From the NCBI GenBank assembly GCA_027619545.1, contig JAQCFT010000008.1:1-36710 (forward strand): DNA of 36,710 nucleotides. Reading direction: 5' to 3'. The stretch comes from Verrucomicrobiota bacterium (GTDB lineage Bacteria > Verrucomicrobiota > Verrucomicrobiia > Limisphaerales > AAA164-E04). Positions 1 to 36,710 of the stretch are shown piece after piece. The stretch's first letter is position 1, and each line of letters begins with the position of its first letter. A model generated the notes under the pieces. The model saw nothing but the letters and a program-made list of their open reading frames with translations. It ran no database searches and had not been told where the DNA came from. The position numbers were made by a program, and so were the translations under genes.

Positions 1-981
1 CAGATCCTTCATCGCCGAGTGATCGGCCAAGGCGAAGCGGTCACGGCGGTTGCCGATGCGGTGATTCGGGCGCGTTCAGGATTGAAGGATCCCAATCGGC
101 CGATCGGTTCCTTTATTTTCCTCGGCCCGACCGGGGTCGGAAAGACGGAACTCGCCCGGGCATTGGCCGAGACGTTGTTCGATGCGGAGACCAACATGAT
201 CCGCATCGACATGAGCGAATATATGGAGAAGCACGCGGTGGCCCGTTTGATCGGCGCGCCCCCGGGTTACGTGGGTTACGAGGAGGGCGGGCAGTTGACG
301 GAGGCCGTGCGGCGGAAGCCCTATTCGGTGATACTCTTCGACGAAATCGAGAAGGCGCATCACGACGTGTTCAATGTGCTGCTCCAGATTCTGGATGACG
401 GACGTTTGACCGACAGTCAGGGCCGCACGGTCAACTTTAAGAACACCATCATCATCATGACTTCGAACATCGGCAGTCCGCTTCTTCTCGAGAACGCCGG
501 CGAAACCGGCGACATTGACGAACCGGTTCGGAAAAACGTGATGGCTGCGCTCCGCGCGCACTTTCGTCCCGAGTTCTTGAATCGGGTGGATGACATTGTT
601 CTGTTCAGTCCTCTCACCCTGGCGGAGCTAAAGGAAATCGTGGGTTTGCAGTTGCAGCTGTTGCAGCAGCGGTTGATGGATCGCTTCATTGATTTGCGCT
701 TGAGCGATGCGGCCTGCGAGTATGTGGCCCGCGAGGGGTATGATCCGGTTTATGGCGCGCGCCCCATGAAACGTTTCTTGCAGCGGCATGTCGAAACGGC
801 GTTAAGCCGCAAATTGTTGTCCGGAGAAGTGAGCGATGGAAGTCGCGTCGAAGTGGATCTGCACGATGGAGAGTTGGTCTTTCGTTCGCAAAGAGGAAAT
901 GGCGATGGCCCCTCGGTCGAGTCAGGCACCCGGAACGGCGCAGAGAGAGAGCTTGTTGAAACGGCCTCGGCCGAAGGCTGA
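1..981 (+). CDS. clpB: ATP-dependent chaperone ClpB, C-terminal part (5' truncated by window edge)
   Basis: The frame is open from base 1, and the first residues ([10 protein letters not shown]) match the entry into the second AAA+ domain of ClpB/Hsp104, so the N-domain, first AAA+ domain and coiled coil lie upstream of the window. Visible are the Walker A motif GPTGVGKT (about bases 124-147), the pore-loop region with GYVGYEEGG, Walker B with LFDEIEKAH, sensor/arginine-finger region FLNRVDD, and the C-terminal small domain ([15 protein letters not shown]). ClpB is a cytosolic hexameric disaggregase that works with DnaK to pull apart aggregated proteins. The C-terminal tail after the small domain is polar and a little longer than usual. 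ClpA/ClpC are alternatives, but the lack of a ClpP-docking loop in the visible part and the motif spellings favour ClpB. Confidence 0.93.
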
Positions 982-1007
982 GCGCGCACAGTTCCCTACA
1001 TGGGTTG

Positions 1008-1031
1008 GGTCCACTGCAAACGCAGTGGACC
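1008..1031. terminator. Perfect hairpin between clpB and tRNA-Tyr, possible terminator
   Basis: Bases 1008-1017 and 1022-1031 form a perfect 10-bp stem (GGTCCACTGC / GCAGTGGACC) closed by the loop AAAC. It lies 27 bases past the clpB stop and also downstream of the oppositely oriented tRNA-Tyr, so it could end transcription from both sides. Only a short TTT follows on the plus strand and no T-run follows on the minus strand, so a classical intrinsic terminator is not proven. Confidence 0.45.
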
Positions 1032-1078
1032 TTTCGAGCGGAGACCGTGACTCGGTGATTCTCGTGCTGTGAGAAAAG

Positions 1079-1163
1079 TGGTGGTAGGAACAGGATTCGA
1101 ACCTGTGAAGGCAAAGCCAGCAGATTTACAGTCTGCCCCCGTTGGCCACTTGGGTATCCTACC
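1079..1163 (-). tRNA. tRNA-Tyr (anticodon GTA)
   Basis: Reading the minus strand from 1163, the molecule starts GGTAGGA and ends TCCTACC-A-CCA, giving a 7-bp acceptor stem with an encoded CCA (bases 1081-1079). The anticodon arm CAGACTGTAAATCTG places GTA in the loop, which decodes tyrosine codons. The T arm contains GGTTCGAATCC. A long variable arm (class II tRNA) is present, as bacterial tRNA-Tyr requires, and the total of 85 bases fits. It stands alone, divergent from cysS, and is read toward clpB. Confidence 0.97.
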
Positions 1164-1376
1164 ATTCCCTTTTTCAAGGTGCTGTCTGGTTGTTTGCACC
1201 GGACAGAGTTGGGAAAGAAACACGATACCTATGGACAAGTCAAGGCCGAATCGTTGTTAAATTTGGCGGCACGTTGTTTTTTGAATTTTGCGTGCTCCCC
1301 GATACCTTCTTTATCGTCGGGAGAATTCTCGCTTTTCTTTCCTCTCTGATGGCTTAATCTTGCCTGCCAAAACATC

Positions 1377-2795
1377 ATGGGATTGAAATTATTCAACACG
1401 CTCAGCAGGAGCATCGAACCTTTTCAACCGTTGGACCCGGAAGGCCGCAAGGTCGGCATGTATTGTTGTGGTCCGACGGTGCACGACTTTGCGCACATCG
1501 GGAATTTCCGCACATTCGTGCTTTCGGATCTGGTTCGTCGTTATCTTGGCTTCAAGGGATTCGAGGTGCGTCATGTGATGAATATCACGGACGTTGAGGA
1601 CAAAATCATTGCCCGGGTCAAGGCTTCCGGCACCACTCTCGGCGCTTACACAAAAAAATACGAAGATGCTTTTCTGAATGATCTCGAAGAACTCCGCTGT
1701 GAGTCGCCTCACGATATGCCGCGAGCGACCGAGCACATGCCTTCGATCATCGACCTGATTGCGCGTTTGGTGGAGCGCGGGGTGGCTTATGCCGCCAAGG
1801 ACGGATCGGTCTATTTCAGTATCGGGAAATACCAAGAGGCGGGGTGTTGTTATGGACAGCTGCAAAAGCTCGATTTCGATCAGATGCGTCCCGGCGAGCG
1901 TGTTCAGTCCGATGAATATGCGAAGGACGCCATCGCTGACTTTGCCTTATGGAAAGCCCGCACCGAGGGCGATGGCGAGGTGTTTTGGGAAAGTCCCTGG
2001 GGGCAGGGACGTCCGGGGTGGCATGTGGAGTGCAGCGCCATGAGCATGCAATACCTTGGGACCAGTTTTGATCTGCATCTGGGGGGCGAGGACCTGAAAT
2101 TTCCGCATCATGAGGACGAAATCGCCCAGAGCGAAGGTGCCGGGGTGCAGGAGCAGGGGCAACGCTTCGTCAAGCATTGGGTGCATGGTTCGCATTTGCA
2201 GGTGGAGGGTAAGAAGATGAGCAAGTCGTTGGGGAACTTTTTCACCCTGCGCGACTTGTTGGACAAGGGATTCAATGGCCGTGAAATCCGTTTCGTTCTG
2301 ATTTCCGCACACTATCGCGAGACGTTCAATTTTACGATTGAAGGTTTGAATGGCGCCCGGGCGGCTCTTGGTCGTTTGGATGAATGCTTGTTCAAGCTCA
2401 AACAGCAGGCGGGTGACGCAAGCGCTGAAGTCGGGTCGGAACTGACCGCAAAATTTGAAGCGGCCATGGATGACGACCTGAACGTGTCGGCTGCCTGGGC
2501 GGCTGTTTTCGAATGGGTGAGGGATACCAACCGGCAGTTGGCGGATCAAACCATGACACCTGTGATGGCGGCGGCACAATTGAAAGCCTGGGAGCAGGTG
2601 GATTCTGTTTTAGGGATGGGAGTCGAAGAGCAAGGAGATGATACTCCCGAAGAAATCCTTTCCCTGGCGGACCAACGCCAACAGGCGCGAAAAGATAAGA
2701 ATTGGGCTGAGGCGGACCGTTTGCGCGATGAGTTGAAATCCAAGGGGTGGGTGATCGAGGACACCCCCAACGGTCCCAGACCAAAAAGGATCTGA
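1377..2795 (+). CDS. cysS: Cysteine--tRNA ligase
   Basis: Class I aminoacyl-tRNA synthetase of 472 residues that charges tRNA-Cys in the cytosol. The zinc-site cysteine lies in YCCGPTVHD (C31); the other expected ligands are C219 (HVECSAM), H244 and E248 (FPHHEDEIAQSEG). The HIGH signature appears as HIGN from residue 41 and the KMSKS loop as KKMSKSLGN. The C-terminal region is the usual helical DALR-like domain followed by a short tail rich in W, K and R. Length matches the family. The ATG at 1377 puts the first motif at the expected distance, although no clear Shine-Dalgarno precedes it. tmk follows after 3 bases, so the two are probably co-transcribed and translationally coupled. Confidence 0.97.
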   Translation: MGLKLFNTLSRSIEPFQPLDPEGRKVGMYCCGPTVHDFAHIGNFRTFVLSDLVRRYLGFKGFEVRHVMNITDVEDKIIARVKASGTTLGAYTKKYEDAFLNDLEELRCESPHDMPRATEHMPSIIDLIARLVERGVAYAAKDGSVYFSIGKYQEAGCCYGQLQKLDFDQMRPGERVQSDEYAKDAIADFALWKARTEGDGEVFWESPWGQGRPGWHVECSAMSMQYLGTSFDLHLGGEDLKFPHHEDEIAQSEGAGVQEQGQRFVKHWVHGSHLQVEGKKMSKSLGNFFTLRDLLDKGFNGREIRFVLISAHYRETFNFTIEGLNGARAALGRLDECLFKLKQQAGDASAEVGSELTAKFEAAMDDDLNVSAAWAAVFEWVRDTNRQLADQTMTPVMAAAQLKAWEQVDSVLGMGVEEQGDDTPEEILSLADQRQQARKDKNWAEADRLRDELKSKGWVIEDTPNGPRPKRI

Positions 2796-2798
2796 ATT

Positions 2799-3446
2799 GT
2801 GGCGGATTCACGAGGCAAATTCGTTTCGTTTGAAGGCAACGAGGGCTGTGGTAAATCCACTCAGATAGCTTTGTTGACCGACCGTCTGCGTACTACCGGA
2901 AGGGATGTGATCGCCTTGCGTGAACCGGGGGGGACTGGTCTTGGGGAAGCGCTTCGCGATATTCTTAAAACTCCCAAGGAAGGAGTGGAAATTGATCCGG
3001 TGTCGGAATTGTTGCTTATGAATGCCAGCCGGGCTCAATTGGTGCGTCAGGTCATCGAACCTGAGTTGGCACGAGGGAGCATCGTGCTGGTGGACCGTTT
3101 TTTTGATTCGACGGTTGTTTATCAGGGATACGGCCGTGGTCTGGATCTTGCCTTGGTTCGAAAGACCATAGAGGTGGCGGTGGGGGTGACGATTCCTGAT
3201 TTGACCTTGCTTTTGAAAGTGCCTTTACATGTCAGCGAATCCCGTCGAGCCTCCCGCGCTCAAACTTCAGGCCCTGAGAGAGATCGGTTTGAAGAGGCTG
3301 AACGCGCCTTTTTTGAGCGTATTGAACGGGGGTATGATGCGATTGCGGATGAGTCTTCGGGCCGCGTCAAGGTGATTGACGCCACCCGGGACATTGATGC
3401 TGTGCATCGGGCGATCTGGTCTGAAGTGTCCGGATGTCTTCAATAA
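2799..3446 (+). CDS. tmk: dTMP kinase (thymidylate kinase)
   Basis: This 215-residue enzyme phosphorylates dTMP to dTDP, an essential step in dTTP supply. It has the P-loop GNEGCGKST near residue 14, the DR(F) motif in LVDRFFDSTVVYQGYG, and a LID region with the basic cluster RRASRAQTSGPERDRFE. The arginine-bearing LID is the arrangement seen in bacterial type II enzymes. Translation starts at GTG 2799, only three bases after the cysS stop, which supports coupling. The residues after the start (ADSRGKFVSFEGNEG) agree with the family's N-terminus. It may share its downstream hairpin with the convergent HAD gene. Confidence 0.96.
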   Translation: MADSRGKFVSFEGNEGCGKSTQIALLTDRLRTTGRDVIALREPGGTGLGEALRDILKTPKEGVEIDPVSELLLMNASRAQLVRQVIEPELARGSIVLVDRFFDSTVVYQGYGRGLDLALVRKTIEVAVGVTIPDLTLLLKVPLHVSESRRASRAQTSGPERDRFEEAERAFFERIERGYDAIADESSGRVKVIDATRDIDAVHRAIWSEVSGCLQ

Positions 3447-3480
3447 AAAAACCGGGAAAGGCTGGGAGCACTTTTCCGGT
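3445..3480 (-). terminator. Intrinsic terminator of the HAD phosphatase gene
   Basis: Bases 3451-3460 and 3471-3480 pair as a 10-bp stem with one G-U pair and a 10-base loop. Read on the minus strand it is followed by a run of six T residues (plus-strand A at 3445-3450). It lies about 120 bases past the stop of the minus-strand gene at 3599 and begins directly after the tmk stop, so it separates two convergent genes. Confidence 0.8.
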
Positions 3481-3558
3481 TAAGACTGATTTTAGGAGTG
3501 CGCAAGCTGAGATACGTTCATCCTGTAATGGTATTGAGGCTATCTCAAGCGCGCTCGC

Positions 3559-3578
3559 GGACCTGCGGCAGCAGGTCC
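3559..3578. repeat. REP-like palindrome
   Basis: GGACCTGC-GGCA-GCAGGTCC is a perfect 8-bp palindromic stem with a tetraloop, in a C/G-rich setting, in the gap between convergent tmk and the HAD gene. It has no T-run and a separate terminator lies next to it, so it resembles a REP/BIME-type extragenic palindrome. Only one copy was noticed in this window, so the repeat nature is an inference. Confidence 0.35.
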
Positions 3579-3598
3579 CTACCCGAAAGGTGAGGCGC

Positions 3599-4483
3599 TT
3601 AGATGACCCAAGGTGGGTTTTCCGGGAGGCATTTGTTGAATTCGGCAACCAGTGCGTCTTCATAAGCGCCTGCGTATTCCTCGTTAAAAAACTTGTCCAG
3701 AGCTTCGTCGAACAAACGCTGCCAGGAGGCTTCCTCATGGCCCGGGTTGATCGGGTAGAACAGGGCAAAGTTGCTTTTGGCCGCTTTGAAATCTCCGGGA
3801 GCATCACCGATCATCAGGATGCGGGTGGCTTCATACTTGGAAGCGGCGGCGAATTTTAGGTGTTCCGTTTTGGTACCCATTTCCTGCCCGGCGATCATAG
3901 CGATGTAGCCATCCAATTGGTTTTCGCCCCATTCGCGTTGCAGAGCATCGACGGGTGTTTGGGAGATGCACATGGCGTCTGCTTTTTCCCTGATTTTCTC
4001 AAAGCATTCCCTCACCAAGGGAAATGGGGGGACGCCATGGACGATGTCCTCGACCTGGGCATTGACGGCGGTGGACCATGCATAGACGAGGTCCAGATTG
4101 TTGTTGCCGCCTTTGACTTCCGCTTCCAGGGTTGCGTTGCCCAGCTTGGTTTCGCGTGCGATCCATTCATCCACCGCTTCGGAGGAGGGGATCTCGACGT
4201 TCCGTGCCTGCACCTCGGGGCGGTCTTTGAGGAAATTGAGAGCGTTGGAAAGGGCCGGGAATCGGTTGATGCCGCGCGTTTTGCTGTAAAGATTGACGAA
4301 CTCCCACACTTCGCGGGCGTATTTGCTGACGGGCTGAAGTCCGAAATGTTTGATAAACATGGGAACAAAGCACTCCTTGTGCTTGATTTCCATGCTGTCA
4401 AAGACACATCCGTCCGAATCAATTCCCACGAAGAAATCCTTTGTGGGTTGAAATGCTTTTAATTGTTCTGCTGGGTCGCTCAT
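3599..4483 (-). CDS. HAD-superfamily phosphatase-like protein
   Basis: A 294-residue cytosolic protein with the four haloacid-dehalogenase motifs. Motif I is DSDGCVFDS with nucleophile D22 and acid D24; motif II is the Ser/Thr in CISQTP; motif III is the Lys in GTKTEHLK; motif IV is GDAPGD. A helical cap of roughly 120 residues (about 45-165) sits between motifs I and II, typical of class I HAD proteins, and contains many acidic residues. The substrate cannot be read from the sequence: phosphoglycolate-phosphatase-like or sugar-phosphate phosphatase are possible. It stands alone, divergent from the threonine aldolase, with its own terminator. No clear ribosome-binding site precedes the ATG; an A/T-rich leader does. 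Confidence 0.85.
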   Translation of the reverse strand: MSDPAEQLKAFQPTKDFFVGIDSDGCVFDSMEIKHKECFVPMFIKHFGLQPVSKYAREVWEFVNLYSKTRGINRFPALSNALNFLKDRPEVQARNVEIPSSEAVDEWIARETKLGNATLEAEVKGGNNNLDLVYAWSTAVNAQVEDIVHGVPPFPLVRECFEKIREKADAMCISQTPVDALQREWGENQLDGYIAMIAGQEMGTKTEHLKFAAASKYEATRILMIGDAPGDFKAAKSNFALFYPINPGHEEASWQRLFDEALDKFFNEEYAGAYEDALVAEFNKCLPENPPWVI

Positions 4484-4630
4484 TTGTTTTTTATCAAATT
4501 ATTCAGTGAACCTGAGCTGAGCATTTTCCAATAAATTTGCATGAACTGCAAGCTGTCTCTTATTTCATGCTGGCCTTTCGCCGGTGTGGTCGGCAGACTG
4601 GGTTTTAATTGCCTGACAGGAATTGAATCA

Positions 4631-5689
4631 ATGACCGATCATCAATCGACAAAGACTCGCGAACGGCATTTTGCCAGTGACAATTATTCCGGGGTGTGTC
4701 GTGAAGCTTGGGCAGCCATGGAGGAAGCCAACCGTGGACACGTGTCCGCCTACGGCGAGGATCAGTGGACAAGACGTGCATCGGACATGTTGCGTGATCT
4801 GTTTGAGACAGACTGCGAAGTGTTTTTTGTGTTCAACGGCACGGCTGCCAACAGTTTGTCCCTGGCATCCATGTCGCAGTCCTATCACAGCATTCTTTGT
4901 CACGATTACGCGCATGTCGAACGGGATGAATGCGGTGCTCCGGAATTCTTTTCCAATGGAACCAAAGTACTGCTGATCCCTGGTCCCAATGGCAAGATCC
5001 GTCCGGATGATGTGGAAGAGATGGTTAAGCGCCGCACGGACATACATTATCCCAAACCCAAAGTGGTTTCCGTCACCCAGGCCACCGAGATGGGGACCTG
5101 TTACACGGTTGAGGAGTTGGAAGCATTGGGTTGTCGCGCCAAGCATCTGGGTTTGAAAATGCATATGGATGGGGCCCGTTTTGCGAATGCGGTCGCTTCT
5201 CTGGATTTGAAACCCAAGGAAATCACCTGGCAGGCGGGGGTGGATGTGTTGTGTTTTGGGGGAACAAAAAACGGGACCCCCGTCGGGGATGCCGTCGTGT
5301 TTTTCAATCACGAGCTGGCCCATGAATTTGATTATCGTTGCAAGCAATCCGGGCAGTTGGCTTCCAAGATGCGCTATCTTTCCGCACCCTGGGTGGGGAT
5401 GTTGCAGGACAATGTGTGGCTGAAATACGCCCGGCACGCGAATGGCATGGCTGCTTTGATGGAGGAATTGCTGAGCCCCATCAATGAGGTTCGGATCATG
5501 TTCCCGCGTGAAGCCAATTCCGTCTTTGTGGAAATGCCCCGGCATCTGATTGATTACATGCACGGGCAGGGATGGAAGTTTTATTCTTTCATTGGTGAAG
5601 GTGGGTGTCGATTGATGTGTTCATGGGATACCCGGGAAGAGGATGTCCGAGCCTTTGTTGATGATTTGAAAAACGGCCTGAGGGCTTGA
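4631..5689 (+). CDS. Low-specificity L-threonine aldolase-like PLP enzyme
   Basis: Fold-type I PLP enzyme of the beta-eliminating lyase/threonine aldolase family, predicted to cleave L-threonine or L-allo-threonine to glycine and acetaldehyde. Visible are the N-terminal SDNYSG and YGEDQWT blocks, the FNGTAANSL cofactor segment, D180 in HMDGAR (pairs with the pyridine nitrogen) and the Schiff-base lysine K213 in FGGTKNG. The length, 352 residues from the ATG at 4631, is normal. An in-frame ATG at 4541 would add 30 residues unlike the family, while the ATG at 4631 has an AGG-containing leader, so 4631 is preferred. It is monocistronic and divergent from the HAD gene. Confidence 0.9.
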   Translation: MTDHQSTKTRERHFASDNYSGVCREAWAAMEEANRGHVSAYGEDQWTRRASDMLRDLFETDCEVFFVFNGTAANSLSLASMSQSYHSILCHDYAHVERDECGAPEFFSNGTKVLLIPGPNGKIRPDDVEEMVKRRTDIHYPKPKVVSVTQATEMGTCYTVEELEALGCRAKHLGLKMHMDGARFANAVASLDLKPKEITWQAGVDVLCFGGTKNGTPVGDAVVFFNHELAHEFDYRCKQSGQLASKMRYLSAPWVGMLQDNVWLKYARHANGMAALMEELLSPINEVRIMFPREANSVFVEMPRHLIDYMHGQGWKFYSFIGEGGCRLMCSWDTREEDVRAFVDDLKNGLRA

Positions 5690-5729
5690 TAAGAATATAG
5701 GCGGGGTGGCCTAATGGAAATCTGATGGC

Positions 5730-5742
5730 AGGAGGGACCATG
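5730..5742 (+). promoter_or_regulatory. Strong ribosome-binding site deciding the start of the sigma-54 activator
   Basis: AGGAGG at 5730-5735 lies four bases before the ATG at 5740. It overlaps the codons that would follow the alternative ATG at 5725, which itself has no Shine-Dalgarno sequence, so initiation at 5740 is favoured. Confidence 0.6.
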
Positions 5743-7263
5743 GAAAGTACGAATCCCAAAATATTGGTGGTTGATGATGTCACCGAAAATCGCGAGCTGT
5801 TGCGTGAGACGGTCGAGCCCGAGGGTTTTGACGCTTATTGCGTGCCCAATGGTGATCTTGCCATCGAAGTGGCGAGTCAGACACCGATGGATTTGATCCT
5901 TCTGGATATCCGTATGCCGGGAAATCTGAATGGCATTGATACCTGCAAAGTATTGAAACAGGTCCCGGAAACCGCACCTGTCCCGGTCATCTTCATCACT
6001 GTTGACAAAGAACCCGAAACCCTGGTTCAGGCCTTTGAATCCGGGGGTGTGGATTATGTCAATAAACCATTCTCCAAAGACGAGTTGATGGCCCGCATTC
6101 GGACGCATGTGGAGTTGTATCGTTTGAGGCGGGAGCTGGAGTCCAAGAACCGGGATCTTGAAGAAGAAATTCAACGTCGTGAAACCGCGGAAATTGAGCG
6201 TGATCTTTTATCCGAGCAGACCGCCGACCAGGGTGGCGGATCCGGATTGATCGGGCAGAGTGAACAAGCCCTTGCGTTGCAGGAGCGGATCGACAGCTTG
6301 CTGGCGTATGAAAAGGTTACGGTCCTGCTGTGTGGGGAGAGTGGCACGGGAAAAGAGCTGGTGGCGAAGGCCATTCATCATGGTCGGGTCAAGGGGAAGG
6401 CTCCTTTCATCAGCCTCAATTGTGCCGCCATACCGGGTGAGCTGGCGGAGTCCATGTTGTTTGGTCATTTGAAGGGTTCATTTTCCGGTGCCGTTCGAGA
6501 TCAAAAGGGATATTTCGAAATGGCTGGCAACGGGACTTTGTTTCTTGATGAGATCGGAGAACTTCCCTTGCCCATGCAGGCAAAACTACTTCGGGTTTTG
6601 GAGGAACGTGTTGTGGTGCCGGTCGGATCGACTGCTTCAAGAAAAGTGGATGCGGGTATCATTGCCGCCACGAACAAGGATCTGCAGGTTGCTGTTCGAG
6701 ACGGCGTATTTCGAAAGGATCTTTATTTTCGTCTGGCTCAATTTGTATGCCAAATTCCGCCCCTCAGGGAGAGAAAAGAAGATATCTTGCTGCTGGCGCA
6801 TCATTTCATGCTGCTGTTTGCATCTCAAATGGGCCGACCTGCTCCGGTTGTCACAGAAGGAACCAAACAAGTGCTGCTGAGTTATGGTTATCCCGGTAAT
6901 ATTCGTGAGTTGAAGAACATCATGGAGCGTGCGGTGATTGAGTCCGGAGGGGCCAGTATTCAGCCGGAGCATCTTCATTTTTTCAGCTACGGTCAGCAGG
7001 TTGACTCGGTTGCTGCTTCGGAAGCTGATCCGGTTGTGGAAGCCGTTGCCGGCGGCAAGTGGCCGGATCATTTAAGCCGCGTTGAAAAAGCCATTCTTGA
7101 TTACATTGACGAGCATGGATCGATTCGGAATGCGGAATGCCGAAACGAACTGAAGATCAATATTGACCAAGCCTATTATCTCCTGAATCAACTTGAGAAG
7201 GCGGGGCTGATCCGGAAAATCGGGCAGTCTCGGGGAACCCGGTATATTCTTGAGAATGCATGA
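5740..7263 (+). CDS. Response regulator / sigma-54 interaction AAA+ activator with winged-helix C-terminus
   Basis: About 507 residues. Receiver domain (about 8-125) with phospho-acceptor D56 in LLDIRMPG and the conserved K in NKPFSKDE, then a coiled coil (about 130-165), then an NtrC-type AAA+ domain: Walker A GESGTGKE (199-206), sigma-54 loop GSFSGA (246-251), Walker B LFLDE (D270), and the NIRELKN sensor II segment. The usual Fis-type helix-turn-helix is missing. The last 65 residues (about 442-507) look like a winged helix ending in GLIRKIGQSRGTRYIL. The ATG at 5740 has AGGAGG four bases upstream; the earlier ATG at 5725 has none. Its stop overlaps the ATG of the giant kinase (ATGA), so the two form a two-component pair. 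Confidence 0.93.
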   Translation: MESTNPKILVVDDVTENRELLRETVEPEGFDAYCVPNGDLAIEVASQTPMDLILLDIRMPGNLNGIDTCKVLKQVPETAPVPVIFITVDKEPETLVQAFESGGVDYVNKPFSKDELMARIRTHVELYRLRRELESKNRDLEEEIQRRETAEIERDLLSEQTADQGGGSGLIGQSEQALALQERIDSLLAYEKVTVLLCGESGTGKELVAKAIHHGRVKGKAPFISLNCAAIPGELAESMLFGHLKGSFSGAVRDQKGYFEMAGNGTLFLDEIGELPLPMQAKLLRVLEERVVVPVGSTASRKVDAGIIAATNKDLQVAVRDGVFRKDLYFRLAQFVCQIPPLRERKEDILLLAHHFMLLFASQMGRPAPVVTEGTKQVLLSYGYPGNIRELKNIMERAVIESGGASIQPEHLHFFSYGQQVDSVAASEADPVVEAVAGGKWPDHLSRVEKAILDYIDEHGSIRNAECRNELKINIDQAYYLLNQLEKAGLIRKIGQSRGTRYILENA

Positions 7264-10200
7264 ATCGGATCGAATCAGTTTCGTTTGGCAGGCTGATTTT
7301 TGCTGTCGTTCTTTTCTTCCAGTTGATTTCCGGATCGCATGCCGCTTCATCCAATGAAGAGCGCGTACAATCCTGGGGAGGGATCTGGGAGTTCGATGGA
7401 TTTGATGACGGAATTCTCATTGCCATGGGTGACAATGTGGAATTTCGGGGCGGATTCTCACTGGACATCCGTTTCAAATATCTGCGTCGCCAACCCAATT
7501 CGCAGTTGTTCCATCTTCAGCTGAAAGACACCACTGTTTCCGCTTACCTGCAGGAGGGTTCCTACGGGCTGGTGGTTGATTTTCAAGGGCCGGACAATCG
7601 CATTTCGAGGCATCGCTTTGGTTTTCCCGGAATCTCGGATACCTGGCATCACTTGACCATTTGCCTTCGCCGCAACCAGCTTGCCATTGCTTATTTGGAT
7701 GGACGTGGCGGGCAGGCGGAACAGGAAATGGCCACCCATGTTCTGCAGACAACCCGCAGTCGTTTGAATTTAGGGGGGACCGAAGAAGGGGATTTGACCA
7801 CCTTTGCGGGTGAGCTGGATGCTGTACGTTTCTGGAACCGCATGCTTGATGCATCGGAAGTGGCCTTGATCGGGGATAGGGACAATCCGGATTTGAGGGT
7901 TCAGCAATTGGTTGACTGGACATTTGACTCGGATTCGCTGCCATCCTTTGTCTCCCAGGCTTTCGAGTTAGGCATTAAAGGGAATCCTGCTTGGAAACCG
8001 GGGGTTGTTGTTGGTCCGGAACACACCATTCTGCATGGTAAAACAGTGAACCTAACCGATGACCCGCAGCCCCAGTGTTTGATTGAGATGACCATGGGGG
8101 GCAGGGGGGTGGTTAGTCTAATGTCCGACGCCGATGGGGATTTCCTGAGCCTCATTCCTCCCGGGGAAGAGAAGGTCGCGTATCATGCGTTTGACGGGAA
8201 TGCGCACGCTTTCAGTGGTGACATTAATTTGGCATCCAATCAACCTGACAATCCCATCGTTCATTTGCGTTTGGGGGAACTCTTCAATGTGGAAGGGTTT
8301 GTTCGGGCTTTAGATAAGGCGACACCCGTCAGCGGAGTGGAAGTCCTACTGTCACAACCAGGGAATACTCTTCTGGCAGAGGGTATCAGTGTGATGAGTG
8401 ATCTGAGTGGTCGGTATCAATTTGCCGGAATACCACCCGGCCGTTACCAGTTGTCCGCTCGGCCGTTGCCGGTAGCCTTGTTTGCCAAACGGGATGAAGT
8501 TGCCCAATCACCCATGCTCAGCAGGGAGATATACGTGGATGAACTTTCGGATCGGTTTGATTTTGAAATCAGCAGTTCAAAGATTGGCAAATGGAAGCAC
8601 TTTGGCCTGAAAGATGGCATGCCGAGCAATCGGGTGGAGAACATTGCTTTTACAGGCGAAGGAGGAATCTGGCTGGCCAATCGGTCCCAACTATACTTCT
8701 TTAATGGAGATGATTTCACACGTATTTCCCTTCAACATGAGGAGACCATAGTGATGGTTTCTATAGCGGAGGATGCTTCCGGGGCTTGCTGGGTTGCTTG
8801 CCAGGATGGCCGGTTGTTGAAGGTGAAAGCCTCCGGTGAACAACAATTTTTTCGGTCTCCAGAAGGTGCTGTTGCGAATCAGCTGATTGTCACCGATAAA
8901 AGAAAATTGGTTGCCGTGACCGACAAAGGTCTCTACCAGGCAACGATGCCTCAAATTTACCAAGAAGAATCCCTTCCGCTCAAATGGGATATTCTTTCTT
9001 CACGTCGGTTTAATCAGATATTGTGGGAGGGAGATGTGCCGCTGTGGGGTGCGACGAACCATGGTTTGATTCGGTTTGAGGAAGGGGTCGAAATCCTTTA
9101 TAAAGCGGATGAAGGATTGTCACAGGCGGTGGTTTCCTCCATTGGCAAGCCTACTGATGAATCTGTCTTGTTTGTCCAAACGGCACATTCCATTTATCGG
9201 CTCGACGAGAAAGGGTTGCAGGAAATGAGACTTCCGGACCAGTTTTTCTTTGGTTTGATCACTTGTATGGCTGTTCGTTCCCGCGACGAGTTGTGGTTGG
9301 GTACCCGTGGCGAGGGGCTGTGGCGATGGCGAAACGGCTACTGGATGCGATATGACATGGCTGACGGATTGCCTTCGGAAGACATTTCCGCCCTCGAGTT
9401 GGATGAACATGGGAATGTGTGGGTGGGGACGGTCAACGGGTTCAGTCGTTACAATGATCGATATTGGGTTGGGATGGGGCAGAAGTTTGGGTTTCAATCC
9501 ACCCAGCATTTTTCTCTGGGATGGGATTCCGAAGGAGATAGGCTTCTGGTGGGGTCAGAATGGCTTGGTACCACCGAGGTGACAGTCCGTGGGCTGCGTC
9601 ATTTGCCTTTGCCCGGGTATGCTCGAAATATTCTCATTCGGCAGGGAAAACCCGTCACATTATTGGGGAACCATCTGGCAACTCAGGAAACTTCGGGGCA
9701 ATCGGTGACTGAAATCGTCGATGGGCTTCCCTACAGTGATTGGGTATTGGCTGGAGACTACGATCCCTCCGGATACCTGTGGGCAGGAAGGCAGTGGGCC
9801 GGGGGAGGTGTCATGAGGTTTGCTCCCACTGATGAGGGGGACGTTCCTTTGAGGTTTGATGGCTTATGGCGAGAAGCACAAGGGTTGCCCAATGAATATG
9901 TTTGGTGCATTTGGGCGGAAAAGGACGACCGCATATGGTTGGGAACTGATACTGGGATTTACATCAAAACAAGCAACGATTGGGTAGCTGTGCCTCATGT
10001 TAACCCGAAGAGTCCATACCGGGCATTGGACATCCTCCAGCGAAAATCAGGCGAGGTTTGGGTGGCGACCCAACAAGGTGTTGGGACCGTTGTGGAGGGT
10101 CGGTATCATCCTCTGGTGACCGGGACGCTTCTGGACGACACGGGTATCTGGAGCCTTTTCGAAGATTCCGAAGAAAGGTTGTGGATCGGCAGCAATTCGA

Positions 10201-12353
10201 ATGGGCTGTTTTTATATCATCAGGAAATGATGATGCATTATACGATGGACGACTGGCTTACCGGGAATTCCATATACGATATTGCGGAATCTTCTCCCGG
10301 AGAACTGTGGTTTGCCAACGAATATGGAGTGGATCGGCATTGTTCCGAGAAGGAAACTTTCACAACTTTTTTTAAAACTGTCCGGGCTGACCAAGTTTAT
10401 ATTCCTTCGGAAACTCTTCCAAGTTTTGAGCTGAACACGAGACTTGTCCTGGATTTTGACGTTTTGGATGCGGCTTGTTCGGACAACCGGCATCTTTTTC
10501 GCCTGGAGATACGATGTTCCGGTTCCCCCGAGGCGGAACATCAAAGTTTGATACTTACTGAGAATCGCTTTGAGTGGGTTCCAGAGAGAAGTGGCGACTA
10601 TTCATTGGAACTGACAGCCTACGATGCGGATCTGCATCCCTCCGTGCCGGCTGTTTTGAGGCTGAATGTAGTGCCTCCCTGGTATTTGGATCTTGCTTTG
10701 GTGGTACCTATGGTTTTGGGAACTTCGGCGGTATTGATTTGGGGGTTGGCGATGGTGGTTCGGGGATTGCGACATCGAAAAGAATCACGACTGTTGAGAG
10801 ACCAGTTGCTGAAACAGGAAACATCCACCAGACAGAATCTGGAGAAAGTGAATCAGGAATTAAAGGAAGCTCGAACAATTGCTGAAAAAGCTCAAAAAGA
10901 CGCGGAAATTGCGAGTGAAGCCAAAAGCCTGTTTCTGGCAAAAATGAGTCATGAGATCCGCACTCCGCTCAATGCAGTGCTTGGGTATTCCCAGCTGTTA
11001 AAGGGTAATGCCATGCTCAATGACCAAGTGTCCCATGGCCTGTCGGCCATCGAGCGAAGCGGGCAACACTTGCTCAAAATTATCAACAGCATTTTGACAC
11101 TCTCAAAAATGGAGTCGGGGCATATCCAACTACAACTCGAAGATTTTGCTTTGTCTGAGTTGATCGATACCATTCAGGGAATGGTTGCCATACCGTGCCA
11201 GGAAAAAGGACTCGAGTATAAAATACGATGTTCCGAATGGGCTGTGGACAGTTTGAATGGTGGTCACCGGATGAAAAGCCTTCGGAGTGCGCCTCCCTGG
11301 CCGCACCTGACTTTTCATAGTGATCTGGCCAAAATCAGGCAGGTTCTGTTGAATCTCATCACCAATGCTGTGAAGTTCACCAACGAGGGGGCTGTGACGA
11401 TGGAAATCCGGGTATATCATCCCAAAGAAGCAGAAGATCCATTCGACAAGGTTCCATTTGAACTTTATTTCTCAGTTGAGGATACGGGGTCCGGCATGCT
11501 GCCCGAGGATCGTCAGCGAGTGTTTCAGGCCTTTGAGCAAGGGAGTCAGAAAGGAAGTGGTGAACATCAGGGAATCGGGCTGGGATTGGCTATTGCAAAG
11601 AGGTTGGTGGAGGTGTTGGGTGGAAATCTTTCCTGTGATTCGACGGTGGGACAAGGAAGTCTTTTCAGTTTTACCATCAGTATTGCCCCCGGGCATCCAG
11701 AAAAAATAAAGGATCTTTTGTCCTTGTCCAAGCCCAGGTGGAAATACGCTCCACCCAGAGCACTTGTTGTGGATGATCTGGAGCAAAATGCCAAAGTATT
11801 GACCCGACTGCTTTCCTTGTGGGGGATTCCATGCGAGCCGGTCACCTCCGGTGAGGAAGCCATCGAATACCTTAAGAACAATCGAGTGGAAATGGTCTTT
11901 ATGGATATCATGATGCCAAAAATGTCCGGCACCGAGGCATTCAAGCGCATACGTCAGATGCTGGGGCCTGCATCGCCCAAATGCATAGCCTACTCTGCCC
12001 ATGTTTTGGAACATGAACAGGCGTCTTATGTCAGATCCTCGTTTGATGGGTTCCTTGCCAAGCCTATCCAAATGGAAGTCTTGGTTCAGTTGATTTACAC
12101 TCAGTTTTCGAACTTGATTTGGTCTGAAGCTGATTCGCAAAAGGCCGCGGAGCCAAGACTGGACTTTTCTTCATTACCTGAATCCAGCATGAATGAATTG
12201 CGAAGCTCGGTGAAACGCTACGCTGTCACCGAAATCATGCGGCAGATAGATCATATGGAATCAGAAGGCATCCTGGATGAGCACAATTGCCGCACTTTGA
12301 GAACGCTTGTTCGGGCCGGGGACATGAAACGAGTCCTTCGGGCCTTCGATTAA
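7260..12353 (+). CDS. Giant hybrid sensor histidine kinase: LamG, regulatory-like domain, beta-propellers, kinase, receiver
   Basis: This 1697-residue protein begins with a signal peptide (about 1-29). Its periplasmic part has a LamG/concanavalin-like domain (about 35-215), a carboxypeptidase-regulatory-like beta-sandwich (about 340-405), a long two-component-regulator propeller region (about 440-1030, many repeats of the type GxxWLGTxxGL), and a Y_Y_Y-like domain (about 1055-1137). One membrane helix (about 1143-1165) leads to a coiled coil, a HisKA domain with H1231 in MSHEIRTPLN, and an ATPase domain (N1365/N1369, DTGSGM, GIGLGLAI). A receiver follows with D1549 in FMDIMMPK, then a short helical tail. 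The propeller/Y_Y_Y architecture is known from sensors of polysaccharide fragments. It lacks the AraC DNA-binding domain of Bacteroides hybrid systems, so output presumably runs through the coupled sigma-54 activator. Confidence 0.93.
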   Translation: MNRIESVSFGRLIFAVVLFFQLISGSHAASSNEERVQSWGGIWEFDGFDDGILIAMGDNVEFRGGFSLDIRFKYLRRQPNSQLFHLQLKDTTVSAYLQEGSYGLVVDFQGPDNRISRHRFGFPGISDTWHHLTICLRRNQLAIAYLDGRGGQAEQEMATHVLQTTRSRLNLGGTEEGDLTTFAGELDAVRFWNRMLDASEVALIGDRDNPDLRVQQLVDWTFDSDSLPSFVSQAFELGIKGNPAWKPGVVVGPEHTILHGKTVNLTDDPQPQCLIEMTMGGRGVVSLMSDADGDFLSLIPPGEEKVAYHAFDGNAHAFSGDINLASNQPDNPIVHLRLGELFNVEGFVRALDKATPVSGVEVLLSQPGNTLLAEGISVMSDLSGRYQFAGIPPGRYQLSARPLPVALFAKRDEVAQSPMLSREIYVDELSDRFDFEISSSKIGKWKHFGLKDGMPSNRVENIAFTGEGGIWLANRSQLYFFNGDDFTRISLQHEETIVMVSIAEDASGACWVACQDGRLLKVKASGEQQFFRSPEGAVANQLIVTDKRKLVAVTDKGLYQATMPQIYQEESLPLKWDILSSRRFNQILWEGDVPLWGATNHGLIRFEEGVEILYKADEGLSQAVVSSIGKPTDESVLFVQTAHSIYRLDEKGLQEMRLPDQFFFGLITCMAVRSRDELWLGTRGEGLWRWRNGYWMRYDMADGLPSEDISALELDEHGNVWVGTVNGFSRYNDRYWVGMGQKFGFQSTQHFSLGWDSEGDRLLVGSEWLGTTEVTVRGLRHLPLPGYARNILIRQGKPVTLLGNHLATQETSGQSVTEIVDGLPYSDWVLAGDYDPSGYLWAGRQWAGGGVMRFAPTDEGDVPLRFDGLWREAQGLPNEYVWCIWAEKDDRIWLGTDTGIYIKTSNDWVAVPHVNPKSPYRALDILQRKSGEVWVATQQGVGTVVEGRYHPLVTGTLLDDTGIWSLFEDSEERLWIGSNSNGLFLYHQEMMMHYTMDDWLTGNSIYDIAESSPGELWFANEYGVDRHCSEKETFTTFFKTVRADQVYIPSETLPSFELNTRLVLDFDVLDAACSDNRHLFRLEIRCSGSPEAEHQSLILTENRFEWVPERSGDYSLELTAYDADLHPSVPAVLRLNVVPPWYLDLALVVPMVLGTSAVLIWGLAMVVRGLRHRKESRLLRDQLLKQETSTRQNLEKVNQELKEARTIAEKAQKDAEIASEAKSLFLAKMSHEIRTPLNAVLGYSQLLKGNAMLNDQVSHGLSAIERSGQHLLKIINSILTLSKMESGHIQLQLEDFALSELIDTIQGMVAIPCQEKGLEYKIRCSEWAVDSLNGGHRMKSLRSAPPWPHLTFHSDLAKIRQVLLNLITNAVKFTNEGAVTMEIRVYHPKEAEDPFDKVPFELYFSVEDTGSGMLPEDRQRVFQAFEQGSQKGSGEHQGIGLGLAIAKRLVEVLGGNLSCDSTVGQGSLFSFTISIAPGHPEKIKDLLSLSKPRWKYAPPRALVVDDLEQNAKVLTRLLSLWGIPCEPVTSGEEAIEYLKNNRVEMVFMDIMMPKMSGTEAFKRIRQMLGPASPKCIAYSAHVLEHEQASYVRSSFDGFLAKPIQMEVLVQLIYTQFSNLIWSEADSQKAAEPRLDFSSLPESSMNELRSSVKRYAVTEIMRQIDHMESEGILDEHNCRTLRTLVRAGDMKRVLRAFD

Positions 12354-12838
12354 GGAGCGTGCTTTTGAATCCAAAGGTGTTAGAATATTCGAAATTATTC
12401 GCATGACCTTCCTTGTAAATCCGAATAAATCCGAGTAATCCTTGTCATCTGCCACACGTTGGTTTGTTTACTCTTTTTCATTCAAACTTTCCTTACAGGG
12501 TTTCGCACCTGATGGTGGATTTGCTTATGGTTTTTCTAACTTTAAGAAGGTTAATTGATTGGGGGAATGTGTTGGTGTGGCGGCTGTTTTTGTTTCTTTT
12601 CGTCTTCAATCTTTAGGGACGATATGGAGCTGGTTGGCATGTTATAAGCTTAACACCTTGTTACGAGGAGAGCTTATTCAGATTAAACTGTTGTTCTCCT
12701 CGCACCCAAGTTCATGGCTTGGTGAACACATGAAATGGCGACGAAACCACGCCAGCGATTTTTCACCAGATCAATCCTTGGAATAAAAAGTACCCCACCC
12801 CAATAAATCCGGGTTTCCCTCTGTGGAAGCCCGGATTT
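12354..12838. other. 485-base stretch without a convincing protein gene
   Basis: AT-richer than the flanking genes. It holds short tandem-like copies of TAAATCCGA near 12408-12440, a possible sigma-54-type element at 12634-12650, an 8-bp inverted repeat (12664-12671 with 12695-12702) and a strong terminator at 12806-12840. An open frame from TTG 12559 to 12786 exists but has no recognisable domain or ribosome-binding site. Confidence 0.6.
12634..12650 (+). promoter_or_regulatory. Possible sigma-54 (-24/-12) promoter
   Basis: TTGGCATGTTATAAGCT keeps the invariant GG (12636-12637) and GC (12648-12649) with exactly 10 bases between. It also keeps the TTGGCA half of the -24 box, but the -12 box is AAGC instead of TTGC. 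The predicted start would be near 12661. Such matches occur by chance, so this is a candidate only; its interest comes from lying just downstream of a sigma-54 activator operon. Confidence 0.3.
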
Positions 12839-12840
12839 TT
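12661..12840 (+). ncRNA. Hypothetical small RNA ending at a strong terminator
   Basis: A transcript from the candidate promoter would begin near 12661 with a stem-loop (CGAGGAGA at 12664-12671 with TCTCCTCG at 12695-12702) and end at the 13-bp terminator hairpin with its T-run near 12840, giving about 180 bases. The strong plus-strand terminator lies 450 bases past the nearest plus-strand gene, which suggests that something between them is transcribed. No known RNA family was recognised; read-through from the kinase operon is the simpler alternative. Confidence 0.25.
12806..12840 (+). terminator. Strong intrinsic terminator, probably bidirectional
   Basis: Bases 12806-12818 and 12825-12837 form a 13-bp stem with one G-T pair and the loop CTCTGT, followed on the plus strand by a run of five T (12836-12840). 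On the minus strand it directly follows the stop codon of the EEP-family gene (12839-12841), although the T-run on that side is weak. It separates convergent transcription units. Confidence 0.85.
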
Positions 12841-13588
12841 ATTGCTTCCATTCAAGTTCAACGAAAACAGGCATGTGATCCGATGCCACAGGCGCGTCCA
12901 CGATGCGGGCCGACCTTACTTCCCAATGCGAAGCTCCGGGGGCCAACAGGTAATCAATGCCATGATGTTCGCCTAACAAATCCCGCCAGCCTTCGCCCCA
13001 TAACCTCTCCATAGGCGAGCTGTCCGGACGTGCGTTGAAATCTCCGGCAAGTATTACTTCAGCAGGCCCGTTTTTTGGAACGATTTGCAGTAGTCGCTGG
13101 ACCTGTTCTGATCGGGTGGTTTCACTGAGGTGACAGAGATGGGTGTCAATGAAGCAAAGTTCGGGAATTCCTTTGTCGGGTCTGATGTGCGTTTCCAGTG
13201 CAATTCTCGGCTCCTGGTTGATGCGGTAAGGAAGAGCATGCACCTTGTGGGTGAGAATGGGCCAGCGACTCAGCACTGCCAGACCATATTGACCGCCCTG
13301 AAAGTGAATCGCCCTGCCGAACACTTGATGCATTCCCAGTTTGGAAGCAATCGTTATGGCTTGATCCACCTTGTCGGTACGCTGAGTTTGGATGTCGACT
13401 TCCTGGAGTGCGACGAGATCGGCCTTGGTATCCCGAATAACCCGGGCAATGCGATCATAGTCCACCTTGCCATCCAAACCCTCGGCGTGGTGGATGTTGT
13501 AGGTCAGTAATCGTAAAACAGGAGCTTCCTGTCCGAATGTGGACAAGGTGACACCCATGCCGATCAGGAGACATAGCAACCCTCTCAT
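12839..13588 (-). CDS. Exported endonuclease/exonuclease/phosphatase (EEP) family protein
   Basis: 249 residues with an N-terminal signal peptide (about 1-20, ending near FGQEA), so it is predicted to act outside the cytoplasm. The EEP fold motifs are complete: N31 in LTYNIHH, E63 in LQEVD, H150 in IDTHL, D183 and N185 in GDFNARPDS, and D237-H238 in SDHMPVF. These give the metal site and catalytic His of the DNase I / sphingomyelinase / inositol-phosphatase superfamily. The substrate (nucleic acid, phospholipid or other phosphodiester) cannot be told from the motifs. Its ATG overlaps the stop of the deoxyhypusine-synthase-like gene by four bases (13585-13588), implying translational coupling with an apparently unrelated enzyme. 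Confidence 0.88.
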
Positions 13589-14766
13589 GATTTCTGCTTT
13601 TTCTTGAGTCCCACGCTGGAAGAACGTTTGGCCACCTTGCGGCTGGTGGTGATTTTTGAAACTGTGCCGACATTCAGGTATGCTTCCCGAATTTTGTCCA
13701 TGAGTTCATCCCGGCGGTCGTAAAGCCGCTTGTGTTTTCGTTTGGGACTTCTTGATAGACAGTAGGCCGTCAGCAAAGGCAGGGAAACCGTCGAGTCCAC
13801 ATACGCAACCACGCAATCGGGCAGGGTTTCCGGATCCACTTTTCCCCAGCTGACCGCCTCGGCCGGCGTGGCGCCGCTCAGCCCCCCTGTGTCGGGTCTT
13901 GCGTCCGTGCATTGAAGGAAGTAATCGTGACCTTTTTCCTGGATCCCCATGACTTCCTGGATCTGGGGCTCGGTTTGAAGCATGAAATTTTTCGGTGAAC
14001 CTCCTCCCAGAATAAATACGGATGATGTGTGGCCGCTGGACTTGGCTTCGTAAACGATGGCGGCTGTCTGGTTGACGTCCCGGTTGATGTCAAAACTCAT
14101 TTGATGATCCCTCAGGGACATCGCGGCCACGTTCATCCCGATGGAGCTGTCCCCTGGGCTGCTTGTGAAGATGGGTATGCCGTAGCGATAGGCGGTCGCC
14201 AGGACTGAAGTGTCTTTCAAATTCAAAGCCTTGGCTCGGGCATCCACATACTTGCCCAGCAGGTAGTGGAACTCATCGGTCCCCAAGGGACGCTGGAACT
14301 CGGGGCCCTGAACCACGCTGCGCACAAATGCGTCCGTGTCCAGCAGCACGTTGTAATCGAAGATCACATCGTAAATGCGAATGACCCCGCTGCGGTGCAA
14401 CTCCACATCATCCAGAAACGGGGATCCCTGATGCAGGGAAAGATCCAACCCGTAATGCAGGTCATGATACAGGTTGGCACCGGTGGAAACAATCCAGTCC
14501 ACAAACCCCGCCTTCATCCAAGGTATCAAACAGGACTTGCCCAGACCGGCAGGCGTCAAAGCTCCGGTCAGGCTCATCCCGATAAACCCGTCTTTCGGTA
14601 ACATGCGTTCCGTCAGCAAGCGCGCGGCTTCGCGCAAGCGGCCTCCGTTGTATGCGAGGAAGGCTTCGTCAATCAGGTCCGCCGCCCGCATGTTTTTTCT
14701 TATGCCTGTCGGATTGAGGCGTGGAAAATTCGATAAGGGACACTCTTTACGTTTCTTTTTGCTCAC
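13585..14766 (-). CDS. Deoxyhypusine synthase family protein
   Basis: 393 residues over the whole deoxyhypusine-synthase (DS) domain. Conserved blocks include [14 protein letters not shown] (about 94-107), the nucleotide-binding [10 protein letters not shown] (about 201-210), [11 protein letters not shown] (about 251-261) and [14 protein letters not shown], whose K309 matches the lysine that carries the aminobutyl intermediate in the eukaryotic enzyme. Eukaryotes and archaea use DHS to modify eIF5A/aIF5A. Some bacterial homologues make homospermidine from putrescine and/or spermidine, and I infer a polyamine role here. The N-terminus ([10 protein letters not shown]) and C-terminus ([10 protein letters not shown]) are very basic, which is unusual. 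It lies in a minus-strand cluster after two membrane metalloproteases and overlaps the EEP gene. Confidence 0.9.
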
Positions 14767-14809
14767 AGCGAAATACTGCCGAATTCACTCCATGAATGGC
14801 AACGGGAAA

Positions 14810-15919
14810 TTAACGAAGCTTTGCGTAGGCCAGGCGACGGTTCAAAGCCTGTCGAATCTTGATCAGTTCCGCCACGTTGTCCATGGTCAACATGCCGGTC
14901 AACACCCCATTCTCCACCACCGGGATCATGTTGTGGGGATAGCGTTGGTAGAGATTCAGTGCGGGCTCCAATAGGAACGAGGATTCCAATGTGACAAAGT
15001 CCCTCTTCATCACATCACGAACTGACGTCCACAGATCGTGACGTTTGAGGGCTTCGAACAATTCGTTGGTTCCAAGTATGCCGATGACTTGCCCGGAGTC
15101 ATTCACGATCGGGTAATCTGTTTGGGTCCCGGCCAGAACCCATTCCGCAATTTTCCCAAGCGAATCTTCGGGGGTTGCCTGGTGAAATTCGGTAATCATC
15201 GCTTGTTTGACGGTGATGCCTTTCAACTGGGATTTGAGAATGGCATAATTCGCTTCCTGTCCAGCCCCAAACCAGACCACAAGGGCGATAAAAAACAGAA
15301 AAGGATTCTTCAACCAGAAAACGCCAACGACGACAAACAGGACCGCCATCACGCGCCCCAGCCTTGCCGCGATTTGTGTGGCCCGCACAAAATCCATCCG
15401 CGACGCCAGCATGGCTCTCAGCACCCTTCCACCATCCATGGGAAACGCCGGGAGCAGATTAAACAGGATCATGGCGGTGTTGATAAGGATCAGGCTTTCC
15501 ACAAATCCCGCCTCCTCGAGGTCCCACACCAGACCGGACCAACCTCCGCCGAAAATAAGCACTCCGACCAACAGCACCCCTGCAATGACCACGTTTACCG
15601 CCGGGCCTGCCAGGGCCACCCAGAATTCATCCCGGGGTCGATCCGGCATTTTTTCCAAACGCGCCACGCCTCCAATCGGGAGCAAGGTGACGTCTCGGGT
15701 TCCAACCCCGAAACGACGTGCCATCAGGATGTGACCGAATTCATGTGCCAATACGCAGGTGAACAAGCAGACGAAAAACAGGATGCCCACCGCGGCTTCG
15801 AAGAAAGTGGGTGCGGTGCCACCTTCCGCCAGCGCCACCAGCAGCATCAGTAGGAGAAATGTGAAGTGCAAATAAACATTCACCCCTGCGATTCGGGCAA
15901 TTTTAACCGACCAGGGCAT
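14810..15919 (-). CDS. M50 site-2-protease family zinc metalloprotease with two CBS domains
   Basis: 369 residues. Several membrane helices fill the first 220 residues. The zinc-binding HEFGH (H59, E60, H63) lies in the transmembrane part, and the third ligand is D162 in FPMDGGR, the intramembrane M50 pattern. The C-terminal 140 residues carry two CBS modules (about 232-290 and 300-360) that usually bind adenine nucleotides. Proteins of this type cleave membrane-embedded substrates such as anti-sigma factors or pro-regulators; the target here is unknown. It follows the YugP-type protease gene by 36 bases and precedes the DHS-like gene by 43 bases, so the four minus-strand genes probably form an operon. 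Confidence 0.92.
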   Translation of the reverse strand: MPWSVKIARIAGVNVYLHFTFLLLMLLVALAEGGTAPTFFEAAVGILFFVCLFTCVLAHEFGHILMARRFGVGTRDVTLLPIGGVARLEKMPDRPRDEFWVALAGPAVNVVIAGVLLVGVLIFGGGWSGLVWDLEEAGFVESLILINTAMILFNLLPAFPMDGGRVLRAMLASRMDFVRATQIAARLGRVMAVLFVVVGVFWLKNPFLFFIALVVWFGAGQEANYAILKSQLKGITVKQAMITEFHQATPEDSLGKIAEWVLAGTQTDYPIVNDSGQVIGILGTNELFEALKRHDLWTSVRDVMKRDFVTLESSFLLEPALNLYQRYPHNMIPVVENGVLTGMLTMDNVAELIKIRQALNRRLAYAKLR

Positions 15920-15955
15920 GAGCTTGATGGGGGGCGAATGGGGGATGAGATTTCA

Positions 15956-16642
15956 TTAATCGTCGCTTCCACCCGTGATAAACGGGAGAATGTAATAAAG
16001 AAACCATGCAAGCGACGTGATGAATGCGGCCACGTAAGTCAGAGCAGCGGCATTCAAGACCTTGGAAACCCCCTCGTCTTCGGTGGTGGTTGCTGTAAAT
16101 CCCATCTGGCTCAAAACCAGTTTTGCCCGTCGAGAGGCGTCAAATTCCACCGGGAGAGTGATCAGGTTGAAGGCCATGATCACGCCAAAACAGATGGCAA
16201 TCAACTTAAATGCCAAGGCCATGGGGATCAGTCCCAAAAACAACCCGATGATCATCAGCCATGTAAGCATGCCGTTGGCGACCGAAGTGATGCCGACCGA
16301 TGCCATGCGGAATTTCAATGGGGCGTATGCTTGTTGATGCTGTAATGCGTGTCCGCATTCGTGAGCTGCGACTGCGATGGCTGAGATGGAGTTGCCGTGA
16401 TAATTCTCGTCCGACAAAACCAGTCGTTTGTGAATCGGATCATAATGATCATTCAGAGTTCCTGGCTGGGTTCGAATTTCGACATCATGAATGCCGGCAG
16501 AACGTAAAATGCTGGCGGCCACCTGTCCCCCGGAATATCCGTTGTGCGCGCGAACCCCACTGTATTTGGCAAAAGCCGATTTTACCTTCGCTTGTGCCCA
16601 TAAACCAATGAGCATGGTTGAAATGAAAACTATCCAAAACAT
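15956..16642 (-). CDS. YugP-type zinc metallopeptidase (membrane-bound)
   Basis: 228 residues with an N-terminal membrane segment (about 1-18), a cytosolic or periplasmic metalloprotease core with HECGH (H94, E95, H98), two further hydrophobic segments (about 125-162) and a C-terminal one (about 200-220). A probable third zinc ligand is E166 in LPVEFDAS. The segment YSGGQVAASILRSAGI and the motif spellings match the YugP/neutral zinc metallopeptidase 2 family. The biological substrate is unknown in the family. It is the first gene of the probable operon with the M50 protease, so two membrane proteases are made together. There is a 118-base leader before it. Confidence 0.88.
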   Translation of the reverse strand: MFWIVFISTMLIGLWAQAKVKSAFAKYSGVRAHNGYSGGQVAASILRSAGIHDVEIRTQPGTLNDHYDPIHKRLVLSDENYHGNSISAIAVAAHECGHALQHQQAYAPLKFRMASVGITSVANGMLTWLMIIGLFLGLIPMALAFKLIAICFGVIMAFNLITLPVEFDASRRAKLVLSQMGFTATTTEDEGVSKVLNAAALTYVAAFITSLAWFLYYILPFITGGSDD

Positions 16643-16747
16643 ATGTGTGATATCTTGTTAACTCAATTTCGTCATTCCGACACATCCGGAATGGTTCTCT
16701 CGCTGATAGACATAGCCCGAGTTGCCTCAATTTGCAACCGAGAGTCA

Positions 16748-16765
16748 CATGACAGTTTTGTCATG
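16748..16765. repeat. Short inverted repeat overlapping a stop codon
   Basis: CATGACA-GTTT-TGTCATG is a perfect 7-bp stem at the end of the DHOD-like gene; the minus-strand stop codon (16763-16761) lies inside it. There is no T-run. It could be a 3'-end stabilising structure or chance. Confidence 0.25.
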
Positions 16766-17816
16766 GTTGGTTCCATTCCCTTCTTACCCTGATCGCCCAC
16801 AGGGGGTCCAGCATGGCTGCGGTTGCGATCTGGACGGCTTCCGCTCCCGTTTCCAGATGGTCATGAACATCTTGAAGCGACGAAATCCCCCCGACTGCGA
16901 TGATTCGGAGGGAAGATGCTCTCTCCTTGATGATGGATCGGAACAACCGCACTTGATCCTTCACTGCTGAACAGATGGCCTGACCGGCAATGCCCCGTGG
17001 TTCTCCGTCAAACAAAGGATCGCCCTCACGGGTTTTCACCTTGGTTCCGATGCAATTCACCATCACCAGTGCCTGCGCCCATCCTTCGGCCAACTCAACC
17101 CAATGACGGGCCAGTTCTGGGTTGGAAATGTAACCCAGTTTGACCAGCAAGGGACGATCCTGGATGGAGTCCCTGACGCGTTTCAGAATCTCCAAAGACG
17201 CTTCCGGTTGCGCGTACAGCATTCCGTCTCTCGTTGCCACATTCGGGCAGGAAAAATTGACTTCAACCACGTCGGCACCACTTGCAAATGCGCCCTTTGC
17301 ACAGCTCGCATAGTCTTCGGCAATATCATGCAGATTGTCCGATGGTTCCGGTGTGGCAACGACCGATACGGAAAGCAGTTGTCCGGACCGGAGGCTTTCC
17401 CTGGCTCTGGTGACGTCCTCTTGCCAGACGACGGGCTCTCTGGATGGCATTCCAAAGGATACGGCCCAGGAGTGATCCATGTGATCTGAGCACTCGATTT
17501 CCGTATGGGCCTGTTTCAACTCGCCTGTGGCAACGGGAACCAGATTGGGTGTGGGGTAGCTGTCCCTTTTGCAGCGGCGTACGGTTTTGTATGTCAAAAC
17601 ATCGAAGCCAAGCTTCGCATAGTAGGCGATCCATCGACTGTTTAACAAGGGGCCTGCCGACATGGCCAGAGGTGAAGCGACGGGTAACCCGGCATAAGTC
17701 CAGTTTCCGGGGATTGGCGCGATATCTGGATTGCCGTGAACTTCGGCACATGGCACGTGGTGATAATTCCATTCGTAATCCCGATTCACGTTGTAAACTG
17801 TATGGTCGTCGGTCAC
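16761..17816 (-). CDS. Dihydroorotate dehydrogenase-like flavoprotein
   Basis: About 351 residues, FMN-dependent TIM barrel of the DHOD family, which oxidises dihydroorotate in pyrimidine synthesis. Motifs seen: SPLAMSAGPLL near the N-terminus, NFSCPN (its Cys corresponds to the active-site base of class 1 enzymes), LLVKLGYIS, the phosphate-binding VGGISS and the barrel-closing GAEAVQIATAAM. The frame extends upstream to 17930, but that would overlap the preceding SDR gene and add a basic stretch unlike the family. GTG at 17816, with AGGAA about 11 bases upstream, is the likelier start. Dihydropyrimidine-dehydrogenase-like or other amide-bond oxidoreductases of the same fold cannot be excluded. 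It follows the SDR gene by about 77 bases. Confidence 0.8.
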   Translation of the reverse strand: MTDDHTVYNVNRDYEWNYHHVPCAEVHGNPDIAPIPGNWTYAGLPVASPLAMSAGPLLNSRWIAYYAKLGFDVLTYKTVRRCKRDSYPTPNLVPVATGELKQAHTEIECSDHMDHSWAVSFGMPSREPVVWQEDVTRARESLRSGQLLSVSVVATPEPSDNLHDIAEDYASCAKGAFASGADVVEVNFSCPNVATRDGMLYAQPEASLEILKRVRDSIQDRPLLVKLGYISNPELARHWVELAEGWAQALVMVNCIGTKVKTREGDPLFDGEPRGIAGQAICSAVKDQVRLFRSIIKERASSLRIIAVGGISSLQDVHDHLETGAEAVQIATAAMLDPLWAIRVRREWNQP

Positions 17817-17893
17817 GGTAGTATGTTCCTGTTTCGGTTTCCTGTTGGCTGGCCTGTTGAAAGGGGATGACGCACGATGCTCATTCAAATCCG

Positions 17894-18667
17894 TCAGGCG
17901 CGTGGTCCGATGGTCGCACCACCATCGCAAACGATGGTCTGTCCTGTGACCAGATCGGAGCCGGTGATCAGTGAAACTACAGCAGCGGCCACGTCTTCGG
18001 GAGAACAGACTTTCCCCAGCACGGCTTTGGATTCGTGCCCGGCTTTTGCTGGTTCATAGTTTTCTTTCAAACCTTTTTGTGTCCAATCATCCGCGATAAA
18101 ACCGGGTGCCACTGAATTAACCCGGACCTTTGGAGCCAGGATGCGGGCCAGAGAGATGGTCATGTTGATCAGAGCAGCCTTGGAGGCGCAATAGGCCAGG
18201 GAACTTCCGTTGCCGATGATTCCGGCAATGCTGGTGATGTTGACCATTTCCCCGCCATGCTCCGCTGCTTCCAGCCAGGGTTGTGCTGCTCTGGCACAAT
18301 AAAAGGGACCTTTGACATTCGTTTGCAGAATGCGATCCCAATGTGCGTCAGTGAGGAGGGTCAGGTCGGAAAAGGAAAGGAAGTCAGTCGTGGCCGCATT
18401 GTTCACCAGGATATCCAGACGTCCGAAATGATCAACCGTCTGTTTGATGAGAGACTGGCATTCGGACTCTTTTGAAACATCTGCCCGCACCAACAGGCAG
18501 CGCCCTCCGAGTGCTTCCAGTTCTTTTATTGCGTTTTCGGCTTCGACTTTGGATTGACGGTAATTCAATGTCACCGAGCACCCCTGCGCGGCCAGCTGGA
18601 ATGCAACCGCCTTTCCAACTCCTCTGCTGGAGCCGGTGATAATCGCCACTTTGCCTTTGGTTTCCAT
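17894..18667 (-). CDS. Short-chain dehydrogenase/reductase (FabG-like SDR)
   Basis: 257 residues, classical SDR. The NAD(P)-binding TGSSRGVG is at 11-18, NNA at 89-91, and the catalytic set is N117, S146 (NITSIAG), Y159 and K163 (YCASK). GQTIVCDGG near the C-terminus is the standard SDR ending. It resembles 3-oxoacyl-ACP reductases, but a second, better FabG lies with acpP at 28.8-29.6 kb, so this copy probably reduces another ketone. The neighbouring DHOD-like gene downstream on the same strand may share its transcript; the sulfatase is divergent with only 51 bases between starts. Confidence 0.87.
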   Translation of the reverse strand: METKGKVAIITGSSRGVGKAVAFQLAAQGCSVTLNYRQSKVEAENAIKELEALGGRCLLVRADVSKESECQSLIKQTVDHFGRLDILVNNAATTDFLSFSDLTLLTDAHWDRILQTNVKGPFYCARAAQPWLEAAEHGGEMVNITSIAGIIGNGSSLAYCASKAALINMTISLARILAPKVRVNSVAPGFIADDWTQKGLKENYEPAKAGHESKAVLGKVCSPEDVAAAVVSLITGSDLVTGQTIVCDGGATIGPRA

Positions 18668-18718
18668 GCCGATGATTCTTACTGGTCAGTGGATGTTGGC
18701 AATGTTAAATGTGATTTC

Positions 18719-20083
18719 ATGATTTCCAGCATTTCGAATGTCGTTTTGGGGACGTCTCGTGTCAGGCATAAGATTACTTTGCTTGGTTCAGTTTCATTTG
18801 TTTTGGCTTTCGGCCTGATGCGGGCGGTCCCCACTAATCTTATTTTGATCATGGCCGACGACATGGGCTATGGGGATCTGAGTTGTTATGGAAACAAGGC
18901 CTATCAAACACCCCATCTGGATCGCATGGCGGCTGAAGGAATGCGATTTACCGATTTTCATTCCAGCGGTCCCGTATGCAGTCCGACTCGCGCCGGATTG
19001 ATGACGGGGCGTTACCAACAGCGCAGCGGCATTCCCGGGGTGATCAACGCCGCTTTTGGCGTCAATCGCCATCATGGTCTGCAGCATGCTGAGGTGACAC
19101 TTCCCGAGGTGTTGCGTGAAGCCGGCTATCGAACGGCTATCTTTGGCAAGTGGCATTTGGGGTATCGGGAAAAATTCAATCCGGTCCATCAGGGATTTGA
19201 AACGTTTCGGGGATACGTAAGCGGCAACATCGATTACCATAGTCACATCGATCGAATGGGGGTGTTTGACTGGTGGAATAACAACGTGCTGGAAGATGAA
19301 ACCGGCTATTCCACTCAATTGATCACAGACCATGCATTGAAATACATCGGGCAGCACCAGCAGGATCCCTTCTTTTTATACCTGGCATATGAAGCGCCTC
19401 ATGATCCCTACCAGGGGCCTGGAGATCCCCCGATACGCGTTGAAGGTGAGCTGGTGTCCAACCGTTACGAGACGGGGAGAATTCCTAGAGCCTACCGGGA
19501 AATGGTGCAAACAATGGACACGGGGATAGGCAGGATTCTGGCAAAGTTGAAATCACTGTCGATCGATCGGCAGACGTTGGTCTTTTTTCTTTCCGACAAC
19601 GGGGCCAATAAAAACGGTCAAAACGGGGAGTTGAAAGGTTTCAAGGGAAGCCTGTGGGAAGGGGGGCACCGGGTGCCTGCCATCGCATGGTGGCCGACGG
19701 TGATCCCTCCCAATTGTTTCTGCGACGACCTGTCCATCAGTCTGGATGTGATGCCGACTTTTCTTGAGATATCGGGTGCGAAGATTCCTGAGGGACATTT
19801 TTTGGATGGCCAATCGCTCAAGCCCGCGTTCCTTCAGGGATCGTTGCCGGATCGTATGCGCAAGTTGTTTTGGTCGTATGGTTCCCAACTTGCGATGAGA
19901 GAAGGGCCGTGGAAGTTGTGGGTGGATTCCCGGAAGAGTGGTTCAGCTCAACTATTTCATTTGGATGAAGATATCGCCGAGAAAAACAACCTGATTTTGG
20001 ATCATGAGCTTAAGTTCGAGCGAATGAAGGCCGATCTAGGGGTGTGGTACGGGCAAGTGACGCAATCTGCCACCGCCCAGTAA
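18719..20083 (+). CDS. Sulfatase (arylsulfatase A family), exported
   Basis: 454 residues from the ATG at 18719. The N-terminus has a basic segment and a hydrophobic helix (about 18-36), an export signal. The sulfatase signature CSPTRAGLMTGRY starts at C87, the cysteine that must be converted to formylglycine, with R91 next in the active site. Metal ligands include D47-D48 in MADDMGYGD and SDNGAN later; GKWHLG supplies the lysine and histidine that bind sulfate. It should remove sulfate esters from polysaccharides or aryl compounds outside the cytoplasm. The frame is open to 18554, but the extra residues lie inside the divergent SDR. No formylglycine-generating enzyme is in the window. A kinase gene follows after 37 bases. 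Confidence 0.92.
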   Translation: MISSISNVVLGTSRVRHKITLLGSVSFVLAFGLMRAVPTNLILIMADDMGYGDLSCYGNKAYQTPHLDRMAAEGMRFTDFHSSGPVCSPTRAGLMTGRYQQRSGIPGVINAAFGVNRHHGLQHAEVTLPEVLREAGYRTAIFGKWHLGYREKFNPVHQGFETFRGYVSGNIDYHSHIDRMGVFDWWNNNVLEDETGYSTQLITDHALKYIGQHQQDPFFLYLAYEAPHDPYQGPGDPPIRVEGELVSNRYETGRIPRAYREMVQTMDTGIGRILAKLKSLSIDRQTLVFFLSDNGANKNGQNGELKGFKGSLWEGGHRVPAIAWWPTVIPPNCFCDDLSISLDVMPTFLEISGAKIPEGHFLDGQSLKPAFLQGSLPDRMRKLFWSYGSQLAMREGPWKLWVDSRKSGSAQLFHLDEDIAEKNNLILDHELKFERMKADLGVWYGQVTQSATAQ

Positions 20084-20120
20084 GGCGGCCTGTAAGTAAC
20101 CAGAGTGATCAAACATTTGC

Positions 20121-22016
20121 ATGAATACCGATGAACATACATCGGGTATCGAGCGACTTTTGTGGAAAAAGGCGCCTGTCCCGACCCTGCGATGTCTTCC
20201 CGATGGGAAATGTCTGGATGCGAATGATGCTGCAGTTGATTTCTTTGGCATAGATCTGGAGACCATTAAACAGAGTCACATTGGGTCGCTGGCCGCCTCT
20301 TCAGAAGAGAAACCTCTCAAAGCATTTTTGGAAGAAGCCGCTTTGAAAAGTATCGCTCAGCATCCGCTGGCGGTTTCGTTTCAATGTGGCAATGCCTCAG
20401 TTCGACATGCTTTGCTCACGGTCAGGGCAATTGACTTCAATCATGACACCAGCGGTGTGAACTCTGATTTGGTGATTCAAATTCTCCCTCAATCATCCGA
20501 ACCCAGATCCTCGGATTTCCTGTCCGGCACCTTTCTTTCCGACGCGCACGATGCCATCATCATGTTGGATCCGGCAGGATTGGTTCAATATTGGAATCCG
20601 GGCGCCACACGCATGTTCGGATGGGAGGAGCAGGAGCTGCTCGGGCAGCGCATTAATCAATATGCGTTTGCGGAGACCCCCGACATTGACAAGTTGTTTG
20701 AGACGCTTCCTCAAAAAGGGCAATGGTTTGGTGAACTGGGCGCTCAGTGCAAATCTGGAAAACCAAAAACCATTGAAGCTCGGTTCAACTTGTTGTCCTG
20801 CAAAACGGGTGAGGAAAAGCGCATCCTTGGCATCATCAGTGACGTGACCGAAAAGCGCGCCCTTGAAGAATGCTATGTGCGATCCCAACGACTTGAGAGT
20901 TTAAGCACCCTCGCCGCAGGTGTCGCACATGATCTGAACAACGTGTTTACTCCCATTACAATGGCTGTGGAATTGTTGCGGAGCGTTGAACTGCCCAAAG
21001 AAGAGCTGGAGGACCTTTTGGCGACTGTGGATACCAGCATCCAGAGAGGAGCTGATATCATCAAGCAGCTGGTGGCATTTGGAAAAGGAGCCGAAGGGCA
21101 GAGCATCGTGTTCCAGCCCAAGCATATTGTAAGGGAAGTTATCAGTATTGCGCAGAAAACGTTCCCTCAGGGAATTGAAGTGCGTTCCGACGTCCTGCGG
21201 GAACAATGGGTCATTCGAGGGGATCAGATTCAATTTCATCAAATGCTCATGAATCTTCTTCTCAATGCCCGTGATGCCATGCCCGAAGGCGGACGCATTG
21301 ATGTGCGGACAAATAACGTCACCATAGACGAGCATTACCCTTCATCAGACCCGAACCCGGGACGTTACATCAAGATCACCATCGAAGACAATGGAGAAGG
21401 AATGGATGAAGCGGTTCGGGAGAAGATATTCGAACCCTTCTTCACCACTCGGCCGGTTGGCAAGGGAGCCGGACTTGGATTGACCAATGTTCTGGGGATT
21501 GTGAAGTCTTTCGACGGATTCGTGCAATGCGAAAGCGAGAAAGGGCAGGGGGCCCGGTTCCATGTGTTTATTCCCGCCGTGATCGAGAAAAAGGCGGACG
21601 AACCGGTTTACAGCCCATCCGAACAGCAAGGACATGGCGAAACAGTTCTGATCGTTGACGACGAAGGAGCCGTGCGTGACACCACTCAAAAGTTGCTGAA
21701 TCAAAATGGTTATAAAACGTTGAAAGCGGTGGATGGGGTGGATGCGGTTTCGGTCTATGGCAGGAACCAGGACCAGATTAAGGTGGTGGTGACTGATTTG
21801 AAAATGCCCAACATGGACGGTATCTCACTTGTCCGCATTCTGCGTAACATGAATCCCGATCTCCCCATTCTGGTCGTCAGCGGGCATCCCGATGAACATG
21901 ATCTGGAGGTCTTGAAGCCGTGCTCCTCCATTCATTTGCTCGAAAAACCTCACAAATCCCAGGACCTTCTTCACTGGGTGCACCACTTGCTTCACCATAA
22001 GGAATTGCAGGCCTGA
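20121..22016 (+). CDS. Soluble PAS-PAS hybrid histidine kinase
   Basis: 631 residues without a membrane helix, so a cytosolic sensor. A weak N-terminal PAS-like domain (about 10-125) is followed by a clear PAS domain (about 135-245, with LDPAGLVQYWNPGATRMFGW). The HisKA domain has H270 in AAGVAHDLNNVFTPI, the NtrB-like spelling. The ATPase domain contains NLLLNARDAMPEGG, DNGEGM and GLGLTNVLGIVKSF. The C-terminal receiver has D559 in VVTDLKMPNMDG and a conserved K near the end (LLEKPHKS). The signal and the downstream partner are unknown; the sigma-54 activator upstream is one conceivable partner because the kinase core is NtrB-like. It starts 37 bases after the sulfatase stop and may be co-transcribed with it. 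Confidence 0.92.
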   Translation: MNTDEHTSGIERLLWKKAPVPTLRCLPDGKCLDANDAAVDFFGIDLETIKQSHIGSLAASSEEKPLKAFLEEAALKSIAQHPLAVSFQCGNASVRHALLTVRAIDFNHDTSGVNSDLVIQILPQSSEPRSSDFLSGTFLSDAHDAIIMLDPAGLVQYWNPGATRMFGWEEQELLGQRINQYAFAETPDIDKLFETLPQKGQWFGELGAQCKSGKPKTIEARFNLLSCKTGEEKRILGIISDVTEKRALEECYVRSQRLESLSTLAAGVAHDLNNVFTPITMAVELLRSVELPKEELEDLLATVDTSIQRGADIIKQLVAFGKGAEGQSIVFQPKHIVREVISIAQKTFPQGIEVRSDVLREQWVIRGDQIQFHQMLMNLLLNARDAMPEGGRIDVRTNNVTIDEHYPSSDPNPGRYIKITIEDNGEGMDEAVREKIFEPFFTTRPVGKGAGLGLTNVLGIVKSFDGFVQCESEKGQGARFHVFIPAVIEKKADEPVYSPSEQQGHGETVLIVDDEGAVRDTTQKLLNQNGYKTLKAVDGVDAVSVYGRNQDQIKVVVTDLKMPNMDGISLVRILRNMNPDLPILVVSGHPDEHDLEVLKPCSSIHLLEKPHKSQDLLHWVHHLLHHKELQA

Positions 22017-22086
22017 GGCGCTTTTACATCATCGTTTCGATCGTCAGCTTGAACGTGTATCGAGATGCCCGGACCCTTTTTTCAGG

Positions 22087-25000
22087 TCAGACCTTGTTGG
22101 TTAATTCTTCAGCCATGGTTCGAATGGCTTTCAGATCCAGTTTGCCGGTTCCGAGAACGGGGAGTTTTTCGATGGGGAGGAAACTTTGGGCGTGAGGTTT
22201 CCAAAGGTTCGGGATGTCAGATTCCTTTAGCCTCAGGAGCATGGCCTCCTTGTCTCCCTTTCCCTCCGCAAAGAGTACGACCAGTTTTTCCCCTTTTCGT
22301 TCACATGGAACGGAAGTCACCGCCACGATGGGTTCCGCGTGTTCTGTGCCGTCATCCATCAAGACTTGTTCCACTGCTTCGTGAGGCACCATTTCACCTC
22401 CGATTTTACTGAATCTGGACAAGCGTCCGGTGATGGTGATGAAGCCGTCTTCGTCCAGTTTGGCGATGTCACCTGTTTCATACCATCCATCCTGAAGTAC
22501 TTTGTCGGTTTTTTCCTGCGGGCCAAGGTATCCGGTCATGACGTTGGGCCCTTTGATCAGCAGCATTCCTTCTTTATCCCCAGGGAGAAGTTCGCGTGTC
22601 TCGGGATCCACTACTTTGGCGCTGACACCAGGAATGGGGTGTCCGACGGTGCCGTTTTTATGGGTGTAAACATCATTGTCCTTGACGGGAGGGACGGGCA
22701 GGTTCAGTGAAACGATCGGTGAGAGTTCCGTCGTACCGTATCCTTCCAACGGGCGCACGGCGAACTTGCGTTCGAACATGTCGGCCAACTTGACTTTGAG
22801 CTTCTCCGCTCCGGTGATGATCAACTTGAGGGTTTTGAAATCTTCGGGTGTCGCCTTTCGGATGTAAGCCATGAGAAAGGTCGGAGTGGCGAAAAGGATG
22901 GTGCTTTTTTCTTCGCGCACCATCTCGGCAATCTTGGCGGCTTCCAGTGGATTCGTGTGGAAGTGAACGGGCATGCCAGCCAACGCCGGCAACCATATGG
23001 TCCCCGTTAGGCCGAAGGAATGAAAGAAGGGAAGCGCCGCCGACAGATGATCCTGATCGCCCACCGGGATCACTTCCAGAGCGCATTGGATGTTCGCGCT
23101 CAGGTTGTGATGCGTCAGCACGATGCCTTTCGGTTCCGCTGTGGATCCTGAGGAAAACAATATGGTGGCCGGGCGTTCACGATCCCAGCAAGGCGTGGGA
23201 AGTATCCATGACATCGGGAACAGTTTTGCTTTTAATGCCGTCCTGATTTTTTCCGCCGCAGAAATGTCATTGCCGAGGTCTTCCAGGTAAATGACACGAT
23301 CCGTCAATTGATAGGCTTCAATCTTCTCGAGGAATGCTTTGGATGTGATGATGGTTTTGATGCCGCTTTGATGGATGGCTGAATCGAATGCCTGGGGTGA
23401 AGCGGTGAAGTTCAAGTTGACCGTGACCCGTCCATCCAGTGTGAGCGCATGGTTGACCAGGGCCCCTCCGACACAGGACGGAAGAAGAATGCCCACCCGC
23501 TCCTCGGAGCTATCCAGTTTTTCCCTCAGCCGGTCCCTTAAAATGAGCGCCCCGATGAGGGCCTTGCCGAAAGTGAGCCTTTTCCCCGTGGTGTCTGCCA
23601 TGGCTGGTCGGCTCCAGTGCCTGCGTGCGGTGCGGACCATTTCCGTGGCCAGTGACCCGGGTTTGTGCCGAAATGCATCATGAAATTGGCTGCCCAATTC
23701 CTGCACAGCAAGCCGCACCTCATGGATTTCGGTGTCGGAGGGAAGGGGGTGACCAAAAAGAATGTCAATCGGGTAAGGGATACGCAGTCGATGGTTGCGA
23801 TAACGACCACGTCCGGCCCGACTGAAAATGCTTCCCCAGGCCCCCCCTAAATAGGCCGGTATAATGGGGGCTCCGGTGCCTTTTACCACTTTTTGAAATC
23901 CCGGGCGAAAGGCGCTCATGAGTCCCGATCGAGTCAGTTTTCCTTCGGCGAAAATGGCGACCAGATAGCCGTCCTTCAACGCCTGTCGTGCGGTTTGAAG
24001 TGATTTCAGGATCTGGCGGGGAGGATCGTTTTCGGAAACGGGGATCGCCCCCATCAATTTAAGCAAAGGATGCAGCCAGGGGATATTGTAGTAATCCCTG
24101 TAAACCATGAATCGAATGCGACGCTGTTGGATCGCCATCAAGAGGGGGGCGTCCACGAATGTGACATGATTGCATATGATCAGCGCAGGACCTTTGGTGG
24201 GCAGGTTTTCCAGTCCGGTGGTTTTTACCCTGTAGATGCACTTCAACAGAATGGCGCCGACGAAGCGGACAAGGAAATCGGGCAATGATTTGAAGGCAAG
24301 GATGACCAGAAAGGTTGTCAGCATGGCGCCAAATAGAAAACACTGTGCCGGGTTCAGGTCGAGCGCTCCCAGGCAACCCAAAATGATCGCAGCGATCAGC
24401 ACGCCGGTGAAGCTAAGAAAGCTGTCCAAGGCCAGCACTTCTGTCAATTGGTGCCTTGGAGTGTGCCATTGTATGAAAGCTGCCAATGGGACAATGAAAA
24501 AGCCTGCGCTCAATCCCATGGCGGAGAGGATTGCCCCGGTGGTGGTCCAGTTGCCGGCACCCACCCGAAGTCCGAGCAGGGTCATGGTCAAAGCCAAACC
24601 GGCCGCCCCCACGGGAACCAGGCCGAATTCAATGTTGCGTCCGGACATTTTCCCTGAAGCGAGGGCTCCGACGCCAATGCCTGCGGCCACGAACAGGAAC
24701 AGGTAGGCCGCCTCGGAGTCCTTTTCGCACCCCATGAATTCAAGTCCATAGTTCATCAAATTCATCTGAACAAACCCCCCGATCAGAAGGAAGAAAGCAG
24801 CGCCCAAAACGGCCAGCAGCAATGCTCGGTCCTTCGAGATGCTTCGAAACGTCCTGGTGACACCGGATAAGGGATTGATTCGCAGGGGTTGCGTCGTACC
24901 GCTGGGTTTTGTTGGTTTGATCAGGCAGGCAAAGATCCAGCCCAGAATCGCCACTCCGATGCAGAAGAGCGAAGCCAGATGGTATTTTCCCTGTGATATT

Positions 25001-25611
25001 CCGTCAAACCATGGTATGAGACCGATGCCCAGCACAATCGCCATATAAACAAAACCTTGTTGCCATCCATTCGCTTTCGAGAGGGATTGACTCGGTAGCA
25101 ATTCCGGTATGATACCCAGCTTGGCCGGGCCGAAGAACGCCGATTGCGTTGCCATCAGAAACAAAACCGCGTAGAGCCCCCATTCGGATTGGAGGTAAAA
25201 TGCCAGCCCACCTGCCGACATGATCACGATCTCCGCCAGTTTCACATATTTGATGATGGACTGTTTGCTCCGAATACCGCTCAGGAAACCGGCGGATGAA
25301 GCAAATAATAAAAACGGTAAAACAAAGATGGCTCCTGCTAATGAATTGATCTGCACCTTGTCATCCAGGCCCTTGATCTGCAAGAGAGCCAATATGAGGA
25401 ACATCTTGAAAACATTGTCGTTAAATGCACCCAAGAACTGGGCAATGTTCATAAAATGAAAATCACGATTCAGTGATGCTTTAGGCACTTGATTCATAGG
25501 GCGATCAGATTGGATTGTTGTAACTTTTTCACTTGGAAGCGAGTTCTTTTCTCGAGACTCACCGATTTGGGTGGATCGATCCACTCCTTGATGCAAATGA
25601 CGGATGCTCAT
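22087..25611 (-). CDS. LplT-PlsC-acyl-ligase triple fusion (Aas-like lysophospholipid recycling protein)
   Basis: 1174 residues in three modules. First is an MFS transporter with about 12 helices (about 50-440), like the lysophospholipid flippase LplT. Second is a PlsC-type acyltransferase (about 450-680) with NHVTFVD near 478 and the EGxxxRSG block FAEGKLTRSG. Third is an AMP-forming acyl ligase (about 690-1174) with FSSGSTAEPKG near 820, GYGTTELSP, GDIAKLDEDGFITITGR and the C-terminal lysine in GTGKLDLK. Together they would import lysophospholipid and re-acylate it in the inner membrane. E. coli splits the job between LplT and Aas; fused versions are known in other bacteria. The start is uncertain: ATG 25611 or ATG 25497 (38 residues shorter), neither with a ribosome-binding site. 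Confidence 0.92.
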   Translation of the reverse strand: MSIRHLHQGVDRSTQIGESREKNSLPSEKVTTIQSDRPMNQVPKASLNRDFHFMNIAQFLGAFNDNVFKMFLILALLQIKGLDDKVQINSLAGAIFVLPFLLFASSAGFLSGIRSKQSIIKYVKLAEIVIMSAGGLAFYLQSEWGLYAVLFLMATQSAFFGPAKLGIIPELLPSQSLSKANGWQQGFVYMAIVLGIGLIPWFDGISQGKYHLASLFCIGVAILGWIFACLIKPTKPSGTTQPLRINPLSGVTRTFRSISKDRALLLAVLGAAFFLLIGGFVQMNLMNYGLEFMGCEKDSEAAYLFLFVAAGIGVGALASGKMSGRNIEFGLVPVGAAGLALTMTLLGLRVGAGNWTTTGAILSAMGLSAGFFIVPLAAFIQWHTPRHQLTEVLALDSFLSFTGVLIAAIILGCLGALDLNPAQCFLFGAMLTTFLVILAFKSLPDFLVRFVGAILLKCIYRVKTTGLENLPTKGPALIICNHVTFVDAPLLMAIQQRRIRFMVYRDYYNIPWLHPLLKLMGAIPVSENDPPRQILKSLQTARQALKDGYLVAIFAEGKLTRSGLMSAFRPGFQKVVKGTGAPIIPAYLGGAWGSIFSRAGRGRYRNHRLRIPYPIDILFGHPLPSDTEIHEVRLAVQELGSQFHDAFRHKPGSLATEMVRTARRHWSRPAMADTTGKRLTFGKALIGALILRDRLREKLDSSEERVGILLPSCVGGALVNHALTLDGRVTVNLNFTASPQAFDSAIHQSGIKTIITSKAFLEKIEAYQLTDRVIYLEDLGNDISAAEKIRTALKAKLFPMSWILPTPCWDRERPATILFSSGSTAEPKGIVLTHHNLSANIQCALEVIPVGDQDHLSAALPFFHSFGLTGTIWLPALAGMPVHFHTNPLEAAKIAEMVREEKSTILFATPTFLMAYIRKATPEDFKTLKLIITGAEKLKVKLADMFERKFAVRPLEGYGTTELSPIVSLNLPVPPVKDNDVYTHKNGTVGHPIPGVSAKVVDPETRELLPGDKEGMLLIKGPNVMTGYLGPQEKTDKVLQDGWYETGDIAKLDEDGFITITGRLSRFSKIGGEMVPHEAVEQVLMDDGTEHAEPIVAVTSVPCERKGEKLVVLFAEGKGDKEAMLLRLKESDIPNLWKPHAQSFLPIEKLPVLGTGKLDLKAIRTMAEELTNKV

Positions 25612-26505
25612 GGTCTAGGTATGAACATTTCTGGTGCCAAGAGGTATTCTTGCCAGCGGATGAATCAAATCAAATGCGGTTCTGGAGGAGAGGAGGTTGT
25701 TGGTAGTGTTTTAAGTGTATGTATTTAAATGGTTAAAAAATTTGTCTGGTAGCTTGATCATGTTCATGTCGTCAATCAGAAAGGGGAAAAACAACGTAAA
25801 AGGAAATAAATGGTTTGGGCATAATATGTATGCAGGTAAACATTTTTTGTTCGTTTTTCACGGCAGCTTCATGTTGGTCGATTTGATTCGATACAGTCCC
25901 GTTCCGTTTGAGTCTGATCCTCTTCCGCGGATCTTTATTATCGGCTTTGTTATGAACCGTTTCTATCTGCGACATTGTTTGCGTTTATTGCAGGATGCGG
26001 TGACGAGCTCCTGAACTTGATGCGGCAAGGTGGGAGCGTTGGAACAGGCGATCCGCCACATACTCCTGGCCGAACATTATTTCCCGTTGGGTTCAGGCAA
26101 AGTTTGCGAAGATTCCCTTGTTCAATTGGCTGGTGATACCCGGGGTGGAATGACGACTGTCTCGGATAGGTTGCCTACAAATGCCACTCATTTTTATCAA
26201 ATGAATCTTTATTATGAAACTGTTGCGATACTAATGAAAGTAAAGCGTCGTGCGCTTTAAAAATTTCTTCGACACTAAAATACTCGAGATTCCGAGAAAG
26301 TTGCTTCTGGTCATCTGGGGAGACATTGTGTTCGGTGAATGACATTATGTGATTGTAACAGTTTGTATTGTAATAAGAACTGGTCTTTATGGATCATAAT
26401 AATGCGCTAGCATAAGGTGTTTGATCCGGAGAGGTATGCTTGGTAATGCAAATGTATCGAATGTATGAAAAAGGGATAATTGATTTTTCTGATAATATAT
26501 TAGAA
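25612..26505. other. Long gap with no convincing gene
   Basis: Nearly 900 bases of mostly AT-rich sequence. Frames of 99 and 76 residues on the plus strand (25715-26014, 26030-26260) have no recognisable domain, no ribosome-binding site and coding-unlike composition. The sub-block about 25990-26180 is GC-richer than its surroundings and may be the remnant of a decayed gene. No tRNA, CRISPR or obvious hairpin terminator was seen. Confidence 0.5.
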
Positions 26506-26533
26506 TTGACATTTCATGAAGTCGTGGAATAGT
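26506..26533 (+). promoter_or_regulatory. Probable sigma-70-type promoter of the basic winged-helix gene
   Basis: A consensus -35 box TTGACA (26506-26511) is followed after 16 bases by AATAGT (26528-26533, four of six matches to TATAAT). The expected start near 26540 leaves a leader of about 45 bases before the ATG at 26584. Confidence 0.5.
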
Positions 26534-26583
26534 CATTTCGTGCATTTCACATGCATAGCAACCAAGTATAAAAATCCAATCTA

Positions 26584-26994
26584 ATGATAAATAAACAGTT
26601 AGAAGAATTCATGGGGATGCGTGAGTCCTTGTTGGAAGAGCGCAAAAACCTCGAAGAACAGATCAAACAAATTGATGAAGCCCTGGGAGTACCTGCCGGG
26701 TTGGGTGTTCGTGGAATTGGTATTCGTCGTCGCGCCAAGCGCGCCCGTAACGAGATGAATCTTAGATCGGCGATCGCCACCGTCATCTCCAAAAAACCGA
26801 TGGGACGCAAAGAAATTCTCAAAGCTGTCCAGGATCTCGGGTACAAGTTTTCCACCAGCCATCCTCTGAATTCCCTCTCAGCAGCTCTGTATTCCAATCG
26901 GGAATTCGTCAAGGTCGGTAATACGTTTGGCATGGCCAACGCCGTCAAGGAAACTGCCGCTCCCAAGAAAAAGGCAGGTCGTAAGAAGAAATAA
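26584..26994 (+). CDS. Small basic DNA-binding-like protein: coiled coil, HARE-like winged helix, Lys-rich tail
   Basis: 136 residues. Residues 1-35 form an amphipathic, charged coiled coil; 42-57 are an Arg-rich linker (GIRRRAKRARNE). Residues 58-117 resemble a HARE/HB1-type winged helix, with the pattern LRSAIATVISKKP, GRKEILKAVQDLGY, LNSLSAALYSNREFVKVGNTFGM. The tail (126-136) is histone-H1-like, APKKKAGRKKK in style. I infer a nucleoid-associated or regulatory DNA-binding role; the function is not known. It is monocistronic, has its own promoter-like element and a terminator 35 bases after the stop. The short, Lys/Ala-rich tail and strong signals suggest an abundant protein. Confidence 0.75.
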   Translation: MINKQLEEFMGMRESLLEERKNLEEQIKQIDEALGVPAGLGVRGIGIRRRAKRARNEMNLRSAIATVISKKPMGRKEILKAVQDLGYKFSTSHPLNSLSAALYSNREFVKVGNTFGMANAVKETAAPKKKAGRKKK

Positions 26995-27028
26995 TTCTAC
27001 TATTGGACTTTATTCCAACGAAAACGAC

Positions 27029-27057
27029 AAGAGCCGGATCGACAGATCCGGCTCTTT
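27029..27057. terminator. Terminator between the basic winged-helix gene and fabF
   Basis: Bases 27029-27040 and 27045-27056 form a perfect 12-bp stem (AAGAGCCGGATC / GATCCGGCTCTT) with the loop GACA. A short T-run ends the plus-strand side (27055-27057), and on the minus strand TTGTCGTTTTC follows. It lies between convergent genes and probably serves both. Confidence 0.8.
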
Positions 27058-27094
27058 CCAATTTAAATGTGAACTGATTCGGTTTGCGGTGCTT

Positions 27095-28351
27095 CTAATC
27101 CAGTTGTTTGGCAATCACGCAGGCGTTGTGTCCACCAAAACCAAATGAATTGTTCATGATCGCACCGACTTTCCTGTCCCTGGCTTCATTGGGCACGTAG
27201 TCCAAATCACATTCAGGGTCGGGATTTTCGTAATTGATGGTCGGTGGCACTTTTTGATCCCTCATGGCCATCATGCAAACGCTCATTTCGATGGCTCCAG
27301 CCGCTCCCAGCATGTGGCCTGTTGCGCCTTTGGTGGAGCTGACGCAGAGTTTTCGGGCGTGATCCCCGAACACCGTCTTGATGGCCGATGTTTCACAGAT
27401 GTCACCCTGAGGCGTGGATGTGCCGTGGGCGTTGATGTAGTCGATGCTATCGTAGGGAATGCCGGCTGATCTCAATGCCATTTTCATGCACCGGGCAGCT
27501 CCTTCACCATCAGGGGAGGGGGCTGTCATGTGGTGAGCGTCGGCGGTGTTGCCGTACCCAATCAATTCACCATAGATCGTAGCGCCCCGTGCTTTGGCGT
27601 GTTCGATTTCTTCCAGTACCAGAACGGCGGCTCCTTCACCCATGACAAACCCGTTTCGGTCGGCATCAAAGGGGCGTGAAGCGCGTTTGGGTTCGTCATT
27701 GCGGGTGCTCATGGCCTTCATGGCGGAAAAGCCTCCTATGCCCACCGGAGTGACCGCTGCCTCCGCTCCGCCCGCAAACATGACCTGGGCATCTCCCATC
27801 TTGATGGTTCGCCATGCTTCACCCAAAGCGTGGGTTGCGGTGGCGCAGGCCGAGCAGGTCGCGACGTTCGGTCCTTTCAATCCGTAATACATGGAAAAGA
27901 GTCCGGACGCCATGTTCAGAATCTGCATCGGGATCAGAAAAGGTGACACACGGGCTGGACCTTTGGCTTCCAGAATGCTGTGTTGCTTTTCCAGGGTGGA
28001 CAAGCCTCCGATTCCCGAGCCGATAAATGCACCTACTTCTTCCAGATTGCACTTTTCAAGTTCCAAACCGGAATCTTTAAGCGCCTGGTAAGCGGCATAA
28101 ATGCCAAACTGAGCGTATCGATCCGTCCTGCGGATTTCTTTTGGAGTTGGAAAAGCTGGGACGGGATCCAGATCGAGCACTTCTCCTGCGATCTGACAAT
28201 CGTAGGCCGATACGTCAAAAGCTTTGATGTGGTCAATACCGCACTGACCTTCAAGCAAGTTGCTCCAAAGTTGTTCGGGCGTGTTACCCAGAGGGGACAC
28301 CACTCCCAGGCCGGTGATGACCACGCGGCGTTGGTAATTGGATTCTGACAT
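27095..28351 (-). CDS. fabF: Beta-ketoacyl-ACP synthase II
   Basis: 418 residues from the ATG at 28351. Thiolase-fold condensing enzyme that elongates acyl-ACP with malonyl-ACP. The active-site cysteine is C169 in CSACATATHA; the two histidines are in NAHGTSTPQGD and GATGHMLGAAG; the C-terminal NSFGFGGHN is typical. The frame is open further upstream, with TTG 28399 and ATG 28396, but the added residues would be coded by a terminator-like hairpin. The family N-terminus (RRVVITGLGVVSPLGN) fits 28351. The start has no Shine-Dalgarno: seven T residues directly precede the ATG. It follows acpP by 72 bases in the order fabG-acpP-fabF. Confidence 0.95.
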   Translation of the reverse strand: MSESNYQRRVVITGLGVVSPLGNTPEQLWSNLLEGQCGIDHIKAFDVSAYDCQIAGEVLDLDPVPAFPTPKEIRRTDRYAQFGIYAAYQALKDSGLELEKCNLEEVGAFIGSGIGGLSTLEKQHSILEAKGPARVSPFLIPMQILNMASGLFSMYYGLKGPNVATCSACATATHALGEAWRTIKMGDAQVMFAGGAEAAVTPVGIGGFSAMKAMSTRNDEPKRASRPFDADRNGFVMGEGAAVLVLEEIEHAKARGATIYGELIGYGNTADAHHMTAPSPDGEGAARCMKMALRSAGIPYDSIDYINAHGTSTPQGDICETSAIKTVFGDHARKLCVSSTKGATGHMLGAAGAIEMSVCMMAMRDQKVPPTINYENPDPECDLDYVPNEARDRKVGAIMNNSFGFGGHNACVIAKQLD

Positions 28352-28391
28352 AAAAAAATCTGCGGTTGCCGTTTGTCGAACGGCAACCGCA
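28352..28391 (-). terminator. Terminator-like hairpin in the acpP-fabF junction
   Basis: On the minus strand a perfect 13-bp stem (arms 28379-28391 and 28361-28373, loop of five bases at 28374-28378) is followed by GA and seven T residues (28358-28352), which directly touch the fabF ATG. This is the full form of an intrinsic terminator, placed after the acpP stop (28424) and before fabF. It could end most acpP transcripts and lower fabF expression, or act as an attenuator. Confidence 0.8.
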
Positions 28392-28423
28392 TCCATCAAA
28401 ATGGAATTCAGTTTATCTTGGTT

Positions 28424-28669
28424 TTATTCGCCTTGAGTTTCCTCAATGTATTTGATGACGTCGCCAACGCTTTGCAGTTTTTCGGCTTCATCGTCAGGAA
28501 TTTCCTGACCAAATTCTTCTTCCAAAGCCATCACCAGTTCCACGGTATCCAGTGAATCAGCACCGAGATCTTCAATAAATTTGGCCTCGGGTGTGACCTG
28601 ATCCGCGTTGACGCCGAGCTGTTCGACGATGATGTCTTTTACACGTTGTTCAATAGATTTTTCAGACAT
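28424..28669 (-). CDS. acpP: Acyl carrier protein
   Basis: 81 residues, strongly acidic, all-helical. The 4'-phosphopantetheine attachment serine is S39 in [18 protein letters not shown], the canonical DSL motif. It carries growing acyl chains for fatty-acid and lipid synthesis; the Aas-like fusion and FabF/FabG in the window act on acyl-ACP or related thioesters. The ATG at 28669 has a good Shine-Dalgarno, GGAGAA, six bases upstream. Its own promoter is likely in the 167-base gap after fabG, and a terminator-like hairpin follows the gene, both in line with the high expression expected of ACP. Confidence 0.98.
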
Positions 28670-28699
28670 GAGTTTCTCCGTAACGTTTAACTATCTGTG

Positions 28700-28727
28700 T
28701 CTTTAACAACCTTGAATGCACCGTCAA
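28700..28727 (-). promoter_or_regulatory. Possible acpP promoter
   Basis: On the minus strand TTGACG (28727-28722) is separated by 16 bases from TAAAGA (28705-28700). The -35 box is good, the -10 box weak. It lies about 30 bases before the acpP ATG, which would give a short leader that includes the GGAGAA ribosome-binding site. Confidence 0.35.
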
Positions 28728-28836
28728 GCTTCGAATCCACAAAAAGAAAAATAAATTTTCGGCCTGACCGTGATTTGCTGGTTGAAAATGGTTTTTGATT
28801 CTAGGTGTTTCGTTGAAAGTATTTGAGTGATCCTGA

Positions 28837-29580
28837 TTACATCACCATGCCGCCATCCACTGTCAGGACCTGTCCGGTGACATATTTTCCGCCTTGTCCG
28901 GCAAGGTAAACGGCTGCCAAGGCAATGTCCTCGGGCTGGCCCAATTGCCTCAGTGGTATTTGATTCAAAATAGCCTGTTTTTGATCCTCGTTCAGTTCTG
29001 CCGTCATATCGGTTTCGATGAATCCCGGGGCAATGGCGTTGCAAGTGACGTTTCGGGCAGCGAGTTCCCTGGCAATGGATTTGGTTAAGCCGATCAAGCC
29101 CGCTTTACTTGCCGCGTAGTTGGTTTGTCCGGCATTGCCCATCAGTCCGATCACGGAAGAAATGTTGATGATGCAGCCGCTTCGTTGTTTCATCAACGGA
29201 CGTGAGAAAGCCTTGCACAGGGTGAATGCTCCTTTGAGGTTGGTGTCCAAAACGGTGTCCCAAGCCTCGTCACTCATCCGCATGAGCAGGTCGTCTCGAG
29301 TGACCCCGGCGTTGTTGACCAGGATGTCAACGCGTCCGGTTTCCTTCAAGATGTTTGCAGCGGCCTGCTGCGTGGCTTCGCTGCTGGAGACGTCCACAGC
29401 AAAAGCCCAGGCTTTTCGTCCCAGTTCCCTGACCTCTTTGGCAGCCGCTTCGGCGTTCTCAGCCGTTCGGGAGAGGCAGACCACATCCGCTCCTTCTCTT
29501 GCGAATTGAAGAGCGATGGCCTTGCCGATCCCTCGTCCAGCGCCGGTCACGACCGCAATTTTTTCGTTTAGTTGCCCCAT
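28837..29580 (-). CDS. fabG: 3-oxoacyl-ACP reductase
   Basis: 247 residues from the ATG at 29580. Classical SDR with NADPH-binding TGAGRGIG (12-19), NNAG at 89-92, catalytic N114, S142 (NISSVIG), Y155 and K159 (YAASK), and the C-terminal GQVLTVDGGMVM typical of FabG. It reduces 3-oxoacyl-ACP in fatty-acid elongation. The frame is open to 29619, but the extra 13 residues (MTTRQKPRTNELD) are not part of the family fold. Position upstream of acpP and fabF supports the housekeeping assignment over the second SDR at 17.9 kb. Confidence 0.94.
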   Translation of the reverse strand: MGQLNEKIAVVTGAGRGIGKAIALQFAREGADVVCLSRTAENAEAAAKEVRELGRKAWAFAVDVSSSEATQQAAANILKETGRVDILVNNAGVTRDDLLMRMSDEAWDTVLDTNLKGAFTLCKAFSRPLMKQRSGCIINISSVIGLMGNAGQTNYAASKAGLIGLTKSIARELAARNVTCNAIAPGFIETDMTAELNEDQKQAILNQIPLRQLGQPEDIALAAVYLAGQGGKYVTGQVLTVDGGMVM

Positions 29581-29815
29581 ATCCAGCTCATTTGTTCGTG
29601 GTTTTTGCCTTGTTGTCAACGATGTTTCGTCGCCGAGTTTGAATGAGCTTGGAACTTATTCTGCCGGGTGTTCATCAAGAGAGGGAAATTTCTGGATGCT
29701 CATTGAGATAAGGTGGTGGAAGTTTTCATTTGAAATGCTTCATTTTCTTCGCTTAGGGTTCTCCGCTCAACGCAACCATCAGTCGTCGATCAACCAGGAA
29801 TTAATATTGAGCTCC

Positions 29816-30121
29816 ATGGAAATAACAGATCCATATCAAGCCCAACCGGGGGAAACCCTGGACCTTGCAATCCATTCGCAGGTCTTTGGGGTGTCCGGTG
29901 TGGACAACTGTCCCCCCTATTCAACAGATGACAAGGAGTCCAACAAGGTCAAGCGCGCTCTAAAATCCGAATTCGGTGTGTCGATTAAAACCGGTAAAAC
30001 CCAGATACGATCCAAACCGTATTTTGCGCGCTATGGTTCCGACCCCAGTAGCAGCACCGAAGTGGTCGCCGAGACGCTCCCGCTTGCCATCTGCCGTGTG
30101 GCTCTTTTGATTGCCCAATGA
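29816..30121 (+). CDS. Small protein resembling a phage ABA-sandwich domain
   Basis: 101 residues from the ATG at 29816. The layout matches what I recall of the Phage_ABA_S (BC1872-like) family: an N-terminal helix LDLAIHSQVFG, then PPYSTDDKESNKVKRAL, and a C-terminal helix LPLAICRVALL. These domains are found as small ORFs in phages and prophages and have no assigned function. The open frame continues upstream to 29516, but that part runs antisense through fabG and looks spurious. No strong ribosome-binding site is seen. No other phage structural or integrase gene is nearby, so it may be a lone mobile remnant or a domesticated gene. Confidence 0.6.
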   Translation: MEITDPYQAQPGETLDLAIHSQVFGVSGVDNCPPYSTDDKESNKVKRALKSEFGVSIKTGKTQIRSKPYFARYGSDPSSSTEVVAETLPLAICRVALLIAQ

Positions 30122-30138
30122 CGTCGCCATCTGCGAGC

Positions 30139-30170
30139 AAAACGCCCGCAAGATGAAACATGCGGGCGTT
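30139..30170 (-). terminator. Terminator shared by two small convergent genes
   Basis: Bases 30141-30150 and 30161-30170 form a perfect 10-bp stem (AACGCCCGCA / TGCGGGCGTT) with a 10-base loop. On the minus strand it runs into TTTT, about 30 bases after the stop of the minus-strand small gene. On the plus strand it lies 19 bases past the stop at 30121. Confidence 0.75.
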
Positions 30171-30199
30171 CGTGGTTGAAATTTCGTTTTTCGGGGAAT

Positions 30200-30445
30200 C
30201 TATTTCCGAGCCGCTTTCTTCTTCTTATTGCCAACAAGTTCCGCCTTGTTCGTGCGCAGGTATTTCTTAACGACCTGTAATTGCTCCAGTTTTACGGGGA
30301 TACCTTTCTGACCAAGATTGCGTAAATGTCTGTAATGGCAGAGGGTTTTGCCAATTTGGACTATTTCGATATGAAATTCCCCAACTTTCCAGAGTTGTCC
30401 TATCTCAAGTTCTGTAGTTTGCTTCACGTTCTTGTTCAACTTCAT
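30200..30445 (-). CDS. Conserved-looking small basic protein, function unknown
   Basis: 81 residues if translation starts at the ATG 30445; an in-frame ATG at 30496 would add 17 residues. The core LEIGQLWKVGEFHIEIVQIGK, then CHYRHLRNLGQKGIP, then VVKKYLRTNKAELV looks like a compact beta-rich fold followed by a helix. The tail is Lys-rich (NKKKKAARK). I recall similar small proteins in Verrucomicrobiota, but I cannot name a domain or function. The basic tail suggests nucleic-acid or ribosome contact. It stands alone between the glycerate kinase and its terminator, convergent with the phage-like small gene. Confidence 0.6.
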   Translation of the reverse strand: MKLNKNVKQTTELEIGQLWKVGEFHIEIVQIGKTLCHYRHLRNLGQKGIPVKLEQLQVVKKYLRTNKAELVGNKKKKAARK

Positions 30446-30549
30446 TGTCTGCTGTTGGACCGAAACCGGTCGCCTGAGTTCAAATTCGGAAATCAATTCC
30501 GTAATTGGTGGACATGCTACCCTATTTTGAAGTAACGCCCAAGACTTCT

Positions 30550-31677
30550 TTACAATTGAATGTCAGAGGATGCCTTTGTTGCTAATAATGTGAGCCATTT
30601 TGCCGCATTAGCTTGAGCATTTTCGGCGTCTGTCAATTCAGGGGCAATTGCGTAAGTATTTTGAAATAATTGATTAATGATTTTTTTATGCTTGATCATG
30701 CCTCCCAGTCCAATGCAGGGAGTGTTTCTTTCCTGAGATTTTAATGCGACGCCACCAACGCCTTTTCCCATCAAACTGGACTTGTCCAGCGAGCCTTCAC
30801 CGGTCAAAACGAGGTCCGCCCAGTCAATATGGTGCTCCAATTTTGATCGTTTGCAGAAGTAATCAAATCCGGACTGCGGTTTGCCACTAAGAAAAGCCAT
30901 CAAACCATAACCCAGGCCGCCGGCCGCTCCTGTTCCTGGCATGGTCTGGTATGGCTTGCCTTGACGCGGGTCTACATGGATTGCAAGTTGCTTGAGGCAA
31001 GCTTCGGATCTGGCCATATCCTTTGCTCTTAAACCTTTCTGTGGTCCATAGATGCGGGACGCACCTTCAGTTCCGAGAAGGATGTTGGTGACATCGGATG
31101 CGATGATGAGGTTTGGGAACAATTTTCGTTTTGAAGGGCGCTGAAGGTTGGTCAATGCAGTCAACTGGGGCCACTCAAGTATTTCCTTCCCCTTTGCATC
31201 CAGGAATCGCCATCCCAAAGCTCTAGCCATGCCAAATCCTCCATCATTGGTGGCACTCCCGCCGATGCCGATGACGCAGGTGCGCGCTCCTTTGGCTGCT
31301 GCTTGCAGGAGCATTTTTCCCAGTCCAAATGTGTCCAGATCAAAGGGATGATATCGTCCCTTGGGGAGTTGGGCCAAGCCGATCACCAAAGCGGTTTCGA
31401 TAATGGCCATTCTCTTTTCAGGTTGCCACCACCAGTGGGTTCGAATAGGGCGATGGGCGGCATCCATGGTTTGGCAACTCATTTTGTGTGCGCCTTCCAG
31501 ATTGGCCAGGGCTTCCCCGAACCCGTCTCCTCCGTCGCAGATCGGCAACAACCGAAGCTTATCCTTGGGACGTCGCTTCCTCCATCCACTGCGCATGCAT
31601 CGAGCCGCTTCGATTCCGGTCAAAGTTCCCTTGAATTTATCGGGTGCAATTAAAATGTTCACGGCTTCACTTTCCAT
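30550..31677 (-). CDS. Glycerate kinase (GlxK/GarK family)
   Basis: 375 residues. Signatures of the family are APDKFKGTLTG near the N-terminus, CDGGDGFGEAL, GIGGSATNDGGFGMARALGW, GLRAKDMARSE, GTGAAGGLGYGL and TGEGSLDKSSLMGKG. The enzyme phosphorylates D-glycerate to 2-phosphoglycerate, linking glycolate, serine or glucarate catabolism to lower glycolysis. The length is normal. The ATG at 31677 lies five bases after the rimO stop, so it is the second gene of a rimO-glycerate kinase unit; there is no obvious ribosome-binding site, which favours coupling. No other glyoxylate-pathway gene is close by. Confidence 0.93.
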   Translation of the reverse strand: MESEAVNILIAPDKFKGTLTGIEAARCMRSGWRKRRPKDKLRLLPICDGGDGFGEALANLEGAHKMSCQTMDAAHRPIRTHWWWQPEKRMAIIETALVIGLAQLPKGRYHPFDLDTFGLGKMLLQAAAKGARTCVIGIGGSATNDGGFGMARALGWRFLDAKGKEILEWPQLTALTNLQRPSKRKLFPNLIIASDVTNILLGTEGASRIYGPQKGLRAKDMARSEACLKQLAIHVDPRQGKPYQTMPGTGAAGGLGYGLMAFLSGKPQSGFDYFCKRSKLEHHIDWADLVLTGEGSLDKSSLMGKGVGGVALKSQERNTPCIGLGGMIKHKKIINQLFQNTYAIAPELTDAENAQANAAKWLTLLATKASSDIQL

Positions 31678-31682
31678 ACAGA

Positions 31683-33311
31683 TTAGAGAACCGGTTCTGC
31701 AATCAGATCGTAATCCGTGCTACCGACAACCCGGACCTGATGAAATTGATGTGGTTCCAGATCGCCTCGGATGTAGATCCTTCCATCGATGTCGGGGGCA
31801 TCGGATTCGCCACGGGCGATCATCCAGGGTTCGCTCATATCCGGCGTAAACGTTTCGCATGGTGTTCCACTGCGCGTGAATCCGTGTTCCCAGGACTGGA
31901 TGTTTGCCTCTTCAATCACCTGTTGATCCGCGGGGCCTTCCACAAGCACCCTCATGATTTTGCCTTTTTGTGCGGCTGCGATTTCCTTGGCGACATCCAG
32001 TTGGGCTTCCATCGCTTCTGCTTTGCGTGCTTCTTTGACAAGATCGTCCACTTGGTTTGCCATGCCTCCGGCTCGGGTTCCTTCCTCATGGGAATATCCA
32101 AAGACTCCCAGTCGTTCGAATTTGGTTTCGCGGATAAAATCCAGGAGCGATTCGAAGGAGCCCTCCGTTTCCCCAGGAAAACCAACGATAAACGTGGTTC
32201 TGATCGCGATGCCCGGAATGCCTTTCCGAATGCGCTGAATCAACTCCTCGATGTATTCACGGCTCGTTTCTCTTCGCATACGTTCCAGCATCGTGGAATG
32301 AATGTGCTGCAAGGGGATATCCACGTATTTGACCACCTTTTCGCACTCGGCAATGGTCCGGATCAGTTCATCGGTCCAGTGGGCCGGGTGCGTATACAGG
32401 ATACGCACCCAGAAATCTCCCTCCAGGGCGTTCAACTGTCTTAAAAGGGAGGATAGCGTGGTCGCATCTTCCGGGAGTGCGTCCGAGGCTTCTTTGAATT
32501 TTTGGGGAGAAGCGATGTTGCGCCGAGGATCTTTACGCAGGTCCATGCCGTAGTAGGTGGAATCCTGGGAGATCAGGTTGATCTCCTTCACGCCGTCCCG
32601 GATCATGGCTTTTGCTTCCTCCAATATGTCCTCGGGTTTCCGGCTGCGATGCGAACCTCGCATCCGGGGAATGATGCAGAAACTGCATGGATGATTGCAT
32701 CCCTCTGCGATTTTCAAATAAGCAAAATGATGCGGAGTCAACCGGAAACGCGGTGTGGTGTAGTCCGGAATGTAAACAGGACGCGCGGTCACGTCCATGA
32801 TGGGCGCTTGTTCGACTTTGGGGGCTGGTTTGGCCGTTTCGGAATCTGCCTTCTTTTTCCGCGGCCGCGAGACTTTGCTTTTTCGATGTTGATGGGCCAG
32901 TTTGACGAGATTGGACACTTCCCCGACCTGATCAATGCCCATGAAGACGTCCACTTCAGGAAGCAGTTTGGGGAGTTCCTTGCTGTAACGCTGTGTCAGG
33001 CAGCCCGCGACCACCAAGCCCTGACCACGATTCTTCGCTTTGCGAAGCTCCGAAGACTCCAGGATCGTATCCACGCTCTCCTCCTGGGCGCTGTCGATGA
33101 ACGAACAGGTGTTGACGATCAGGACATCTGCTTCCTCTGGATCATTTGTGATGGACAGACCATCCTTCATCAGGTGCCCCAGCATGATTTCAGAATCCAC
33201 CAGGTTCTTGGCACATCCAAGCGAGATCATGCCTACCGTGATGGGCGATTGACTTTCTATAATTTTGCTCACAATTGTGCGCACTATGCCCGAACCCTTC
33301 GGTAAAGGCAA
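31683..33311 (-). CDS. rimO: Ribosomal protein S12 methylthiotransferase
   Basis: Radical-SAM methylthiotransferase that modifies the conserved aspartate of ribosomal protein S12. The N-terminal UPF0004 domain has three cluster cysteines, C33 (SLGCAKNLVDSE), C69 (VNTCSFI) and C104 (VAGCLTQRY). The radical-SAM motif is C205-C209-C212 in EGCNHPCSFCIIP. A TRAM-like domain ends the protein. At up to 542 residues it is about 100 longer than the E. coli enzyme: a Lys/Pro-rich linker (about 141-180), an added loop before the SSLLRQLNALEG segment, and an insert in the TRAM part account for this. The start is uncertain: ATG 33311, or GTG 33284 or 33272, which would better match the family length. Confidence 0.93.
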   Translation of the reverse strand: MPLPKGSGIVRTIVSKIIESQSPITVGMISLGCAKNLVDSEIMLGHLMKDGLSITNDPEEADVLIVNTCSFIDSAQEESVDTILESSELRKAKNRGQGLVVAGCLTQRYSKELPKLLPEVDVFMGIDQVGEVSNLVKLAHQHRKSKVSRPRKKKADSETAKPAPKVEQAPIMDVTARPVYIPDYTTPRFRLTPHHFAYLKIAEGCNHPCSFCIIPRMRGSHRSRKPEDILEEAKAMIRDGVKEINLISQDSTYYGMDLRKDPRRNIASPQKFKEASDALPEDATTLSSLLRQLNALEGDFWVRILYTHPAHWTDELIRTIAECEKVVKYVDIPLQHIHSTMLERMRRETSREYIEELIQRIRKGIPGIAIRTTFIVGFPGETEGSFESLLDFIRETKFERLGVFGYSHEEGTRAGGMANQVDDLVKEARKAEAMEAQLDVAKEIAAAQKGKIMRVLVEGPADQQVIEEANIQSWEHGFTRSGTPCETFTPDMSEPWMIARGESDAPDIDGRIYIRGDLEPHQFHQVRVVGSTDYDLIAEPVL

Positions 33312-33352
33312 TCACCAGGGTTGTTCCGAAATTCTCCCCTGGTTGAAAAGGG

Positions 33353-33742
33353 TTATCTACTCCGTTTAGGGTGACGAACGTAGCGAACGCCGGGCAATGG
33401 CTCGAGATCACTATCTTGTGAAAGTAATTCTGACTTGGAATAACGCGCTGTTGCGTAGATGATTCCGTCTGCCAACCTCAACTGGTGGCGGTGGCTTAGT
33501 TCCGCTGCCAGGATCGCCAGTCGATCATCTAAAGGGACCACTTTGCCCTGTTTCATCGACGCAGCAATGGAAAGCGCATCTGCTACTGAGGATTCACGCA
33601 TCACCCATCGAAAAACTTCCGTAATCGTTATCGACGGAACAATCAAATCACTGAAGTTCAGAATGGCCGGTTCGAAAAAATCGCAATTCGGGCCATCGGT
33701 AAAATACTCTATCCAACCTGATGAATCGATTACGGTAGGCAT
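33353..33742 (-). CDS. vapC: VapC-type PIN-domain toxin
   Basis: 129 residues, PIN fold ribonuclease. The acidic metal-binding set is D6 (VIDSSGW), E42 (TITEVFRW), D92 ([10 protein letters not shown]) and D110 (LLSQDSDL). VapC toxins cut tRNA or rRNA to halt translation. Its ATG (33742) overlaps the end of the upstream antitoxin gene by 13 bases, the normal antitoxin-first order. The length is typical and nothing seems broken, so the module is probably active. Confidence 0.9.
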
Positions 33743-33942
33743 CTGTCGTTTTCCTTTTCAAACGTATTCTCTATGCCTTTTAGGAATCCTTTCATTGATT
33801 TAACCGGTCTAATAGGAACAAGCTCAATGCGTCCTTCAAGCTGGATAACCTCGACTCGGTCGCCGGGCGCCAAATTTAAACCATCCCTAACATCTTTGGG
33901 AATGACCACTTGGAATTTAGGCGAAACTGTTACTGCGCTCAT
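33730..33942 (-). CDS. vapB: VapB-type antitoxin with AbrB/MazE-like DNA-binding domain
   Basis: 70 residues. Residues 3-45 form a swapped-hairpin AbrB/SpoVT domain ([29 protein letters not shown] split over the beta strands) that binds DNA as a dimer. The C-terminal part ([18 protein letters not shown]) is the flexible segment that neutralises VapC. It precedes and overlaps vapC. A candidate operator lies just upstream of the ATG, in line with autoregulation by the toxin-antitoxin complex. Confidence 0.9.
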
Positions 33943-33958
33943 ATCGATGGCTTAATTG

Positions 33959-33983
33959 TTGCACGATGTGCTGATCGATGCAA
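33959..33983. promoter_or_regulatory. Candidate VapBC operator (imperfect inverted repeat)
   Basis: TTGCACGAT (33959-33967) and ATCGATGCAA (33974-33983) are inverted copies with a single extra base and a six-base spacer. The element lies 17-41 bases upstream of the vapB ATG, where VapBC complexes normally repress their own promoter. Confidence 0.4.
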
Positions 33984-34209
33984 GATCGCGCTGCCAGGGG
34001 GAAGTAATGGTTTCTTGCCTTCGCACAGCCCTGCTTAATGGCTCTGGTGAGGCAAAAAGTTTCTTTAACCAAAGCCCACGTTGTTGCTGCGGGGGGCGGG
34101 GAGGGATTAAAGTGTTATTCGGCAAGCAATCCTGACTGAGTGGAGCGTATTTGTCCCTGTTAATTTGTGCATTGTCAGCTTCCAATGGCCCGGCCTATGC
34201 TCCCTCGGT

Positions 34210-34587
34210 ATGGAACAGGATCAATTGCGCGAATTGTTTCGCATGCAGAAGGCGTTGAACGAGCGGATCGGTGTGCACACCGATACCATGACCGAGGAGC
34301 AAAAGACCGAGTGGGTCTTGAATTACTGCCGGGCGATGGGGCAGGAAATGGCCGAACTCACCGATAGTGTTCCTTGGAAATGGTGGGCCAAGTACCAGAA
34401 GTTTGACGAGCAGAACGCCCGGGTCGAGGTGGTGGATTTATTCCATTTCCTGATCAGCCTGGCTCAGGTTCTCGGGATGAGTGCAGACGATGTTTTCCAG
34501 GCTTACGTGAAAAAGAATGAAGTGAATTTCAAACGGCAGGAATCCGGCTACACCGAGAAGGACCACTCGGATTCGCGTCATATCTAA
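34210..34587 (+). CDS. Dimeric dUTPase-like all-alpha NTP pyrophosphatase
   Basis: 125 residues. The metal-binding pattern of the all-alpha NTP pyrophosphatase superfamily is complete: E46-xx-E49 in QEMAEL and E73-xx-D76 in VEVVDLFHF, and the C-terminal YVKKNEVNFKRQESGY is typical of the dimeric dUTPase branch (dUTPase_2). It would hydrolyse dUTP or a related nucleotide to keep uracil or damaged bases out of DNA. An upstream in-frame ATG at 34165 would add 15 residues that do not match, so ATG 34210 is chosen. The ribosome-binding site is weak. Confidence 0.85.
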   Translation: MEQDQLRELFRMQKALNERIGVHTDTMTEEQKTEWVLNYCRAMGQEMAELTDSVPWKWWAKYQKFDEQNARVEVVDLFHFLISLAQVLGMSADDVFQAYVKKNEVNFKRQESGYTEKDHSDSRHI

Positions 34588-34673
34588 TGGATGAAATTCT
34601 TTGTCAATCCGATGGATGTATCTCCCTGATAAATATTCAACCTGAACAGCCACTTATTTCATAGCCGACGCTT

Positions 34674-35426
34674 TTGATCGAAATATCTGAAATCACTGTT
34701 TCCCATTGGGCACTGGCCCTGTTGGGAGCGTTCAGCCTGGGATTTTCCAAGACGGGTTTCCCCGGAATGGCTTTGGTCAATGTTTTGATCATGGCCGAAT
34801 TGTTCGGCGCAAAGCAATCAGTGGGGTTGATCCTGCCCTTGTTGATTGTGTGCGATGTGACCGTGTTCCCCATGTTTCGCCGCCATGCAACATGGTCTCA
34901 GGTTTGGCCCATATTGATCCCTTCTTGCATTGGCATTGTGGGCGGTTATTTCTTGCTGGGAGGCATTGATAATTCCACCGCCCGCAAATCGATTGGACTG
35001 ATCATACTGGTAATGCTCGTGCTGCAGTTGGTGCGTGGGTACAAGCAGGATTTTTTGAAAAAGCTTCCTGATTCCGAATCCTTTCGGTGGGGGAGCGGGT
35101 TGACCATTGGCATCTCCACCATGATGGCCAATGCGGCCGGGCCGGTGTATTCCATCTACGCTCTGGTGCATAAAATGCCCAAAATGGAATTCCTGGGTAT
35201 CGGGGCCAGATGTTTTCTTCTGGTTAACATCATCAAGGTTCCCTTCATGACGGACCTGGATATCATCAATGCCTGGTCTCTCAAAATGGACGCATTGCTG
35301 TTGCCAGGAATTTTTGCCGGTATTCTGGTCGGGAGGAGGGTGATTGACCGCATCCCGCAAAAAGCTTTCGAAGTGTTGTTATACGCTTTTTCCGGTATTG
35401 CCGGGGTTCGGCTGTTCATGTTTTGA
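34674..35426 (+). CDS. TauE/SafE-family permease (anion or sulfite exporter-like)
   Basis: About 250 residues with eight predicted membrane helices in two halves. The first repeat has LGFSKTGFPGMAL, the second ISTMMANAAGPVYSIYAL; these paired G/N/P-rich segments are the TauE/SafE hallmark. Members move sulfite, sulfoacetate or other small organic anions across the inner membrane; the substrate here is not readable. The only start that keeps the first helix is TTG at 34674; no Shine-Dalgarno is visible. The open-ended DUF455 gene starts 21 bases later and may be co-transcribed. Confidence 0.88.
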   Translation: MIEISEITVSHWALALLGAFSLGFSKTGFPGMALVNVLIMAELFGAKQSVGLILPLLIVCDVTVFPMFRRHATWSQVWPILIPSCIGIVGGYFLLGGIDNSTARKSIGLIILVMLVLQLVRGYKQDFLKKLPDSESFRWGSGLTIGISTMMANAAGPVYSIYALVHKMPKMEFLGIGARCFLLVNIIKVPFMTDLDIINAWSLKMDALLLPGIFAGILVGRRVIDRIPQKAFEVLLYAFSGIAGVRLFMF

Positions 35427-35437
35427 TTCGAATGATG

Positions 35438-35450
35438 GGAGGCGAGCATG
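35438..35450 (+). promoter_or_regulatory. Strong ribosome-binding site of the last gene
   Basis: GGGAGG (35438-35443) lies four bases before the ATG at 35448 and fixes that start. It is among the best Shine-Dalgarno matches in the window. Confidence 0.7.
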
Positions 35451-36710
35451 GAACTACGAGAACTGGCCGAGCGCATTCTGTTTAGTCCCGATCTGGAAAC
35501 CAAAATCTGGTGTCCTGACGTCATCACGGACGAACAGCCGGGGAAGGCTTTTGCATCGCCGGAAGCGCCCCACCGGGATGAACAACTTCAGTTTTCTCTC
35601 AAGCAGGGCAAGTCAGATTTCCCTCCCTTGCATACGCTGGAAAAGGAATCGACCCGAGGCAAAATCCTTCATTTCTTTGCCAATCACGAATTGTTGGCGA
35701 CCGAATTGATGGCTTTGGTGTTGCTCAAATTTCCTGACGCTCCCCGCAGTTTTCGGCGAGGTGTTTTGAAGACTTTGAAAGACGAACAGGAACACACCCG
35801 AATCTATGTGGAGCGACTCAAGGCGATGGGTGTGGAGTTCGGGCAGTATCCGGTCAATGGTTTCTTCTGGAAGATGATTGCTCCCATGCAGACTCCCATG
35901 GATTATGTCAGTCGGCTTTCTCTGACCTTTGAGCAGGCTAATCTGGATTTCTCAAAATTCTTTGCTTCACAGTTTCAAACGATCGGAGACGAGGATTCGC
36001 ACAAATTGCTCGAACGCATTTATCGCGATGAAATTGGACATGTTGGTTACGGATTGAAATGGTTCCGCCGGTGGAAGAAGCCTGAGCAGAGCGACTGGGA
36101 AGCTTACGAAGAACAACTGGACTTTCCTTTGTCCCCACGACGTGCCAAAGCCGAACACTACAATGTGGAAGGGCGTGAACGCGTGGGATTCGATCGGGAT
36201 TTCATCCAGCGATTATACGTCTATTCGAAATCCAAAGGGCGCACCCCGGGGATTTATTATTTCAATCCCTACGCCGAACAGTTTTTGGCTGCCGGCCCGG
36301 GGTTCACTCCGAACCAACGTCAGGTTTCCTTTGAAACGGATCTGGAAACCTTGCCAATGTTTTTGTGTCGATCGGATGATGTGGTGTTGATGCGCCGGGA
36401 ACCTTCATTGGATTTTCTGGTGACGCTCAAACAGGCCGGGATCGAACTGCCTCAAGTGGAGGTTCTCAAAGCAGGAAAGGTTGCGCGAAGTTCTGAACTG
36501 TTGGATCGCAAGATCGGATTCCTCAAGCCATGGGCCTGGAGTCCCGATGCCATCTCCCTCATGAAGCCAATCATGCCGCAATTGACACGTCCAGCTCCAC
36601 CCGTGGGAGATGCCTGGGATGCTCAGTTTCGTCTGTTGTTTGGGAAGGATTGGGGCGCCCATCAGCTGAGGGGATTTCTGAAGGATGAAGGGGAATTGCG
36701 CTGGTTGTGC
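35448..36710 (+). CDS. DUF455 ferritin-like protein fused to an ATP-grasp-like region (3' truncated by window edge)
   Basis: The frame starts at ATG 35448 and stays open to the last base, giving at least 421 residues. Residues 1-210 match DUF455, a ferritin-like four-helix domain. The di-iron ligands are all present: E81 (NHELLATEL), E113 and H116 (DEQEH), E162 (FEQANLDF), E195 and H198 (RDEIGHVGYG). From about 235 the sequence changes to an alpha/beta style (FNPYAEQFLAAG, LPMFLCRSDDVVLMRREPS, FLVTLKQAGIELPQVEVL, then KIGFLKPWAWSP). This resembles the pre-ATP-grasp and early ATP-grasp region of peptide-ligase-like enzymes. The ATP-binding loop and catalytic residues would lie beyond the window. 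The function is unknown. It follows the TauE-like gene by 21 bases. Confidence 0.75.
   Translation, partial: MELRELAERILFSPDLETKIWCPDVITDEQPGKAFASPEAPHRDEQLQFSLKQGKSDFPPLHTLEKESTRGKILHFFANHELLATELMALVLLKFPDAPRSFRRGVLKTLKDEQEHTRIYVERLKAMGVEFGQYPVNGFFWKMIAPMQTPMDYVSRLSLTFEQANLDFSKFFASQFQTIGDEDSHKLLERIYRDEIGHVGYGLKWFRRWKKPEQSDWEAYEEQLDFPLSPRRAKAEHYNVEGRERVGFDRDFIQRLYVYSKSKGRTPGIYYFNPYAEQFLAAGPGFTPNQRQVSFETDLETLPMFLCRSDDVVLMRREPSLDFLVTLKQAGIELPQVEVLKAGKVARSSELLDRKIGFLKPWAWSPDAISLMKPIMPQLTRPAPPVGDAWDAQFRLLFGKDWGAHQLRGFLKDEGELRWLC

Follow-up and report, generated by a model that had tools for sequence, protein, structure and literature searches.

The window, by which we mean the whole stretch of DNA that was analysed, is an entire contig of 36710 bases. 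At its 3' end lies a gene in which a DUF455 domain is joined to the first part of an ATP-grasp ligase, preceded by a permease gene. The following features were located in this region:

34674..35426, plus strand: TauE/SafE-family permease gene (PF01925, E 6.9e-21), directly upstream of the fusion gene
35438..35443, plus strand: Shine-Dalgarno-like GGGAGG in the sequence 5' of the ATG of the fusion gene
35448..36710, plus strand: DUF455/ATP-grasp fusion gene, 5' 421 codons, open frame with ATG start
35550..36209, plus strand: DUF455 ferritin-like di-iron domain, residues 35-254 (PF04305, E 1.4e-49; the genome search gives 35550-36209)
35688..36041, plus strand: six predicted di-iron ligands, from the codon of E81 to the codon of H198 (invariance and helices of a homologue model)
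36219..36710, plus strand: pre-ATP-grasp segment of the ligase half, residues 258-421 (ligase-half profile, E 9.8e-66, profile positions 1-164 of 444)

The frame 35448-36710 is open at its 3' end: no stop codon closes the fusion gene, which runs into the end of the contig. Relatives from the same genus show 69-71% identity across the shared 421 amino acids and run on with no stop up to 700-714 amino acids, from which about 290 further codons are expected beyond the contig end; the early stop or frameshift that the earlier note had named as a possible refutation of the fusion does not occur in them. A strong match was found in 23 of 58 related genomes (own genome counted), and the frame is uninterrupted in more than 20 relatives, which rules out chance or a truncation artefact. 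Full-length fusion proteins in relatives mostly comprise 650-780 amino acids. Since the gene in the window ends at the contig edge, the missing part of the ligase was assigned via relatives, including the catalytic ATP-grasp core, which begins at about residue 421 and lies wholly outside the window.

Among 241 sampled Verrucomicrobiota genomes, the 11 that carry DUF455 at E <1e-40 are the same 11 that carry the ligase half, and in 11 of 11 both halves lie in one open frame, with a length of 648-724 amino acids, the truncated copy of the window apart. A single-sequence scan of genome contigs yielded no relative, whereas an alignment-based scan of species genomes did find relatives, 392 of them, the best 80 of which were examined as named loci. 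A single ORF of 692-882 amino acids is present in all 80, and nearly all of these loci are titled Verrucomicrobiota metagenome bins. The window itself thus very probably stems from Pedosphaera-like Verrucomicrobiota. Bins titled Klebsiella pneumoniae (L093), Akkermansia muciniphila (L060) and Proteobacteria (L098) carry the fusion gene as well; these titles are probably wrong. In pairwise comparisons the divergence of one half tracks that of the other (correlation r 0.92), in keeping with two halves that are passed on as a unit. The DUF455/ATP-grasp fusion is real and widespread in Verrucomicrobiota, where its halves are co-inherited, and this is well supported by the computation.

Membership of the N-terminal domain in DUF455 is clear, with 169.3 bits against a Pfam gathering score of 34.3 for PF04305. 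It had previously been assigned to the N-terminal 210 residues; the domain was recovered, its extent was not, as it runs to about residue 254. The six di-iron ligands given at the same time (E81, E113, H116, E162, E195 and H198) are positioned correctly, and all 100 sequences that bear the domain have every one of them. The alignment comprises 101 distinct sequences, the exception being the protein of genome G022, from which most of DUF455 is absent. All six ligands were still invariant after the addition of three alphaproteobacterial standalone DUF455 proteins. In the homologue model four long helices (67-94, 100-126, 150-178 and 182-209) carry the ligands in the order that a ferritin-like bundle would have, E / ExxH / E / ExxH. 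Judged by conservation, the predicted di-iron site is likely to be active.

DUF455 is the more conserved half of the protein, with a mean pairwise difference of 0.35 versus 0.53 for the ligase half, and many of its non-ligand residues are also invariant. Searches of PDB sequences with DUF455 gave no significant match and only weak ferritin-like ones, which split into bacterioferritin and encapsulated ferritin on the one side versus aldehyde decarbonylase and R2-like oxidase on the other. The former would suit the main rival to a bifunctional enzyme, namely that the ligase half does the chemistry, while DUF455 serves as a ferroxidase, peroxidase or redox sensor that protects or regulates it and leaves the substrate untouched, in the manner of rubrerythrin or bacterioferritin. 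The weak matches equally include the latter, which argues against this role, as does the strong conservation of DUF455 together with its many invariant non-ligand residues, which is unusual for a passive accessory domain. Standalone DUF455 proteins of Pseudomonadota are 27-28% identical to the N-terminal domain and have all six ligands in common with it, but differ in their length of 274-284 amino acids and have no ATP-grasp half. In 2 of the 3 alphaproteobacterial plasmid records examined their genes adjoin a peroxiredoxin gene. This neighbour suits a role in handling peroxide or iron no less well than one in substrate oxidation and was counted against the bifunctional reading and for the rival, as was the ligase of G022 (L050:3162-4676, minus strand; 504 amino acids), which keeps the MEPRDFAE start and the ATP-grasp motifs with most of DUF455 gone, so that the ligase may not need DUF455. 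In G022 the domain may have been deleted naturally, or the assembly may be at fault. Taken on both sides, a protective or regulatory DUF455 is possible, if rather doubtful.

In the ligase half no Pfam family scored above its cut-off, and only sub-threshold matches to PreAtp-grasp, ATP-grasp_3 and DUF3182 were obtained. For PreAtp-grasp (PF18604) the best score among the window protein and its relatives was 18.6 bits versus a cut-off of 27.5; the E values were 0.13 for the window protein (below cut-off) and 0.0029 for the best relative. With the Pfam match sub-threshold, the identity of the residues following DUF455 as a pre-ATP-grasp segment was therefore derived from relatives and structure prediction, which agree with the first assignment made from the window. 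AlphaFold2 gave a pLDDT of 87.4 and a pTM of 0.77 for a full-length homologue (L036), and a pLDDT of 90.9 and a pTM of 0.90 for its ligase half. The fold modelled for this homologue is predicted to be ATP-grasp, and not the unrelated C-terminal fold that would have spoken against the fusion. Foldseek comparison of the homologue ligase half with the PDB returned 8ynd/8ynq, 3wvq/3wvr, 7r8q/7r8p (SAOUHSC_02373) and 8yi6 (BesA) with E 6e-18 to 5e-12. Sequence identity to these matches is only 12-18%, which therefore indicates a shared fold, not close membership; a PDB sequence search with the ligase half gave no significant match, and PHROGs and a viral fold library nothing specific.

Ranks 1-22 of the Foldseek result are all occupied by ATP-grasp peptide or amino-acid ligases, with TM-scores above those of the lower ranks, which include PurK, acyl-CoA carboxylase and biotin carboxylase. 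These lower matches would accord with another ATP-grasp activity of the C-terminal half (carboxylase, kinase or thioester former) in place of an amine ligase; given the ligases that fill the first 22 ranks at higher TM-scores, we consider this very improbable. ATP-grasp enzymes handle Mg-ATP with a lysine that precedes the glycine-rich loop, with an acidic residue and with an E-x-N motif. All 100 sequences that extend this far have K454, E493, R498, D585, E603, N605, R607, G611 and R612 without exception; only the truncated window protein stops short of them. By analogy with ATP-grasp enzymes in general, we presume Mg-ATP roles for K454, E493, D585, E603, N605 and R607. K454, D585 and E603-x-N605 are thus kept in the relatives, in a region that is absent from the truncated gene of the window. 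The fusion of DUF455 to a probable ATP-grasp enzyme, as first proposed from the window, is borne out by same-genus relatives of 700-714 amino acids with an ATP-grasp C-terminal fold and conserved Mg-ATP residues; like the fusion itself, the active-site residues are well supported. ATP-dependent activation of a carboxylate can safely be deduced from this fold and these residues.

The best structural match to the ligase half is the Streptomyces ATP-grasp peptide ligase 8ynd/8ynq (E 6e-18, TM about 0.56-0.66), which differs in having only 17-18% identity and a chain of 406-417 amino acids, too short for an added DUF455. BesA (8yi6), an amino-acid ligase from Streptomyces, has the ATP-grasp ligase fold in common (E 5e-12), but is 15% identical and consists of a 458-amino-acid chain without a di-iron domain. 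3wvq/3wvr, entered as 'ATP grasp protein', match with E 1e-15 and TM 0.62-0.64, at 13-14% identity and with no DUF455. We take these structures to be the pheganomycin ligase PGM1. PGM1 ligates to ribosomal precursor peptides, and the presence of 3wvq among the top structural matches would be in line with a RiPP or protein-modification enzyme, whose ligase half would act on a side chain of a protein or peptide and whose DUF455 would oxidise the same peptide. In the 80 loci, however, no precursor peptide of the PGM1 type was found within 700 bases: small conserved ORFs at this distance are shared by at most 5 loci, and several look like shadows of other genes, which rules out a nearby RiPP precursor. 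With no broadly conserved neighbour either, such a peptide-directed enzyme appears unlikely.

As regards the gene neighbourhood, the commonest neighbour clusters occur in at most 11 of the 80 loci and at varying positions, and a conserved operon is hereby ruled out. The survey chose ORFs by length, and some short neighbours may be missed. The commonest neighbours are housekeeping genes (ABC-F ATPase, ABC transporter, DEAD helicase, AAA ATPase, RF3 and a pilin-like gene), and none of the conserved ones in the 80 loci is of a kind to provide an unusual amino acid or to serve as redox partner or exporter. The TauE/SafE gene, which ends at 35426, is separated from the fusion gene by 21 bases, as the earlier note had stated; its further suggestion that the permease could move substrate or product does not hold as a general link, as only 6 of 80 named loci have TauE immediately upstream, and these belong to this genus and one sister genus. 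TauE is thus ruled out as a general partner and is probably an operon partner in these two genera only. Upstream of TauE, at 34165-34587 on the plus strand, the window carries a gene of the dimeric dUTPase family (dUTPase_2, E 5.8e-26), and this gene order is kept in three relatives. With no broadly conserved neighbour and no precursor-peptide ORF, the fusion protein probably works alone, without a fixed gene cluster.

We estimate at roughly one in two the probability that the protein is a bifunctional oxidase and carboxylate-amine ligase with a modified amide as its product. The carboxylate-bridged di-iron site of DUF455 would activate O2 and oxidise a small organic substrate, for example by hydroxylation or desaturation, the ATP-grasp half would activate a carboxylate as acyl-phosphate with Mg-ATP and then join it to an amine, and together the two halves would yield an oxidised amide- or dipeptide-like metabolite. 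Amide formation is proposed because the nearest folds are peptide and amino-acid ligases, and by the same analogy to solved folds the enzyme may plausibly serve in modification or in the making of peptides. Oxidation by DUF455, for which the invariant di-iron motif is the basis, would follow less firmly than carboxylate activation; we infer iron binding, an oxidation directed at an organic substrate and not at iron or peroxide, a single molecule shared by both domains, and the nature of that molecule. The lack of conserved partner genes or a precursor peptide among the loci was likewise counted against the bifunctional enzyme. More tentatively, the gene could constitute a self-contained one-gene pathway of Verrucomicrobiota, in which an amino acid or a related acid would be oxidised at the DUF455 site and coupled by the ATP-grasp half to give a modified amide or dipeptide; this would be the first function for DUF455.

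Di-iron oxidases of the HDO fold are known to be encoded beside ATP-grasp ligases (PMC13185094, PMC2922099), a precedent that was counted in favour of the bifunctional reading. For mangotoxin, the HDO di-iron oxidase MboA acts with the ligases MboC/MboD to give a small modified peptide (PMC13185094). These clusters resemble the fusion in pairing a di-iron oxidase with amino-acid ligases, but they employ a heme-oxygenase-like fold and separate clustered genes, whereas in the fusion a ferritin-like DUF455 domain and the ligase share a single chain, and no cluster surrounds the gene. In the literature on DUF455, subscription papers being outside the search, we could not find a description of DUF455 joined to ATP-grasp; the domain types are known ones, and their combination may already be on record in domain databases. 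Through the obligate fusion, DUF455 is linked to a reaction of a definable type (a carboxylate with an amine), and its chemistry could be assayed in a one-protein system. Should both oxidation and ligation take place on the same molecule, Verrucomicrobiota would possess a compact route to a modified amide metabolite. With no gene cluster to mark it, such a route would escape genome mining that looks for clusters.

DUF455-like sequences were also noted apart from the fusion. Separate Verrucomicrobiota frames of about 445-552 amino acids (L024:1264-2754 on the minus strand, and L142-L153) show a weak DUF455-like second half (E 1e-14 to 5e-4) without the ligase half. Most of the weaker DUF455 matches in the 241 sampled genomes (E 1e-14 to 1e-7) fall in frames of this size. 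At L158:5240-6516 and L160:5288-6600 the alphaproteobacterial standalone DUF455 gene directly follows the peroxiredoxin gene, a possible clue to an ancestral role.
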